From Bacteroidales bacterium (GTDB lineage Bacteria > Bacteroidota > Bacteroidia > Bacteroidales > Marinilabiliaceae), in NCBI GenBank assembly GCA_024401335.1, contig JAKSLH010000015.1, positions 1-64,000 on the forward strand: 64,000 nucleotides of DNA, given 5' to 3'. The notes beneath the pieces were generated by a model, which saw only the letters and a program-made list of their open reading frames with translations, made no database searches and was not told the origin of the DNA. The position numbers and the translations under genes were made by a program. Below are positions 1 through 64,000 of this stretch, piece after piece. Position 1 is the first letter of the stretch; every line of letters begins with the position of its first letter.

Positions 1-33
1 GCTGCTATCTATACTGATATAATTAGTGAATAG
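1..33 (+). CDS. 3' end of an upstream gene, probably an Rhs toxin tail (partial)
   Basis: Frame 1 is open from the window edge to a TAG at 31-33 and encodes ten residues ending IISE. It stops about 18 nt before a membrane-protein gene, the same tail-then-membrane-gene spacing seen twice more downstream. I infer that it is the C-terminus of a displaced or intact Rhs toxin lying outside the window. Ten residues are too few to identify anything directly. Confidence 0.4.
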   Translation, partial: AAIYTDIISE

Positions 34-51
34 ATTTTGATTCGTATAGTT

Positions 52-594
52 ATGGAAAAGATAATTTGGTGGTGGAACATGGTGTATTACTTCCATGTTA
101 GGTGGTATGAAATATTCGGTAGGATTCTTATGTATCCATTCACGCTCTTAATAAGGAGTAAATTTATGACTGAATTGTATAGGAAAAGAGGAGTCGAGAA
201 TGCCGAAAAGACAATTAATGATGCCGTAAAAAAATCTGGTGTAGCAGAATTCTGCATGGAAGTAGTGAACGCAATTCTTTTGTTCTTACCTGTTTTCGCA
301 ATTGTCACATTGTTTTTACCGACACTAAACAGATTGTCTTTGAATAAAGAGCTTGTGAAAATGTTATATATTGGTTGTGTCACAATTCCGTATTACCTTG
401 TATTTAAAGTGAATGAACACCTGTTAGAAAAGAAGAATCGCTACAAGAGATTATTTCGTGAATTCGACGCCATGTTTAAGAATGATGTATGGAAAAGAAG
501 ACGCTATGGAACGCTTGTTTTTCTTACAGATCTATTCTTGATATCAATAACAGTCATAATAATCTATTGCGGTAATGTAATACGACATTCCTAA
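52..594 (+). CDS. multi-span membrane protein, candidate immunity protein
   Basis: The product is about 180 aa starting at the ATG at 52; a TTG at 37 is the only earlier in-frame start. The N-terminus is aromatic-rich, hydrophobic stretches lie near residues 70-90, 100-118 and 153-175, and a basic Lys/Arg linker precedes the last one. It has no signal peptide and no family that I recognise. It sits between the end of one tail and the start of the next Rhs tip, where Rhs loci keep immunity genes. Its layout (YY-x-W N-terminus, hydrophobic middle, basic linker, final span) resembles the protein at 2629-3060, so the two may be distant relatives. The immunity role is inferred from context and from the membrane-type tails beside it. 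Confidence 0.6.
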   Translation: MEKIIWWWNMVYYFHVRWYEIFGRILMYPFTLLIRSKFMTELYRKRGVENAEKTINDAVKKSGVAEFCMEVVNAILLFLPVFAIVTLFLPTLNRLSLNKELVKMLYIGCVTIPYYLVFKVNEHLLEKKNRYKRLFREFDAMFKNDVWKRRRYGTLVFLTDLFLISITVIIIYCGNVIRHS

Positions 595-603
595 AACAAC
601 GTG

Positions 604-1536
604 ATGAAGAATTCGCTTACATATTCGTTTGATGGCTCAACAGGCGACCTTCTAACCCGCAAGGGCATGACTGGTGTGGCCGAGTCGTTCACGTATGATG
701 TATGGGGCACGCAGACTGTCACGATGTCGGTGGCTGGTCTCCGCCGTGGCTTCACAGGCCATGAACACTGGAATGAATTCGGGCTAATTGATATGAATTT
801 TGCGAGTAAGCGAGAGCAGACGGAATGTCTTGCATTACGTATGCCGAGCGTGAGCAAAATGGACGAGTTTTCCACATTAAGCAGTTTGGGTTCAGTGTCA
901 AGTTCTGACATTGTCAGTGTCTTTAGTACTACAGCCGATTTCAGAGCGGTAATAAACGCATGGTTAAGTTATGATTGGAAGAAAACAGATCAATTTGCAG
1001 ATGCTTTGAAACAAGCAGGATATGGTGTGGAGGGCTTGATGCTTAATAACGTGTATGTACGTGGTAAAGGCAAGGCAGCTCGTGAAGCAGCGGCGATGGA
1101 TATCTGGAATCAAGGGAACGGGAGAACGAGAGGAGGATATTTAAAAGACAATGCATTTTCAAATGTCTCTTTCTCAAAAACGTTAGGAAGTACTTTTGTG
1201 TCTACTTTAGAACAAACAAATCAAGGGTTTATAAATACAGAAAAACTAAAAGGCGATTCATTAGTTAGGGCAGAAAAAATTAATTCGCAAAGAACAAGTT
1301 TGAACAGAATTGCCAAGTTTGGTAAATATGCGGGAAGAATCTTTGCTGGAGTTGGAATAGCATCATCTTTGATGGAGTTGTATATGAACCAAAATCGAAC
1401 TGGCGCAGATTGGCTAAGGTGTGGTGTTTCTTTAGGCATTACAATGAGTGGTTTCGTTCCTGTTTTAGGCCCCATTTTGTCTTTAGGCTTGGGGTATGCC
1501 GATGCTTGTGGCGTTTTTGACAAAATGATTTATTAA
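604..1536 (+). CDS. orphan Rhs tip joined to a hydrophobic toxin-like tail
   Basis: The product is about 310 aa (ATG 604; GTG 601 also possible). Residues 1-60 are Rhs core, with a YDVWG motif and a GFTGHEHWNEFGLIDMN block. The core then breaks off exactly where GRFYDP would follow, and unrelated sequence begins. Residues 95-180 form a module that recurs at 1987-2244 and ends in WNQGNGR. The C-terminal 80 residues contain two glycine-rich hydrophobic stretches near residues 235-255 and 270-300, as in membrane-inserting toxins. There is no signal peptide and none of the normal YD repeats, so it cannot be delivered like a full Rhs protein. Such orphan tips are known to become useful by recombination with a complete rhs gene. 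Pore formation is inference. A membrane protein gene follows 13 nt downstream. Confidence 0.6.
   Translation: MKNSLTYSFDGSTGDLLTRKGMTGVAESFTYDVWGTQTVTMSVAGLRRGFTGHEHWNEFGLIDMNFASKREQTECLALRMPSVSKMDEFSTLSSLGSVSSSDIVSVFSTTADFRAVINAWLSYDWKKTDQFADALKQAGYGVEGLMLNNVYVRGKGKAAREAAAMDIWNQGNGRTRGGYLKDNAFSNVSFSKTLGSTFVSTLEQTNQGFINTEKLKGDSLVRAEKINSQRTSLNRIAKFGKYAGRIFAGVGIASSLMELYMNQNRTGADWLRCGVSLGITMSGFVPVLGPILSLGLGYADACGVFDKMIY
1093..1124 (+). repeat. 32-nt direct repeat, copy 1 (tail-module junction)
   Basis: This stretch is identical over 32 nt to 2200-2231. It encodes the end of the shared module (AMDIWNQGNGR) in both tails, and the sequences diverge completely right after it. It marks either the boundary of a conserved module or a site of homologous exchange between cassettes. 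Confidence 0.85.
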
Positions 1537-1549
1537 AACCAAAGTACTT

Positions 1550-1939
1550 ATGGAATTTGTATACTATATAGCTACTGTGAGCATAGTTTCTGTTGCATGT
1601 CTCTTCATTGTTACACCTAAACTCTTTTGGGGATATGGAATTAGGTTTAAAGTGATCTTTTCTGTTTGTTTTCTTTTGTTTTTGGTGTCATACATTCCTG
1701 TAGATAATCCGATTATGGCTAATTTTATAGTAGGGCAAAAGGTGCCATTATTATCTCTTGTTGTTTTGAAAATAAACCTATTTGTTTTTGTGAAACATAC
1801 AGGACGGTATCCAATGAATACTTATTGGGTGTTCGAGTCTAAACCATGGAAAGATGTTGTGTTCAACATTGTTACCTTTACCCTTTTATGTGGTGTCTCA
1901 ATTCTTGTTCTTTATTTGCATGATCAAGGGATGTGGTGA
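1550..1939 (+). CDS. four-span membrane protein, candidate immunity protein
   Basis: The product is 129 aa with hydrophobic stretches near residues 3-22, 33-48, 62-80 and 103-122, covering most of the protein. It starts 13 nt after the hydrophobic toxin-like tail ending at 1536. A small polytopic protein directly downstream of a membrane-type tail is the arrangement of pore-forming colicins and their immunity proteins, so immunity to that tail is the natural guess. No sequence family is recognised. Confidence 0.6.
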   Translation: MEFVYYIATVSIVSVACLFIVTPKLFWGYGIRFKVIFSVCFLLFLVSYIPVDNPIMANFIVGQKVPLLSLVVLKINLFVFVKHTGRYPMNTYWVFESKPWKDVVFNIVTFTLLCGVSILVLYLHDQGMW

Positions 1940-1986
1940 TATAATGGTTATAGACTATATAACAACTAGATATAACATTGAAATTA

Positions 1987-2626
1987 ATGATGTCTAAGAC
2001 TGATCCTATGAACGTAGCGACGGTATTCAACACTTCAAATGACATGGAAGTTGTGATTAATGCAATAAAAGGAGGCAACTGGACCGACACCAAGGAACTG
2101 ATTGATGCTATTGTTGCCTCTGGCTATGGCGCGTATGGAAACGTAATGCTTGACGACGTGTATGTTTACGGGAGGAGCACATCGGCATACAGAGCAGCTG
2201 CGATGGATATCTGGAATCAAGGGAACGGGAGGTGGTGCTATTGATGCCAATAGATACGTTAGCATAGGTTCTGGCATGACTGGCATAGCAGCAGGTTTTG
2301 TTGAAAATGATTTGTCTAAACTTTCCCAAAACGTTGTTGTTAAATATGGTCGACGAGTAAATGGAAGCGTCAAATCAGCTCAGGCATTAACCAATATGGC
2401 AAGAACATCGTATGGCAAAGCGGCTTCTGTAATGAAAGGTATTGGCTGGGTTACTTCTGCTTATTCAGTATGGTCTACAGGTAATGACATATGGAACAAT
2501 GGAGTATCTTTTTCGAATGCTTATGATTTAGTATTTGGAATAGTAGGGTTTGTCCCTGGTTGGGGATGGGCAGTTTCTGGAGGTGCTTTCTTAGCAAAAG
2601 AAGCTTATTTATATTTTTGTGATTGA
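1987..2626 (+). pseudogene. frameshifted toxin-like tail without an Rhs core
   Basis: The first part (frame 1, ATG 1987 or 1990, ending at 2244) parallels residues 95-180 of the 604-1536 product: VFNT/VFST, a GYG motif, DVYVYGR against NVYVRGK, and an identical AMDIWNQGNGR. Reading continues in frame 2 to the TGA at 2626. Removing one G from the run at 2227-2229 gives WNQGNGGGAIDANR and joins both halves into one open frame of about 210 codons. The C-terminal half is glycine-rich and hydrophobic, with a GFVPGWGWAVSGG stretch near its end. I read it as a second membrane-type tail broken by a 1-nt insertion or by recombination in the repeat. Ribosomal +1 frameshifting is possible but has no specific support. 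Confidence 0.6.
2200..2231 (+). repeat. 32-nt direct repeat, copy 2 (at the frameshift)
   Basis: This is an exact copy of 1093-1124. The frame of the second tail is lost inside or just after this copy, which suggests the lesion arose through the repeat. Confidence 0.85.
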
Positions 2627-2628
2627 TT

Positions 2629-3060
2629 ATGAATACGATGAGAAAACTAATATCTGCTTTTGAGTATCTATATTATAGGATATATGCCACGTACAAGTAT
2701 CGTTGGCATGAAAATATGCCTGGAATGTATGCGTTAGGAATCGTTTCTTTAATGCAGTTATTTATGCTATTTCTTTTATTACGAGTTTTCCCTTATTTGA
2801 TTTGGGGAGTTGATTTGTTGTCATTTATGGATGGCATGAATAAATTTGTTTTTGGTTCTACAACTTTACTACCTATGTATGTTATAAATTACTGGTATTT
2901 TTATAAGCATACGAGTTTTGAGATATTGGAGGAGAAATGGGTATGCGAGCCGGAAAATCAAAAGAAACGACGTGGGAGATTTGTTCTCTGTTTTATAGTT
3001 CTGTTTTTTTTAGTGACAGTTGCTCTTGCTGGTTATGTAGGAGAGACTCGTAATTCGTAA
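2629..3060 (+). CDS. multi-span membrane protein, candidate immunity protein
   Basis: The product is 143 aa from the ATG at 2629, two bases after the TGA of the preceding tail, so translation is probably coupled. The N-terminus is rich in Tyr and Trp. Hydrophobic segments lie near residues 32-58 and 82-98, then a basic linker, then a final span near 118-138. Size and layout resemble the protein at 52-594. It would protect against the broken tail before it; an intact immunity gene beside a broken toxin is common in decaying toxin arrays. Confidence 0.6.
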   Translation: MNTMRKLISAFEYLYYRIYATYKYRWHENMPGMYALGIVSLMQLFMLFLLLRVFPYLIWGVDLLSFMDGMNKFVFGSTTLLPMYVINYWYFYKHTSFEILEEKWVCEPENQKKRRGRFVLCFIVLFFLVTVALAGYVGETRNS

Positions 3061-3113
3061 ATGATGTAACATTCTTTGATTCTCAAGATGTCTTATCACC
3101 GTAATAATTATCT

Positions 3114-3503
3114 GTGTCAAGTACAGTGAAAAACTCACTTTCATACTCGTTTGGTGGTACAACATGTGACCTGCTGATGACCGACCATCAGGGAAGCATA
3201 CTTGCTCTATACAAGCCAGACTTCACGACGACGTATACTGCGTCGTATGACGTATGGGGCAGGAGGACAGTGACCAAGAACAACATAAGTTTCCAGCGTG
3301 GCTATACGGGTCATGAGCACTGGAACAGCTTCCAGCTCATCGACATGAACGGAAGATTCTATGACCCGATCTTGGCCCGTTTCCTCTCGCCAGACCCATA
3401 CGTGCAGGCGCCTGACAATACGCAGAGCTTCAACAGGTATTCATACTGCCTTAACAATCCGCTGAAGTATACGATCCGAGCGGAGAATACTGGGGAATGG
3501 TGA
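3114..3503 (+). pseudogene. Rhs-core stub, frameshifted at the DPSGE motif
   Basis: It encodes the last 120 residues or so of an Rhs repeat-associated core: MTDHQGS, YDVWGRR, GYTGHEHWNSFQLIDMNGRFYDP, FLSPDPYVQ and LNNPLKYT. The expected next residues, DPSGE, are encoded at 3473-3487 in another frame, so one base has been lost just before 3473. The annotated frame instead reads IRAENTGEW and stops at TGA 3501-3503. The stub begins at the same Rhs position as the one at 604, as if both were cut from a parental gene at one boundary. There is no secretion signal or YD-repeat shell. Confidence 0.8.
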
Positions 3504-3695
3504 TTGGATAACCAATCCATTATAGGAGAAATGTATGTTGGCCCCCAAATGGGACATGCAGTAGGTGTGACGAATGTTCGGGTCTATGATAATGGTCGTG
3601 TCTTTATGAGAGTGATGAATTCTTCTGGTCTAGGTGGTTCAAGATTTAAGAATTTTGATAAATTTTTTAGATTAATGACAGTAACTGAATTTTGA
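3504..3695 (+). pseudogene. remnant of a papain/NlpC-like toxin tail
   Basis: This frame continues in phase after the TGA of the Rhs stub and encodes 63 residues. A GPQMGHAVGVTNVRVYDNG segment followed by an RVMNSSG segment looks like the C-terminal half of a papain-fold domain: the catalytic His strand, then an Asn/Asp/Ser-bearing strand. The half that would carry the catalytic Cys is absent, so it is almost certainly inactive. It aligns loosely with the C-terminus of the 4478-5584 product. Family assignment is inference from pattern only. Confidence 0.45.
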
Positions 3696-3700
3696 CATTT

Positions 3701-4390
3701 ATGAAGCAAATAATTCTTGGAATAATATCCTTCTTGGGGTGCATATCTTCTTTTGCTCAGGCAAAGCCGTGCGATGACAATGCATTTTTGCGTGTTGCAA
3801 AAGAGCAGTTTTCTGTCGAACTTAACAAACGAATAGCACATGCAGGCAGGAATAAGCGTTACCGTGTCAGTATGTCATTGTCGGATACGTCAAACATTAA
3901 GTTCATATTCCCAATTTATGACGTAAAGACAATTTCCTTGGATAGCATCACTGAAAATTCTTTTTTCTCAAATATGATAAAACTCGAAAACAATCCCTTT
4001 AATCAAATATTCGTTGTGGTTAATCCAGAGAATATTTGGACATGTTACTACAGAAGGGGTATTTGGGATAATATTGCACTTTTGAATAAAGAACATCCAA
4101 GTATGGCTTTTTATGATGGTATTGGATGTGATGTAATTGAAAGATTTGATATTAATGATATCACGTCCTTCAAGTCCTTGGTTGATTTTATTTCTGCAAA
4201 TGTGTCTTTAGAGTTGTTCGGTGTTGAAGATTTCGAAGGACTATGGTACTATGACAAGTCTGATGTGTTGTGTCATGTAAGACAGGAGGGTTCAAGGATA
4301 GTTGTTGAAGATGGGCAAGCGTTCTTTGAGCGTTTGGTTGAGACAGTCGGAATTGATGTCATTAGAACAAGAATGCAAAGAGTGTGGTGA
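3701..4390 (+). CDS. exported protein of unknown function, candidate immunity protein
   Basis: The product is 229 aa from the ATG at 3701; earlier in-frame TTG starts are unlikely because the signal peptide (residues 1-19, ending SSFAQ) begins exactly there. It is predicted to be periplasmic or surface-exposed. No domain is recognised. The gene starts 5 nt after the stop of the papain-like tail remnant. Position and export fit an immunity protein for a toxin acting in the periplasm, but nothing in the sequence proves it. Confidence 0.55.
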   Translation: MKQIILGIISFLGCISSFAQAKPCDDNAFLRVAKEQFSVELNKRIAHAGRNKRYRVSMSLSDTSNIKFIFPIYDVKTISLDSITENSFFSNMIKLENNPFNQIFVVVNPENIWTCYYRRGIWDNIALLNKEHPSMAFYDGIGCDVIERFDINDITSFKSLVDFISANVSLELFGVEDFEGLWYYDKSDVLCHVRQEGSRIVVEDGQAFFERLVETVGIDVIRTRMQRVW

Positions 4391-4477
4391 AAAAAATTCC
4401 ACATTCATGACCTCGTTCGACGTAGGCCTTATACTAGGAACGTTTTTTTTAGTAAAAAACTATATAATATCGATAAA
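4391..4477. other. intergenic gap with a short repeated element
   Basis: This 87-nt gap holds a 22-nt element at 4415-4436 that recurs with one mismatch at 6241-6262. Both copies sit 25-45 nt upstream of a gene for an exported protein. The first half contains gacgtaggc, which could be Rhs YDVWG-coding sequence that has lost three bases, as seen more clearly at 7929-7942. Confidence 0.5.
4415..4436 (+). repeat. 22-nt dispersed repeat, copy 1
   Basis: It matches 6241-6262 at 21 of 22 positions and begins gttcgacgtag. It may be a fossil of Rhs core sequence or a shared upstream control element. Confidence 0.6.
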
Positions 4478-5584
4478 ATGGTGAAATACATCTTATCAAT
4501 AATAGTCTGTCTTGCGACTAGTCAATTAGTTAGCAGCACTAATTATACAAGCAATAGTTGTGATAGCTTGTTGATAACCCTTTCATTTTCCAGTGACAGT
4601 GTTCGTTATGGTGATGATATCGATGTGTGTATTACAATAACAAACGTATCTAATTCCTCAAGGACAATCAGCTCTCATGCCCTTGTGGAGTTATACCATA
4701 GCGAATCCGATAACTATGGTTACTCGCATGCGTACTCATTCTTGCCACCGATTTCGGCTTGTCAGGATTATTATGTACATCTTAAACCAAACGAAAAATA
4801 CCAGTACAAATATGTGTTGAAAGTGTCATCAGATTTCTTCCAGGAAGGCACCAATGACCTGTCTGCCCAATATCGTTATTGGCCTCAAAACAAACGGGAT
4901 ATTATAAATGGAAAAATTCTTTTGAAATCAAAAGACATAGCACTTGAAGTCAAATCAAATAGCGATAGTTGTCGAGAATCACAGCCTTTCTGTCGGCCTG
5001 TTTTGTCGCCAGAATCATTTAGTCATATTGAAGAATATATCATTCAGAACAGAATAAGATATCCACAAGAGGCGTTGGAGAAAAAACTCGAAGACAGGGT
5101 TTTTGTTCGTTTTGCTGTTGACTCCACAGGTCATACGTATGGTTGCAGTGTAAAAAATGGGAAATATGAGATTTTGAACGAAGAAGCTATTAGGGTTGTC
5201 AAAACCATGGTATTCCCGAAATCCTCTTCTTACGAAGATAAAACATGCGAAAAATTGCTTACTTTTCCAGTGTCATTCACATTGTCTCACGTGGGTGGCG
5301 GAAAAAAAGGTGCGAGTGCACAGAGGGTGAATTATGATACACCAGTTTTGCATGTATGCAAGAAGAAGAAGGACATCGCATCACTGATTAATGTTAGGGC
5401 TGTCCATGCAGCAGATTGGGGAGATGGAACTGGGCACATGACCGCCGTGAATAAAATGCAGATGTGGCAAAAACGTAATGGCAGCGTATATTACCGTTTG
5501 TTTACAATGGACTCTGCAAGGGGGCGATACGTAAGAACAGGTATACAAAAGATATATTTAATTACAAGAATAAAACGTTGGTGA
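4478..5584 (+). CDS. exported Ig-like/TonB-C protein fused to a toxin-like tail remnant
   Basis: The product is 368 aa. A signal peptide covers about residues 1-20. Residues 30-160 look like a beta-sandwich (bacterial Ig or BsuPI-like; weak call). Residues 185-270 match the TonB C-terminal domain pattern: RYPQEALEKKLEDRVFVRF, then VDSTG, then LNEEAIRVVKTM. After a GGGKKGAS linker the last 90 residues change character and contain GTGHMTAV, GSVYYRLF and TMDSARG. These align with the papain-like remnant at 3504-3695 (GHAVGV, GRVFMRV, NSSG). I read it as a chimera made when a host-type TonB-C gene was joined to an Rhs tail. It could instead be an unusual single protein. The next gene starts 2 nt downstream. 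Confidence 0.55.
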   Translation: MVKYILSIIVCLATSQLVSSTNYTSNSCDSLLITLSFSSDSVRYGDDIDVCITITNVSNSSRTISSHALVELYHSESDNYGYSHAYSFLPPISACQDYYVHLKPNEKYQYKYVLKVSSDFFQEGTNDLSAQYRYWPQNKRDIINGKILLKSKDIALEVKSNSDSCRESQPFCRPVLSPESFSHIEEYIIQNRIRYPQEALEKKLEDRVFVRFAVDSTGHTYGCSVKNGKYEILNEEAIRVVKTMVFPKSSSYEDKTCEKLLTFPVSFTLSHVGGGKKGASAQRVNYDTPVLHVCKKKKDIASLINVRAVHAADWGDGTGHMTAVNKMQMWQKRNGSVYYRLFTMDSARGRYVRTGIQKIYLITRIKRW

Positions 5585-5586
5585 TT

Positions 5587-6228
5587 ATGAGGTATTTGTT
5601 ACTGCTTTCCGTGTGTTTTTATTTGATTTCCGCAGAAGCTCAGTCGAATAAAGAATCAGATAGCCAAGATGTGTTAATGTCGTTGTTGAATAAGTGCATT
5701 CGTAAAGGCAATATTTATTCGCATGGGAACTTCCCAAAGTCTTATTTTGATGATGTGAAGTTGACACCAGTCACATTGTGTAACATTGTGAACGATAGCG
5801 CGGTTACAGATAGTTTGTCTGTACCATACTTAGTGATTATTTCTAAGGTGAATGAAGTTGTTGGTGTGATAAGTACCGATGATTACGGCAACAGCTATAT
5901 TGATATGGAATATAACTATCATTTTGCTGATGGGTTGAGAGTGTTGTGGCCTATTTGGGTGTTGTTGCATATTGATGATGATATAAGTGTGTATAATGCG
6001 AAAGGAGTTGATGATCAGGTGATTTTTGTGTCTGATGGGAATACGTTAAAGTATTTGGACATGCGATTTATTGAATTAGAATATGACGAATTACCACAAG
6101 ATGTGACAATCGAGAATTTTGGATTTAAGGATATATACGATACGCCGTCTTGTGGATTCCCGTCTAGTTTTTGGAAGCGTAATACACGAAGACGTTTGAA
6201 GCATGCCGAGGATAGTATAGGTTATTGA
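5587..6228 (+). CDS. exported protein of unknown function, candidate immunity protein
   Basis: The product is 213 aa from the ATG at 5587. A signal peptide covers residues 1-19 (ending AEAQS). The rest is acidic and soluble, with no domain that I recognise. It follows the chimeric protein by two bases and is surely cotranslated with it. The pattern of exported protein directly after a papain-like tail repeats that of 3701-4390, which supports a shared role. That role, immunity, is inferred. Confidence 0.55.
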   Translation: MRYLLLLSVCFYLISAEAQSNKESDSQDVLMSLLNKCIRKGNIYSHGNFPKSYFDDVKLTPVTLCNIVNDSAVTDSLSVPYLVIISKVNEVVGVISTDDYGNSYIDMEYNYHFADGLRVLWPIWVLLHIDDDISVYNAKGVDDQVIFVSDGNTLKYLDMRFIELEYDELPQDVTIENFGFKDIYDTPSCGFPSSFWKRNTRRRLKHAEDSIGY

Positions 6229-6240
6229 TTTATTCTCTCT

Positions 6241-6262
6241 GTTCGACGTAGTCCTTATACTA
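6241..6262 (+). repeat. 22-nt dispersed repeat, copy 2
   Basis: It matches 4415-4436 except for one base (gtcc for ggcc). It lies 26 nt upstream of the next gene's ATG at 6289, in the 60-nt gap after 6228. Confidence 0.6.
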
Positions 6263-6288
6263 TTATAGACGATTATATATTTTAGCTT

Positions 6289-7875
6289 ATGAAAAACAGA
6301 ATCGAATCAAATAGCCTGCTTGCTATGTTCATAGCCATCTTGTGTGAACTAAGCCTTCCTGCGCAGAACATTGTCAAAAATCCTTCTTTTAATGATTATA
6401 TTATTCCTGAGCCTGGGATGTATGAAACTTATCCGTCTTTAGTTGCTAATTGGAATGGTTATAGATATATGAGTCTATATGGTAGTAGTTTTACATATAA
6501 GGCTCCAATTTATAACAATGGGCGGCACATTTCTGACCCTTCGATTAATGGATTCAGATACTTTGACTTGTCTTCGTTTGAAAAAGGAGACTCTAGTTAT
6601 ATCATTTTTTGTCCCTTGAATTTATTGGGCGGTGTCGACTATATATGTGGTGAGTTAGAATATTGTACACAGAAAGGTGTAGAATATGAATTATCATTCG
6701 ACTATGAGATTATTAAAGAAAAGAGTGATTTCGCACTTGATCATATATACTGCGCTTTGTCTGGAGACTATGGTTATGTTACAACAAACAGGGGTGTGAG
6801 ATGGTTTCATTATAATAGACCCCAAACCATTGACCTTGTAAAAGTGGAGTTGCAAACAGACACATTGGGACGACATCGAGCTCATACTAAGTTTATTTCA
6901 AATGGTGGTGCTGGTTATATTACCATAGGATATTTACCTGATTTAGGATTATTGGACAAACTTAGAGAAGATGTTAGGAGATTAGGTAATCGGATAAAGG
7001 AGTCTGACTTGGAAAAACTTGATTTCTCAATTATTCCTATCCATTATATCAAAAAGGATAGTAACAAGAAAAACAGCAATATAAAGCTAACTTCCAATGT
7101 TCATTATCTTATTGACAATGTATGTATTTCTCCTTTGGATTCTAGTGTTTATCATCAAAAGACCCCGGAATTGGAGAATACATCTCCTTGCCTAGATCTT
7201 AATGATGAAATTGAATACAATATCAAGCGACAGGTTCATTATTTGAATATTAATAAGCAGGTTTACGAGTTCGTTTCTCCTAGTGATTCCTCTATTGTTG
7301 AATCTGACACTTTGCTTTTTGATACAGAAAAGTTTTTTGCGAATTATATGTCAAGTGAGACCTTTGATATCGATGATTCTTTACAGTGTGTAGTCGCATC
7401 AAGAACGTTGAAGATAGGTTATAGAGAACCGTCGTGTTATAATGCACCAAAGGATTATTTCAGAGTTTCTTACTTTGGAAATGATGCACAATGGGTGTGT
7501 CGCCTTGAGGGAGAAATGCTGAGTGTAAAAACAGGTAACGGCAAGTTGTTCTTAATGCCAGAAAGTGTTGTAGTCGATACGACAATTGCCGTTACTGGCC
7601 GGGATTTACAAGATATTAGTAAAATACTAAAAAAGCATTGTAGTTCAGATGATTCAATGACTGTCAACAATTCCGAGAGTGAGATTACGTGTGTAGGTAT
7701 GGTCATAGATTACAAGATTAATGAAAACGTGAATGCCATCGTAGTAGACCAGTCGATCTTAGTTGGCAAGAAACTGAGAAAGTCAAAAGATGAGTGGATA
7801 CATGACCTGCTGAAAATATATAAACGTGTTGCTGAACGTAACGGCATAGAGGTACCTTGGAGGTTAAGCGAGTGA
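6289..7875 (+). CDS. large exported protein with an N-terminal jelly-roll-like module
   Basis: The product is 528 aa. A signal peptide ends near residue 25 (LPAQ). It is followed by NIVKNPSFNDY, the opening of galactose-binding-like modules found in many Bacteroidota surface proteins; that module probably spans residues 26-285, ending with a YLIDNVCIS segment. The remainder (residues 300-528) has no recognised domain; the last 50 residues are Lys-rich and helical. There are no Rhs motifs inside. It lies within the Rhs cassette array but could be an independent surface protein. Confidence 0.55.
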   Translation: MKNRIESNSLLAMFIAILCELSLPAQNIVKNPSFNDYIIPEPGMYETYPSLVANWNGYRYMSLYGSSFTYKAPIYNNGRHISDPSINGFRYFDLSSFEKGDSSYIIFCPLNLLGGVDYICGELEYCTQKGVEYELSFDYEIIKEKSDFALDHIYCALSGDYGYVTTNRGVRWFHYNRPQTIDLVKVELQTDTLGRHRAHTKFISNGGAGYITIGYLPDLGLLDKLREDVRRLGNRIKESDLEKLDFSIIPIHYIKKDSNKKNSNIKLTSNVHYLIDNVCISPLDSSVYHQKTPELENTSPCLDLNDEIEYNIKRQVHYLNINKQVYEFVSPSDSSIVESDTLLFDTEKFFANYMSSETFDIDDSLQCVVASRTLKIGYREPSCYNAPKDYFRVSYFGNDAQWVCRLEGEMLSVKTGNGKLFLMPESVVVDTTIAVTGRDLQDISKILKKHCSSDDSMTVNNSESEITCVGMVIDYKINENVNAIVVDQSILVGKKLRKSKDEWIHDLLKIYKRVAERNGIEVPWRLSE

Positions 7876-7978
7876 GGCCTATTGAAGATAATAAAAGTGG
7901 TATATATACGCAAGGCAAGAGCCGTAACGACGTAGGCAGGAGCATACGCCGAATGAGATATTTAACTCTAAAAAAACG
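7876..7978. other. gap with an Rhs-core fossil
   Basis: At 7929-7942 the sequence gacgtaggcaggag equals the Rhs stub at 3249-3265 with one tgg codon missing (DV-GR for DVWGR). The rest of the gap shows nothing that I can name. Confidence 0.5.
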
Positions 7979-8728
7979 ATGTTGCAAGGATTATTTTCTA
8001 AATGTATTTTGTTTGTTGTCATCATTTTTGTGCGTGACATTCAAGCTCAAAACAGAATTCCAAATCGATTCGATTATTATTTCGAGCCCAATGGTTATAT
8101 GCAAATAGTTGAAACGTCTGCAAGGTATGGTTCGAAAGTGTATTATAATTACGATAATAACGGTTGTATCGCCTCCGTGATTTATTGCAATAAAGACGGA
8201 CGTGTTAGGGCATCGGAGGAGTACGAATCTGCAGTTTTGTCTGAGAACGCAGTTCGTATAAAAAAGAAAAATGACGACCAAACTATATTTGTGTATCATC
8301 GGGCTGAAAAATTAGATAGTGTATATGTGTACGATGGACAAAGTGGGATTGAAAAATATCGCGCTTCTTTCTCATACAATGAAAATGGGGATTTGATTGT
8401 ATTGGAATGGACAACATTATGTGATTATTATTGCTGTAGCTATGATTATCGGTGCGATACAATTGTCTGTCGAGAGTACAAAAATGACACGTTATTAGAA
8501 ACGCGTTCTTACATATATACTCCAAGACATGAGTTGAAACAGATACTAATTGAAAATGCCGACAAAGAAGCAATAATATCAGATGTTGCACCATGGGACT
8601 ATAATCATCTGTATATGTATAGTTTAGGTTATCGCAGTTTTGATAAACATGGGAATTGGACAAAGTCTTATTTTGTTACAAAGAAGAAAAAGATTTTGCG
8701 TACGAAGCGAGTTATAAAGTACTTATAG
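7979..8728 (+). CDS. exported YD-repeat-like protein
   Basis: The product is 249 aa with a signal peptide of about 22 residues (ending DIQAQ). The mature part has several motifs like YD/Rhs repeats: YYNYDNNGCI, FSYNENGDL, and FDKHGNWTKSY near the C-terminus. Small exported YD-repeat proteins are common in Bacteroidota and are usually of unknown function. In an Rhs array it could be a derived shell fragment, a neighbouring surface protein, or an immunity protein. The following gene starts 20 nt downstream. Confidence 0.5.
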   Translation: MLQGLFSKCILFVVIIFVRDIQAQNRIPNRFDYYFEPNGYMQIVETSARYGSKVYYNYDNNGCIASVIYCNKDGRVRASEEYESAVLSENAVRIKKKNDDQTIFVYHRAEKLDSVYVYDGQSGIEKYRASFSYNENGDLIVLEWTTLCDYYCCSYDYRCDTIVCREYKNDTLLETRSYIYTPRHELKQILIENADKEAIISDVAPWDYNHLYMYSLGYRSFDKHGNWTKSYFVTKKKKILRTKRVIKYL

Positions 8729-8748
8729 ACGAAATGGATTTCTTAATT

Positions 8749-10164
8749 ATGAAACACAATATATACAAATCCTTGGTAAGCGTTATAGCTTTTTATATTC
8801 CTTTATGTGTTTGGTCTCAAAGCGATGAAAATGTTCCTATAGGATGGCTGAGCCATAGATGGGCGTTAAATGACACACTATATTCGAAGATAACCTTGGA
8901 AACTAATTATTCGGACGTAGATGATTATTTGTGTACAATACTCACACCTGAATATGATTATCGTTATCCAATTGGTCATGAAATGTCACAAAACATTTAT
9001 AGTTTTATTGTCTGCAAAAAGGTCACGGAAGAAAATGTGCAGGCTATTAGATATGTGTGTAATCCAGACATTTCAGAACACGCTCTTGATTCTTCTGCTG
9101 TTGTTGTTCATGCAATCAATATATTGCAGATTGATAGCGTCATGATAGATAGAGAAGTTAAAAAGACTTTTGACAGGAAGTTAAACAGACTACTTAAGAA
9201 AGCATCATGGGATGAAAAGATTAATCCATGGGGCTTGAATGCCGAAGCGCCAATTTTTATTAAAGTTCACGAAAAGAACTATGATCATTCCTATCGCCTT
9301 TCTCCATATAGCAGTATGACAGATGGAGTAGTGTTCAAAAACATGTTGTGCGACTTGTTTAGCCATATAAAAATAGATCATAAATATGCTTGGGGAGAAA
9401 CATATGTTGGAGAACCAGCCATACGCCATGGCGACAATGTGCAACTAATATATGAGGCCAATAATGACAATGCAGATATTAATATTGTCAAGACATGTAA
9501 GTCTTCATTTAGACGTCAGCTAAAAAAACAAGAGTCAATACGTAAGAACGATGAAGTGCTAGGTTTTTATAATAACCTAATATTTGCAGCAGAGTCGGCA
9601 GGAATTGATTTAGAGACAGAATTTGATATTCGATTCATATACTACATAGAGAATTATGATTTATATGCGATAGTGAATGTCATTGGTCACACAATACATA
9701 GGGTCATAGTTGGAATACGAGATGATGGCAAACTACATATAGATAAAGACCAAAAAATGTCGATAAACAATATAGAATCTTATAGCAAAGTATGCAATTA
9801 TTTTAATGACCTTCAATCAGAAGTATATTGTTATTCGCTCGATGAACCTAAACAACTGATAGAGATACGCACTGACGGGCAAAGGAGAATAGCATTGTTT
9901 AGTGACGCTTATTGCGCGATTATTGGCAAATTATTAGATCTTCATACTCATGATTTATATAAGGAAATGAATACTACATTTAACGAAAGTAGAATTTGCT
10001 TTTATCCTTTACGCCGTATTTTAGGGAAGAGATATAAATATCAGAGTTATAGGTGGATAGGTGTTGAGAATTGCGAAATATGGAAGACTGAAGGTGTAGT
10101 AGAAGAATGTCCTCAATACTTTAACGGCAGAAATCATGGTTGCAAGTATATAATGCTTTATTGA
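8749..10164 (+). CDS. exported protein of unknown function
   Basis: The product is 471 aa. The start is the ATG at 8749, where a signal peptide begins (about residues 1-23, ending VWSQS); upstream in-frame codons overlap the previous gene. The protein is acidic and Tyr-rich with no membrane span after the signal. I recognise no domain. It is the last gene before the Rhs fossil at 10272 and the Rpn gene. Confidence 0.5.
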   Translation: MKHNIYKSLVSVIAFYIPLCVWSQSDENVPIGWLSHRWALNDTLYSKITLETNYSDVDDYLCTILTPEYDYRYPIGHEMSQNIYSFIVCKKVTEENVQAIRYVCNPDISEHALDSSAVVVHAINILQIDSVMIDREVKKTFDRKLNRLLKKASWDEKINPWGLNAEAPIFIKVHEKNYDHSYRLSPYSSMTDGVVFKNMLCDLFSHIKIDHKYAWGETYVGEPAIRHGDNVQLIYEANNDNADINIVKTCKSSFRRQLKKQESIRKNDEVLGFYNNLIFAAESAGIDLETEFDIRFIYYIENYDLYAIVNVIGHTIHRVIVGIRDDGKLHIDKDQKMSINNIESYSKVCNYFNDLQSEVYCYSLDEPKQLIEIRTDGQRRIALFSDAYCAIIGKLLDLHTHDLYKEMNTTFNESRICFYPLRRILGKRYKYQSYRWIGVENCEIWKTEGVVEECPQYFNGRNHGCKYIMLY

Positions 10165-10213
10165 CACAATTATGAGTAAACGTAAACCGAAGGTCAATTT
10201 ATTTATGGTTTGC

Positions 10214-10245
10214 TTTGAAAAAAAAGCATGTGTAAACTAACTTTG
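10214..10245 (+). promoter_or_regulatory. Bacteroidota-type promoter for the Rpn gene
   Basis: TTTG at 10214-10217 and TAACTTTG at 10238-10245 are separated by 20 nt, a full match to the primary sigma-factor consensus of the phylum. The expected start, near 10252, would put the Rhs fossil at 10272-10296 in the 5' leader. Confidence 0.65.
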
Positions 10246-10271
10246 TGGTGAACAATGAAAACCATCGTTTC

Positions 10272-10296
10272 ATGACGGACCATCAGGGAAGCATAC
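10272..10296 (+). pseudogene. 25-nt fossil of the Rhs core
   Basis: It matches 3177-3201 at 24 of 25 positions. That sequence encodes MTDHQGSI in the Rhs stub. No open frame surrounds it here. It shows that the cassette array once extended to this point. Confidence 0.75.
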
Positions 10297-10362
10297 CCTG
10301 TTAGCAGAACTGTGAACAGAGAGAAGATTAGAGAAAACTCATTATATTTGCAAAAAAAAGCA

Positions 10363-11241
10363 ATGGAACGATATCTTGACCCCAAAGCGGATCTGACCTT
10401 CAAGAAGGTCTTTGGTGAGCATCCTGATTTGCTCATCAGCTTCCTTAATGCCATGTTGCCAATAGAAGACGACGAAATGGTAGTGGAGGTCGAATATCTT
10501 CCTACAGAGCTGGTTCCTGAAAACCCTCTCAAGAAGAACAGCATCGTTGATGTTCGCTGCAAAGACCAGCTTGGACGTCACTTCATAGTAGAGATGCAGA
10601 TGATATGGTCTGACGAATTCAAACAGCGAGTGCTTTTCAATGCATCGAAAGCGTATGTGCGTCAGCTGGACTCGTCGGAGAACTACAAGCTTCTACAGCC
10701 CGTATATTCTCTCAATCTTGTCAACGAGATTTTCGAGGCAGGCATGCCCACGACGTTCTATCATCACTATCAGCTGGTGCATTGTGAGAACTCGAAGAAT
10801 ATTATCGACGGCCTACAATTAGTTTTCGTTGAGCTACCCAAGTTCATTCCACGCACAATAAGCGAGAAGAAGATGCGTGTGCTCTGGCTCCGTTTCCTTA
10901 CCGAAATTGACGAGAAGACCCGAAGCGTATCTCCCGAACTGATGGAAGACAATCTGATAAACAAAGCCCTTACTCTTGTTAAGGAATCAGCTTTTGACGA
11001 AGCTCAGCTTCTAGGCTACGAGAAGTTTTGGGACACAGTTCGTACCGAAAAGACGCTGATAGAATCGGCACAACTGAAGGGGCTGGCTCAGGGTCGTGCT
11101 GAGGGTCGTGCAGAAGGAATAGCTGAAGGAGAGCAGAACAAACAGTTTGAGATAGCAAGGAATCTTAGGAATCTTGGTGTCGATACGGCAACAATCGTAA
11201 AATCCACTGGGCTTTCGGAAGAGGATGTTGAGTCTCTATAA
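10363..11241 (+). CDS. Rpn-family PD-(D/E)XK nuclease / putative transposase
   Basis: The product is 292 aa. The start is ATG 10363 because family members begin with this RYLDPKADLTFKKVFGEH block; GTG 10312 is an in-frame alternative. The nuclease core is at residues 60-80: VDVRCKD gives D63, and IVEMQ gives E77 and Q79 (the ExQ variant). The C-terminus has a GRAEG-type repeat near residues 245-260, then a helical tail ending in a GLSEEDVESL helix. The family (PDDEXK_2, related to E. coli RpnA) promotes RecA-independent recombination and is often multicopy in Bacteroidales. Its position at the end of an array shaped by recombination is suggestive only. Confidence 0.85.
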   Translation: MERYLDPKADLTFKKVFGEHPDLLISFLNAMLPIEDDEMVVEVEYLPTELVPENPLKKNSIVDVRCKDQLGRHFIVEMQMIWSDEFKQRVLFNASKAYVRQLDSSENYKLLQPVYSLNLVNEIFEAGMPTTFYHHYQLVHCENSKNIIDGLQLVFVELPKFIPRTISEKKMRVLWLRFLTEIDEKTRSVSPELMEDNLINKALTLVKESAFDEAQLLGYEKFWDTVRTEKTLIESAQLKGLAQGRAEGRAEGIAEGEQNKQFEIARNLRNLGVDTATIVKSTGLSEEDVESL

Positions 11242-11267
11242 AAGTAGGAATTACTTTCAAAAAGAAC

Positions 11268-11301
11268 AAAGACCTGACTGCTATCACAGCGTCAGGTCTT
11301 T
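11268..11301 (+). terminator. intrinsic terminator-like hairpin after the Rpn gene
   Basis: Perfect 11-bp arms (11268-11278 and 11291-11301) enclose a 12-nt loop. The 3' arm ends in ttt and is followed by a T-rich stretch. Confidence 0.75.
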
Positions 11302-11344
11302 ACTTTATGCATAGTGTCTCATTTAGTGACGCAAATGGGGTGTA

Positions 11345-11364
11345 AGACGCCACGTGCGACGTCT
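11345..11364. repeat. short imperfect palindrome in the 11.3-11.5 kb gap
   Basis: The gap 11302-11499 has no gene. It contains agacg / cgtct arms around a CACGTG core, followed by ctacgggatgtgtgg. The composition looks like a dispersed palindromic repeat of Bacteroidales genomes, but only one copy lies in this window, so this is tentative. Confidence 0.4.
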
Positions 11365-11499
11365 CTACGGGATGTGTGGATGATTTCGTTGTTACGATAT
11401 CGAATGTTTAGGGATATGGGGTTTTTGTTGGTTTTATTTATTGGTGGTAGTGATTAATTTATTATTTTCGCGTAGTATATAACTAAAGATTGTAACATA

Positions 11500-12321
11500 A
11501 TGTCCTTTGTACAATTCCTTCGTTCTAAAGTGTTTTGGCTAAATGTCCTTTTAGCCATAGTAATAACAGCATTGCTCATAGTGATATTGATGTGGGCTCT
11601 CACTTTTTATACACGTTCAGGTAGGACGATAATAGTGCCAGATCTGACTGGTTATACGGTACGTCAGGTTAAGGAGCAGATAAGTAATGCCGGTCTGGAT
11701 TATGTTGTCATAGACTCTATCCATAAGACAGATATAGTTCCAGGAGTAATAGTAGAGCAGATACCTCGTGCAGGTAAGAGTGTAAAGAAAGGCAGAAAGT
11801 TGTTCTTGACAATCAACTGCTTTACGAACGAAATGGTAGAGATGCCTCAGTTGGTGGATTATTCTCTGCGTAATGCCCAGGTTGTTCTTGAGACAGCAGG
11901 TTTACGTGTTGGTCAGATAACATATAAGCCTAGTGAGTATAGTGGGCTTGTGCTAGGTCAGATGTATGACGGGAAGCAGATAAAAGCCGGAGTAAAGATT
12001 CCAAAGGGCACATCCGTGCAGCTGATAGTAGGAAGTGGCAGAGGAGGAAGTAGTGTAGTAGTACCTGAATTGATAGGACTTACATTTGCGGAAGCGAAGA
12101 TGACAATAGAGGATGCAACGCTAGTGTTGGGCAACTGTACTTTTGAAGGAGAAATGTCGTCGGTAAAAGATTCAGCTACAGCGGTAGTATATAAGCAGAC
12201 CCCTTCGTTTGAGAATGGTCAGATAGTGAATGTGGGTGCTTCTGTCAATATATGGTTGACAAAGAATATGGACATGGTCATTGATGCCATGGAAGAAATA
12301 GAAAACTCAAGAGGGAACTAG
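11500..12321 (+). CDS. membrane-anchored PASTA-domain protein
   Basis: The product is 273 aa. A single transmembrane helix spans residues 12-36, followed by three PASTA repeats (about 45-110, 115-185 and 190-262), each opening with a V-P-x-L or M-P-Q-L type segment. PASTA domains bind muropeptides or lipid-linked cell-wall precursors. No kinase or transpeptidase domain is attached, as is usual for the short Bacteroidota form. It probably works at the periplasmic face of the inner membrane. It is 6 nt upstream of the pseudouridine synthase and in one unit with ddl-type functions further on. A weak -7-like TATTTTCG lies at 11463-11470. Confidence 0.88.
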   Translation: MSFVQFLRSKVFWLNVLLAIVITALLIVILMWALTFYTRSGRTIIVPDLTGYTVRQVKEQISNAGLDYVVIDSIHKTDIVPGVIVEQIPRAGKSVKKGRKLFLTINCFTNEMVEMPQLVDYSLRNAQVVLETAGLRVGQITYKPSEYSGLVLGQMYDGKQIKAGVKIPKGTSVQLIVGSGRGGSSVVVPELIGLTFAEAKMTIEDATLVLGNCTFEGEMSSVKDSATAVVYKQTPSFENGQIVNVGASVNIWLTKNMDMVIDAMEEIENSRGN

Positions 12322-12327
12322 TTGCGT

Positions 12328-13437
12328 ATGGCAGATATGGAGAACGTAGACTTCGACGATGAAGTTGATGTTGATGAGTATGACGAAAGCAGTTCGAGCG
12401 AAGGTGGTGAGGTCTATGAACATTATCGTTTCACGGCAGATAAAAAGCAGGGTCTTCTTCGCATAGATAAGTTTATAGTCAATCGCATAGAGCATGCTTC
12501 ACGCACGAAGGTGCAGGAGGCAGCAGATGCTGGGAATATATTGGTAAACGACAAGCCAGTAAAAGCGAACTATAGGGTTAAGCCTGGAGATGTTGTAACG
12601 ATAGTGATGAGCTATCCACCACGTGAGATAGAGATTATACCTGAAGACATCCCTTTGGAGATAGTATATGAAGACGACCAGTTATTGGTTGTCAACAAGC
12701 GTCCTGGCATGTGTGTGCATCCTGGGTATGGAAACTATACGGGAACATTGGTGAATGCCTTGGCGTTCCATCTGCAGGATAAGGCAGAGTTGTGGACGAA
12801 AGAAGCGAAAAACGATCCGCGTCCAGGCCTTGTTCATCGAATAGACAAAGACACAAGTGGCCTTCTTGTTGTAGCCAAGACCGAGTTGGCAAAGACATCT
12901 TTGGCAAAGCAGTTTTTCAATAAGACAACCTCTCGAACATATGTAGCCTTAGCGTGGGGTCATTTTGATGAGCCAGAAGGAACCATACGAGGGAATATAG
13001 GTCGTAGTTCTCAAGACAGGAAACAGATGGATGTTTATCCGGAGGGGAGTGAGATAGGGAAGCATGCCGTTACGCATTATAAGGTCTTGGAGAATCTAGG
13101 ATATATAACCAAGGTGCAGTGTCGTTTAGAGACAGGACGTACTCATCAGATACGAGCACATTTCAAGCATATAGGTCACACTTTGTTTAATGACGAACGA
13201 TATGGTGGCAATCAGATACTGAAGGGAACTACGTTTTCGAAGTATAAGCAGTTTGTTCAGAATTGCTTTGAGATACTGCCTCGTCAAGCGCTTCATGCTA
13301 AAACGTTAGGCTTCATGCATCCGACCAAGAATGAATATATGGAGTTTGATTCGGAGTTGCCGCAGGATATGGTGGCCTGCATTGAAAAATGGCGTACATA
13401 TATAGCAGGGCGTGAAGATAGTGTTGAATCTATTTAG
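12328..13437 (+). CDS. rluD: RluD-type 23S rRNA pseudouridine synthase
   Basis: The product is 369 aa from ATG 12328 (a TTG at 12322 is less likely). After an acidic N-terminus of about 30 residues comes an S4 domain (about 45-95), then the RluA/RluD catalytic domain with HRIDKDTSG at 170-178 and catalytic D173, and the RTHQIRAHF motif near residue 273. RluD makes pseudouridines in helix 69 of 23S rRNA. The extra acidic N-terminus is common in Bacteroidota. A second family member at 27050 lacks these features. Confidence 0.88.
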   Translation: MADMENVDFDDEVDVDEYDESSSSEGGEVYEHYRFTADKKQGLLRIDKFIVNRIEHASRTKVQEAADAGNILVNDKPVKANYRVKPGDVVTIVMSYPPREIEIIPEDIPLEIVYEDDQLLVVNKRPGMCVHPGYGNYTGTLVNALAFHLQDKAELWTKEAKNDPRPGLVHRIDKDTSGLLVVAKTELAKTSLAKQFFNKTTSRTYVALAWGHFDEPEGTIRGNIGRSSQDRKQMDVYPEGSEIGKHAVTHYKVLENLGYITKVQCRLETGRTHQIRAHFKHIGHTLFNDERYGGNQILKGTTFSKYKQFVQNCFEILPRQALHAKTLGFMHPTKNEYMEFDSELPQDMVACIEKWRTYIAGREDSVESI

Positions 13438-13445
13438 TTCTATAT

Positions 13446-13479
13446 ACACTGGCATTATAAGTATAATGTCAGTGTTTTT
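13446..13479 (+). terminator. intrinsic terminator after rluD
   Basis: The 14-nt arms 13446-13459 and 13462-13475 pair with one G-U, and tttttc follows. It closes the PASTA-rluD unit immediately before the ddl promoter. Confidence 0.75.
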
Positions 13480-13482
13480 CTT

Positions 13483-13490
13483 TATCTTTG
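13483..13490 (+). promoter_or_regulatory. -7 element of the ddl promoter
   Basis: TATCTTTG matches TAnnTTTG exactly, 22 nt before the ddl ATG. The upstream element would fall in the T-run of the terminator. Confidence 0.65.
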
Positions 13491-13512
13491 AGTCGTTATA
13501 AAATTTACTGCA

Positions 13513-14493
13513 ATGAAGAAAAATGTTGCCATAGTATATGGTGGTTATTCGTCAGAGGCTGTTGTGTCTGAGAAAAGTTTGGCAGGCCTTCTTACATTTA
13601 TTGATGCTGAACGTTATAACCTTATCCCGGTTTTTATTTCAAAGGAAGAATGGAGCGCTGTTGTCAATGGTAATCATATGGCAATTGACCGTTCAGACTT
13701 TTCGTTTGTTGAAAATGGCGTCAAGAAAAACATAGATTTCGCATATATAACAATTCATGGTGCACCAGGAGAGAATGGTCAGCTTACTGGCTATTTTGAG
13801 ATGATAGGATTGCCTCATTCGACATGTCCTTCACTTACATCTGCCATGACGTATGACAAGTTTGTTTGTAATTCATATCTTCGTTCATTAGGAGTAAAAG
13901 TAGCGGACTCAGTTATTGTAAAGAAAGGCAGGTCATATGACAGCAAGGCGATAGCAGAGCGCCTTGGATTGCCATGCTTTGTTAAGCCAAGTGCTGCGGG
14001 CTCTAGTTTCGGTGTAAGCAAGGTGAAGACAATAGATGAGATTACGCCTGCTGTAGAAAAGGCCTTCAGTGAATGTTCTGATGTAGTTATTGAATCGTTC
14101 CTTGATGGTACAGAAGTGACATGTGGATTGTATAAAACAAAGGAAAGGACTGTCATATTCCCTTTGACAGAGGTGGTGAGCAGTAACGAATTCTTTGATT
14201 ATGAGGCTAAATACACGCCAGGTAAGACACAGGAGATAACTCCAGCAAGAGTGCCAGATGAAGAAAGAGACAGGGTGCAGCAAATAGCGTCGGAGGTATA
14301 TGACTTGATGAACATGAAGGGCATTGCGCGTATTGACTTCATCATCATGAAGGGACAGCCATATTTGTTGGAGGTCAATACAACACCAGGCATGACAGCA
14401 ACAAGCTTCATCCCACAGCAGATAAAGGCAAGTGGTGCGAAGTTGTCGGACGTGTTTACTGAAGTGATAGAAGATATATTGGAGACAAAATGA
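13513..14493 (+). CDS. ddl: D-alanine--D-alanine ligase
   Basis: The product is 326 aa, an ATP-grasp enzyme that makes D-Ala-D-Ala for peptidoglycan. It opens with [11 protein letters not shown], has [20 protein letters not shown] near residues 80-100, [14 protein letters not shown] near residues 157-170, RIDF in the metal site near residue 274, and [11 protein letters not shown] near residues 284-294. The length is normal. Its stop overlaps the pth start by 4 nt (ATGA), so the two are translationally coupled. Confidence 0.95.
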
Positions 14494-15053
14494 AGTATCT
14501 TATAGTAGGTCTTGGGAATATAGGCGACGAATATGCTCACACCCGTCATAATATAGGTTTTGATGTCGTTTCGGAATTTGCTAAGCAAAATGATGCTCAG
14601 TGGACAGAGGAACGTTATGGGTCGATAGCGCAGGTGAAAATGCGAGGTCATATATTGACCTTGTTGAAGCCAAACACATATATGAATCTTTCGGGTAAGG
14701 CCGTTAATTATTGGATGCAGAAGGAAAATATCCCATTGGAAAATCTGTTGGTTATAGTTGATGACCTTGCTATACCGTTTGGAACGTTGCGTTTGAAGGG
14801 AAAGGGAAGTGACGGCGGTCATAATGGATTGAAGAACATCAATGCATTGATTGGAACCCAGAATTATTCTCGTATTCGTTTTGGTCTTGGCAATGAGTTC
14901 AGCCGAGGAGGTCAGATTGATTTCGTTATAGGCAAGTGGACGGAAGAAGAGCAACCTATTCTGAAGGAGAGAATAGCCATGGCTGTGGAAATGATAAAAA
15001 GTTTCGTAGCTGTTGGACTTCAGTTGACGATGACTCAATTCAATAATAAATAG
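14490..15053 (+). CDS. pth: peptidyl-tRNA hydrolase
   Basis: The product is 187 aa. Catalytic His20 lies in HTRHNIGFD, with [11 protein letters not shown] near residues 61-71, then VDDLAIPFG and [12 protein letters not shown]. It releases peptides from stalled peptidyl-tRNA in the cytoplasm. It is coupled to ddl, and the S4 gene starts 14 nt downstream. Confidence 0.95.
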
Positions 15054-15067
15054 CAGAAACATCTGTA

Positions 15068-15517
15068 ATGGCACATTTGGATCAGGTAAGGATAGATAAG
15101 TTTCTTTGGGCAGTAAGAATCTTCAAGACTCGTTCTGTTGCTGCAGATGCCATAAAGAAGGGGAGAGTGATGATTGGTGGAGTTCAGATAAAGGGCTCCC
15201 GTAATGTCAAGGTCGGTGAGGTTATTCAAGTCAAGGCTTCGCCTGCAGTTCGTTCTTTTGAAATCATTCAGCTGGCGCAGAACAGGATGGGAGCCAAGCT
15301 TGTTCCTGATCATATAAAGGAGGTTACACCAAAGGATCAGTTGGAGTTGATTGAGCTTCAGAAATTGGCGATGTCGATGAACAGAAGGAAGGGTTTGGGC
15401 CGTCCTACCAAGAAAGAACGAAGAGATATTGATGAGTTCTTTGATGTGGATCCTGCTATTGTGGATATGGATTTCGACTTTGACGATGATGACTTTGATT
15501 TTGATGAGGAGGATTAA
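15068..15517 (+). CDS. S4-domain RNA-binding protein (Hsp15-like)
   Basis: The product is 149 aa. An S4 domain covers about residues 6-70 (RIDKFLWAVRIFKTRS... GGVQIKGSRNVKVGE). A basic GRPTKKERRD segment and a strongly acidic Asp-rich tail of about 25 residues follow. Hsp15 binds 50S subunits carrying stalled peptidyl-tRNA, which fits its position after pth. The acidic tail is a Bacteroidota feature. Confidence 0.88.
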   Translation: MAHLDQVRIDKFLWAVRIFKTRSVAADAIKKGRVMIGGVQIKGSRNVKVGEVIQVKASPAVRSFEIIQLAQNRMGAKLVPDHIKEVTPKDQLELIELQKLAMSMNRRKGLGRPTKKERRDIDEFFDVDPAIVDMDFDFDDDDFDFDEED

Positions 15518-15520
15518 GCT

Positions 15521-16108
15521 ATGATTATTGCTCAGCAGAAAAGGAAGGAGAGTATTGTTGAATATTTGCTATATATGTGGCAGGTGGAAGATCTCATACG
15601 TGCCAATGCTCTTGACATGCATAGGATAGAGGAGACCATTATCAGCAAATATGGTATAGAAGATGCGGAGAAGCGTAAGGAGGTGTGTGATTGGTGGGAT
15701 AACTTGACTGAGATGATGCGTCTTGAGAAAAAAGAGCAGTCAGGTCATTTACAGATAACCAAAGCATTGATGGATGATGTGTATAATTTCCATCTTTATT
15801 TGTTGACCCAAAATACAGAGATAGGTTATCAGAATGCGTTTCAGAATGCGTGGGCAGATCTAAGTGTGTTAATAAACAAGATTCCAGATGGGGATAAGAG
15901 ACATCACGTTGATCTGGCACTGACAGCAATATATGATTATTTCTTACTGAAGCTTCAGGGCAAGGTCGTATTAGCAGACACGACAAATGCAGTCATGAGG
16001 ATCAGTCATTTTATGGCTTTATTGAGTTCGAAATATCTGAAGGCAGAGAAAGAGCTCAATAAGGAACTGAAGATGAATGAAGACGGGACCCTTACAGAGA
16101 CAAACTAG
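15521..16108 (+). CDS. DUF4924-family protein
   Basis: The product is 195 aa, all-helical and soluble, opening with MIIAQQKRKESIVEYLLYMWQ, which is characteristic of the DUF4924 family. It starts 3 nt after the S4 gene and is often found in this neighbourhood in Bacteroidales. Function is unknown. Its stop overlaps the stop of the convergent gene at 16105 by 4 nt. Confidence 0.85.
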   Translation: MIIAQQKRKESIVEYLLYMWQVEDLIRANALDMHRIEETIISKYGIEDAEKRKEVCDWWDNLTEMMRLEKKEQSGHLQITKALMDDVYNFHLYLLTQNTEIGYQNAFQNAWADLSVLINKIPDGDKRHHVDLALTAIYDYFLLKLQGKVVLADTTNAVMRISHFMALLSSKYLKAEKELNKELKMNEDGTLTETN

Positions 16109-17016
16109 TAAAGTGTTCCGTTAGGGTTGAACAAACTCCTTTCGTTGGACTTCTTTTTGCCAAAATAGTATGTGAAATCGGCAATAGGGATTATTCCGCA
16201 ACTTTGTTTTGTTGATTTGTAGTTAGCTGCGCTAAATGCGAAGCCTAAACGGGCACTCATTGTCGTTGTCAGGAATACTTCACCTTCGGCTTGGAGTTCG
16301 TATGCGAATGATTTCTTTTCTGACCAGTGGTGGAATCTCATGCCGCCATGAAGATGCATCCAGTTGAACATTTGCCAGTCGGCCCATAACTTAAGACTAC
16401 ATAAGAAATTGTTGTCGATAAGGACCATGCTTCTATTGGCGAGGAAGTGTTTCGGTATTTGTGATACGGTGCCGCTTTTTATGTCAATACCCCAATAAGT
16501 TCCTAACGAGGCGGTCAGAATAAGCCATTCACTACCATCAGAGCAGTTGACATCTCTATTGAAGCGTCGGCTCACAATCAGCTCGTGGCCTATTTCGCCC
16601 ACAACCGGTATCTTGGCAATAGTGTCGATATAGTCTGTTTTGTCGTGATCTTGGGCAAACTTCATTCCCGGATATGCGTTGCCTAGATTGACTTTAGAGG
16701 AGACGAACCATTGTTTAGGTTTCGCATTCCAACGGTATTTTGCTGCAATGTTAGGCTGAAAGAAGTCGAATGCCAGGAAAGTAGATAATTCGAGTCTGTC
16801 GTTCAGTCCGAATCGAGAATCGGTCAAAAGGCTTATATTGCCAGCGTGGCTATATTGTGTGTTAGCTGCTTCGGAATGCCATAGAATATCATCTCTTTTG
16901 CTTGCTGATCGTCTTTGTCCCTTGCTTGAATCAAGGTCAATGTTGAATTGCGCGCTTGCGTCTATAGCGCATACAACCAGAGCTATTAGAGCAGAAGCAA
17001 AACGAAGATTATTCAT
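16105..17016 (-). CDS. probable outer-membrane beta-barrel protein
   Basis: The product is 303 aa with a signal peptide (about residues 1-22, ending DASAQ). The mature part alternates polar and hydrophobic residues with many aromatics, including a KYRWNAKPKQWFVSSKVNLG strand-like segment and a final FTYYFGKKK strand. No named family is recognised. It lies 14 nt downstream of the transglycosylase gene and may be cotranscribed with it. Confidence 0.6.
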   Translation of the reverse strand: MNNLRFASALIALVVCAIDASAQFNIDLDSSKGQRRSASKRDDILWHSEAANTQYSHAGNISLLTDSRFGLNDRLELSTFLAFDFFQPNIAAKYRWNAKPKQWFVSSKVNLGNAYPGMKFAQDHDKTDYIDTIAKIPVVGEIGHELIVSRRFNRDVNCSDGSEWLILTASLGTYWGIDIKSGTVSQIPKHFLANRSMVLIDNNFLCSLKLWADWQMFNWMHLHGGMRFHHWSEKKSFAYELQAEGEVFLTTTMSARLGFAFSAANYKSTKQSCGIIPIADFTYYFGKKKSNERSLFNPNGTLY

Positions 17017-17030
17017 GACAAATGATTTTA

Positions 17031-18416
17031 TTATTCAACAACTTTAGCCATACCTCTATATCTGTCGACCTTAGATTTTGGAACGTAGATGACCAGTTTT
17101 TGTCCGATTCTAATGATATTACGTCGCATGCCGTTCCAATACTTCAAGTCGGATAGTCTTACGCCAAAACGAGTGGCTATTGCTCCTGGAACATCGCCAG
17201 ATTTTACTGTATAGATTAATTTAGCACTATTGGCTGGAGTAGCCATGTGTCCATATGTAGCTTCAGATACAGGAACAATCTTGTTGTCTGGGAAGTACTT
17301 GTTACGTTCGAATGCGTATATAGAATCTTCTTGTGCAGCGAATGAGAGTGTTGTTTCAACAGGAAGACGCAGAGCATATCCTTTGTTGAATTGTGCAGGT
17401 ATGACGTCGTGTCTGTATTGAGGATTCAGTTCACGAAGCAATTCGACAGGGATGCCCAGTTTCGCTGAGACCTGATTGAAATGGAGAGGTTTTACAACCA
17501 TGATAGTATCTGCTGCAACTGGCTTGTTGGTTGCGGTAGCATACAACTGATGTTCGTTTGCGTAGGTCATGGCGTAGGCTGCGGCAATAAATGCAGGGAC
17601 ATAACCTCTTGTTTCGCGAGGAAGGTGATAATATATTTTCCAGAAGTCGCGTTGGCCTCCAGATCTAGCGATAGCTCTGTTCACATTGCCTGGACCACAG
17701 TTATAAGCTGCGATAGCAAGGTGCCAGTTGTTGTAGATAGAGTAGAGTTCCCCTAAGAATTTTGCTGCGGCCCATGATGATTTGTATGGATCGCTACGGT
17801 CGTCAACATACGAATTGACTTGCAGGTTGTATCTCTTGCCTGTATAATACATGAACTGCCATAATCCTGCAGCGCCAGCTCTAGAATGAGCTCTTGGATT
17901 GAGAGCGCTCTCTATTATAGGGAGGAATTTGAGTTCTAGTGGCAAGCCGTATGCGTCTAAAGCTTCCTCAAACAAAGGGAAATAATATTTCGCCTGACCA
18001 AGCATTTTCTGAACTAGGGCACGTCGCTTAACAACATATAATTCGATGAAACGTTTTACCTGTTCATTGTATGTCATAGGTATAGGAGAATTCATAGCCT
18101 GCAGGCGAGCGACGAAAATGCTATCTGGGATGCCATTGATCATAGTGTCGGCTGCGGCAACAGAATCAGGTACGAAGTCATTTGTTATAACTTCATGACT
18201 AGCGTACCAAGCGTTTAGCATACTGTCAACTGCAGGGGCTAGTTTTTGCAATTCTGCAACTAAGGCAGAGTCTGCGCTAGCTTCGTCTTTGCTGTTTTCA
18301 AATGCACCTATTGAATCAGTCTCTAGACATGAGTCAGAATCTATTGTTTCCTGGGCATTCGTGATTATAGCGATTGTGCAAAATATTGGTGTAAGTATAA
18401 ATGGTCTGATTTTCAT
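17031..18416 (-). CDS. mltD: MltD-type lytic transglycosylase with LysM
   Basis: The product is 461 aa with a signal peptide (about 1-21). The SLT domain lies at about 145-300, with catalytic Glu169 in PIIESALNP, then AGAAGLWQFM and AAYNCGPGNV. A LysM-like segment lies near 300-350 and a clear LysM at about 405-450. It cleaves peptidoglycan glycan strands in the periplasm. It lies 29 nt downstream of a LytTR regulator, so the two-component pair may control it. Confidence 0.92.
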   Translation of the reverse strand: MKIRPFILTPIFCTIAIITNAQETIDSDSCLETDSIGAFENSKDEASADSALVAELQKLAPAVDSMLNAWYASHEVITNDFVPDSVAAADTMINGIPDSIFVARLQAMNSPIPMTYNEQVKRFIELYVVKRRALVQKMLGQAKYYFPLFEEALDAYGLPLELKFLPIIESALNPRAHSRAGAAGLWQFMYYTGKRYNLQVNSYVDDRSDPYKSSWAAAKFLGELYSIYNNWHLAIAAYNCGPGNVNRAIARSGGQRDFWKIYYHLPRETRGYVPAFIAAAYAMTYANEHQLYATATNKPVAADTIMVVKPLHFNQVSAKLGIPVELLRELNPQYRHDVIPAQFNKGYALRLPVETTLSFAAQEDSIYAFERNKYFPDNKIVPVSEATYGHMATPANSAKLIYTVKSGDVPGAIATRFGVRLSDLKYWNGMRRNIIRIGQKLVIYVPKSKVDRYRGMAKVVE

Positions 18417-18445
18417 CCTGTTATGAGTCTGTTTGTTTAATGTAA

Positions 18446-19183
18446 CTATTTTTCTTTAAATAATTTCTTGATTGAATCCAAATACAATTTACCAACCGGA
18501 ATAGGGTCTTTTACTCCTTCGATCTCGATTTGGTTGCCATATAAAGTCTTTATAATGTCTGTTCGCACTATAAATGATTTCTGTACGCGTTTGAATTTAT
18601 CTGGTGGCAGAGCATCTGTTATGTTTTTGAGTGTATCACGAACCAAGATCTTTTCGTCCTTGCAATGTATTGTGATATATTCTCTTAACCCCTCTATATA
18701 TAAAATAGAATCGAATTTTACTCTGCTTATCTTATGCTCCTGTTTGATAAGCATGAAATCGTTTGTGTTTTCAGTCTCGTCTTCAGCTTTATTACTATTG
18801 GCTGTTGGTTCACTTGCTGACACTGATGATGTACGAGCAATAGCCTTACCGACTGCTTGCATGAATCTGTCGAATGAAAAAGGCTTAAGTAGATAATCGA
18901 GGACGTCGAGTTGGTAGCTTTCTATTGCATATTCAGAATATGCGGTTGTGAATACCACAAGAGGTTTCCTATTGCCAAGCATCTTTACAAAGTTAACCCC
19001 TGTGATATCTGGCATCTGGATGTCGAGGAACATAAGGTCAACTTCGCCAGCCTGCAATGTAGGTAATGCATCTATGCCAGATTTATAGCTGCCTATCAAT
19101 TCCAGTGTTGGTATTTTTTCTATGAATTCCTTGAGTAATATTCTTGCAGGGAATTCGTCATCTATAATTATACACTTAATCAT
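18446..19183 (-). CDS. LytTR-family response regulator
   Basis: The product is 245 aa. A receiver domain covers residues 1-120 with phosphoacceptor Asp54 (FLDIQMPD) and acidic residues at 8-9. A short Ser/Asn-rich linker is followed by a LytTR DNA-binding domain at about 140-245 (REYITIHCKDEKILVRDTL and the FKRVQKSFIV motif). It starts 29 nt after the kinase gene and is its partner. Confidence 0.93.
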   Translation of the reverse strand: MIKCIIIDDEFPARILLKEFIEKIPTLELIGSYKSGIDALPTLQAGEVDLMFLDIQMPDITGVNFVKMLGNRKPLVVFTTAYSEYAIESYQLDVLDYLLKPFSFDRFMQAVGKAIARTSSVSASEPTANSNKAEDETENTNDFMLIKQEHKISRVKFDSILYIEGLREYITIHCKDEKILVRDTLKNITDALPPDKFKRVQKSFIVRTDIIKTLYGNQIEIEGVKDPIPVGKLYLDSIKKLFKEK

Positions 19184-19212
19184 ACCTTTTCGATTTTTTC
19201 CATTTGTAGTAT

Positions 19213-19926
19213 TTATGCAAATGTATCAATTTCCATGTACACTCGGAATTCTGATTCAGTTGTTGTTATATCAAGTTTATAACGTCCAGGGTAAAGAATG
19301 TCTAATCGTTTTCGCACGTTTTCTACACCTATTCCACCTACAACATCCTTGTTGATAGCAATGGAAGGAAGAGAATTAGCAACTTGGAAGATAAGCATTG
19401 GTCCAAGTGTTTTTATATCAAGCTGTAACCACCCTTTTTTTGTGTTATCTATATTGCCATGTTTGAAGCTGTTTTCGATAAATGGAATAAGTAACATAGG
19501 TTCGATCATCAATTCTTTGTTGCAGTTACTGATGTCTATTTTAATGTTGGGTTCGCTATCCATCTTGATTTTCTGGAATTCGATGAAGTTGACTATGTAA
19601 TCAACCTCTCGTCCCACCTTTACCTTTTTACTCTCGCTTTCGTACAATGTGAATCTAAGCATATCAGAAAGCTTCAGTATCATATCTGGTGTACGTTCAG
19701 ATTTTATAATTGACAGGGCGTATATGTTATTCAAAGCATTAAACAAGAAATGAGGGTTGATCTGTGACTTCAGAAACTTCATTTCAAATTCAATGTTCTG
19801 ATGAGTAAGGTCGATTTCTCGCTGTCGAGTTTTGTTAAGGTGACGTATGTAGATGAAGGATAGGCCACCGATGATGATAGCGAAAAATACAATTAGAATG
19901 ATAGATGTGATAAGGGTAGTGTTCAT
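19213..19926 (-). CDS. LytS-type sensor histidine kinase
   Basis: The product is 237 aa from ATG 19926; a longer frame to 19962 would run into the hairpin upstream. It has one transmembrane helix (residues 6-28), then a His_kinase domain with H59 in QINPHFLFNALNNIY, then an ATPase domain with a truncated glycine region (GGIGVENVRKRL). There is no periplasmic sensor domain, so the signal is probably sensed in or near the membrane or through a partner. Confidence 0.92.
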   Translation of the reverse strand: MNTTLITSIILIVFFAIIIGGLSFIYIRHLNKTRQREIDLTHQNIEFEMKFLKSQINPHFLFNALNNIYALSIIKSERTPDMILKLSDMLRFTLYESESKKVKVGREVDYIVNFIEFQKIKMDSEPNIKIDISNCNKELMIEPMLLIPFIENSFKHGNIDNTKKGWLQLDIKTLGPMLIFQVANSLPSIAINKDVVGGIGVENVRKRLDILYPGRYKLDITTTESEFRVYMEIDTFA

Positions 19927-19938
19927 ATAATTCAACAA

Positions 19939-19973
19939 GAATCCCTCTGCCAACGGTGTCAACAGAGGGATTC
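19939..19973 (-). terminator. hairpin between the kelch gene and the kinase gene
   Basis: Perfect 11-bp arms (19939-19949 and 19963-19973) lie just downstream of the kelch stop on the minus strand. The following TTGTTG is only weakly T-rich, so it may attenuate rather than end transcription. Confidence 0.6.
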
Positions 19974-19990
19974 GGTATATTGTCAGACTA

Positions 19991-21274
19991 TTAGTCTAGT
20001 TCCTCGTAAGCTTGATATGGGTTGAATAAGTATGTTGAAGCGAAGAATTTTCCACCAGAACCGCTTATTGATACCTGTTTGTCACCTCCAGTTGTCAAAT
20101 ATGGAACCATCTGCTTACCATTTACAGCAAACTGCAAAGCGCTATAGCTTGTCGCTTCATGTTCGAGGACGAATGCAACAGCATTAGCTCTTACATTCCT
20201 TTCGAATGATTTCTTCTGAATCCAGAAGTCACCAGCAGGATCGTATTCCCATGTAGCGGCACCGGTGCCGTTTGCGCCACCTGTTGCAATATAGGCCTTG
20301 TCAAGAAGTGTAAATGCCACTCCGCCGTATCCTCTGAGGGTGTAGTCGTCGTCGAAGCTATAGCGTGTTTTGTTTATTACACTATGCATCTCTTGCCATT
20401 TGCCTGTTATAGGATTGAATCTCTCGACATATTCTGATGCACCGTCGCTTCCTACGCCGCTTACTACATATCCGTATTCAATGCCATCAAGTTCATACAC
20501 AAATGAGTATGCCTGTGCACGCTTGTTGCCAAGAGGATCTGCAGATGTCCATGTTTTTCCGTCAAACTTGTAGAAAGTGTTGATGTAGTTGTTGTCATAA
20601 TCCTCACCAGCGCCTACGTAAGCTGCTTTTGTGCCGTCAGCACCTGTAAGAACGAATGCTGTAGCATATCGACAAGAGTCGCCAGGGAAATCGGCGATAC
20701 GTGTCCATTTGCCTGTAGGTGTGCCATCTGCATTCTTACCGAAATTAGCCTTGTCGGTATCGTTCATTCTGCTGTAGATAGAAGGATACTGTGCTGGATC
20801 TGGTGTGCCTTTAGGGTCGAATTCCCAGAAATCTCTCAGATAGTGATATCCAGAATATCCGAGACCAACATAACCTTTTCCGTTAAGAGCAAAAGCAACT
20901 GCGCCATTTCGTGTTTCTACTGGTTCACCAGTTTCTACATCGATTTCAGGCATTGAGCTAATACCTCGACCGTTCTGCTCCCATTTTGAGCCACCGACCC
21001 ACACGAGATCTTCACCAACTGCTGTACAAGCAAAGAAATCTCTATATCTTTCTTTTTCTTCTGTCTTAGCGGTGTTTGCACCAGTTCCTACGTATGCGAC
21101 ATTGTCAATTGTGAATGTTACGGCGCCACTACGTGGTACACCTGGGAAGTCACATCTGAGTTGTATCCAGTTACCCAACTGATTGATGTTGTCCTCGTCT
21201 TCGCAACTAGTGAAGCCTAATACACTGGCTAACATGATTGCCAAGAACGAAAATTTTGATGCTCTTTTTGTCAT
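19991..21274 (-). CDS. kelch-repeat lipoprotein
   Basis: The product is 427 aa from ATG 21274; a 20-codon in-frame extension upstream overlaps the promoter. Signal peptide and lipobox: VLGFTSC with the lipidated Cys near residue 24. The mature protein repeats segments such as RSGAVTFTIDNVAYVGTG, RNGAVAFALNGKGYVGLG and RANAVAFVLE, which form a kelch-type beta-propeller of about six blades. It is probably surface- or periplasm-facing. Function is unknown; kelch lipoproteins often sit beside glycan or cell-envelope genes. Confidence 0.82.
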   Translation of the reverse strand: MTKRASKFSFLAIMLASVLGFTSCEDEDNINQLGNWIQLRCDFPGVPRSGAVTFTIDNVAYVGTGANTAKTEEKERYRDFFACTAVGEDLVWVGGSKWEQNGRGISSMPEIDVETGEPVETRNGAVAFALNGKGYVGLGYSGYHYLRDFWEFDPKGTPDPAQYPSIYSRMNDTDKANFGKNADGTPTGKWTRIADFPGDSCRYATAFVLTGADGTKAAYVGAGEDYDNNYINTFYKFDGKTWTSADPLGNKRAQAYSFVYELDGIEYGYVVSGVGSDGASEYVERFNPITGKWQEMHSVINKTRYSFDDDYTLRGYGGVAFTLLDKAYIATGGANGTGAATWEYDPAGDFWIQKKSFERNVRANAVAFVLEHEATSYSALQFAVNGKQMVPYLTTGGDKQVSISGSGGKFFASTYLFNPYQAYEELD

Positions 21275-21309
21275 ATCTAATTTGTTTTTCTTTTTTCTTA
21301 CAACTATTG

Positions 21310-21317
21310 CAAAAGTA
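21310..21317 (-). promoter_or_regulatory. -7 element of the kelch gene promoter
   Basis: On the minus strand TACTTTTG matches TAnnTTTG, 36 nt upstream of ATG 21274, with TTGG about 18 nt further upstream. Confidence 0.6.
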
Positions 21318-21388
21318 CTGCTTTTTTTCGTCACTCCAATATAAAATCTACATAAGTACTGATTTTTTCGCCAAACGACGTCTTTTTT

Positions 21389-23878
21389 TCAACGAACGGC
21401 GTTTTTTGTACTTTTTGTAGCAGGCTCTTCCCATGGTTTTTCGGGCCATACATGTTTAGGGTATCTTCTTTTGAGTTCTTTTTTCACCTCAAAATATGTG
21501 TTGTCCCAAAAGCTTTTTAAATCTTGAGTTATCTGAACAGGTTTAAAGCCTGGGGACAGAAGATGCATTAACACTTGTTTACGGCCATTATCGATTGTTG
21601 GGGTGTCTGCTAATCCGAAACATTCTTGTAGTCGTACCGCTAAGACAGGTGGTTCACCGTTACCTTGATATTCGAGCTTGATTCTAGATCCGCTAGGCAC
21701 CGATATCCGGGTTGGTGCCAGTTGCTCGAGTTCTTGTAGCATGTCGTAATCAATAGTATATTTGATGGCTTCTGACAGGTCGATTTTCTTTAGATCAGCA
21801 ATGGATGTAGCCTTGCCTATGTATGGTTGCAGCCATTCATCTGCCGTTTGCATCAGGTGTTCTGTTGTTACGTCGGGCCACTGCTTTTCTGGATGCCAGG
21901 CAGAAACAGAGAGTATGCGATTCTGTAATGACTTTACGTCGTCATCCCAGTTAAGTATTGACAATCCCTCCTTTTTTATGGCGTTTAAAATGGCCTTGTC
22001 TATCTCTTCTCTGTTGACATTGTGTAATGGCTGAGTAGATATGACAAGTTTGCCGATCAGTTTCTCATGTTGAGCAATAATACATCCTTTTCGGCTGTCC
22101 CATTGGACATTGTCACGTTCTCTGATGAAATGGTAAAGACAACTAGGGTCGAGCGGTGATGCAAGGTATATTTTGCCCATGCCATTGTGGGCGTCAAGGT
22201 TAGCTATTGATAGCCAGTTCTCGTTAGATAGAGTGTCCGTGTATTCTGTTGATGCTAGTGTTCCGTTCGCAAGACGGAATGTTGCATTGTTTCCTACGTG
22301 AGAAGTGGCTATTCGTTCAGGATAAGCCGATGCGACAAGAGCGCCCGTCGCATAGCAGTCAACAATATCGTTTGACAAATTGGTCTTTATCAGTTGTCTG
22401 TATTTGCTTGCGGTCTTCTCTATATGGCTGAACGCCTTGTTGTTATTGCTTCCTACCCGGAATCTTCTGAGGGCTTCAATTCGAAGATTGATGTCGGTGC
22501 CATATTCTCGCGAGAGAGGGTCTCGTTCTTCAAGAATTGCAGCAATGTCTGATGCCAGTGATTTCTCAGTATCAGACTTAGCGCTTAATAACATTTGGGC
22601 TATACGAGGGTGGCATGGCAGTTTATTGATTTGTCGTCCATGTTCTGTTATCTGCCCATTGTCGCCGATAGCATTAAGAAGTCTCAGCAATTCCTGAGCT
22701 TGCAATATGCTTGTGCGAGGTGGGGTGGACAACCACAAAAGATTGTCAGCGTTGGATTCCCCCCATGCGGCAAGGTCGAGTACGAGCTGTGACAAATCGG
22801 CATATTCGATTTCGGGAGTGCGATGAGCGGACATGTTCTGTTCGCTAGCTTTAGACCATAACCGATAGCAAAAACCGTTAGTAAGTCGGCCAGCTCGACC
22901 ACGTCTTTGGTCGGCCATGTCAGCAGAGATCCTTACCGTTTCAAGGTGCGACAACCCCGTATTAGGATTGAACTTCTGTTGTCTGCAATAGCCACTGTCT
23001 ACAACAATGCTTATGCCTTCTATTGTGAGTGATGTCTCAGCGATTGATGTTGCGAGGACAATCTTGCGTTTCCCGTCGGCATCGGGAAGAATCGCCGCCT
23101 TCTGTTGCGCTTGAGACAGCATTCCGTATAGAGGATAGACGGAGGTGCTTGGGAATGCCTGTGAGAGCAAATCTTCACATTTGCGAATCTCTGCTTCTCC
23201 AGGGAGAAATGCCAGGATGTCGCCTTGATATTTTTCGTGTGCATCGCGTATTGCGCGTGACACATCTGTGGCTATAGATGACGCATTGCTGTCGCCAAAG
23301 TGTATAGTCTCGACAGGAAACATCCTGCCTTGGCTTTCGATAACAGGTGCGTTTAGCTTAGTGGACAGTTCAGTAGTGTCGATTGTCGCCGACATTATGA
23401 CAATCTTAAGGTCAGGTCGGAGAATCTGTTGACATTCTCTGCATAAAGCAAGGGCAATGTCGGTGAAAAGGCTGCGTTCGTGGAATTCGTCGAATATCAC
23501 AATTCCCACATCTGACAGTTCGTTGTCGGCCTGTAGCATACGTGTGAGAATGCCTTCTGTAAGAACTTCAATGCGTGTGTTAGTGCTAACAGCGTTTTCG
23601 AAACGTATTCGATAGCCGACCTGTTGACCTACTTCTTCGTCGATCATGTCGGCCATACGTGTAGCGATTTGGCGTGCGGCAATACGGCGAGGTTCAAGCA
23701 TCAGTATTTTCTTCCCCGATGACAATGTGGAAAGCATTGTCAATGGAAGCAAAGTACTTTTGCCTGCGCCTGGTGGTGCTGTGATTATGATAGAGTCACA
23801 AGAGGACAAGGCCTCGTTGACCTTGTAGGCTATTTCTGCAGCAGGCAGGCCAAATTTCTTGAGGTCTATAGAAAGCAT
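21389..23878 (-). CDS. hrpB: ATP-dependent RNA helicase HrpB
   Basis: The product is 829 aa, the usual length for the family. Walker A is TAPPGAGKST (GK at 39-40), the DExH box is DEFH at 130-133, and the conserved motifs SAT, ATSIAETSLTI and QRRGRAGR follow. A C-terminal HrpB-specific region ends in a PKHVWPEKPWEEPA block. It is a DEAH-box helicase of unclear cellular role. Its ATG shares one base with the stop of the upstream outer-membrane gene. Confidence 0.95.
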   Translation of the reverse strand: MLSIDLKKFGLPAAEIAYKVNEALSSCDSIIITAPPGAGKSTLLPLTMLSTLSSGKKILMLEPRRIAARQIATRMADMIDEEVGQQVGYRIRFENAVSTNTRIEVLTEGILTRMLQADNELSDVGIVIFDEFHERSLFTDIALALCRECQQILRPDLKIVIMSATIDTTELSTKLNAPVIESQGRMFPVETIHFGDSNASSIATDVSRAIRDAHEKYQGDILAFLPGEAEIRKCEDLLSQAFPSTSVYPLYGMLSQAQQKAAILPDADGKRKIVLATSIAETSLTIEGISIVVDSGYCRQQKFNPNTGLSHLETVRISADMADQRRGRAGRLTNGFCYRLWSKASEQNMSAHRTPEIEYADLSQLVLDLAAWGESNADNLLWLSTPPRTSILQAQELLRLLNAIGDNGQITEHGRQINKLPCHPRIAQMLLSAKSDTEKSLASDIAAILEERDPLSREYGTDINLRIEALRRFRVGSNNNKAFSHIEKTASKYRQLIKTNLSNDIVDCYATGALVASAYPERIATSHVGNNATFRLANGTLASTEYTDTLSNENWLSIANLDAHNGMGKIYLASPLDPSCLYHFIRERDNVQWDSRKGCIIAQHEKLIGKLVISTQPLHNVNREEIDKAILNAIKKEGLSILNWDDDVKSLQNRILSVSAWHPEKQWPDVTTEHLMQTADEWLQPYIGKATSIADLKKIDLSEAIKYTIDYDMLQELEQLAPTRISVPSGSRIKLEYQGNGEPPVLAVRLQECFGLADTPTIDNGRKQVLMHLLSPGFKPVQITQDLKSFWDNTYFEVKKELKRRYPKHVWPEKPWEEPATKSTKNAVR

Positions 23879-25140
23879 TAATCGAACTTATGCTTTTTAA
23901 ACCAACCCTCGCGAATGTTAAAGGCGACTTTGATGTTATGTGATTTCTCCTCTATGAGTCCGAAGTTTTCCTGTCCTCTTTTGAGGTATTCGTAAGCAAT
24001 GATAAAGGAGTTGCTGAATCTGCCCATCGGTACAGTCATGCCCAATGTAACTGCTTGTTCATTAATCTCGTGTCTATGAACAAGCATATAGCTAGGTGAC
24101 ATGTAATAGCCTATGCGATATTGTATTCTTTTGTAAAATGGATCACCATCTTTGCCCGCAGAGAACTGAATACCGCCACCGCATTTCCAGTTGTCTCGGA
24201 ATGTTACAGGCTCATTGAATTTCGAGTTCTTGATTTTGCCCCATTCGTTGTACTTATAGTCTACGGTAAACAAGAATTTCTTGCGAGTATAGGTAAATCC
24301 AGCACCATAGCTTGTTGGAACGTGAAACTCTTCTTCAAACGGAGTCTCGTCGTCGAAGAACAACTGTGCTGAAAAATCGTTGGATACGATATGGTCGTAT
24401 GAAGAAAGGAGCTTACGCTTGTTGTTGTAAACACCACCAAAGCGGAAGTTGTTTTCGCCGATGTTGAAATGGAATTGGAGTCCGTATTCTAAATAGAGAT
24501 TGTTACAGGTGTATTTCTTCAGGTTGTAGATGTTTTCTCCATCCAAAGCGTCACTGAACAAAGCAGTCTCTTTTCTGTTAAACGATCCCCACATAGCTCC
24601 TACGCTTGCACCCAATGACAGGTGTTTGTTGAAGAAGGATATCGCGTTGTTCAGGAAGGCATGTTGCATGCCGCCAGATCCAGTCTGTTTGATAATGTAC
24701 TGAGAATTACTGCCATAGATATATCTCTTTTCTCTGTAGTTGTATCCGACAGATGAGTAAGGTGCATAACCAATGGCCAAACCCCACCATTTTGTTACTC
24801 GGCATCCCATTGTTATACCATCAATGTTGCCACTGACAAGACTAGCACGTTCGTAATCGGCTTTAAGTCGAGTGCGAAGACCGCTGAGCTGGATGTTGAA
24901 ATAGAAAGTAGTGCTATCAAGGTTATTGATAGCCGCTGGGTTGCCTATGTTGATGTAATCTTTAGGTGCAAGAGCTATAGAAGCATGACCCAATCCGGCA
25001 GATGTCGCGTGCTCACGATGTGTAAGCAGTCCGATTCCATACATAGAATACGGTGATACGGTGCTGTTTTGGGCAAAAGCCACATTGCCAATAAGGATAA
25101 TGAATAGTAGTGATAATATTTTATTTGTTTTCCCTGTCAT
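23878..25140 (-). CDS. outer-membrane beta-barrel protein
   Basis: The product is about 420 aa from ATG 25140, where the signal peptide starts (ending GNVAFAQ); ATG 25161 is an alternative. The mature N-terminus STVSPYSMYGIGLL with GLGHASIAL and NPAAIN resembles FadL/PorV-like Bacteroidota barrel proteins. Alternating aromatic strands continue to the end. It overlaps the end of the DUF4270 gene and is coupled to hrpB, so the three form one unit. Confidence 0.75.
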   Translation of the reverse strand: MTGKTNKILSLLFIILIGNVAFAQNSTVSPYSMYGIGLLTHREHATSAGLGHASIALAPKDYINIGNPAAINNLDSTTFYFNIQLSGLRTRLKADYERASLVSGNIDGITMGCRVTKWWGLAIGYAPYSSVGYNYREKRYIYGSNSQYIIKQTGSGGMQHAFLNNAISFFNKHLSLGASVGAMWGSFNRKETALFSDALDGENIYNLKKYTCNNLYLEYGLQFHFNIGENNFRFGGVYNNKRKLLSSYDHIVSNDFSAQLFFDDETPFEEEFHVPTSYGAGFTYTRKKFLFTVDYKYNEWGKIKNSKFNEPVTFRDNWKCGGGIQFSAGKDGDPFYKRIQYRIGYYMSPSYMLVHRHEINEQAVTLGMTVPMGRFSNSFIIAYEYLKRGQENFGLIEEKSHNIKVAFNIREGWFKKHKFD

Positions 25141-26542
25141 AGTTGTAGTAGTATAGTTCAAGATACGAATAGTATTTATTCTTGGTACGTCCGTTGAAAA
25201 TCATAAAATTGTAGTCTGCAGAATTTATTACGCCGCTCCAAGAGAGGACTAATCCTTCGTTGACATCTATGTTGCCGCTGGCAATGACGGTGTTTAAATA
25301 GTTAGTAATGTCGATAGTATAATATACATCGTTTGGGTCTGTCAAGTTGTTATGTAGCTTTGCAATTGAAGGAGTCCCATGGCTGGTTGTTACAGTTTTT
25401 AATACGGCATGTCCCTGGTCGATTGTTGGCGATACATTTCCTTTATTGACAGAAGCAACGTAGAAGTATTGAGGGAAATTGTGTTTGTCGTAACCGTTTC
25501 GTTCAGGATATAGGACAAGATTAGCACGGACAATATGAGAAAAATAGCTGTGGTCGGCGATAGTTCGTATAGTTGGGAAGTTTATACGTGTGTAATACCC
25601 TAATCCCTCGAACATGACAGAATGTTGTCCACCATCCTTCTCGTTCACTTGTTCTGATCTGTGATTGATGCAGTCGTATGGAGAATCTTCGTTTTCAGTC
25701 CATATTGAGTTGAATTGAAATTGTTTTGTGAAATCAGACACGACTAATTTTCGGGTTATCTTGATCTTGTCGACATCTGTAATGTGAGAGTGCAGCATGA
25801 TTCTCACAGAGTCGTTTGCAAAGGCCAATAAGCTTTTTGCGTCATCGCCAGATTCTAGCTTGATGCCACCCAGAAAGTGCTCGAAGTTCTGATCGCGAAC
25901 ATCTGTTTTGTTGGCCTTGTTGGCTTTAATGAAACTGACTAGTTCACGGCCGAAACTGTCGTCAAGACGATATCTCAATCTAGGACGTGAATGTGGTCGA
26001 GGAACGAATCTGAATGAGCCTATTGATGTAGAATCTCTAAATGTACGGACGTTGTAGAACGTCTTTTCGTTTTCGGCAAATTTTAGTGGTTGGGCAAGGC
26101 GTTTTACGTTGATAGTCATAGCCTTTGTTGTGTCACCCTGGTATGCACCGGTATGATACAATACTATTGTTACCGAGTCGTATTTTTCTTTTTGTGCCCA
26201 GTCGTATGAATCAAACAAGTAAGGTGTTGGTTCGTATGTTTGATTGTGTGGAACAGCCGTTGCTTTTCCTTCAACTTCAAGTCTCACGTATGACTGCGAG
26301 TAAACGTCGCCAATGACTTTCTTTTTGTGATGTCCAATCCATACAGTACCACGTCCCGAAGTCTGAACCGAGTCGAGTCTGAATGTCGCTAGTTCGATCG
26401 GAGTCTGGTCAACATATTCTGTGTAAGTGCCTGAATTTGCAAATATTGTGTCTACGAGAATAGAATCGTTGCTACACGAAATGAATGCTATGCTTATCGC
26501 TATTGAAAGTGCTACGGTAATGGCTCTCAATCTAATGTTCAT
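25121..26542 (-). CDS. DUF4270-family lipoprotein
   Basis: The product is 473 aa with a signal peptide and lipobox (AFISC, Cys near residue 23). The sequence following, SNDSILVDTIFANSGTYTEY, and the C-terminal YSYLELYYYNYD end fit the DUF4270 family, which is restricted to Bacteroidota and of unknown function. It is the first gene of a unit with the barrel protein and hrpB. Confidence 0.82.
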   Translation of the reverse strand: MNIRLRAITVALSIAISIAFISCSNDSILVDTIFANSGTYTEYVDQTPIELATFRLDSVQTSGRGTVWIGHHKKKVIGDVYSQSYVRLEVEGKATAVPHNQTYEPTPYLFDSYDWAQKEKYDSVTIVLYHTGAYQGDTTKAMTINVKRLAQPLKFAENEKTFYNVRTFRDSTSIGSFRFVPRPHSRPRLRYRLDDSFGRELVSFIKANKANKTDVRDQNFEHFLGGIKLESGDDAKSLLAFANDSVRIMLHSHITDVDKIKITRKLVVSDFTKQFQFNSIWTENEDSPYDCINHRSEQVNEKDGGQHSVMFEGLGYYTRINFPTIRTIADHSYFSHIVRANLVLYPERNGYDKHNFPQYFYVASVNKGNVSPTIDQGHAVLKTVTTSHGTPSIAKLHNNLTDPNDVYYTIDITNYLNTVIASGNIDVNEGLVLSWSGVINSADYNFMIFNGRTKNKYYSYLELYYYNYDRENK

Positions 26543-26558
26543 GTCTCTTCAATATGAT

Positions 26559-26574
26559 TTACTTTGCAAAGTAA
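26559..26574. promoter_or_regulatory. 16-nt perfect palindrome upstream of the DUF4270 gene
   Basis: ttactttgcaaagtaa is its own reverse complement. It ends 17 nt before the ATG and contains a TTACTTTG close to the -7 consensus, so a bound protein would block initiation. The rest of the gap 26575-26687 shows nothing else. Confidence 0.5.
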
Positions 26575-26687
26575 CAAAATCCGTGCGAGATATGACCTAT
26601 CTTTTCTATAAAACTTCCCTTTTCTTCTTCAAAAACCCGTTTTAGAATACATTCGAGTGGTTTTGGTAGGTATGCTTTAAACAAAAA

Positions 26688-26713
26688 AAGGACGATCAAA
26701 AATGACCGTCCTT
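26688..26713 (-). terminator. intrinsic terminator after the GlsB-type gene
   Basis: The 11-nt arms (26688-26698 and 26703-26713) have one mismatch, and the minus strand continues into a run of T. Confidence 0.7.
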
Positions 26714-26734
26714 AAACCTAAGTATGTGTGAGGC

Positions 26735-26980
26735 TTATTTCTTAATTAATCGGATAATGAAGATAAGGAGTACTGCACCGATTATACCAGTTACAACGCC
26801 ACCAATGCTGATGCCGGCAATTTCTCCCAAATTCAAGAAGCTTCCGAGGAGTGCTCCGCCTAACCATCCGCCAACGATACCGATGATGATGTTAAGCCAC
26901 CAAACGTAGCTGCTGCCCATGATTTTACCTGCTGCCCATCCGATAAGGGCCCAGATGAGTAATGAAATGATTAATCCCAT
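26735..26980 (-). CDS. GlsB/YeaQ/YmgE-family small membrane protein
   Basis: The product is 81 aa with three hydrophobic glycine-rich helices (MGLIISLLIWALIGWAAGKI, IIIGIVGGWLGGALLG, GAVLLIFIIRLI). This is the pattern of the transglycosylase-associated family, which is induced by stress in several bacteria. It has its own terminator and stands alone. Confidence 0.92.
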   Translation of the reverse strand: MGLIISLLIWALIGWAAGKIMGSSYVWWLNIIIGIVGGWLGGALLGSFLNLGEIAGISIGGVVTGIIGAVLLIFIIRLIKK

Positions 26981-27049
26981 AGTAATTAGTTTTTTTAGTA
27001 TAAACTATGCTACGTTTGGGAACAGTTAAGGTTTCTTTGGAAAGGATAA

Positions 27050-27997
27050 TTATTGCTTTTTCTCGAATATTTCGTTGAAAGCTTGTGGTATGTCTGATGT
27101 GAAGTTAAGGACTTCGCCAGTTTCAGGATGTTCAAACTCAATCTGTTGTGCGTGCAGACAAAGACGTCCTATAGGGTCGGTTGATGCACCATATTTACCA
27201 TCACCAGCGATAGGAGTGCCGATATGGTTCATGTGGATACGTATCTGGTTCTTGCGTCCGGTCTCCAGCTGGAATTCCATCATGGAATATTGCTGTCCGT
27301 TGAAAGTTGTTGTCTTCAGGACCTTGTAGTGGGTGATTGCCTGTTTGCCTTGTCCAGGTTTGCAGACAAACATCGTCATTGTCTTTTCGTTCTCTTCTAT
27401 CCAGGTATCTATTGTGCCTTGTTTTTGACGAGGTGTGCCTTCCACGATAGCTATGTAACGGCGAGAATGAACGGCTTCGTTCCAGTTGCTACGCAGTTTC
27501 CACTGTGTCTCTTCGTTTTTAGCAAAAAGTAAGACACCAGATGTGTCGCGGTCGATTCTGTGTACGATGTATATCCGATCACCCTCCTTTTTGAACTGCA
27601 TGTATGCGTCGAGGTATGTCTGTGCGCTCTGTACAGGTTCGCTAAGGTTGCCGACAGTCAGCAGGCCAGTCTCCTTCTTTACCACCAACAGCCATCTGTC
27701 TTCCCAGGCTATTTTAAGACCCTTAGGCATCTGGAATGTAGGTTCAGGCTTCTTTCCGACAAATATTGATTCGCCGACATGTACGTTGTCGGTTAGTTTC
27801 TTTAGGATTCGCTGACGCCATTTCCCTTGTTCGTCGCGATGTCCGGCTATTATAGCTCCATTCTGCAAAAGCTGTTTGATAGAAGTCTTGCTTTTGCCTT
27901 GCATGACATGAGAAATGAACTGTTCGATGGTCTCTTCCTGTTTGACCATAAACGAAGCACCAGGAGTGCGTTTCTTTTGAGGCTTATCTATATTCAT
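27050..27997 (-). CDS. RluA-family pseudouridine synthase
   Basis: The product is 315 aa. A divergent S4-like region occupies residues 18-85, and the catalytic domain has HRIDRDTSG at 146-154 with Asp149. The KNQIRIH segment near residue 258 replaces the THQIR motif of RluD. The substrate cannot be assigned. It lies 18 nt downstream of rmuC. Confidence 0.88.
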   Translation of the reverse strand: MNIDKPQKKRTPGASFMVKQEETIEQFISHVMQGKSKTSIKQLLQNGAIIAGHRDEQGKWRQRILKKLTDNVHVGESIFVGKKPEPTFQMPKGLKIAWEDRWLLVVKKETGLLTVGNLSEPVQSAQTYLDAYMQFKKEGDRIYIVHRIDRDTSGVLLFAKNEETQWKLRSNWNEAVHSRRYIAIVEGTPRQKQGTIDTWIEENEKTMTMFVCKPGQGKQAITHYKVLKTTTFNGQQYSMMEFQLETGRKNQIRIHMNHIGTPIAGDGKYGASTDPIGRLCLHAQQIEFEHPETGEVLNFTSDIPQAFNEIFEKKQ

Positions 27998-28015
27998 GAT
28001 GGCAAAGTTACAAAA

Positions 28016-29308
28016 CTATTCGTTATCCAAATTGTCATCAGGCAATAATCCTTCCGGTATGCGCTTGTTGACTGTCAAGCCCAGTCCCCGCATTTTTTCA
28101 GCTTGACTTAGCAGGTTGCCGTTGCCTTCTTTAAGTTGTGACATAGCCTTGTCGAATGTCGTGCTTGTTTCCTTGATTTTGTCGCCAACTTTTATGAAGC
28201 TTTCGCAAAACGATGCGACCTTGTCGTACATCATTTGTCCGCGTTTGAGTATATCCATAATGTTCTTTTCGCGGCTATACTGACGCCAGCTTGACTCTAC
28301 AAGCTTAAGAGCCGTGATGAGGTTTGTTGGTGACATGAGAAGCACCTTTTTGTCGTATGCATATTTCCATAGCTTATCATCGTTGGCTATGGCAAGCTGG
28401 TAGGCTCCTTCGATTGGGATGAACATCATGACAGCCTCAAGTGAACCATGGTAATGTTTCGAGTAGTCTTTCCCTGCCAGTTCGTCAATATGTGAGCGTA
28501 CTGACTGCAGATGGGCCTTTATGTCATTTGCCTGCATAGCGTCGTCGCCTTTATGGTTGAAATAGTTCGTATAGGAAACGAGTGACATCTTGGCGTCGAT
28601 AATCATGTGACGGCCTTCTGGAAAATGCACGACAACGTCGGGGATAAGTGAATGATTGCCATCGTTCTTTATAGTCTTCCCCAAGTCGTCTTTTATTGTT
28701 TTTTGGTAATCGTAACCAATGCCTTCTTCTAGTCCGGAATCCTCGAGAAGCGTGATAAGTTGCATCTCGCCTAGATTTCCCTGCAACTTGTTGTCGCCCT
28801 TAAGTGCGTGTGTCAAGCTGTTGGTTTCTGTACTCAGTTTGTTGCTCATGTCGATGAGCGACTTGACCTGTTCGCGCAGTGAGATACGTTCGTTAGAAGT
28901 TGACTTGTTAGTCTCTGCCATCTCATGTTTCAAGTTGTCAAGTTCTATCTTGAAAGGGGCCAGCAGATTAGTCAGCTTTTCTGTCGTCACATTGTTGAAA
29001 TCGCTAGTGTTGCGCTTGAGCAGTTCATTGGCGAGTACAGTGAATTCCGCCTTGAGCTGTTCCGACATCTTTGTGTGTTCGATATGTTGCTCTTCCGCCT
29101 TTTCTCGATCTTCGATGATTTGTCTTTTTAGGTTTTCGGTGTCTGCTATAGCTTTGGCATACATCTCCTTCAACTCGGCATATTCTTGTGCAGATTGCAG
29201 CTTAGTTTCTGATATGTTTTTCTCGGCTTTAACTTTCGCGTAAAGATAGCCTACAATGAGTCCGATGACAAGTGTCAGACATGCGAGGAATATGCAAAGG
29301 GTTGACAT
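28016..29308 (-). CDS. rmuC: DNA recombination protein RmuC
   Basis: The product is 430 aa. An N-terminal transmembrane helix (residues 3-22) is followed by a coiled coil (about 28-175) and the RmuC nuclease-like domain (about 180-400) with GNLGEMQL, PDVVVHFPEGRHMIIDAKMSL and MFIPIEGAY. RmuC limits inversions and rearrangements. It shares a compact divergent promoter region with the Nudix gene. Confidence 0.93.
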   Translation of the reverse strand: MSTLCIFLACLTLVIGLIVGYLYAKVKAEKNISETKLQSAQEYAELKEMYAKAIADTENLKRQIIEDREKAEEQHIEHTKMSEQLKAEFTVLANELLKRNTSDFNNVTTEKLTNLLAPFKIELDNLKHEMAETNKSTSNERISLREQVKSLIDMSNKLSTETNSLTHALKGDNKLQGNLGEMQLITLLEDSGLEEGIGYDYQKTIKDDLGKTIKNDGNHSLIPDVVVHFPEGRHMIIDAKMSLVSYTNYFNHKGDDAMQANDIKAHLQSVRSHIDELAGKDYSKHYHGSLEAVMMFIPIEGAYQLAIANDDKLWKYAYDKKVLLMSPTNLITALKLVESSWRQYSREKNIMDILKRGQMMYDKVASFCESFIKVGDKIKETSTTFDKAMSQLKEGNGNLLSQAEKMRGLGLTVNKRIPEGLLPDDNLDNE

Positions 29309-29343
29309 TCTAAAAAGCGATTATAATATTGCTAAGTTTGGCG

Positions 29344-29359
29344 CAAATATATAAATTTG
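29344..29359. promoter_or_regulatory. back-to-back promoters for rmuC and the Nudix gene
   Basis: On the minus strand TATATTTG occupies 29351-29344. On the plus strand TAAATTTG occupies 29352-29359, with TTG about 20 nt upstream at 29329-29331. The two -7 boxes abut, so polymerase can occupy only one at a time. Confidence 0.6.
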
Positions 29360-29385
29360 TAGCAAAATAGAGAAAAGCCTCGAAA

Positions 29386-29946
29386 ATGTTTCAAGAAGCC
29401 AAGTTAGACATGGAGTTGCCCGAAGAACACGCTGTGCGTTTTTTCAGATATTGCCCTCATTGTGGTAGTAGTGATTTTAAGGCAACCAGCTTGAAAGAGT
29501 TCAAGTGTGAGTGTTGTGGCTTCAATTTCTTTCCCAATTCTGCAGCAGCTGTAGCCTGTATAATCGTAGATGAAAAGGGGAGAGTCATGTTGACGCGTAG
29601 GGCTCGTGATCCGTGGAAGGGCATGCTTGATTTGCCTGGCGGTTTTGTTGATCCAGGTGAGAGTGTTGAGGAGGCGATCAAAAGAGAAATGATGGAAGAG
29701 TTGGGTGTCGGTGTTCTTGAGTGCCGATACTTATGCTCGTACCCGAATAAATATATATTCAGCGGTTATCAGGTTCACACGACAGATATGGCTTTCGTGT
29801 GTACTATAGAGCCGTCGGGTTCTTTAAAGGCGTCGGATGATATAGATGGGGTAGAGTGGTATGAAGTGTCCTGTCTGCCGATAGAAGATGTGCCAGCCGA
29901 ATCAATAAGGAACATATTGAAATTTTATCAGTCGTTAAAGAAGTGA
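29386..29946 (+). CDS. Nudix hydrolase with N-terminal zinc ribbon
   Basis: The product is 186 aa. The zinc ribbon uses Cys23, Cys26, Cys41 and Cys44. The Nudix box runs from Gly86 to Gly107 with E92, R100, E101, E104 and E105 all present. A zinc ribbon with a Nudix domain is seen in the NudC/ADP-ribose group, but the NudC-specific SQPWPFPxS motif is missing, so the substrate is open. It ends in a 4-nt overlap with the kinase gene. Confidence 0.88.
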   Translation: MFQEAKLDMELPEEHAVRFFRYCPHCGSSDFKATSLKEFKCECCGFNFFPNSAAAVACIIVDEKGRVMLTRRARDPWKGMLDLPGGFVDPGESVEEAIKREMMEELGVGVLECRYLCSYPNKYIFSGYQVHTTDMAFVCTIEPSGSLKASDDIDGVEWYEVSCLPIEDVPAESIRNILKFYQSLKK

Positions 29947-32900
29947 AGATAGCGTTGTCATATATTATCATCCTGTTATGTGCGATATCATCTTTTGCTC
30001 AAGGTGGTGTTGTGGATATCGATGAGATGCTTCAGGGAGACATGCCTCATTTTGAGAATGTGGGTGATGGCATGAAGGAGAAGAGCATTCAGATGATGGT
30101 GGAGGATTCTGACGGATATCTTTGGATAGCTACATACAATGGCATCTGCCGATATGACGGCTTGTCGTATAGACACTTCTTTTACATTGAAACGCATGAT
30201 AAATACGTGAATAAGATAAGGCTCATCTGCGAGGATACTATACAAAATTGCATGTGGGCTTTAAGGGAGGGTCAGAATGAACTGCTGAAAATAGACAAAA
30301 GAGACTATAAGCAGTCGCAAATGCCTATTGTATTGGATGGGAAGGAAGACTATATTTTCCAGGTGTCCATGCTTTTCAACTACAACGATTCTTTGCTTTT
30401 GGCGTCTGATAAGCTTGGTTCATGTCTGATAAACAAAAGAACAGGTCATGTGACCGGACCTTTTGTTGACAGCAGAGTGAAGAAGCCTATATCCCTGTTT
30501 TGTCCAATGATCAGTGTCAACGGAGAATGTTATGCAGCGATAGATGGAAAACTGAAGCGGCTTGTTGGCAGGTCAGTTGATGAACCTAAATTTGACATTA
30601 TAGAAGTTTGCTTAGGCGACACCATGGTCAGACATATATCAGCTCTTGGTGATACGGCGATAGTGATAGAGTTGTTAGGTCCGGCTCAGAAGGGCGTCAG
30701 TTCTTCATCAAAGCTGATTTCATATAATGTATTGAAGAAAAAGACTCGCGAACTAGGCAGGTATAGAAGACAATACAAGGATATAGCATGTTGTTCTGAT
30801 GGCGTATGGTTGTGTTTGCAGTATGGCATCTTGTTTTTTGATTTCAAGACATCCACTTTTAGAGAATTTGACACCTCAAACTCTGAGGTCCGTGACAATA
30901 ACATTCAATCGTTGCTTAAGTCCAAGCACCAGCCTATAGTATGGATGGGCTCTTCTGATGGTCTGTTGAAGACGGATTATTATTATTCCAAATTTAGCAG
31001 GTCAGATATGCGCCGAGAATCGGAAAGTACCAATGCAACCATCTTTTCTATCTACAAGGATCAATATGGGAATATATGGTCGGGAAATGTAGATGGTATG
31101 TATGTGAAGTGGAGTGGGAACAAGAGATTTGAGCGATTTAAATATATCTCATCTTTTACTCCAGAGGAACGTGCTTTAGCGGAAAGGCGAGCTGTTTTCG
31201 GAATACAGGAGGATGTCAAGCACGGGTTGTTGTATCTGCGAACACATTCTTTTATTGAAGTCTATGACTACAAGAGTCGTAAACTGAATCTGATAAAGCA
31301 GCAAGGTGTTGTCGATATGGCATTGACGAAGGACAACAACTTGATAATGGCGACCAAGACCAAATTGTATTTGTATGATTCAGAAAGAAAGAAGAGTACT
31401 GATATAGGTGGTGATTGGTCATTGAAAAACATCAGTACAATTGAAAATGAAGGCGACTCCGTTGTTTGGATTGGTGAAAGTGAGGGTGGTCTTTATGCCT
31501 ACAACATTGCGACAAAGAAACTGACTAAGCATGCGTTGGTCGGCACAGAGCACGCAGGTCTTACATCGTTGAAGTCAGCATATAGAAATGGACAAAGAGA
31601 GTTGTGGGTATTAGGGTCTAAATGTGGACTTTACTACTATCTGCCAAACAAACGTCACTTGACAAAGATCGATCAAGGTAATATGTCGCATTGGGTTCCT
31701 AAATGCATAGAGTTGGATTATAAGAAAAACCTATGGATTGGATGTGATGATGGCATTGTGTGTATCAATGGCTCAAACGGAAGACATTATGAATATGATA
31801 AACGACGCTATCCGTTATACACGTATCTGAATTCTTCTGCATCATCTGTAGATGTCAATGGTCACATCCTCATGGCAGGGCGAAACTATATAATAGAGTT
31901 CGATTCGCGTAATTTTGCATATAACCGTTATTTTCCGGCACCAGTCATAAGCTCCTATAGATTTTTCAATTCGGTCAGCTATGACAACGACAGTTACGTA
32001 GAGGAAGACTATTATGGAAACAGAGATACGATAGAAGTCCCAGCTGGTGTAAGATCGTTACAGGTGCAGATGCGAGTCTTGAACTACAGCAATCCGCAGT
32101 CAAATAAGGTTCAGTGGCGTTTCCAGGGCGTGAATGATGAGTGGACGATGGTAAATACCCTTTCGCCAACTGTGTTCTCAAATCTTGATCGTGGTGTCAG
32201 GGTATTGGAGATGCGTTCATGTGATGAAGAAGGACGTCCGACAAGTAATATAAGAAGGATATATATAAACAAGAGTGTATTCTTCTATGAGCATCCTTTA
32301 TTCTTGGTAGTAGTATGTGTGTTGTGTATCGGCCTTATCATCTTCGTTATAATTTTCAAGGCTAGTATGGATGAAAAGCGAAGGGTATTGCTGCAGAATG
32401 AGGTTGAACGACAGGCAGGTGAATTGTTGCGAGCAAATGAGAAGTTGCTTGAGAACAAGGCGATGATAGAGAAGCAGAATGCAGAGCTTATCGAACACCG
32501 TAACAACCTTGAGCAGCAGGTCATAGATAGAACCAGGGATATTGAAGAGGCAAAGCAAAAGGCAGAAGAGAGTAGCAAGCTTAAGTCGTCGTTCCTGGCT
32601 AACCTCTCGCATGAGGTTCGTACTCCGATGAACTGCATCGTTGGCTTTGCCAAGCTGTTAGCTGATCCGGCATGCAAGCCATCAGACCAGAAAGAGTTTA
32701 TTCATTTGATACAGGAAAGCAGCCAGAGTCTCTTGGTGCTTATTGGTGACCTGCTTGATGTCTCGAGAATTGAAAGTGGTCAGCTCAGAGTCAACAAGCA
32801 TGACTTTGAGGTGAGCCGTGAGGTATATGACGTGTTCCGTATTCTTTCTGTAGAGCGAAAGAATCCAAATGTCGCATTTGAACTGTTTGCCGATGACAAT

Positions 32901-33311
32901 TTGCGTGGACGCATCATCTATAGTGACAAGGAGCGATTCCGTCAGATCATTATAAATATCTGTTATAATGCATTCAAATTTACGGACAGGGGACATGTTC
33001 ATCTGTATGCAGATTTGATATTGAAGGAACAGCTGCAAGCGTATGGCTATCCTGATTCGTTGCCTATGCCAGATACAATGCTTGATCTTCTCCTTATAAA
33101 GATTGAAGATACAGGAATAGGTATTCCTCAGGATAAGCAAACCGTGATATTCGAACCATTCCGTAAGCTTAATAATAACAAGACATTATACCCAGGTCTT
33201 GGTCTTGGTCTAAACATAGTTAAGAACCTTGTGAGGATATTGGATGGAAATATCTGGCTTACAAGTATTGAGGGACAAGGGACAACTTTCTATTTCTATT
33301 TGCCATTCTGA
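29943..33311 (+). CDS. propeller-type sensor histidine kinase (no receiver or AraC domain)
   Basis: The product is 1122 aa from a GTG start overlapping the Nudix stop. Signal peptide about 1-19. Two-component-regulator propeller repeats (for example DSDGYLWIATYNGICRYDG) fill residues 40-690, a Y_Y_Y domain about 700-775, a transmembrane helix about 783-803, a long coiled coil about 810-880, then HisKA with H890 (LSHEVRTPMN) and an ATPase domain ending in GTTFYFYLPF. Bacteroidota hybrid sensors of this type normally continue into receiver and AraC domains. This one stops after the ATPase and must use a separate regulator, which is not next to it. The propellers usually sense glycan fragments. 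Confidence 0.9.
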   Translation: MKIALSYIIILLCAISSFAQGGVVDIDEMLQGDMPHFENVGDGMKEKSIQMMVEDSDGYLWIATYNGICRYDGLSYRHFFYIETHDKYVNKIRLICEDTIQNCMWALREGQNELLKIDKRDYKQSQMPIVLDGKEDYIFQVSMLFNYNDSLLLASDKLGSCLINKRTGHVTGPFVDSRVKKPISLFCPMISVNGECYAAIDGKLKRLVGRSVDEPKFDIIEVCLGDTMVRHISALGDTAIVIELLGPAQKGVSSSSKLISYNVLKKKTRELGRYRRQYKDIACCSDGVWLCLQYGILFFDFKTSTFREFDTSNSEVRDNNIQSLLKSKHQPIVWMGSSDGLLKTDYYYSKFSRSDMRRESESTNATIFSIYKDQYGNIWSGNVDGMYVKWSGNKRFERFKYISSFTPEERALAERRAVFGIQEDVKHGLLYLRTHSFIEVYDYKSRKLNLIKQQGVVDMALTKDNNLIMATKTKLYLYDSERKKSTDIGGDWSLKNISTIENEGDSVVWIGESEGGLYAYNIATKKLTKHALVGTEHAGLTSLKSAYRNGQRELWVLGSKCGLYYYLPNKRHLTKIDQGNMSHWVPKCIELDYKKNLWIGCDDGIVCINGSNGRHYEYDKRRYPLYTYLNSSASSVDVNGHILMAGRNYIIEFDSRNFAYNRYFPAPVISSYRFFNSVSYDNDSYVEEDYYGNRDTIEVPAGVRSLQVQMRVLNYSNPQSNKVQWRFQGVNDEWTMVNTLSPTVFSNLDRGVRVLEMRSCDEEGRPTSNIRRIYINKSVFFYEHPLFLVVVCVLCIGLIIFVIIFKASMDEKRRVLLQNEVERQAGELLRANEKLLENKAMIEKQNAELIEHRNNLEQQVIDRTRDIEEAKQKAEESSKLKSSFLANLSHEVRTPMNCIVGFAKLLADPACKPSDQKEFIHLIQESSQSLLVLIGDLLDVSRIESGQLRVNKHDFEVSREVYDVFRILSVERKNPNVAFELFADDNLRGRIIYSDKERFRQIIINICYNAFKFTDRGHVHLYADLILKEQLQAYGYPDSLPMPDTMLDLLLIKIEDTGIGIPQDKQTVIFEPFRKLNNNKTLYPGLGLGLNIVKNLVRILDGNIWLTSIEGQGTTFYFYLPF

Positions 33312-33312
33312 T

Positions 33313-34107
33313 ATGTTTATAAATATACATTTAGCAAAGTCAACATTCAAGCATTTCATTCATGCTAGCTACTGGCGTGGTCATGGAGTGCATAGTCCTT
33401 TTGTATATCATCTTGTCAGACATATTATAACTACAAGAAAAGTTGATAAGGCGCTACGAGAAAAGACTCGTTCATACAGAGATGCACTCTTGTCGGATAA
33501 GACAGTGATTAATGTGACTGATCTTGGAACAGGTGCAGGAAGAAACGTTACGCGTAGTGTATGTTCAATAGCCAAGAATGCTTCTGTTACTGAAAAGTAC
33601 GGTATGCTTCTGGCAAGGCTAGTAGAGGAATATGCACCTAGAAACATTATAGAACTTGGAACATCCTTGGGTATCAGTACTCAATATATGGCTCGTAAGT
33701 TGGCCGGAGATACTCACATGATATCTATTGAGGGTTGTCCTTCGTGTGCCGCTATAGCAGCAAAGCAGTTGAAGTCAGCCGGTCTTGACAAGGTAGATTT
33801 GAGAGTCGGGAATTTTGATGACATGTTACCTGCCGTTATGGATGAGGTAGGGGAACCCGGTTTCGTATTCATTGATGGAAATCACACTTATGAGGCTACA
33901 ATGCGATATTTCAATGTCGTAGCAAAAAGAGCGACCAGCAAAACCATCATTGCATTTGATGATATTCACTGGTCGCCAGATATGTCTAAGGCCTGGGATG
34001 AAATAGTTGTCGACGAACGAGTAATGACAAGTGTCGATATGCTACATTTAGGCCTAGTGTTCTTCCGACAAGGTTGCCAGAAAGAGTTCTACCGTCTCAG
34101 ATGGTAG
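33313..34107 (+). CDS. class I SAM-dependent (O-)methyltransferase
   Basis: The product is 264 aa from ATG 33313, two bases after the kinase stop. The Rossmann motif I is IIELGTSLGISTQYMA. EPGFVFIDGNHTYEATMRYF and IAFDDIHWSPDMSKAWDEI match the class I O-methyltransferase fold with acidic metal-binding residues. The substrate is unknown. Coupling to the sensor kinase may be only positional. Confidence 0.82.
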   Translation: MFINIHLAKSTFKHFIHASYWRGHGVHSPFVYHLVRHIITTRKVDKALREKTRSYRDALLSDKTVINVTDLGTGAGRNVTRSVCSIAKNASVTEKYGMLLARLVEEYAPRNIIELGTSLGISTQYMARKLAGDTHMISIEGCPSCAAIAAKQLKSAGLDKVDLRVGNFDDMLPAVMDEVGEPGFVFIDGNHTYEATMRYFNVVAKRATSKTIIAFDDIHWSPDMSKAWDEIVVDERVMTSVDMLHLGLVFFRQGCQKEFYRLRW

Positions 34108-34112
34108 AGATA

Positions 34113-35420
34113 CTACTTTGTGCTTTCGTGGTATTTGTCAAGCTTGTTTATGTAGTACTCTCTAAGGTCGTTCCATTTGTAGTATGGATATGAATCTGTC
34201 TTCACAGGCAGAGTCACCTCTTTCTCGTTTAGCAAGGCTTTTACAAGTATGTCGCCGTTGCCCTTTGTTGGACGGTAATAAATAAGCTGTATGTTGCAAG
34301 CCATTGCAAAGATTCTGTAATTAGCCCAATGCTGGTCTAGTTCATAAAGGTTTTCTATCTGAGCGTTGCAATTACCAAGTTCAAGTATGCACGAAAGAGG
34401 AAGCACAACAGTCTCATGTCCAAAACGAAGAGTAGCGCCATTGAAATCCTTCTTTGACACTATAGTGTCGGCAGTCTCTATGAAATTGGTTAACAGTTTA
34501 TCCTGGCTATATGGTGCCATAGATCCTGTAGCAGGAGCTCCTGCATAACGGAGGTACCAGTCGATATTTTTCAATCGCCATAAGTCATAACACTCCTCTT
34601 CAGTGAAAAGGTCATAAAAAGAGATGTTTGTGTCATGGCTCTGCATATTGCTAGCTACATCAAATAGTCTTCTTGTGAAGAAAACAGCGTTGATGTTGTT
34701 GCTGACGTATTGTGGGTCATTAAACAATACAGAGCAAAGACGTTCTGGATGAACCAGTTTCATTGCATAAGCATCAACAATTTCGTGGCTCTTTGATGTC
34801 GCATCTCTGATGACCTGAGGGTGATGTGCGTTGAGATACCACTGGAAACTTTCGCTCACATCATTGTGTATGCGTATGTTTTTGTTGAAAGCGGCAAATT
34901 CTTCACATTCAGCTTCCATACTAAGAATACATCTGATAACCACAGTAGATCGTGCATCCACGTATGCATTCTTATTGAAAACCTCAGGGAAATGTTCAGT
35001 CATTCTCTTGGCGATGCCGTGATGCTGGCGTTCTCCTACAGAAGTCAATTCTCCAAGTCGGTCTATGCATGTAGTATGGAACTCTCTGAGCTTCTCGAGT
35101 GTTTCTATACCTTTATCTGTAAGTTTGTTGTATTTGTTTGCTCTTTGAAGCGTTTCGATAACGTCCGTGTATTGGCTGCCGTTGATGAGCCATCTTGAAC
35201 CATGTCGTGAATAATGGTTGATATAGAAAGGCTCATAGCCCTTTGGTGACGGTGTGAGTTTGTAATCGGCTGAAGGTTGAATGTTAGTGTAGTCAACATA
35301 GTTGCTTGCTGTCAACTTAATATTGTTGTGTATTTCTTCACGTGCACTCTGTGCGAATAATACAGATGGAATGAAAAAGAGGCAGCATGCCAGGGATTGT
35401 ACTTGCAATGTGATTTTCAT
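34113..35420 (-). CDS. exported histidine-type phosphatase (MINPP-like)
   Basis: The product is 435 aa from ATG 35420; the much longer open frame crosses the tRNA gene and is not real. Signal peptide about 1-23 (VLFAQS). The RHGSRW motif near residue 65 carries the catalytic His, and the proton-donor site is FGHETVVLPL near residue 327. This pattern (HExx rather than HD) fits the multiple inositol polyphosphate phosphatase group. It is predicted to remove phosphate from phytate or similar substrates outside the inner membrane. It converges on the methyltransferase with a 5-nt gap. Confidence 0.85.
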   Translation of the reverse strand: MKITLQVQSLACCLFFIPSVLFAQSAREEIHNNIKLTASNYVDYTNIQPSADYKLTPSPKGYEPFYINHYSRHGSRWLINGSQYTDVIETLQRANKYNKLTDKGIETLEKLREFHTTCIDRLGELTSVGERQHHGIAKRMTEHFPEVFNKNAYVDARSTVVIRCILSMEAECEEFAAFNKNIRIHNDVSESFQWYLNAHHPQVIRDATSKSHEIVDAYAMKLVHPERLCSVLFNDPQYVSNNINAVFFTRRLFDVASNMQSHDTNISFYDLFTEEECYDLWRLKNIDWYLRYAGAPATGSMAPYSQDKLLTNFIETADTIVSKKDFNGATLRFGHETVVLPLSCILELGNCNAQIENLYELDQHWANYRIFAMACNIQLIYYRPTKGNGDILVKALLNEKEVTLPVKTDSYPYYKWNDLREYYINKLDKYHESTK

Positions 35421-35448
35421 TGTATGATTGATTTGTTTAATAATACTA

Positions 35449-35456
35449 CAAAAATA
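35449..35456 (-). promoter_or_regulatory. -7 element of the histidine phosphatase promoter
   Basis: TATTTTTG on the minus strand matches TAnnTTTG, 29 nt upstream of ATG 35420. Confidence 0.6.
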
Positions 35457-35480
35457 GTGCTTTGTTGATAAAAAACAAAT

Positions 35481-35512
35481 ATGCGGATTCGTCATCTCGA
35501 CTGAATCCGCAT
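35481..35512 (-). terminator. intrinsic terminator of the tRNA-Gly gene
   Basis: Perfect 10-bp arms (35481-35490 and 35503-35512) are followed on the minus strand by a T-rich tract. It lies 27 nt after the tRNA 3' end and also insulates the phosphatase gene. Confidence 0.75.
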
Positions 35513-35539
35513 TGAAACAAATCAAATAAGTTAGAAAGA

Positions 35540-35611
35540 GCGGTAAACGGGACTCGAACCCGCGACCCTCGGCTTGGGAAGCCAATGCTCTACCAACTGA
35601 GCCATTACCGC
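35540..35611 (-). tRNA. tRNA-Gly (anticodon CCC)
   Basis: A 72-nt cloverleaf: 7-bp acceptor GCGGTAA/TTACCGC, D arm with AGTTGGTAGAGC, anticodon stem TTGGC/GCCGA around the loop TTCCCAA (anticodon CCC), and T arm with GGTTCGAACC. The 3' CCA is not encoded. Confidence 0.95.
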
Positions 35612-35621
35612 GTTGCGAACG

Positions 35622-35629
35622 CAAAGATA
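35622..35629 (-). promoter_or_regulatory. -7 element of the tRNA-Gly promoter
   Basis: TATCTTTG on the minus strand is an exact consensus match ending 10 nt before the tRNA 5' end. Confidence 0.7.
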
Positions 35630-35688
35630 GTAATTTATTTGATTTTCTTATTATCCTCGTCAGAAGTTTATAAGGGGAAGGCCAGTGG

Positions 35689-36471
35689 TTACCAGCTACC
35701 GCCGCCACCGCCGCCACCGAAGGAACCTCCTCCGAAACCGCCGAATCCTCCACCGAATGATCCGCCGCCTCCGCTGAATGAGCCCCATCCAGAGTTGCTG
35801 TTTCTCAATATGCTAGATAGTACAGCAGCGTCAGACCAACTGTCACCGAATGATATGTGTCGTCCGTGTCCTCCGTTTTTGTCGCCTTTTATGATAGATA
35901 TAATAACGAGGATCAGTATTATGAGTACTATTATTGCAACGACAGAAGCCGCTGCATCATCATTATATTCCTCGCCCTCATATTCACCCTCGCAAGCTTT
36001 CATAACAGCAATTGTACCGGCAATTATACCGCTAGCATAGTCGTTTTGTCTGAAGTATGGTATCATTGCTTCATTGACAATATGACTGCATGTTATGTCA
36101 GGCAGCACACCCTCAAGGCCATAGCCAGGTGCTATAAATGCACGACCTCTGTCATTGTCATTGAGTTTTGGCTTGACGAGTATTACTACGCCATTGTTCT
36201 TGCCTTTTTGACCGATACCCCAAGTCTGTCCTATTGAATAAGCATATTCAGCGACATCATGTCCGTCAAGGTCGTTGACGGTGACAATGGTGACTTGTGT
36301 ACTAGTTCTTCTCGCATATCTGTTAAGAGAGTCCTCCAAAGCGGTAGCCCTCTCGCTGCTTAAGACATTGGCAAAGTCGTTGACGAGCCTTTCGACACTA
36401 GGTTTCTTAACAATATCTGCTTGAGCAAGTATTGTGCAGAAAATAAATATGAGCGATAGCAATAATCTCAT
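35689..36471 (-). CDS. TPM-domain membrane protein (YgcG-like)
   Basis: The product is 260 aa from ATG 36471. A signal peptide (about 1-18) precedes a TPM domain (about 25-150: VNDFANVLSSERATALEDSLNRY and TWGIGQKGKNNGVVILV). A transmembrane helix lies near residues 175-195, and the C-terminus is a Gly/Ser-rich tract ending GGGGGGGSW. This is the usual layout of YgcG-type proteins. It is the last gene of the LemA-TPM-TPM set. The set is thought to act at the membrane, but its role is not settled. Confidence 0.9.
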   Translation of the reverse strand: MRLLLSLIFIFCTILAQADIVKKPSVERLVNDFANVLSSERATALEDSLNRYARRTSTQVTIVTVNDLDGHDVAEYAYSIGQTWGIGQKGKNNGVVILVKPKLNDNDRGRAFIAPGYGLEGVLPDITCSHIVNEAMIPYFRQNDYASGIIAGTIAVMKACEGEYEGEEYNDDAAASVVAIIVLIILILVIISIIKGDKNGGHGRHISFGDSWSDAAVLSSILRNSNSGWGSFSGGGGSFGGGFGGFGGGSFGGGGGGGSW

Positions 36472-36481
36472 AACACCCCTT

Positions 36482-36919
36482 TTAATCTTTGCCGAATGAA
36501 ATCTCGTTAGGCAATTCGTTGACGTCATTGTCTTCATAAGGGAAGAATGCCTTAAGCTTTTCGCCGCAAAGCATTATCCCCTGTATAAGACCATCTACAA
36601 ATTCTGCATGTTGGAATCGTTCGCTCATAACAGAGCATACGTCATCCCAGAAATTGCTCTCTACTTTAGCGTTTATTCCCTTGTCGCCTATGACAGCAAA
36701 TTTCTTGTCTTCGTATGCGATGTAAAATAGAACTCCGTTTCTGAGCTTTGTCTTGTGCATCTTCAGTCGTGCAAAACGGTGTGCAGCATCGTCAAGAACA
36801 TTGTCGGAACAATGCTTGTCGATGTGCACTCTTATTTCACCAGAACAGTTTTTCTCTGCCTCTCCAATGGCAGATTCTATTTTTTGACACTGTTCTTCCG
36901 TCAGAAACTTCGATTCCAT
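36482..36919 (-). CDS. TPM-domain protein
   Basis: The product is 145 aa, a stand-alone TPM domain without signal peptide: LTEEQCQKIESAIGEAEKNCSGEIRVH, then LRNGVLFYIAYEDKKFAVIGDKGI. It sits 6 nt after lemA and 10 nt before the membrane TPM gene. Confidence 0.88.
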   Translation of the reverse strand: MESKFLTEEQCQKIESAIGEAEKNCSGEIRVHIDKHCSDNVLDDAAHRFARLKMHKTKLRNGVLFYIAYEDKKFAVIGDKGINAKVESNFWDDVCSVMSERFQHAEFVDGLIQGIMLCGEKLKAFFPYEDNDVNELPNEISFGKD

Positions 36920-36925
36920 TTTGTT

Positions 36926-37504
36926 TTAGAATTGTACAGTAGGTGCATTCTCAGCTCCTGCCTGTGCTGTGAAATATGGCTTGGCATCAAAACCAAAGAA
37001 TCCAGCTATCAAGTTGTTAGGAAACTTACGGATGTATGTGTTATACTCTCTAGCTGTGTCGTTGAACTTCTGACGTTCTACAGTTATTCTGTTCTCTGTA
37101 CCTTCTAGCTGAACCTGCAGATCCTTGAACTGTTCATTAGCCTTCAAGTCAGGGTAGCTTTCCTGAACCATCAAAAGACGAGACAAAGCCTGGCTAAGTC
37201 CATCTTGAGCCTGCTGGAACTGCTTGAGGCTAGCCTCATCGAGGTTTGAAGCGTCGATAGTCACTCCAGTAGCCTTAGCTCTAGCTTCAACAACCTTAGT
37301 GAGTGTTTCGCTTTCATGTGCAGCATAACCTTTGACAGTAGCTACAAGGTTAGGAATGAGGTCTGCGCGGCGCTGATATACGTTTTCTACCTGTGCCCAA
37401 GCAGCTTCTACACTTTCCTGTTTCTCTACCATGCTGTTGTAGTTGCAGCTGCTGAATGAGATAGCAGCAATGAAGCCAGCTACTAAAACTTTAAGTGATT
37501 TCAT
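36926..37504 (-). CDS. lemA: LemA-family protein
   Basis: The product is 192 aa with an N-terminal hydrophobic segment (lipobox-like SFSSC, Cys near residue 20), then the LemA helical domain with VENVYQRRADLIPNLVATVKGYAAHE and YNTYIRKFPNNLIAGFFGF. Function is poorly defined; it recurs with TPM proteins as here. Confidence 0.93.
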   Translation of the reverse strand: MKSLKVLVAGFIAAISFSSCNYNSMVEKQESVEAAWAQVENVYQRRADLIPNLVATVKGYAAHESETLTKVVEARAKATGVTIDASNLDEASLKQFQQAQDGLSQALSRLLMVQESYPDLKANEQFKDLQVQLEGTENRITVERQKFNDTAREYNTYIRKFPNNLIAGFFGFDAKPYFTAQAGAENAPTVQF

Positions 37505-37525
37505 ATTGTCAAATTTAGTTGTTTG

Positions 37526-38956
37526 TTATTTGTTTATTGTTGGTATTTCAATGATTGAACCGCCAAGCTTGTCATCGTGCTTGATGATAGGTCTTGTTAT
37601 GTTCAATGCTTTGTTTGCTTCTGTTTCTATATTGCCAGTCTCAATAAACTCTATTGCGGCTGCAGTAAGTGGCTCGTTCTCGTCGCCGAGAGTACCCAAG
37701 TAGTCAAAGCTGTATTCTTTGAGTTCAAAGTCAGGGTCGATGCCATTAGAAGGATCGAATGTCTTGTCATTTGCGTTGTAATATACAGCAACAATAGGAG
37801 CAATGAGCCAGTTGTTGATTGACGAGTCGAAGTAAGGCTTGTTATTCTGAGTGTCGGTGAACAGATCTGGTGTCATGATAAACATAGAAGTGTTCTTGCC
37901 GCCTGTTGTTGCACCGATAGTATAGACCTCCATGTATGGCTCAAGACCGATGATTGTTGATTCAGATGCAGAATATGTGCTTGAACCAGTGATTATTATT
38001 ATGCGGTTGAGGCCAAGTGTGTTGCTAGCCAAGTCACTGTTGAAATAAGTGGCGTTGCTTGCCTTGTCGTATCCTCCTAATTTGTTCAGTTTATTGTTGA
38101 AGTCATACCAGATCAAGAGATCCTTGTTTGCCACATTTTCCTGTGGAGCTATGAGGCTGCACAAGTGACGCATCGCCAACATCTCTCCACCTGGGTTGTA
38201 GCGCAAGTCGAGAATCAAATCCTTTATACCAGCTTCCTTGAAACTGTTGAATACGCTAGTCAACTCAGTGTTGAATTCGCTGTAGTAGTCAAGATAAAGC
38301 AGATATCCGACCTTTCCAGCCTCAGTCTCAAATACCGAGTGTTCAGCTACAGGCGAAGTTGTTATCTCTGCAGATGTGATAGTATATTCTACATCCTCGT
38401 ACTTTTGAGTCTTTTCGTTGTATCTCTTTGCAGCGTATTTTGTTGTGCTCTCATTGAAAAGATCATAGTAGTTTTCTTTGTTTTGCTCTTTGCCATTAAC
38501 AGTGAGGATGATGTCACCACGTTTTGCGCCGGCAAGTTCTGCAGGAGTGTTGTGATATACATAGTTGATCATTGTGATAACACGGTCACTGCCTTGCTCA
38601 TAAAGCATAAATGTTGTGTTCCAACCTTTGCTAGTGCTTATGCCGCTCTCTTCCTTTTTGTATGCCTCAGCATCGTCGGTTATGAATGAGAAGCGGTCGC
38701 CAGAATATTTGAGCTTTTCAAAAAAATCTTCAGTGTTTTTTTCAAGCTTGTAGTTTATGTTTGGCATCAGATTATACCAATAGTAGTAATCTGCCATTAT
38801 CTCATAAACAAAACGGTTAGCCTCTATTGTTGTCGCAGAGATGACGTTGTTGTTTTTTGTAGGATCTGTTTTCTTCAAATCGTTCTTGTCGTCATCGTCA
38901 CAAGCTACGATGTTAAGTGCAACTGCACCAATAAGAATATACTTTAATAGTTTCAT
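37526..38956 (-). CDS. S41-family peptidase lipoprotein
   Basis: The product is 476 aa. Lipobox NIVAC with Cys19, then an Asp/Lys-rich linker. A PDZ-like region lies at about 125-195 (ELAGAKRGDIILTVNGKE), and the S41 domain at about 210-420, with DLRYNPGG and the catalytic serine in TYSASES. It is a periplasmic or surface C-terminal-processing-type protease. lemA follows 21 nt downstream, so it may share the LemA/TPM transcript. Confidence 0.9.
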   Translation of the reverse strand: MKLLKYILIGAVALNIVACDDDDKNDLKKTDPTKNNNVISATTIEANRFVYEIMADYYYWYNLMPNINYKLEKNTEDFFEKLKYSGDRFSFITDDAEAYKKEESGISTSKGWNTTFMLYEQGSDRVITMINYVYHNTPAELAGAKRGDIILTVNGKEQNKENYYDLFNESTTKYAAKRYNEKTQKYEDVEYTITSAEITTSPVAEHSVFETEAGKVGYLLYLDYYSEFNTELTSVFNSFKEAGIKDLILDLRYNPGGEMLAMRHLCSLIAPQENVANKDLLIWYDFNNKLNKLGGYDKASNATYFNSDLASNTLGLNRIIIITGSSTYSASESTIIGLEPYMEVYTIGATTGGKNTSMFIMTPDLFTDTQNNKPYFDSSINNWLIAPIVAVYYNANDKTFDPSNGIDPDFELKEYSFDYLGTLGDENEPLTAAAIEFIETGNIETEANKALNITRPIIKHDDKLGGSIIEIPTINK

Positions 38957-38978
38957 TGTATCTGATTTTTGCTGAATA

Positions 38979-38986
38979 CAAATTTA
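38979..38986 (-). promoter_or_regulatory. -7 element of the S41 gene promoter
   Basis: TAAATTTG on the minus strand matches the consensus, 23 nt upstream of ATG 38956. The remainder of the gap to 39054 shows no other feature. Confidence 0.6.
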
Positions 38987-39054
38987 TTATTTTTTTAGTG
39001 GCTTGTTTAAATATGATGATGTATTTTGATGTTTTATTTCATACTATCACCATT

Positions 39055-40542
39055 TTAGTCTGCTTTCAATCTGTTTTTGATCTTGTCGGCAGCTTTTCTT
39101 GCAGTGTATAGTGCAACAGGAATGCCGCCACCCGCTTCGAGCCAGTGTCCACACATTATGAAATTGTTCAAGCCAGGTAGGGTAGGTTTTATAGGAAGTC
39201 TCTTTGTGATATCTGTAAGTGGACTCCATCCTTGTGAACTGCCACGGAGATTTGCTGTGTAACGCTCGAATGTCGCTGGTGTGATGAAATCCGTCACTTC
39301 AATGCTGTCTCTCCATTCTGTGCCGTAATGTTGCGTCATCACGTCTATTATGGCATTTTCAATCGACATCTTTGTCTCTTTATATTTTGCCATATCGTCC
39401 GTTCTTAACTTAATCCACCAGTCCCCCTCTCGTGTCAGAATGTTGACAGCCATTGTCACTTTACCTTCAGGTGCAAGGGTGGTGTCATAATTATATACCT
39501 CCACCTCTAGTTTCTGGAGAGTTGTCCCATCAGGCAGACATAATGTCGGGATGTTGAATCTCTCGAAGTGTGGCCATTCCTTCATGCTTTTAGCAACACC
39601 GATGAACAGTCTGCAATATGAATAGAACACAGATTCTTTCGATGGGTTACGCAGCTGTAGCATCTTTTCTGATGCGAATCTGCCGCCCAGAGCATCGAAC
39701 ACCGTCCAGTGCCAGTCGGCAGCTGACGCGACAAAGTCGGCCGTTGTCGTCTCTCCGTTTTTTAGCCTTAGTCCGGTAGCTTTGTTGTTTTCTACTATGA
39801 TATCTTTTACCTCGCAGTTGGTTCTTAGAACACCCTTCTGCTTGATGTATTCATCTTGCAGGCACTTAGTGAATGCCAACGAACCGCCAATAGGGTAGAG
39901 AGCCACCCCCTTGGCCGCGTATGCCTGTGCAAACACAATGACGCTCATCCTCATCTCTGCGTCATACAGGTTTTCTATAGCAGAACGAAGAAAGCTATTC
40001 TTGAAATGCTTAGCAAACTCCTTATTGCTCATCTTCCCCCAAGATCGCATGAAAGGCAATATCTTTATGAGTTTGATGAGTTTCATTGAATATTTTACAG
40101 GTGGAAGATACTCCAGCAATGGCATGACCATTCTGACCTTATCGGTCCATCTGCGAATCATCTTAGAATCTTCAGGGGCAATGTCGAGAAGATAGCTCTC
40201 GAAATCGTCAATGTTGTTTATGAAATGGAAATAGCGTTCCCCATGTCGGTCGGCCTCTTTTAGCTCTATCTGCGTCTTCTCCAGATGTTCGCAGAATCTC
40301 ACGCCGTCGATGTCTATTATCTCCTTCCAGAACTCATGAAAGGAAATACCTTTTCTCGCTCCAAGTATCCAATGTACGCATCCGTTGAAAGTGTAGTCTC
40401 CGCGTCTCCATCCTGTGCATAATCCGCCTGGCATAGAGTGCTTTTCGTAGATGGTAGTCTGAAAACCACTCTTCTGCAGATATATGCCAAGTGACAATCC
40501 TGCTATTCCTCCACCTATTATGTCAATCCTTCTTCCCTGCAT
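39055..40542 (-). CDS. FAD-dependent oxidoreductase (phytoene desaturase/retinol saturase type)
   Basis: The product is 495 aa. The dinucleotide-binding motif is IIGGGIAGLSLGIYL at residues 8-22, followed by YEKHSMPGGLCTGW. The C-terminal motif GHWLEAGGGIPVALYTARKAADKI is the FAD-binding end of CrtI-like enzymes. No carotenoid genes are nearby, so the substrate is unknown. It is 4 nt after the YkgJ gene. Confidence 0.85.
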   Translation of the reverse strand: MQGRRIDIIGGGIAGLSLGIYLQKSGFQTTIYEKHSMPGGLCTGWRRGDYTFNGCVHWILGARKGISFHEFWKEIIDIDGVRFCEHLEKTQIELKEADRHGERYFHFINNIDDFESYLLDIAPEDSKMIRRWTDKVRMVMPLLEYLPPVKYSMKLIKLIKILPFMRSWGKMSNKEFAKHFKNSFLRSAIENLYDAEMRMSVIVFAQAYAAKGVALYPIGGSLAFTKCLQDEYIKQKGVLRTNCEVKDIIVENNKATGLRLKNGETTTADFVASAADWHWTVFDALGGRFASEKMLQLRNPSKESVFYSYCRLFIGVAKSMKEWPHFERFNIPTLCLPDGTTLQKLEVEVYNYDTTLAPEGKVTMAVNILTREGDWWIKLRTDDMAKYKETKMSIENAIIDVMTQHYGTEWRDSIEVTDFITPATFERYTANLRGSSQGWSPLTDITKRLPIKPTLPGLNNFIMCGHWLEAGGGIPVALYTARKAADKIKNRLKAD

Positions 40543-40546
40543 TATA

Positions 40547-40864
40547 TTATTCGAGACTGTCTCCGTATCTTCTTGCTAGTTCATCACCGTCAACTCCTTC
40601 TAGGTCACCAAGTATCTTAAGGGCGTCTTTGCGACATTGTCCGCACACCAGCGTGTCGGCGGTGAAGCCTGCACATACCTTAGGTCTGTCAGGCGAAAGG
40701 AATATGCCGCAGAGTCCATCTTTTGTGAGGTGAATGCAAGGTGTCCCTCCAGGTTTGCCGTTGGGCATGCCAGGTATCGGAGATGAAATGCTTGGAGCTA
40801 TACAGCAGGCGCCGCATCCCACACGACAGGCGATGAAATTACTTACTTGTGGCTCTTTAGTCAT
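40547..40864 (-). CDS. YkgJ-family cysteine-cluster protein
   Basis: The product is 105 aa with a CRVGCGACC motif, a middle [13 protein letters not shown] and a later CGQC. Together these eight or more cysteines form a probable metal (zinc or Fe-S) site. Its ATG overlaps the dus stop by 4 nt. Confidence 0.88.
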
Positions 40865-41799
40865 GACAATTCTGCTGATGGGTGATCTATTTCGTGATGA
40901 AGAGCAGAGACAGCTGCCAGATATAAGTCAAGTGACTTGGCCTTCTGTATGTTCTTGTGCAACTTGTGAGGTGCTTCAGGGTAGAGATATTCCCAATATG
41001 GCTTGAGTTTCCCGAGTATCTGCATGTCACCGCTCATCCTTTGTGCTGTAGCATCTACAAGTTCTGCGTGATATCGGCGGAAATTGTTAGTGTCGAGTGA
41101 TGCTTCGCCTCTCAGTTCTCGTGCAAGCGACATGTTAGTCAATATACCTCTGCCGATCATTACTCCAGCGATAGTCGGGAACTGCTTTATTATGTCATCT
41201 ACATCAGCCTTTGTCATAAGGTCTCCATTGTAAATCACCTTATGTTTGCAGGCAGCAAGGAACTCCCCGAACGCGATTTTGTCGCATTCTCCTTTATACT
41301 GCTGTTTGCCATAGCGTGAGTGAACAGTCACATGACGTAGAGGGGTGTTGTTGATGTCATCAATGACATCCTTCCATTGGTCGCATGATGTGAAACCCAG
41401 ACGTATCTTCAGTGAAAACTCAATGTCTTTCATCTCTTTAACCGCAGAAAGAATCTCTCTTATTCTCTCTGGATAGTTGAAAAGAACACAGCCCTTGCCA
41501 TGAGCAGCAATAGGAGGGAATGGGCATCCGATATTGATGTCAATTCTATTATATCCACGTTCAACTATAGCTTGTGACAGACGTTTCACCTCTTCTCCGT
41601 TGGCAGGAAGAATCTGAGGGACGAGATTGCTAAGCTCATCCGCTTCAAGTTCCTTGAGGTCGCGTAGTCTGAAGTCGCCACGTTCGATACGTATAAATGG
41701 AGTGTAGCAAAAGTCTATACCTCCGTAATAATCGGCGAAGAGACGTCTGAAAGTTGTATCTGTAAGTCCCTGTAGTGGAGCTAGATGTATTTCGTACAT
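40861..41799 (-). CDS. dus: tRNA-dihydrouridine synthase
   Basis: The product is 312 aa. [13 protein letters not shown] opens the TIM barrel, NIGCPFPP carries the catalytic Cys, and [15 protein letters not shown] and GVMIGRGIL form the FMN-phosphate site. The DusC-like subgroup is likely but not certain. It starts 11 nt after the helicase-nuclease gene. Confidence 0.9.
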
Positions 41800-41810
41800 G
41801 CTTTGTGGGG

Positions 41811-44800
41811 TTAGTTTTTAGGTTTTACTTCTATTATTGTGTTGTCTTTGTTGAAATACCACAAGTAGCCTTTTATGTTCTTGAATCCGGCATCCTGTAG
41901 TGTCTTTATATAATTTCTTACCTGTTCGTGGTATTTGTCATTCTGACCATCCTCTTCGTAAGGGTCAACGGTAAAGCCGAATTTATAGTCAATGATAGCG
42001 TATGTGCCATCATTCAGCTTCACTATTCGGTCTGGACGTATGTCGGAGTTATGGGTAAGGAAAGAAGTCTCTGTATATACATTGTTACGATCTGCCTCAA
42101 ACCATTCTGCCGCCATGCTTTCGGTTATCTTTTTCTTGATAGTCCTTTTGAGTATTAATCCTTTCGACTTGTCGATAGCACCGTCAAGTATAGCATTGTC
42201 CACAGCATCGTCTATATCATCAATGTGCCTTATCTGCTCCATGATGTTGTGCATTGCTGTTCCGTAGTTTATGAAATACTCAGCTTTCTGTATCTCATCA
42301 ATGCTTATCGCCTCCTTAGAGTTTTTCTCAGTCAACTTAGTATGACAGGTATAGTCGTGGAACTCATAAGGGGTGATTGTTTCGGATATTACCTCGTCGT
42401 AATTGCTCGTCGTCTTCTTGCTGTTCTCTGTTTGAGGTATTTCAAATTCACCATACCTACGCACATCAAATGACAATTCCTGTGAGTCATCATCTCCTTC
42501 GGCAATGCCCTCTATCGTCTCCGTATAGCTATTGATGTCCTTCAGCTCATTGCTAGATGCTTCTATCGCCTTGACAAGACTCTCAGAAATAGATGGACCT
42601 GTTTTGTTCTTAGCTGTAGAGATATGTCCCCACATCATAAGCACCTCTTTAGCACGTGTCAATGCAACATATATGAGGTTAAGGTTATCTATATATATCA
42701 ATCTCTTCTCCTCAAGGAATGCTTCGTCCATATATGTGTTCAACAACCTGTTGCTGTAAAGAACAGGAATAGCATCTATGGTTCCAAAAGGATGTGGAAG
42801 TTTATGTCCCCATATTATAGGCGCCTTCGAAGATGCTGGTTCAACATCCCAATCGGCAAATGGTATAAGTACAACTTTACGTTCGAGACCTTTCGCCTTA
42901 TGGATAGTCATTATTGTTATCGCATCCTGGTTGCTTGGTGCAGTGACCGCCAGCTTATCTTTGACAGAATTGATGTAGTCGATGAAGTCAGACAGGTTGA
43001 CGTGATAATTGGACATGAAAGTGCGAAGCGCGTCAACGAATGCCTCGACAAAAATAAAGTCACGTTTATACAGATCCTGTGGCATCATGTTGACGATGGC
43101 GTTGACCATCTCTATCAGACCTTTGCCTCGCAATCCTATAAGGAGTTCTTTTATTTCATTCAACTTGTCAACATCCTTCCATGTGTCCGACAATTCGCTT
43201 ATCTCTTCATTCGCTTTTGTGATCGAGATGAATGTCAGGAGCGCTTGAGTGTTTTGTGTGTTGGCAATGAAGTCTAACCCGGCAATAATACCTTTTACAG
43301 TGAGTGATTTACATACCATGAGACTATCAGACGAGACAACCTTGATGTTCTGTTTCGCCAGATGATCCATCACAACGCCGCCTTGCTTGCTATATCTCAC
43401 AAGAATCAGTATATCGTTGAGCTTATACTTATGTTTCTCTGTCAGCTCTAGTATGCTCTTAGTCAGGTCGTCAAGTATGATGTCAGCGCATGATTCGTTG
43501 TTTCCAAATATAGTCTTGAGCTGTACGACACCTTTGCCTTTGAGGCTCTCTTTGACAGTGTCTTGAGCACATCCGTTATATATGCGGTCAATGTCTATGT
43601 CAGATACCTTGCCATGCAACCCACCGATGCTCGTGCTGAAATCAGCACTCATAGACTGGAATATGTGGTTGTTGAACTTTACGATCTTTTCGTAGCTTCG
43701 CCAGTTGGTTGCAAGGTTATCTTTTTGTATGTAAGCATCGACACCTTTGTTGTTATTGCCAGTGCCAAGGTCGGCAAGCGTATGCCAGTCGGAATTTCTC
43801 CATCTGTATATAGCCTGCTTGATATCACCCACCAGTAGGCATCTATTGTTGTTGTGAAGGCAGTTGGCAACTAATGGCTCGAAATTATTCCATTGCATGA
43901 TAGAAGTATCCTGGAACTCATCTATCATGATATTATTGAATCGTGTGCCGATCTTTTCGTAGATGAATGGCACAGAGCTGTTGTCAATAAGCTTCTGTAG
44001 CAACTCATTGCTCTTGCTGAGCAGCATGACGTGGTTTTGTGACACATATTCCTGCATCATCCTAGATATGTATCCTAGGATGCCAATCACGTATATGTTC
44101 CCCCTTGTCTCCTTTGCTGTGTGGTATTCCTTAAACAAATCCAGGTTTACAGTATTCCAGAAAGCAGCGTATGCATTGTTTACTACGTCATTTCTAGAGT
44201 CTTGGTCCCTGTTCTTCCCGTCATCGAACCATTTGTATATGTCGTCAAATGTCTTCTGCGTGAACGCTTCTTGGGCTTTGAGGAATAGCTTGTAATGGTA
44301 TGACCTAGTCTTCCCATGAACCATATTTTCGTCGAATCCGCCAGGTAGCGAATCTACATAATGCTTGAGTGCGTCCTTCATTGTCGTAAAGACTCTGTCT
44401 ATGACGTCGTCAATAGACTTCTTGTAATCGATTATGAAGTTAGGGTTCTCCTCAAGCTTTTTGTTTATGTCCTCTGCAAATTCTCTACCTTCATCAGAGT
44501 TAAGAGTCTGGGCCAGTTTCTTTATATCTTCATCAATATCCCATGATGCCGATTTCTCATTGCTGTCCATTTTCGACTTGACAAACTCAATCATCCACGT
44601 CTTCAGCTGAGCGTCGGTGTTGAGTGACTGCATCAGCATGTCGATAGCACGTTCGATGACAAGTCTCGTGTCGAGTTCGACATTGTAATTCGACATGAAC
44701 CCCTGTTCAAAGGCGAAAGCTCTGATGACCTTCTGCACGAAAGAGTCTATGGTGCTGATGTTAAACTGGGAATAGTCATTGAGAATAAGATGGAGAGCCA

Positions 44801-45203
44801 TCTTGCAGTTGTCGATTATTATCTCTGTTAACTCAGCATCGCTTTTCCCATTGCATATTCGGGCAGCAGAGCGAGGTCTGACAAGTTTCCCGTTAACTTC
44901 TTTTGCCGCACCTCCCTTGAGTTCCTCTATCTGTCGTTTGATGATCTCTTTTTTGTCATCTTCCCTCTTCTCTTTATTCTCGTCATCCGGGATAGGAGCT
45001 ATCAGAGTGTACATATCCCTCACAATACGATCCATCATCTCAGCAGTGGCTTTGATAGTGAATGTTACGGCAAGTATATGCTGATAGTCCTGTGGGTTAC
45101 GTACGAGCATGTCGATGAATCGGGCCGCAAGGTTATACGTCTTGCCCGATCCAGCCGATGCACTTATGACATCAAGCGTTTTTGTATACTGGTTGTCTGT
45201 CAT
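41811..45203 (-). CDS. RecB/AddA-like UvrD-family helicase-nuclease
   Basis: The product is 1130 aa. Walker A is SAGSGKT at residues 16-22. UvrD motifs include DEFQDTSIMQWNNFEPL, GDIKQAIYRWR and TIMTIHKAKGLE. The C-terminal RecB-type PD-(D/E)XK nuclease has GTAMHNIMEQI, RPDRIVK and IIDYKFG. AddA/RecB proteins process double-strand breaks with a partner (AddB, or RecC and RecD). No partner gene lies on either side, where patatin and dus are found, so the partner must be elsewhere or the protein acts alone. Confidence 0.9.
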   Translation of the reverse strand: MTDNQYTKTLDVISASAGSGKTYNLAARFIDMLVRNPQDYQHILAVTFTIKATAEMMDRIVRDMYTLIAPIPDDENKEKREDDKKEIIKRQIEELKGGAAKEVNGKLVRPRSAARICNGKSDAELTEIIIDNCKMALHLILNDYSQFNISTIDSFVQKVIRAFAFEQGFMSNYNVELDTRLVIERAIDMLMQSLNTDAQLKTWMIEFVKSKMDSNEKSASWDIDEDIKKLAQTLNSDEGREFAEDINKKLEENPNFIIDYKKSIDDVIDRVFTTMKDALKHYVDSLPGGFDENMVHGKTRSYHYKLFLKAQEAFTQKTFDDIYKWFDDGKNRDQDSRNDVVNNAYAAFWNTVNLDLFKEYHTAKETRGNIYVIGILGYISRMMQEYVSQNHVMLLSKSNELLQKLIDNSSVPFIYEKIGTRFNNIMIDEFQDTSIMQWNNFEPLVANCLHNNNRCLLVGDIKQAIYRWRNSDWHTLADLGTGNNNKGVDAYIQKDNLATNWRSYEKIVKFNNHIFQSMSADFSTSIGGLHGKVSDIDIDRIYNGCAQDTVKESLKGKGVVQLKTIFGNNESCADIILDDLTKSILELTEKHKYKLNDILILVRYSKQGGVVMDHLAKQNIKVVSSDSLMVCKSLTVKGIIAGLDFIANTQNTQALLTFISITKANEEISELSDTWKDVDKLNEIKELLIGLRGKGLIEMVNAIVNMMPQDLYKRDFIFVEAFVDALRTFMSNYHVNLSDFIDYINSVKDKLAVTAPSNQDAITIMTIHKAKGLERKVVLIPFADWDVEPASSKAPIIWGHKLPHPFGTIDAIPVLYSNRLLNTYMDEAFLEEKRLIYIDNLNLIYVALTRAKEVLMMWGHISTAKNKTGPSISESLVKAIEASSNELKDINSYTETIEGIAEGDDDSQELSFDVRRYGEFEIPQTENSKKTTSNYDEVISETITPYEFHDYTCHTKLTEKNSKEAISIDEIQKAEYFINYGTAMHNIMEQIRHIDDIDDAVDNAILDGAIDKSKGLILKRTIKKKITESMAAEWFEADRNNVYTETSFLTHNSDIRPDRIVKLNDGTYAIIDYKFGFTVDPYEEDGQNDKYHEQVRNYIKTLQDAGFKNIKGYLWYFNKDNTIIEVKPKN

Positions 45204-45214
45204 AAGCTGATCAT

Positions 45215-46075
45215 TTATCTGTTGATGAAGTCGTTCATCGCCTCCAATGTGTCGCGTGACAGTTTATAGCCATGGTCATATAGCTTGTCAAGCAGTTCCA
45301 CATTGTCAGTTGTCCTTCCCACGCCGCAACCGTCTATTGGTCTTATTACAAACGCCTTACCCTCTTTCTCCAGTTTCTCCAGGATGTCTATCTGTGCGTT
45401 GTACGCATCATTTCGCACTCTCAATGCCTCGCGCAGGTTAGGGTATTTGCGGTAAATGATAGATGGAAGGTATATCGGACCAGGATCCTTGCGGTAGCCC
45501 TTCTCTTTAGTCATTACAACGACAATCTTCTCACATCCGTCGGCAAGGGCACGCTCAAAAGGTATAGAGTCTGTTACGCCTCCATCGACCATCGGCACGC
45601 CATCTACTCCTCCCATAGGGCAGACTATAGGCAGACTGCATGAGGCACGGGCAGCGTTGGTGAAACGCACTATGTCGTCATATTCTTCCAGATATACAGC
45701 CTTGCCTGTTGTCGCGTCGCTAGCCACCATGATAAATCGGGCTCCACTCTCTCTATATGTCTCGAAGTCGAATGGGTAGTATTCACCAGGGAAAGTCTCG
45801 AAGAGGAAATCCATGTCAATGACACCATGTCCGCCCACCATCGGCTTCAAGCCTATATAGTTATGGATAAGCATAAGGTCGGTGTCGCAGTAACGTGAAC
45901 GACCCTTCTGTAGTGACAGATAGCTCAACCCAGTTGTCGCACCGGCCGATGTGCCGATGATATACGGAAACTTTACCTTGTAGTCGAGCATGCAGTCGAG
46001 TACGCCAGCTGTAAATATGCCGCGCATTCCACCGCCTTCAAGAACAAGGCCTACTGGGTATTTCTGATCTGCCAT
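45215..46075 (-). CDS. patatin-like phospholipase
   Basis: The product is 286 aa from ATG 46075; an 18-codon extension upstream overlaps the permease gene. It has the oxyanion-hole motif EGGGMRG at 13-19, nucleophile Ser43 in GTSAG, and the dyad Asp164 in DGG. It is predicted to be a cytoplasmic or membrane-associated lipid hydrolase (YjjU-like). Spacing to both neighbours is about 10 nt. Confidence 0.92.
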   Translation of the reverse strand: MADQKYPVGLVLEGGGMRGIFTAGVLDCMLDYKVKFPYIIGTSAGATTGLSYLSLQKGRSRYCDTDLMLIHNYIGLKPMVGGHGVIDMDFLFETFPGEYYPFDFETYRESGARFIMVASDATTGKAVYLEEYDDIVRFTNAARASCSLPIVCPMGGVDGVPMVDGGVTDSIPFERALADGCEKIVVVMTKEKGYRKDPGPIYLPSIIYRKYPNLREALRVRNDAYNAQIDILEKLEKEGKAFVIRPIDGCGVGRTTDNVELLDKLYDHGYKLSRDTLEAMNDFINR

Positions 46076-46085
46076 AGGAGAGATG

Positions 46086-47951
46086 TTATGAGAATGGGAA
46101 AATGAGTGGTAATATGAGTACCATGACAATGCCCATTATGATCTGCAGTGGAAGACCCACCTTGATATAATCCATGAAGGTGTAGTGACCCGCAGGCATT
46201 ACAAGAGCATTAGGTGGTGTTGAGAAAGGTGATGCGAAACACATCGACGCTCCGATAGAGACAGCAAACAGGAAAGGCTCAGGACCTACTCCTAGCTGTT
46301 GTGCACTCTGCAATGCGATAGGTGCAAGAAGCACCGCTGTAGCAGTGTTGGAAATGAACATCGTCATGAGCGATGTAGTGAAGTATATACCTCCCATGAG
46401 CGCCATCGGACCATATTGTCCGAGAGTGTTGACAAGCGCCTCAGATATCATCTGCGATGTACCAGTCTTTTCCAGTGCAATACTCATAGGCATCATGCCA
46501 CCTATGAGCATTATGCTTTCCCAGTTGATAGTCCTATATGCAGCCGATACGTTGCGGAAACAGCCAAGTAACACCATAAGCAATGCTGCGCCGATGACAG
46601 CAGTCACAGGTGCAATAGGGATGAAGTCGAACACCATAGCGGCCACCATGCATATCATTATGATACCAACGACAGGAGCCTTGTAGTCAAGTTGTACAGC
46701 AGCCTCAGTGTTCTGTGGCTGGCCAATGACAATCCAGTTGGTTGACTCCTTAGTCAGTCGTGTGATGTTGCTCCATGTACCCTGCACGAGCAATACGTCA
46801 CCATCGTGTATAGGCTCTGTTCCAAGTTCCTGCAGGATATATTCGCCTTTACGTCGTATGCCGAGCACGTTGATGTCGAACTTGTCGCGGAATCCAGCCT
46901 CTTTGATGTTTTTGTTGATGAATGATGACGTAGGCATAATAAGAAGCTCTGCTATGCCTATGTCATAAAAATCCATGGCTTTCCCCGAATTGATGGCTAT
47001 TTCTGTCTCATGTTCATCGAGTAACTCAAACGAGAGGTCGTCTGCCAACGCGTTGACTGCTGATATGCGTCCTGTAATATAAAGTATGTCACCTCCTTTG
47101 AGCTTCATGTCGGCCGAAGCAAGGTGTTGTGAGATGGTCTTGAGGAACCGATGCTGCTTAGCATCGCCTCGACGCACCTCCAATATGTTGATGCTATATT
47201 TGCGTCTTAGATCCAGCTCCGCGAAATTCTTGCCAATGAGTCTCGACTTCAGTGGCACACGGATACGGAACAGGTTATCTGCCAATCCATATTCGCTTAT
47301 CAGTTCGGCAGGCGACTTACCCTTACTTTTCTTCGCATCTGTCGATTCCACATTCTTAGAGAGGAACCATTTGCTCAAAGGCCATAGCACGAGTGTACCG
47401 ACGGTCACACAAACAAGGCCAGAAGGAAGGAATGAGAAGAAAGTGAGTGCCGGACGGCCAGCGTTCTCTAGAGTTGACGATATGATAAGGTTAGGAGGTG
47501 TTCCGAGCAGAGTCATCATGCCGCCCATGGAACTAGCGAACGCCAATGGCATGAGGAGTCGTGAAGGAGACATGCCCGCACCATGTGCAAGGCTTATGAT
47601 GATAGGCAGCATGACCGCTACTGTGCCCGTGTTGCTGACGAATGCACCGAAGAACGATGTCACTATCATTACAAGGAAAAACAGACGAGTCTCACTAGTG
47701 CCTGCAAGGCCCAGAATCCTTGAACTTATTGATTTTGCAAGTCCAGTCTGGAATATGGCGCCACCTACGACGAACAGGCCAATCATCATCACGACAACGG
47801 GATTTGAAAACCCAGACAAAGCCTCTTCAGGTGTCACAATCTGAAACAACATCAGCGCTAGCATAGCGCACAGGGAGACGACGTCAGAGCGTATCTTGCC
47901 GTTGACAAAGAATATTGTTGAAATTATAAGAATCGCAATGGTTGTGTACAT
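46086..47951 (-). CDS. SLC13/DASS-family permease with two RCK-C domains
   Basis: The product is 621 aa. Transmembrane blocks occupy residues 5-195 and 400-620, with two TrkA-C-like soluble domains between (about 215-300 and 310-395). Conserved TGTVAVMLP and TNTATAVLLAPIAL-like segments are the DASS signature sites. Members carry dicarboxylates, sulfate or other anions; the two RCK-C domains point to the sulfate/unknown-anion group. It has its own promoter-like sequence in front. Confidence 0.9.
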   Translation of the reverse strand: MYTTIAILIISTIFFVNGKIRSDVVSLCAMLALMLFQIVTPEEALSGFSNPVVVMMIGLFVVGGAIFQTGLAKSISSRILGLAGTSETRLFFLVMIVTSFFGAFVSNTGTVAVMLPIIISLAHGAGMSPSRLLMPLAFASSMGGMMTLLGTPPNLIISSTLENAGRPALTFFSFLPSGLVCVTVGTLVLWPLSKWFLSKNVESTDAKKSKGKSPAELISEYGLADNLFRIRVPLKSRLIGKNFAELDLRRKYSINILEVRRGDAKQHRFLKTISQHLASADMKLKGGDILYITGRISAVNALADDLSFELLDEHETEIAINSGKAMDFYDIGIAELLIMPTSSFINKNIKEAGFRDKFDINVLGIRRKGEYILQELGTEPIHDGDVLLVQGTWSNITRLTKESTNWIVIGQPQNTEAAVQLDYKAPVVGIIMICMVAAMVFDFIPIAPVTAVIGAALLMVLLGCFRNVSAAYRTINWESIMLIGGMMPMSIALEKTGTSQMISEALVNTLGQYGPMALMGGIYFTTSLMTMFISNTATAVLLAPIALQSAQQLGVGPEPFLFAVSIGASMCFASPFSTPPNALVMPAGHYTFMDYIKVGLPLQIIMGIVMVLILPLIFPFS

Positions 47952-47975
47952 AGAACTTAGTCTTTAGATTCAATA

Positions 47976-47992
47976 CAAAATTAGCTAATTTT
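47976..47992 (-). promoter_or_regulatory. permease promoter overlapping a perfect palindrome
   Basis: TAATTTTG on the minus strand (47983-47976) matches the -7 consensus, 25 nt before ATG 47951. aaaattagctaatttt at 47977-47992 is a perfect 16-nt palindrome over the same bases, a possible operator. It also spans the tatC stop. Confidence 0.5.
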
Positions 47993-48769
47993 CGACGATT
48001 TTGAAATCAGACGTACACAAATTATAGATCCTTCATAGAGTATATATATTGGCAGAGACACTATCATTAGCGTGAATATGTCTGTGGTCGGTGTGATGAT
48101 AGCTGCAACGACAAGAATCGCCAGCACAGCATGACGTCGGTATTGCGACATGAGACGAGCTGATATAAAGCCGAATTTGGCCAGTAATATGGAGATAAGG
48201 GGCAGTTCGAACAGTATTCCCATCATCAGGCATAGCAACATCATTGTGTCTATGTATGATGTGAGCTGTATCATGTTGGTTACCTCTGTCGATACCTGGT
48301 ACATCACCAGAAAACGGAATGAGAGAGGGAAGATCAGAATGTAGCTGAGCACAACACCGATATAGAACAATACCGATCCTGCTGTGATGGCTATGCCAAG
48401 CATCTTTCTCTCGTTGGCATATAGGGCTGGAGCTACATAGCTGAATATCTGTGACAGAATGTATGGTGAACCGATTATTATGGCGGCGTAGAATGCCACC
48501 TGCATGTGCACCATGAACTGTCCCGTCAGTTCAGTGTTGATGAGTTGTGACTGGAAGTCATCTACTTGCGCGTTGCCTATAGCGGCTAGCGAATCGATGA
48601 GTTTGTAGAGGATGAAATCGTTATGTGCAGGTGCTAGAACGAGGCCGAAAAGCCAGTCCTTGAAAAAGAACATTACGATACTCAAAATAAAAAGACAGGC
48701 TACGATGCGAACAATTACGCTTCGTAGCTCATCGAGATGTTCCCAAAATGTGAGCGACTTGTCGTCCAT
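47981..48769 (-). CDS. tatC: Sec-independent protein translocase TatC
   Basis: The product is 262 aa with six transmembrane helices. LTFWEHLDELRSVIVRI at the N-terminus and the FELPLISILLAKFG segment in the second half are diagnostic. TatC recognises twin-arginine signal peptides. tatA lies 12 nt upstream. Confidence 0.95.
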   Translation of the reverse strand: MDDKSLTFWEHLDELRSVIVRIVACLFILSIVMFFFKDWLFGLVLAPAHNDFILYKLIDSLAAIGNAQVDDFQSQLINTELTGQFMVHMQVAFYAAIIIGSPYILSQIFSYVAPALYANERKMLGIAITAGSVLFYIGVVLSYILIFPLSFRFLVMYQVSTEVTNMIQLTSYIDTMMLLCLMMGILFELPLISILLAKFGFISARLMSQYRRHAVLAILVVAAIITPTTDIFTLMIVSLPIYILYEGSIICVRLISKSSKIS

Positions 48770-48781
48770 ATTTCGGAGCTG

Positions 48782-48976
48782 TTATTTCTTGTTTTCTGTA
48801 TCTGTCGATTCGTCTTTCTGGTCGTCAATGCCATTCATTCCGTCCTTAAACGACTTTACGCCCTTGCCAAGACCCTTCATCAATTCAGGAATCTTCTTGC
48901 CGCCAAAGAATAGAAGAGCAACGATGGCGATGAGTATCAGCTCTTGTGTGCCAAGACCTAAGATGAGCAGTTTCAT
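48782..48976 (-). CDS. tatA: TatA/E-type translocase subunit
   Basis: The product is 64 aa: an N-terminal helix (GTQELILIAIVALLFFGGKKIPEL), the FGGKKIP hinge, an amphipathic helix and an acidic tail. It is the pore-forming partner of TatC. Confidence 0.95.
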   Translation of the reverse strand: MKLLILGLGTQELILIAIVALLFFGGKKIPELMKGLGKGVKSFKDGMNGIDDQKDESTDTENKK

Positions 48977-49000
48977 ATAATTCTTGTTTTATTGTTGTTA

Positions 49001-49008
49001 CAAAGATA
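49001..49008 (-). promoter_or_regulatory. -7 element of a tatAC promoter
   Basis: TATCTTTG on the minus strand matches the consensus exactly, 24 nt before ATG 48976, so tatAC need not depend on the U32 transcript. Confidence 0.65.
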
Positions 49009-49009
49009 G

Positions 49010-50845
49010 TTATTTCTTGATAAGATTCATCTCGCATAGTGCACAATTCATCACTATGTCATACTTGCCGTTTTCGCCTATGAGTGTCAGCGGTAGCTTG
49101 CTTCTGTTCTCCGGGTGTTTCTTGAGGCACATGCCCAGTCCGTCCATTATGCAATATTTCGTTGTCATCACTCGCGATCCCTTGTAGTCCGTCTGTCGTT
49201 CATAGCCCCATTCCGTCATCTCGCAACCGTGACGCTGGTAAAACTCCTTAGCCTTGTCGTTCACGATGTTACCTTCTCGCCCTATACTCTCTACTACATA
49301 TCGGTGGTCGGTAGGGGAGAACTTGAAATGGTCGGGATGGAAATGCTCGAGCCTTTGCTGTATGTGGTGTTCTATCATCTCTCTACGCAGAGAGTTGAGT
49401 TCCGATGCTGCAAAAAACATCTGGGCTACGTCGGCGCTTACCGTCACCTCTTGAGCCGTGAATGGAGTCTGTCCCAGCTTAGACAGTTGTCTGATGATGT
49501 TCTGCATCGACATCTCAGCGTTCTTAGCTATGTCGGCGCTTATCTCCTTCTTGTAAACCGATATCACGTCGCTGTCCGTGCATGTCACGCACACCTTGCC
49601 GTCTTTGTCAAAGCAAACGTCGATACGTATAGGGATGAGGCGTTGTGTCTTGTCTTCCGTCAGCTTATCTTCGAATGCCACGTCCAAGTTACGCCTTATT
49701 ACAGTTCCCTTAGTTATGTCCTTAGGCATTCTGAGCGGGAAGACCCATTGTTCCTCGGCTCTGTTCACCCTCAGACCGTCATATTCGCCTCTCTGTGTGC
49801 GATAACAAAGTCCGTCGCCGTTGTTAAGCTCTATCTTAGTCTGTATCCTGAAAGAGTCTTTCCTTATGTCAGCTATGCGTCCTATCTCCTCGCCAATCGA
49901 CTTCGGAGTGTCAGGCTGGTTCATGTCGTGCTGACGCGAATTCATGAAGTAAGTCGTGAAGCCCCTGTTGAAGCTCTTGCTTACGTTAGGCTCGTATGCT
50001 GCAATACTTTCGCCTTTCGATGCTCTCTGCCACTCCGGATGACGTTTTAGTATCTCGTCAATCACCCTGCGATAGTGTAGAGTCACGTTGGCCACGTAGC
50101 CAGCATCTTTCAGTCGTCCCTCTATCTTGAGAGTCGAGGCACCGGCACGTATCATCCTCTCTATATTCTCGGTCTGGTTCTGATCTTTGAGTGATAATAT
50201 ATGCTTCTGTCTGACAATCGTATTGCCGTCCTTATCAACAATGTCATATTTCAGTCGGCAAGGCTGTGCGCACTCTCCACGGTTAGCCGAACGTCCGTTG
50301 ACTGACTGGCTCATATAGCATTGACCGCTATAGCTCACGCACAGTGCACCATGTATGAAACATTCGAGTCTCACCTGTGTCTTCCTAGCAATCTGCTCAA
50401 TCTGCTCCAGCGACAATTCACGCGCCAGAACCACCTGTTGGAAACCACATTTCTCGAGGAACTGCACCTTCTCTACCGTCCTGTTGTCCATCTGTGTCGA
50501 GGCATGCAGCTCTATGGGAGGCAGCTCCATCTCCACAAGTCCCATGTCCTGCACGATGAGTGCATCCACCTTAGCGTCGTACATCTTCCACGCGATATTG
50601 ACGGCCTCCTTCAGTTCGCTGTCAGTGAGTATAGTGTTCAGGGCAACGAATACACGCACTCCGTATGTATGTGCCAGTTCCACAGTGCGTCTTATGTCAT
50701 CTACAGTGTTAGCAGCGACACGTCGGGCAGAAAACTGAGGGGCACCGATATATATAGCGTCGGCACCGCTCAATATGGCAGCTCTGGCACATTCGTAGTT
50801 CTTGGCAGGAGAGAGCAGTTCAATGGTGTTTCGAGGTGAAAGCAT
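49010..50845 (-). CDS. U32-family protein (RlhA/TrhP type)
   Basis: The product is 611 aa. The U32 domain fills the first 300 residues, with ELLSPAKNYECARAAILSGADAIYIG, the family signature ECFIHGALCVSYSGQCYMS near residues 158-176, and NRGECAQPCR near residues 184-193. A C-terminal extension of about 250 residues is as in YdcP-type proteins. E. coli relatives hydroxylate 23S rRNA C2501 (RlhA) or tRNA U34 (TrhP) rather than cleave proteins, so RNA modification is the likely role. Cys ligands for an Fe-S cluster appear present. No promoter is visible in the 16 nt between the RNA terminator and the ATG, so transcription probably comes through the structured RNA upstream. Confidence 0.88.
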   Translation of the reverse strand: MLSPRNTIELLSPAKNYECARAAILSGADAIYIGAPQFSARRVAANTVDDIRRTVELAHTYGVRVFVALNTILTDSELKEAVNIAWKMYDAKVDALIVQDMGLVEMELPPIELHASTQMDNRTVEKVQFLEKCGFQQVVLARELSLEQIEQIARKTQVRLECFIHGALCVSYSGQCYMSQSVNGRSANRGECAQPCRLKYDIVDKDGNTIVRQKHILSLKDQNQTENIERMIRAGASTLKIEGRLKDAGYVANVTLHYRRVIDEILKRHPEWQRASKGESIAAYEPNVSKSFNRGFTTYFMNSRQHDMNQPDTPKSIGEEIGRIADIRKDSFRIQTKIELNNGDGLCYRTQRGEYDGLRVNRAEEQWVFPLRMPKDITKGTVIRRNLDVAFEDKLTEDKTQRLIPIRIDVCFDKDGKVCVTCTDSDVISVYKKEISADIAKNAEMSMQNIIRQLSKLGQTPFTAQEVTVSADVAQMFFAASELNSLRREMIEHHIQQRLEHFHPDHFKFSPTDHRYVVESIGREGNIVNDKAKEFYQRHGCEMTEWGYERQTDYKGSRVMTTKYCIMDGLGMCLKKHPENRSKLPLTLIGENGKYDIVMNCALCEMNLIKK

Positions 50846-50861
50846 ATCTGTCGTTTATATA

Positions 50862-50915
50862 AAAATGAAAGTTGGAAGCCGCAAAGATCATGTCTGACTC
50901 TCACTTCCAACTTTC
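50862..50915 (-). terminator. intrinsic terminator of the structured RNA, just before the U32 gene
   Basis: Perfect 12-bp arms (50867-50878 and 50904-50915, 25-nt loop) are followed on the minus strand by an A then a run of five T. It ends 17 nt before the U32 ATG. Confidence 0.85.
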
Positions 50916-51161
50916 TTTATAAGGGGCCGCACGGCTGGATTATTTAAACTCCTAATGAAAGGATTTGGGTGCTCCACTACGCTGTAATCTTCATGTGCCC
51001 GAAGGCAATCCTGTTCCGATCCGTCACGGCGCGTTAGCGCTAGGATATAAGTTGGAACATTGTAGAAGCCCGCCATTGTAGCTTTAGCGTCGCCCGGTTT
51101 ATTGAATTATTTGTTAAGTTAAACAATCAAAGAATCCAATGCGGCTTTTCTTCTTCTAATA
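50862..51161 (-). ncRNA. structured RNA of about 300 nt: candidate leader/attenuator or free RNA
   Basis: It is bounded by a consensus promoter and an intrinsic terminator. On the minus strand these helices can form: closing GGGC/GCCC plus CGC/GUG (51087-51095 with 50924-50932); GCUUC+UAC with GUA+GGAGC (51062-51069 with 50971-50980); UGUUCC/GGAACA (51054-51059 with 51012-51017); AUCC/GGAU inside it; a GCGC-UAAC-GCGC hairpin (51029-51040); and a UGCC-UUCG-GGCA tetraloop hairpin (50996-51007). The segment 51049-51057 repeats the terminator 3' arm and could pair with its 5' arm. tmRNA and RNase P signature sequences are absent. 6S RNA and the Bacteroidales-1 family are alternatives that I cannot exclude. 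Confidence 0.7.
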
Positions 51162-51167
51162 CATTAG

Positions 51168-51198
51168 CAAATATAGATGTATTTATTGAAATGGCAAA
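51168..51198 (-). promoter_or_regulatory. promoter of the structured RNA
   Basis: On the minus strand TTTG (51198-51195) and TATATTTG (51175-51168) are 19 nt apart, a full consensus match. The start is expected near 51161. Confidence 0.75.
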
Positions 51199-51228
51199 AA
51201 TTTTGGTCGGCTATATAAGCCTATAGAC

Positions 51229-52320
51229 CTATTCATCAAGTTCAGCTTCAGCCAGTATGTCTCTCAACGAAGCAGCTGTTATCGCTTTGGCTATAACAGT
51301 CCTGTCGGGAGCGATGATGAGAAATGCCGGTATCCAATGTATGCCGATCTCCTGTGTCACAGCAATGTCATGCCACTTCGGTTCCAGTGTGCTTATCTGC
51401 GGCCAAGTCAATTCCTGTTCTTTGACATATTTGCGCCACTGCTCACCATCTCTGTCAAACGAATAGCTGAGAAACGCAATGTCATAGCCCAGTATGTTCT
51501 TGTCTTTGAACTCATTGTAGATATTCTTGAATTCAGGCATCTCACGACGGCAGTCGCCGCACCATGTCGCCCAGAAATCTACTACGACAAATTTGCCGCT
51601 ATAGTCGGATAGTCTTATCTCCTTGCCGTTGATGTCAGGAGCCTTGAAGTCGGATATTATCGTTCCCAGTTCAATGTCAGGCAAGTATTCAGGATGTCTT
51701 AAAGCCAGAGTGTCAACATATAGCTCTTTCTCCATCTTATCTATATATAGCTCGCCGATGAGGTGGTCGGTCTCATGCTGGAATATCACGGCAGTATATC
51801 CAGTCACAGTGTCAAGTACTGTGCTGAGACTCTTCTCGTCGGTATATGATACGACAACAGTGTCAGCTCTTGATACCAGACCTCTTCTCTCTGGTATTGA
51901 CAAGCATCCTTCGCGACCGACGTGTTGTGATGCCGAGCGGTAAGTTATTGTAGCGTTAGGGTAGAGTTCAAAAGGCTCACCCTCCTTGTCAAAACGCTTT
52001 ACAGCAACGAGTTTGCAGCTTATCCCCACCTGAGGAGCAGCTATGCCAACGCCCTTGTTGTTCGGGTCGTTGACAGTCATGAGCATGCCGTCCTTGAGGC
52101 TTTGGTAAGTATCTGATGTGATATCATCTGCGCTCAACGTGCGAGCCGTCTGTCTCAGCAATAGGGAGTCTTCTGTATTGTTGATGACAGTCAAGCGCAT
52201 AATGTTGCCCTTCTGTGAATTGATGATAGTCTTCTCAGCCTCGCTAAATCCGTTGTCTCTGCAACTTGTTGCGACAGCCGCCAATGTCAGTAGTATGCTC
52301 AGTATTGTAATATGCTTCAT
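51229..52320 (-). CDS. exported peptide deformylase-thioredoxin fusion lipoprotein
   Basis: The product is 363 aa. Signal peptide with lipobox-like VATSC, Cys20. Residues 40-205 are a peptide deformylase domain with all three motifs: GVGIAAPQ at 90-97, EGCLS at 137-141 (metal ligand Cys139), and QHETDH at 181-186 (ligands His182 and His186, catalytic Glu183). Residues 222-360 are a TlpA/ResA-like thioredoxin domain with CGDC (Cys254, Cys257) in FWATWCGDCRREMPEF. Deformylases normally act on nascent chains in the cytoplasm; here the enzyme is predicted outside the inner membrane and joined to a disulfide-exchange domain. Substrate and role are unknown. The gene has its own promoter and lies upstream of the RNA element. 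Confidence 0.88.
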   Translation of the reverse strand: MKHITILSILLTLAAVATSCRDNGFSEAEKTIINSQKGNIMRLTVINNTEDSLLLRQTARTLSADDITSDTYQSLKDGMLMTVNDPNNKGVGIAAPQVGISCKLVAVKRFDKEGEPFELYPNATITYRSASQHVGREGCLSIPERRGLVSRADTVVVSYTDEKSLSTVLDTVTGYTAVIFQHETDHLIGELYIDKMEKELYVDTLALRHPEYLPDIELGTIISDFKAPDINGKEIRLSDYSGKFVVVDFWATWCGDCRREMPEFKNIYNEFKDKNILGYDIAFLSYSFDRDGEQWRKYVKEQELTWPQISTLEPKWHDIAVTQEIGIHWIPAFLIIAPDRTVIAKAITAASLRDILAEAELDE

Positions 52321-52340
52321 GTTGTTGATGATTTTGAAGG

Positions 52341-52348
52341 CAAAGATA
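52341..52348 (-). promoter_or_regulatory. -7 element of the deformylase-thioredoxin gene
   Basis: TATCTTTG on the minus strand matches the consensus exactly, 20 nt before ATG 52320. Confidence 0.65.
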
Positions 52349-52396
52349 TGAATTAATTGGTCGTTTGATGTGGGTCATAAATAAATAAAAAGATTG

Positions 52397-52404
52397 TACA
52401 TTTG
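52397..52404 (+). promoter_or_regulatory. -7 element of the GH2 gene
   Basis: TACATTTG matches TAnnTTTG, 27 nt before ATG 52432, divergent from the deformylase-thioredoxin promoter. Confidence 0.6.
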
Positions 52405-52431
52405 TATGTCTTTTAGGAAATATCGACTAGT

Positions 52432-55089
52432 ATGAGCAAATTATTATTTCTAGCATTAGTTCTGTGCTCTATATCTATATCTTATGCACAGAACCGACAA
52501 TCATTTGATGAAGGATGGAAGTTCTTCCGTGGTGCGGCAATAAATGCCGAATCAGTGGAATTTGACGATGCCAAGTGGCGCGATGTGATTGTCCCTCACG
52601 ATTTCAGTGTGGAGCCTTTGGCTTATACTTCTGATTATCGTATGGAGACCGCCGAATGGAAGGAGTGGCAGATAGGACCGTTTTCACGTCTCTGCATCGG
52701 TGACTCTGATTCAGGTCAGATGACAGGTGGTGAGGGTTGGTATCGTAAAACTTTCGAGTTGCCGATTATTGATGGCGAGTCGGTCAAGGATTACTTGAAG
52801 TCGCATACTTTGCGTCTGCGTTTCGACGGCGTATATAATCAGGCTGAAGTATGGGTAAATGGCAAGAAGGCAGCAATTAACGTATTTGGATATATGCCGT
52901 TCGTTGTCAATCTTAACGATGTTCTTGAAGGACAAGTCGACAATAGCAGGCAAATCACTATAGCTGTGAAGTCTGTTAATGAAGGAATCAACTGCCGATG
53001 GTATTCTGGTAGTGGCATGTATCGTCATGTTTGGCTCGAGACATCTGAAAAACTCTATCTTGATGAGTGGGATACATATATAGATGCGTCGCATGTTAGT
53101 GGTAAGGGAAACAAGCAGACTGCCAATATTAAATTCATAACCAAGGTTTTCAGTAAGGATGGTATGCCATCTGATGGATTGCTCAAACTTCGTGTCATTG
53201 ACGCACAGGGATATGACGTTGTGGCGGTCGAGAAGCCTCTTGTGTCGCTCAAAAGTGGTGAGAAGGTTGAGATGGATGTGACGCTAAGCAAGCCAAAGTT
53301 GTGGTCGGTCGACTCTCCATATAGATATACTGCGCGTGTGAGCGTTGAGCAGTCTGGAAAAGTGAGTGATGTCCTCTCTATTCCTTTCGGCATTCGTACG
53401 ATAGAATTTTCTGTCAGCGAGGGCTTCAAGCTCAATGGCGTTGCGACGAAGTTGCGTGGTGGTTGCGTCCATCACGACAATGGACTTCTTGGCGGTGCTG
53501 CCATTGATCGTGCTGAGGTTCGTAAGGTTGAGCTTATGAAGGCTCAAGGATATAATGCCATACGTTGCAGCCACAATTTGCCCACGGTTGCCTTTCTCAA
53601 TGCGTGCGACAGTATTGGTATGCTTGTAATTGATGAGTGTTTCGATCAGTGGGAGGAGTCGAAGCGCAAAGATGATTATAGCAACTACTTTTCGAAGGAG
53701 AAAATGATGATGGTTGATCATGTGTTTAAAGGAATTGGCAAGACAAACTTTGAGCATGATGCCGCTTTGATGGTGCGTCGTGACCGCAATCATCCTTCTG
53801 TCATTATGTGGAGTATAGGCAACGAGATAGCTCAAAGATCCGACATTCCACGTGGCAAAGAAATAGCCCTGGCAATTACTAAGGCTATAAAAGGCGAGGA
53901 CGTCACAAGGCCAACGACTATGGCAGTCAATGACTACTGGGATCGAACAGCACTGCAAATGAACTGGGATCAGGATTCTCCTCGTGCTTTTGAGAATGTC
54001 GAGATTGGTGGATACAACTACGAAACACGTCGTTATGAGCCAGACCATGAGAAGTATCCTGAACGTATAATGTATGGTTCAGAGACATATCCTAATGCTG
54101 TAGCAAGCAACTGGAACATCATCAATAAGAATCCTTATATTCTGGGAGATTTTGTGTGGACGGCTATCGATTATATCGGTGAGTGTGGATTGGGACATGC
54201 TCTTGAACGTAGTGATCATGGACGTTGGATTCAGCTATTGGCCTGGCCTTGGTTCAATGCTTGGTGTGGTGATATTGACCTGGTGGGTATCAAGAAGCCT
54301 CAGTCTTATTATCGCGATGTTGTATGGGGCGTGCGTCCGATATCCATGGCTGTTCGTCCTTCGGTGCCCGATGGTGAGTATGAAGATGCTCTCGGATGGT
54401 GTTGGACTGCCGAGGAGAACCATTGGAACTGGCATGACAAGGCATATTATGATGGCAATAATGCCTGCGGATATCTTCCTGTTGATATTCGTCCAGAGAA
54501 GTATCAGAATGCTATACTTGCCACAGGTGTGGTTCACGATGTTAATGCGTACCGCAGCGACTCGTTGCGTGTTAATGTATATACTCGTGAGGCTCGTGTG
54601 AGGTTGTCAATAAATGGCAAAGTGATTGGTGAACAAGATGTTGATCAGGAGACTTTGACAGCGACATTTTGGGTTGCTTATGAACCTGGTGAATTGAGGG
54701 CTGAAGTGGTGAAAGGTAAAAAAGCCGAGGTTACTTTCAATACTTCTAAGGCTCCGGCTGCCATTAAGTTTGAGACTGTCAGTCAGAAAATATCTTCATC
54801 GGCCAACGCCCTCGCTTATGTATATATAAAGGTTGTTGATAGGGATGGTAATCTTTGCCCGACGGCCGAGATACCTCTTGAGATCAGGACTTCTGGAGTC
54901 AAGCATGTTGCTGTGGCTGGTACAGGCCATCCTTACGATATGCAGTCGTTTCGTTCACTCACACCAACATCATTCCGTGGTCAGGCTCTGACCATTATAC
55001 AGCCGCAGGGTGAAAAGGGTAGTGTGACCATTTCGGTCTCTTCACCCAAATTAAAGAGTTGCAGCGAGTTTGTGGTTGAGTTGGAATGA
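52432..55089 (+). CDS. secreted glycoside hydrolase family 2 (beta-galactosidase-like)
   Basis: The product is 885 aa. Signal peptide about 1-20 (ISISYAQ). The sugar-binding domain opens with FDEGWKFFRG. The TIM barrel carries the acid/base Glu465 in WSIGNE and the nucleophile Glu551 in YGSE. The C-terminus (about 640-885) has the DUF4982/Ig-like domains usual in Bacteroidota GH2 enzymes. Activity is probably on beta-galactosides or glucuronides, which the sequence alone cannot separate. It is not part of a SusCD locus here. Confidence 0.92.
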   Translation: MSKLLFLALVLCSISISYAQNRQSFDEGWKFFRGAAINAESVEFDDAKWRDVIVPHDFSVEPLAYTSDYRMETAEWKEWQIGPFSRLCIGDSDSGQMTGGEGWYRKTFELPIIDGESVKDYLKSHTLRLRFDGVYNQAEVWVNGKKAAINVFGYMPFVVNLNDVLEGQVDNSRQITIAVKSVNEGINCRWYSGSGMYRHVWLETSEKLYLDEWDTYIDASHVSGKGNKQTANIKFITKVFSKDGMPSDGLLKLRVIDAQGYDVVAVEKPLVSLKSGEKVEMDVTLSKPKLWSVDSPYRYTARVSVEQSGKVSDVLSIPFGIRTIEFSVSEGFKLNGVATKLRGGCVHHDNGLLGGAAIDRAEVRKVELMKAQGYNAIRCSHNLPTVAFLNACDSIGMLVIDECFDQWEESKRKDDYSNYFSKEKMMMVDHVFKGIGKTNFEHDAALMVRRDRNHPSVIMWSIGNEIAQRSDIPRGKEIALAITKAIKGEDVTRPTTMAVNDYWDRTALQMNWDQDSPRAFENVEIGGYNYETRRYEPDHEKYPERIMYGSETYPNAVASNWNIINKNPYILGDFVWTAIDYIGECGLGHALERSDHGRWIQLLAWPWFNAWCGDIDLVGIKKPQSYYRDVVWGVRPISMAVRPSVPDGEYEDALGWCWTAEENHWNWHDKAYYDGNNACGYLPVDIRPEKYQNAILATGVVHDVNAYRSDSLRVNVYTREARVRLSINGKVIGEQDVDQETLTATFWVAYEPGELRAEVVKGKKAEVTFNTSKAPAAIKFETVSQKISSSANALAYVYIKVVDRDGNLCPTAEIPLEIRTSGVKHVAVAGTGHPYDMQSFRSLTPTSFRGQALTIIQPQGEKGSVTISVSSPKLKSCSEFVVELE

Positions 55090-55149
55090 GGATGTATAAA
55101 TCAGGTTTATAATTTGGCATTTGTGTACTAGCCTTGCAAGACAAAAATA

Positions 55150-55185
55150 ACAATGACCACAAGGACGGAGCCCCATGGTCATTGT
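55150..55185. terminator. terminator-like hairpin between GH2 and fabI
   Basis: Perfect 10-bp arms (55150-55159 and 55176-55185) lie between the convergent genes and could serve both strands. T-runs are weak. Confidence 0.6.
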
Positions 55186-55219
55186 CATATCTAAATCAAA
55201 ACACTATGAAACTTTCGCT

Positions 55220-56074
55220 TTATGCTTCGTGGCCCTTAGGGTCAACATGAACGTGCTGGAAGCTCAGGTTATACTGGTTCATAGCACGCTCGCTCATGCC
55301 TATGCTAGAGAAGCCGCCATCGTGGTAGAGGTTCTGCATAGTTATCTTCTTTGTAAGGTCAGAGAACAAAGTGCAGCAGAACTGAGCGCAGTCCTCAGCC
55401 AATGCGTTGCCAAGTGGCGACTGGCGGTCAGCGAAGTCCAAGAGGCCGTCGAAGCCCTTAACGCCGCTACCAGCAGTAGTCATTGTTGGCGACTGTGATA
55501 TTGTGTTTACTCTTACGTGACGTTCCTTGCCATAGATGTAGCCGAAAGAACGAGCGATAGACTCGAGAAGAGCCTTAGCATCGGCCATGTCGTTGTAGTC
55601 ACAGAAAGTACGTTGACCAGCTATGTATGAGAGAGCCACTACTGAGCCCCATTCGCTGATAGCATCCATCTGATATGCAACCTGAAGCATCTTATGGAAA
55701 GATATTGCCGAGATGTCGAGAGTCTTGTTGAGGAAGCTATAGTCGAGGTCGTTGTATGGACGCTTCTTACGAACATTGAGCGACATACCGATAGAGTGGA
55801 GTACGAAATCGATCTTACCACCGAGTATCTCCTGTGACTTCTCGAAAACCACCTTGAGATCCTCTACACTAGTTGCGTCGGCAGGGATAAGCTCTGCATT
55901 GCATTTCTTGCTAAGTTCGATAACCTCGCCCATGCGGCAAGCAACTGCTGTGTTGGAGAGAGTGAAGATAGCGCCCTGCTCCTTAGCGAATTCAGCTACC
56001 TTCCAAGCTATTGATTTATCATTGAGGGCACCGAAGATAATACCACGTTTGCCTTCAAGAAGATTCTTTACCAT
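55220..56074 (-). CDS. fabI: enoyl-[acyl-carrier-protein] reductase FabI
   Basis: The product is 284 aa. NAD-binding GALNDKSIAWKVA replaces the usual GVANxxSIA. The catalytic pair is in CDYNDMADAKALLE (Tyr, six residues, Lys), and VNTISQSPTMTTAGSGVKGFD is the substrate loop. It completes each cycle of fatty-acid elongation. The sequence varies from proteobacterial FabI as is normal for Bacteroidales. Confidence 0.93.
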   Translation of the reverse strand: MVKNLLEGKRGIIFGALNDKSIAWKVAEFAKEQGAIFTLSNTAVACRMGEVIELSKKCNAELIPADATSVEDLKVVFEKSQEILGGKIDFVLHSIGMSLNVRKKRPYNDLDYSFLNKTLDISAISFHKMLQVAYQMDAISEWGSVVALSYIAGQRTFCDYNDMADAKALLESIARSFGYIYGKERHVRVNTISQSPTMTTAGSGVKGFDGLLDFADRQSPLGNALAEDCAQFCCTLFSDLTKKITMQNLYHDGGFSSIGMSERAMNQYNLSFQHVHVDPKGHEA

Positions 56075-56077
56075 AAT

Positions 56078-56116
56078 GTTGTCGTCTATGTGATATTTTT
56101 TCCGACAACAAAGGTA
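56078..56116 (-). promoter_or_regulatory. fabI promoter and leader hairpin
   Basis: TACCTTTG on the minus strand (56116-56109) matches the -7 consensus. A 7-bp inverted repeat (56078-56084 and 56103-56109) lies between it and the ATG at 56074. The hairpin could affect translation; no function is shown. Confidence 0.5.
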
Positions 56117-56173
56117 GTGCTTATAACACGTATATAATGTTGTATAATACGAAATGCTGTTAAATATATATAA

Positions 56174-59100
56174 TCACTCAGCCTTAGGCAGTTTGATGTA
56201 GAAAGTAGTGCCTTTGCCAACTTCGGTATCAAACCATATATCACCCTTAGCGTTGACAATGATAGTCTTGACAATAGCCAGGCCCAGTCCCATGCCGGTA
56301 CTCTTCGTCGTGAAGTTAGGCTTAAAAATCTTCTCCCTCACCTCAGGTTCTATGCCACGTCCGTTGTCCGACACCTTTATCAGGATGTTGTCTCCAATGT
56401 CTTCGATAGAAGCAGCGATATCAACATGCTGGTCTTGAGGCACACTTTGTATGGCATTCTTTATGAGGTTGTTGAAAACGCTAATCATCTGGTCGGCATT
56501 AGTCATGACGTATGCATGTTCAATGTCGTTGTTGTAGGTGACGGTAGCATTTTCGCTCTTGCTATACAGATGCACCGTGCTACCCAGTTTCTCTGCCACA
56601 TCCACACGAGTTATCTCGCCCTGCTTCATCTTCGCCACATTAGAGAATTCCGAAGCAATGAATGCCATCTGGTCGATCTGTTCGATGAGCGTGTTAGACG
56701 TCTTGCGTATGAAACTGTCGAAGCGTTCCATAGCCTCGTCACTCTCCGACGAACGCTCCCATGCCTTGATCATGTATTGCACACTAAGCTTCATCGGTGT
56801 GAGAGGGTTCTTTATCTCATGTGCAATCTGACGAGCCATCTCTCGCCATGTCATCTCTCGTTCGGTTGTCGCCAGCTGTTCAGCGCTACGTTCCAGCTCG
56901 TCAATCATTCTGTTATATTCATCAACGAGCACACCTATCTCATCGGTGTTCTTATACATGATCTTCTCGTTCTTCTTCTGCAGCTCCACCTTGCGTATGC
57001 TTTGGCTTATGGTGAGCAGTGGTTTTGTTATGCCTTTGGCAAGGAAATAGGAGAACAAGACAGCCAGAAGCATAACTATCATGTATGCGTTGGATATAGG
57101 CATGAGGGTTGACATGAGTTGGCGCCTCATGGCCGACACGTCATTGAAGTATGGCACAGACAGATAGCCTATTGTCTCACCGTTTATATCCGTTATCGGA
57201 GAGTAGGCAGACAGATAGTCCATGTTACCCAATGTCTCTTGTGTGAGCACGTCGTTGCCTTTCTGCAGAGACTTAAGCACGTGGCTGTTGATAAGAGGTG
57301 AGACGATGCCGTTGTCGAACAGTTCACGGCATGAAGTACCAATAAGCTGACCGTCGGTAGAGTAGAGATGAGCGTCGGCAACGATCATTCGTGTAGCCTT
57401 CTGCAAGATATTATCTGCCACGACAGGCGTTATCTCCTGTTGGTCGTTCTCGTCAATCTCGAGGATGACAGAACTCTTCACCGCATGTAGTGTCTGAGCA
57501 GTGCGAGTGTTGCTTTGCTGCTCAAAGCTATTCATCGACTCCCATACCGACAATACGCAGATGACAACCAGCAAAAGCATGACAAACAGTACGAAAGTTG
57601 ACTGTATTCGTTCGTGTATCGACATGTTGTAGTATATCAATCCATGGCGTCGTCCGACAATAAACAGCAGGAGCATAGAGACGATGAACATGCTAAGGAA
57701 GATATACGAGTAGTCGGCAGCGAATTGAGTGAGCGTCATCTTGGGGTATGTCAACACAACAAGCTGCGTCGGAGTAGCCTGATAGGCCAGGTGAGAGTAT
57801 TTCTCAGACTGGATGAATCTGCGGTCGCCCTCATGCAGGCTATCTGTCAGTTCCACATTGCGAGGGTAGCTGTATTCTCCGAAAGTGGTGTGCAATATGC
57901 CATCTACATATTTTGCGTATGAGTATCCCTTTAGTTGTCGCGTGTCGATGCGATCTCGGCTGTTGGTCAGTAGTTCTGGATAACCCGATTCTACTGTCTG
58001 AGATTTGTGGTTAATCTCTATGTACAGATGGTCGTAGCAGTCGAGACGTTTGTTGTAGTATCTGAACTTGCCGAAGTAACTAGCCTGTCCGTCATTGTCG
58101 TTCAAGCCGTAGAAGTTGCTCTTAGGAGAGATCTTTACGCCAAATATCTTGAGCATATTCTCGAAATACTCGTTGCAGTTATACTGCTCGTCGGTGCTGC
58201 TTAGATGTATATAGCTATTATTGCCCAGACAAGGCATGACCTGCAAGTCGTAGCGCGAGAAATATCCGTCGAAATATGATTCGCGTATGTGGCTGAACAG
58301 ATCGCCGTCGTCATTTCTTGACTTTGTGCTATTGAAATAGTCTAATATAATCGAGTCGTTGGCGATGTTACTCTCTATTGTAGCGAGAAGAGTCTCAGCG
58401 ACAGGGTCGTCTTCTCTGACCAGGCTGAAGGCCAGGTTAGTCGTCAGCAGTTCTCTGTTCTGCTTCTCCTTCGCCGTGTTGAGGTCAGTAAGGCGTAAAG
58501 TAATGAACAGAGCTATGAAGAACATAAGCCATACGAAGCTGCTATAACGCATACCTATGGCAGGAGAGTTACTGTCGTATGTAGAGTTAGAGACAAACTG
58601 TTTCTTAATGATGAAATAGACCGCGTTGACAACGATGAAACCGATGTAGAAAGTCTTCTCAAACCATATCAGAATAAATGAAGAAGGCAATACTACAACA
58701 AGCAGGAACAACCCGAATACAATAGCGAATTTCTTGTTGTATATATGTCTGGCCACCTCAGCATATACTCTCTCCAGTGCAAGAGTGAAAGAGAGCATAA
58801 GCATTGTAAAGATAGATATCTTGACGAGTGAAGCACCCGATATATCAATCTCACCGATGTATATGGCAAGGTCCGGTGAGTTATATACCATGATATTCAG
58901 GGCAATGTTGACCGCAGTATATACAGCATATAGCAATCCTAGGAGGAGAAAGAAAACCGAGCCCGGGTAGTTCGAGCTGAAGTTCCACTTGTCAACCCTT
59001 CTGAAGTCGAAAATACGGAAGAGGAAATAGCACCAGATGAAGACCGATGAAGTGAAGAGCAGCAAGTAGTAGAGAGATGGAGCCCACCATCCATAGGCAA

Positions 59101-59920
59101 AAATCTGAGGTGAGAAGATAAACCACTTAGCCATCTGTGGTGACACGTCGGTGTATAGATTCCACATATAGACACCTGCTAGCAGCAAGGCAAGAACCAG
59201 CAGCGAGCGATTCTTGTAGCCCATCTTAGCCAGTATGTTGGTAAACAGGCATATGCTCACGATGAGGCATACTATCCAGATGATAAGCGAAATGAAGTCG
59301 AGTACAATGAGTGGAGTCGTCATCTGCGTGATGCCACTCTTCACTATAGTAAACAGGTAATCGCCGCTCGGAGATGTTATTTGCAGGCCGTCGCTCTTCG
59401 TGTCGAGTATTATCTTGCTACGCTGCTCAACGCCTAGTGAAGGGTCGAACTCAGTGCGTAGATAGTCGTTGTCAACGGAATAGCGGCTGCGTACTCTGAA
59501 CAATGAAAACAGACTTAGTGTGCCCGATTCTTTCGACTGCACATAATACCACCCGTTGTCTGTGCGCATCATCCCATTCTTGAGTGAGCTGGCAGTGATG
59601 TCGTATATCGGCAGAAGAGCGTTTCTCCAGGCAATCAGTTCGTTGTCTTTGAAAACATAGTAGCAGTACGGGTCGTCGGCACCTATGTCGTTGATAGTGC
59701 TGAAAACGTCAATATCAGCATTTTTCTGTGATGTTAATGAATCGACAAGTGCATCTAGCTTCATGTTCATGTCGGCATGATGATCATTCATGCGCTCTTG
59801 CACATGACTGTCGGAGTCACCATGAAACGCCTCCGGCCATCGCAAAACCATAGAATGGAAAGTGATAGCCGCGAAGCTCGTCAGAAGCAGGATCGCGATA
59901 TGTAGTATGCGTCTATTCAT
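56174..59920 (-). CDS. large NtrY-like sensor histidine kinase
   Basis: The product is 1248 aa from ATG 59920; the longer frame reads back through the upstream gene. An N-terminal transmembrane helix and a periplasmic region are followed by a block of about seven membrane helices (residues 220-480), a second large extracytoplasmic region (about 490-780), two more helices, a HAMP domain (about 955-1005), HisKA with H1034 in QIAHEIKNPLTPMK, and an ATPase domain ending in GTTFYIKLP. The NPLTPMKLS pattern is that of NtrY/PilS-type kinases. No regulator gene is adjacent. It overlaps the esterase gene end by 8 nt. Confidence 0.88.
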   Translation of the reverse strand: MNRRILHIAILLLTSFAAITFHSMVLRWPEAFHGDSDSHVQERMNDHHADMNMKLDALVDSLTSQKNADIDVFSTINDIGADDPYCYYVFKDNELIAWRNALLPIYDITASSLKNGMMRTDNGWYYVQSKESGTLSLFSLFRVRSRYSVDNDYLRTEFDPSLGVEQRSKIILDTKSDGLQITSPSGDYLFTIVKSGITQMTTPLIVLDFISLIIWIVCLIVSICLFTNILAKMGYKNRSLLVLALLLAGVYMWNLYTDVSPQMAKWFIFSPQIFAYGWWAPSLYYLLLFTSSVFIWCYFLFRIFDFRRVDKWNFSSNYPGSVFFLLLGLLYAVYTAVNIALNIMVYNSPDLAIYIGEIDISGASLVKISIFTMLMLSFTLALERVYAEVARHIYNKKFAIVFGLFLLVVVLPSSFILIWFEKTFYIGFIVVNAVYFIIKKQFVSNSTYDSNSPAIGMRYSSFVWLMFFIALFITLRLTDLNTAKEKQNRELLTTNLAFSLVREDDPVAETLLATIESNIANDSIILDYFNSTKSRNDDGDLFSHIRESYFDGYFSRYDLQVMPCLGNNSYIHLSSTDEQYNCNEYFENMLKIFGVKISPKSNFYGLNDNDGQASYFGKFRYYNKRLDCYDHLYIEINHKSQTVESGYPELLTNSRDRIDTRQLKGYSYAKYVDGILHTTFGEYSYPRNVELTDSLHEGDRRFIQSEKYSHLAYQATPTQLVVLTYPKMTLTQFAADYSYIFLSMFIVSMLLLFIVGRRHGLIYYNMSIHERIQSTFVLFVMLLLVVICVLSVWESMNSFEQQSNTRTAQTLHAVKSSVILEIDENDQQEITPVVADNILQKATRMIVADAHLYSTDGQLIGTSCRELFDNGIVSPLINSHVLKSLQKGNDVLTQETLGNMDYLSAYSPITDINGETIGYLSVPYFNDVSAMRRQLMSTLMPISNAYMIVMLLAVLFSYFLAKGITKPLLTISQSIRKVELQKKNEKIMYKNTDEIGVLVDEYNRMIDELERSAEQLATTEREMTWREMARQIAHEIKNPLTPMKLSVQYMIKAWERSSESDEAMERFDSFIRKTSNTLIEQIDQMAFIASEFSNVAKMKQGEITRVDVAEKLGSTVHLYSKSENATVTYNNDIEHAYVMTNADQMISVFNNLIKNAIQSVPQDQHVDIAASIEDIGDNILIKVSDNGRGIEPEVREKIFKPNFTTKSTGMGLGLAIVKTIIVNAKGDIWFDTEVGKGTTFYIKLPKAE

Positions 59921-61343
59921 TCCAGTTGTCAGTCCTGAATGGGAATGCCGGCATAGCATATCCACCATACAAAGTGCCGTGGTAGAAGTCCTTGAAGCAA
60001 TAACGCACAGCCACAGGCTTAGCCACATTCTTGCTGCTAACAACAACATGGTTAGTCTGCCATCTCAGCCATACATTGTCAGCAGGATGGAACACATGAT
60101 CTTCGCCGGCAACTTCAAATCCTTCAATCATATAGTTAGAGCAAATGCCCATCTGCAGGTTGTCGAAACCAACAAAGGCCTCGTTACCCTCTACAACAAG
60201 TTCCTTGTATATAGGACCGCCATATACAATGTAGTTTAATCCGTATGTCTTGTTGAGTGACAAAGCCGCCAGACGTTGTCCTACAGTCTTCTTCTCGCGA
60301 GGATGTATGTTATGAAGCTCCTCAGGAAGAACCAGGTCGCTTGTACTTATCATGCCCGAGTTAGGTATCAGGCTGAGAGCCTTGAACTGAGCCTCGCGGA
60401 GGTATGCGCTCTTACCAACCTGGTTAGGGTCGTCATAGCCGAAAGGTGCAAGTTCCACATAGTAGAAAGGTATATCGCCAAGACCAATCATCTTTCTCCA
60501 CAGTTTCACCATGTCAGCGAGTCTATTGGCATAAACATCATGCTCGCCCACATTCGATTCACCCTGATACCATATTATACCCTTGTAGGTGAATTTGTGA
60601 ACAGGGAAGAACATCGCATTATAAGGCAGCAGTCTGCGGAGATACACCTGTTCGCAATTCTCTATGTCTTCCTTCTTTGTCGATAGGCCGTAGCTTTCGA
60701 GCAGTTCCTTGTTCATCCAGCTCTCCACCTTTGTGCCACCGTATGCGCATGATACTATACCGACAGGTACGTTGAGCGCGTGTGTCAATGTTTTCGCGTA
60801 GAACCAAGCTGTAGCGCTATACTTATGAGCTGTAGTTGCCGATGGAACGGTCCATTTCGCCTTCACGTCAGTCTCCTCAACATAGCTATGTTCGAGAGGA
60901 ACAGTGAAGAAACGTATGCCCTTCTCAGCCGATGCGTTAGCAATCTCTTCGAATCCCCTGTCAACAAAGCAGCCCGGGAAACCTTCAAGAGGCATCTCCA
61001 TGTTGCTTTGTCCCGATGCGAGCCATACTTCACCAATGAGAATGTTATTGAGAGTTATAGTCTTATTGTCAGTGTCGGTCATCTTAATCTGCTGAGGGTC
61101 GAATGATGCCGATGGGGTAGTGATGCGTAGTTCAAAGTTACCGTTCTTGTCAACCTTAGTCCTCCATGTGTCGTTGCTCCATGAGGCGCTTGCGGTAACT
61201 TCGCCTTTGGCAGATCCCCACAGACGCACTTCGCTCTGCTGTTGCAGAACCATATCAGAACCAATGATGTTAGGTAGTTTCACTTCAGCTTGTGAAGATA
61301 GAGCAGCAATAGATGCTATTGCTGAAAGGATAGATTTCTTCAT
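59913..61343 (-). CDS. sialate O-acetylesterase
   Basis: The product is 476 aa with a signal peptide (about 1-19). The SASA/SGNH core has catalytic Ser113 in SGQSNME, then YQGESNVG, and ELHNIHPREK with the catalytic His in the last third. It removes O-acetyl groups from sialic acid or similar glycan substrates in the periplasm. No other sialic-acid genes are in the window. Confidence 0.9.
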   Translation of the reverse strand: MKKSILSAIASIAALSSQAEVKLPNIIGSDMVLQQQSEVRLWGSAKGEVTASASWSNDTWRTKVDKNGNFELRITTPSASFDPQQIKMTDTDNKTITLNNILIGEVWLASGQSNMEMPLEGFPGCFVDRGFEEIANASAEKGIRFFTVPLEHSYVEETDVKAKWTVPSATTAHKYSATAWFYAKTLTHALNVPVGIVSCAYGGTKVESWMNKELLESYGLSTKKEDIENCEQVYLRRLLPYNAMFFPVHKFTYKGIIWYQGESNVGEHDVYANRLADMVKLWRKMIGLGDIPFYYVELAPFGYDDPNQVGKSAYLREAQFKALSLIPNSGMISTSDLVLPEELHNIHPREKKTVGQRLAALSLNKTYGLNYIVYGGPIYKELVVEGNEAFVGFDNLQMGICSNYMIEGFEVAGEDHVFHPADNVWLRWQTNHVVVSSKNVAKPVAVRYCFKDFYHGTLYGGYAMPAFPFRTDNWNE

Positions 61344-61365
61344 ATTATTGTTTCTGTTTGTGTGT

Positions 61366-61989
61366 TTACTTTATCAGGAAGTCCATCATCTGACGGTCGC
61401 CTATGTAAGCCTGCAGACGGTCGCCCTCGTGCACCGGTCCCACGCCTACTGGTGTACCTGTATAGATAAGGTCGCCTATCTTGAGGGTGAAGAACTTCGA
61501 CGCGTAAGCTATTATCTCATCAACAGAGAAGAGCATGTCGCGAGTGTTGCCAGACTGGCAAGTCTTGCCGTTGATGTCGAGATGGAAATCAATGTTATTT
61601 ATGTCACCGCCAGCCTCCGACAATGGTATGAATTCAGATATGGCAGCCGACTGGTCGAACCCCTTAGATATCTCCCAAGGCAATCCCTGTGACATAAGTT
61701 TACGTTGCAGGTCGCGAGCGGTAAAGTCGATACCCATACCCACCTCGTTGTAGTATCTATGTGCAAAACGCTTGTCGATGGCACGTCCGAGGCGGTTGAT
61801 CTTTACAACAATCTCGGTCTCATAATGAAACTCCGAAGCGAAGTCAGGAATGTAGAAAGGCGTGTTGACGCGTAATATAGCAGAGTCCGGCTTCATGAAG
61901 AGCACAGGCTCCTCCGGACGCTTGAAATCCATGCCATGCAGTTCATCTACATGTTTGGCATAGTTCATTCCTACACAAATTATCTTCAT
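61366..61989 (-). CDS. fumarylacetoacetate hydrolase family protein
   Basis: The product is 207 aa, the short YcgM/FAHD1 type. Metal ligands are in HYETEIVV (Glu, Glu) and the following Asp in GIDFTARDLQ. GDLIYTGTPVGVG closes the fold. FAHD1-type enzymes act on acylpyruvates or oxaloacetate. The stop lies 22 nt from the esterase start, and its ATG overlaps the exonuclease stop by 4 nt. Confidence 0.9.
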   Translation of the reverse strand: MKIICVGMNYAKHVDELHGMDFKRPEEPVLFMKPDSAILRVNTPFYIPDFASEFHYETEIVVKINRLGRAIDKRFAHRYYNEVGMGIDFTARDLQRKLMSQGLPWEISKGFDQSAAISEFIPLSEAGGDINNIDFHLDINGKTCQSGNTRDMLFSVDEIIAYASKFFTLKIGDLIYTGTPVGVGPVHEGDRLQAYIGDRQMMDFLIK

Positions 61990-62753
61990 CGCTGATATGT
62001 TTTGAGTTTTATCTGTGTAAGTACACGCTTAGTATCTTCTGGGAAGTCGCTCTTCTGCATCCAGTCGTAGTAGCCCAGGTCCTGCTTGAACACATCGACC
62101 ACACGTTTACCCTGATGCTTACCGAAGTTGAACACCTCTTCGCCCTTCTCGTTGTAGCCTATGCGGCCAGCGTAGTCGGCAGTCTTCTTCATTGTTGAGA
62201 ATTCGGCCAGAGCCTCAATGTTATTAGGGAGGTCAGGGTAACGGTCGAGCTGAGCCTTAAGCACCTCGTATGTAGCACGTATGTCAGCCTCTGCAGCGTG
62301 GGCGCCTTCAAGGTCTTTGCCGCAATAGAACTTATATGCGGCAGTCAGTGTGCGCTGTTCCTTCTTGTGGAAAATGTTCTGCACGTCAACAAAACTATGA
62401 CGGCGGAAATCGATGTCAACGCCAGCCTTGATGAACTCTTCGGCCAGCAGTGGAATGTCGAATTTGTTGGAGTTATATCCACCTATGTCGCAACCCTCCA
62501 TGACCTTTGCTATGCTTGGAGCTATTTCACGGAACTTAGGCTTGTTCTTCACATCCTCATCATATATGCCATGAACAGCGGAAGACTGTTCAGGGATATG
62601 CATCTCTGGGTTTATGCGATAGGTATATACCTCTTCGTGTGTATCAGGAAAGACCTTGAGAATAGATATCTCGACAATCTTGTCCTTGGCTGGGTTGACG
62701 CCTGTTGTCTCCAGGTCGAAGAAAACTATAGGGCGCGAAAGCTTCAAGTTCAT
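61986..62753 (-). CDS. DEDDh 3'-5' exonuclease (DnaQ-like)
   Basis: The product is 255 aa. ExoI motif FFDLETTG with Asp13 and Glu15, the middle motif GGYNSNKFDIPLL, and AHAAEADIRATYEVL with the His and Asp of ExoIII. The C-terminal 80 residues carry a short FGKHQGKRVVDVF segment found in many Bacteroidota exonucleases of this kind. It may act as a proofreading or repair nuclease. PD40 protein gene 21 nt upstream. Confidence 0.9.
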   Translation of the reverse strand: MNLKLSRPIVFFDLETTGVNPAKDKIVEISILKVFPDTHEEVYTYRINPEMHIPEQSSAVHGIYDEDVKNKPKFREIAPSIAKVMEGCDIGGYNSNKFDIPLLAEEFIKAGVDIDFRRHSFVDVQNIFHKKEQRTLTAAYKFYCGKDLEGAHAAEADIRATYEVLKAQLDRYPDLPNNIEALAEFSTMKKTADYAGRIGYNEKGEEVFNFGKHQGKRVVDVFKQDLGYYDWMQKSDFPEDTKRVLTQIKLKTYQR

Positions 62754-62774
62754 GTTGTGAGAGAGTTAGGTTGG

Positions 62775-64000
62775 TTACATAGCTGCCGCAGGCTCGAGAA
62801 CGATAATCTTCTCAATAGGAGTCTGGTGGTCGTATGTCTTTTCTGGCACGAAAATCTTCTCAGTGTAAGGCTGTATGTTTTCAGCCTCAATCTGAAGAGT
62901 GTAATTGCCAGGTTCGAGAGTGAAGATACATGTTGAGTTTGATGTTCTCATCTTCACGCTAGCCACAACTTCGCCATATTCATCAGTCACCTCGATGAAA
63001 GGTATGGTATTCATGTTAATAGGCTTTGGCTTAGCCTTGATAAGCAAAGTGCATTTGATGAGCGCGAAAGTAGGCATTACCTCGTCAAACACGATAGCAT
63101 ATATGTCGCGTCCGCCGAAACCACCTTCACGTATGGAAGATATATATCCATATCGCATGTCGGACGAGAATGATATGTTATAGTTATCATAGCTGTCGTT
63201 GATAGGATATTTCATGTGAACAGGTTCGCCCCATTCGCCAGTGCTCTCGTCGAGGTCTGAATAATAGATATCCATGCCACCCATAGAGCCAGGTCTATCA
63301 GAAGAGAAATAGAGACGTTTGCCGTTAGGTGTGAGTTGTGGATAGCTCTCGTCAGAATCCAGCAGGTTGATCTTTCCAGGCAGTGGACGAGGAGTGCACC
63401 ACTTATCGTTGAAACGAATGCTATAGAAAAGGTCGAGCTTGCCGTTCTCGCATGTGCCAGAATAGATGATAGTATCACCGTTGAAGCTCAAAGTCGCAGC
63501 CACCTCATCTTCTCGTTTGTCGATAGGTTCGCCATAGCGTTCGCCGTCCGACATACGTCCGTTACCCAGATACTTACAATGGTATATGCCGAAGCTGACG
63601 TCACGGTTAGAGTTGAAGAGAATCTCACCTGCACCCTGACCGCTCACATATTCGTCATAAAGAGTGTTGACCATACCCGACACAGCCTTTGACTTTGTCC
63701 ATCCAAGTTCCTTGTTTTCGGAGAACTTCACGTTGAAGTAGTTGATAACTTCAGTCGAGTTATACTTGTCATCAGACGAGAAGACGATAGTCTTGTTATC
63801 AGGCAATATCACAGGGTTGATCTCAGAATACTGAGTGTTGATCATCTCACCGAGGTTGACAACAGGGTTCTTGAGAGTATCCTTGAGCATAGCCTGTGCG
63901 TTGTCAATCCAAGAAGCCAACTTTGTAGCCTTATCCTGCTGGGCCTTGTCAGTTACCATAGTCTGGTAATTCTCAATGTGCTTACGAGCAGTCGAGAAGT
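62775..64000 (-). CDS. PD40/WD40-like beta-propeller protein (5' end beyond the window)
   Basis: The frame stays open past ATG 63959 to the window edge without a stop, so the true start is outside. It contains at least four PD40 blades (SEINPVILPDNKTIVFSSDD, GEILFNSNRD, ESYPQLTPNGKRLYFSSDRPG, YNISFSSDMRYGYISS) with GGMDIYYSDL and GGRDIYAIVF. The C-terminal 100 residues form a carboxypeptidase-regulatory-like or Ig-like domain (EPGNYTLQIEAENIQPY). Relatives include PorE-like proteins that bind peptidoglycan, but no OmpA domain is present in this part. Confidence 0.85.
   Translation of the reverse strand, partial: FSTARKHIENYQTMVTDKAQQDKATKLASWIDNAQAMLKDTLKNPVVNLGEMINTQYSEINPVILPDNKTIVFSSDDKYNSTEVINYFNVKFSENKELGWTKSKAVSGMVNTLYDEYVSGQGAGEILFNSNRDVSFGIYHCKYLGNGRMSDGERYGEPIDKREDEVAATLSFNGDTIIYSGTCENGKLDLFYSIRFNDKWCTPRPLPGKINLLDSDESYPQLTPNGKRLYFSSDRPGSMGGMDIYYSDLDESTGEWGEPVHMKYPINDSYDNYNISFSSDMRYGYISSIREGGFGGRDIYAIVFDEVMPTFALIKCTLLIKAKPKPINMNTIPFIEVTDEYGEVVASVKMRTSNSTCIFTLEPGNYTLQIEAENIQPYTEKIFVPEKTYDHQTPIEKIIVLEPAAAM

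Follow-up and report, generated by a model that had tools for sequence, protein, structure and literature searches.

The segment analysed here lies on the minus strand of the window, by which we mean the whole 64,000-nt stretch of a Bacteroidales contig that was examined, in the region between a gene for a peptide deformylase-thioredoxin protein (51229-52320) and a U32 family gene (49010-50845, minus strand, PF01136 plus DUF3656), which is the next gene downstream. An Rfam scan of the window returned two features above gathering score, a tRNA and a member of the Bacteroidales-1 family (RF01693), for which Rfam gives the description "6S-Bacteroidales RNA suggested". The RF01693 match at 50919-51146 (minus strand) spans the model from end to end (1-179 of 179) and scores 66.5 bits, which places this free-standing non-coding RNA gene in the family by covariance-model score (gathering score, at least 60 bits). 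An earlier sequence-only reading had taken the segment for a riboswitch or attenuator of U32, had suggested an Infernal search against Rfam and had named 6S RNA and Bacteroidales-1 as the families to compare if the RNA were free-standing; it is this fallback that the full-length match backs, at a score modestly above 60. A 62-aa ORF at 50888-51076 was also considered and belongs to no Pfam family.

RF01693 occurs once in the genome of origin, whose assembly is 85% complete. Among relatives it was found in 38 of 61 genomes, mainly of the same genus and family, and in 64 of 71 genomes of the family; both scans used stricter Infernal filters, with which weak matches are lost. Within the genus 14 of 15 genomes carry it, the exception (G005) being estimated at 85% completeness, and of 24 genomes from the order but outside the family, 5 gave a match under the stricter filters. 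A reannotation of Porphyromonas gingivalis gives one Bacteroidales-1 RNA per strain (PMC5771137). A single genome of the family set, G086, has two matches, both above the cut-off (on C36 and C51), possibly representing two 6S RNAs or else contamination, which is estimated at 5%. In total, 70 distinct RF01693 matches were collected, 58 of which were taken as loci and 12 left out.

The nucleotide similarity to the two closest relatives extends over query positions 46-283 (G001) and 44-300 (G014), with the RNA at 55-282 and the terminator stem at 286-334. It thus stops at or near the RNA ends, and most of the terminator falls outside the conserved unit. Taken together with the fold and the signals described below, the segment is very probably a single-copy gene for Bacteroidales-1, which has been proposed to be the 6S RNA in Bacteroidales. 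Against this identification it may be held that 66.5 bits barely exceeds the cut-off of 60, and that the RNA of the window is 32-43 nt longer than that of 11 of the 14 genus loci. The additional length resides in the apical arm; in other respects the RNA resembles its homologues, being full-length and single-copy, with the conserved core, the promoter box and the terminator. It is an ordinary, well conserved gene of a known family in which the apical arm has been lengthened.

Fold, promoter and terminator of the RNA

The sequence-only reading had described a structured RNA, and the region is indeed more stable than its shuffled versions: 289 nt fold with -82.2 kcal/mol compared to a shuffled mean of -69.6 kcal/mol (z -2.74), with 1 of 200 shuffles equally good. 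For the comparative analysis we used an alignment (A1) of 42 of the 58 loci, the omitted 16 being extra members of genera already represented. The resulting structure has 30 pairs, 22 of them with two-sided changes, and across the 42 sequences 95.4% of cells are paired. Its covariation score is 0.417, against 0.180 after shuffling and at most 0.115 with slid partners, the slide control favouring the structure, which was obtained from the same alignment by RNAalifold with two isolated pairs dropped. The rod structure is therefore supported by covariation.

The rod is closed by a stem formed by 51139-51145 (5' strand) and 50926-50932 (3' strand; both on the minus strand), in which all six counted pairs show two-sided changes and 96.8% of cells are paired across the 42 sequences. 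Further inward, a long-range helix of the AAACUC/GAGUUU type joins 51116-51123, with the consensus UUAAACUC and the window sequence UUUAACUU (one U-U mismatch), to 50944-50951 (GAGUUUAA), likewise on the minus strand. Of its eight pairs, formed in 97.0% of cells, three show two-sided changes and three are invariant. Both helices are unpaired in the structure line of the Rfam family, for which covariation and additional sequences are thus provided here. The apical arm (50967-51095, minus strand), recognized from the Rfam alignment and from covariation, consists of a GGG/CCC base and the helices above it. The base reads GAG/CUC in most of the 42 sequences, and this change to GGG/CCC, together with further two-sided changes, agrees with the apical-arm structure of the RF01693 model. 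Several non-standard pairs are marked in the apical arm in the window's own Rfam alignment.

The lengthening of the arm is due to an extended apical hairpin with approximate limits 51010-51062 (minus strand; alignments A2 and A3), which contains the UGUUCC/GGAACA helix and an AGCGC...GCGCC hairpin and is shared, among the 14 genus loci, with L026 and L034 only. The UGUUCC/GGAACA helix, which had been proposed from the sequence, pairs 51054-51059 with 51012-51017; all six pairs are formed in the window, L026 and L034, and compensatory changes are seen among these three insert-bearing homologues. The AGCGC...GCGCCGUGA hairpin is conserved in the same three loci. The insert was also considered as a repeat element, but is present in a single copy in its own genome.

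Upstream of the RNA, at 51168-51175 (minus strand), there is an exact match, TATATTTG, to TAnnTTTG, the Bacteroidetes-type -7 box. A TTG at 51195-51197 (minus strand) could be the -33 element. An exact TAnnTTTG occurs within the 91-nt stretch at the RNA start in 54 of 58 loci, compared to 72 of 1721 stretches from elsewhere in these loci; when the start stretches were dinucleotide-shuffled 100 times, the mean was 4.2 and the maximum 10 of 58. A consensus promoter had been noted previously from the sequence. As a sigma-70 promoter it does not stand out, because matches of this type in the region are not above chance (three found, 3.6 expected), and this candidate was dropped. The site probably meant, TTGCCA-16-TATATT, is nevertheless among the three and overlaps the -7 box.

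Downstream, 50867-50915 (minus strand) forms a hairpin whose stem has 13 bp. It is followed by ATTTTTAT, with the T-rich tail reaching 50859, and the hairpin's end is 21 nt away from the U32 ATG; the intrinsic terminator of the sequence-only reading is thereby confirmed. A simple terminator scanner with a loop limit of 8 nt reported no terminator in the region. Well-scored intrinsic terminators lie 3' of the RNA in 53 of the 58 loci, and their arms vary not only from genus to genus but inside this genus too. As judged from sequence, the box in 54 and the terminator in 53 of the 58 loci define a free-standing gene with its own promoter and terminator. The remaining five loci (L014, L038, L048, L052 and L053) are devoid of a well-scored separate terminator and, by eye, have a T-run directly after the closing stem, which may itself act as the terminator there.

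Complementarity between the apical hairpin and the terminator

The segment UUCCAACUU at 51049-51057 (minus strand), located inside the extended apical hairpin, equals the 3' arm of the terminator and has a 9-nt complementarity with the 5' arm, located at 50905-50913, as had been pointed out before. On this basis two mutually exclusive folds had been proposed: pairing of 51049-51057 with the 5' arm would form an anti-terminator and switch U32 on. An intrinsic terminator between the RNA and a gene is indeed a feature shared with transcription attenuators and riboswitches, and for the window sequence taken by itself the match is rare, being reached in 8 of 3000 shuffles of the window RNA. The duplex is also strong (-11.5 kcal/mol, where cross-genus combinations average -7.2 kcal/mol; z -3.2) and exceeds every cross pair.

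To place these values among homologues, the complementarity between RNA and terminator was determined in 53 loci, the five loci that have no well-scored terminator being omitted. In the other 52 loci the longest complementarity is 7 nt, and the means for own and cross-genus combinations are nearly the same (5.11 and 5.15). Matches of at least 9 nt occur in 0.33% of 2458 cross pairs, so that 0.215 of the 53 loci would be expected to have one by chance; one was observed. With G-U pairs allowed, lengths of 11 are attained in five loci of two genera and of 10 in two loci of a third, L026 having 9 and L034 having 6; here too the own mean (7.30) matches the cross-genus mean (7.28), and at least 11 is found in 4.1% of cross pairs. 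Duplex energies give z values of -3.6 for L034 and -2.8 for L023, with a mean of +0.20 over the 53 loci. In L034 it is the RNA's 3' end, rather than the insert, that takes part in the best duplex.

In the alignment of the three insert-bearing loci (A3), in which the terminators align poorly and three sequences are few, L026 retains the anti-terminator pairing at 2 of 9 positions, five others being gapped, and L034 at 7 of 9 (one mismatch, one gap). The L034 segment may be counted in favour of a switch; L026 speaks against it, and within the limits of three sequences the anti-terminator shows no covariation. The same nucleotides are instead constrained, with compensatory changes, as an arm of the UGUUCC/GGAACA helix, so that the three sequences would seem to point to the apical hairpin and away from a switch. 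Moreover, the terminator hairpin (-21.7 kcal/mol) is considerably more stable than the duplex that would compete with it (-11.5 kcal/mol), and U32 neighbours the RNA in 5 of the 58 loci. In contrast to attenuators and riboswitches, then, the RNA has neither a single linked gene nor a conserved anti-terminator. The swaps of terminators and RNA bodies among the 53 loci, the shuffles and the three-homologue alignment led us to reject the anti-terminator switch, and together with the RF01693 match they make a riboswitch or attenuator at this locus highly unlikely. Most likely, 51049-51057 belongs to the apical hairpin and matches the terminator by chance, and a false riboswitch candidate can be removed.

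Relationship to 6S RNA

6S RNAs have the architecture of a rod with a closing stem, an internal bubble and an apical arm. The Bacteroidales-1 RNA of the window is alike in all these elements, with two-sided changes at 6/6 closing-stem pairs and the inner helix paired in 97% of cells, and like 6S RNA (RF00013) it is encoded by a free-standing gene. It differs in that RF00013 has no match in the genome at E<=1. Neither RF00013 nor 6S-Flavo (RF01685) matches anywhere in this genome at that threshold, so that the 85%-complete assembly yielded no further candidate for a 6S RNA.

At a looser threshold (E<=10), RF01685 gives full-length matches at the same place and on the same strand as RF01693 in 15 of 20 loci, a sample drawn from 38 loci in which the 15 matching ones are mutually related and not independent. 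The best E-value is 0.0033 and the best score 42.4 bits; the window itself, also matched over the full length, reaches 19.8 bits with E 3.8. All these scores are far below the gathering score of 85 bits, which was attained in none of the 20 loci nor in the window, so that by model cut-off the RNA belongs neither to RF00013 nor to RF01685. Five of the 20 loci (L002-L005 and L022) have no RF01685 match at E<=10, and the model also produces matches below the cut-off in the archaeon Methanocaldococcus jannaschii. The co-located matches are accordingly support for a 6S relationship and not proof of it. Bacteroides ihuae, one of 14 controls, has an RF01693 match and neither an RF00013 nor an RF01685 match. 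If the link between Bacteroidales-1 and 6S-Flavo, weak but repeated, is genuine, it would fit a single 6S lineage across Bacteroidota.

A dRNA-seq study of B. thetaiotaomicron reports detection of a Bacteroides 6S RNA together with evidence that its pRNAs fall into two classes; the account of this RNA bears no Rfam accession and does not identify it as RF01693 (PMC7366714). A function of the Bacteroidales-1 RNA other than that of 6S RNA could be argued from the fact that the Rfam 6S label is offered as a suggestion, as well as from the missing RF00013 match and the RF01685 scores below cut-off. In addition, Weinberg et al. 2010 list Bacteroidales-1 as an RNA ('Y') and leave both cis-regulation and switch at '?' (PMC2864571). 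The weak but repeated full-length matches to 6S-Flavo in 15 of the 20 loci, the rod with its closing stem and bubbles, and the lack of another 6S candidate in the genome count against such a function, which we consider improbable.

From its sequence and fold, we infer that the RNA functions as a 6S RNA in this organism. Its transcription would begin at a Bacteroidetes-type promoter of its own (-7 box at 51168-51175) and end at its own intrinsic terminator (50867-50915), and the RNA would adopt a long rod fold made up of closing stem, internal bubbles and apical arm. By analogy with 6S RNA, the rod would imitate an open promoter and bind sigma-loaded RNA polymerase as growth slows, and short product RNAs transcribed from the RNA would free the polymerase-bound RNA.

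The U32 gene and other neighbours

Control of U32 by the RNA had been suggested from its position. As a general relationship this does not hold: the five loci in which U32 follows the RNA (L001, L015, L018, L026 and L034, always in the same direction) all belong to this genus, where they make up 5 of 14 loci, and there is no general RNA-U32 link. A next ORF downstream was found in 51 loci; in 35 of them it is encoded on the opposite strand, and there the RNA cannot lead that gene. For the remaining 7 of the 58 loci no downstream ORF was found, in L018 because the drawn U32 frame overlaps the RNA end. Sequence downstream was shorter than 1500 bases in three of the 58 loci (335, 495 and 614). 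Nine other genus genomes have a U32 orthologue elsewhere. Of the loci with U32 genes elsewhere, four were scanned (L062, L066, L072 and L075, of which L075 comes from Candidatus Physcocola equi), and no RF01693 match above the cut-off was found in them.

Within the small clade of RNA-U32 loci, the 6S RNA could at the same time serve as a leader of U32 through partial read-through of the terminator, which is compatible with its being the Bacteroidales-1 RNA. The common direction in 5 of 14 genus loci, the short distance from the terminator stem to the U32 ATG (19-24 nt in the five loci) and the position of U32 away from the RNA in the nine other genus genomes agree with this. In line with the earlier remark that U32 has no other visible promoter, an exact TAnnTTTG is absent within 200 nt upstream of U32 in all five loci. 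The exact box can miss real promoters, however, and it is found within 200 nt of U32 in three of the nine orthologues located elsewhere and missing in six, so that its absence alone is weak evidence. The terminator, besides, is intact in all five loci. On balance, read-through into U32 is a real, though somewhat doubtful, possibility.

In E. coli, the 6S gene ssrS and the downstream ygfA form such a pair, with the downstream gene expressed by read-through. Still more tentatively, one might suppose that in the small clade the 6S gene is a promoter-bearing leader of U32 and that read-through ties U32 expression to the level of 6S RNA. If true, an operon headed by a 6S gene would have evolved a second time, independently of ssrS-ygfA, and the 6S-U32 arrangement offers a modest example, open to testing, of a 6S gene as operon leader. 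As for the U32-family product, the NCBIfam model that fits it best is that of the tRNA hydroxylase TrhP, at a score below the cut-off (188 of 534 bits), and its DUF3656 domain is reminiscent of the rRNA hydroxylase RlhA; it is possibly an RNA hydroxylase.

The gene on the other side of the RNA (51229-52320, minus strand) encodes a 363-aa protein in which a lipoprotein-like N-terminus (...VATSC) is combined with two domains, one a peptide deformylase and the other a TlpA/ResA-like thioredoxin (WCGDC). The deformylase domain carries the deformylase motifs GVGIAAPQ, EGCLS and HETDH. At E<=1e-30 the protein is found in this genome only, that is, in 1 of 71 genomes of the family, and an extracytoplasmic deformylase-thioredoxin would be odd.
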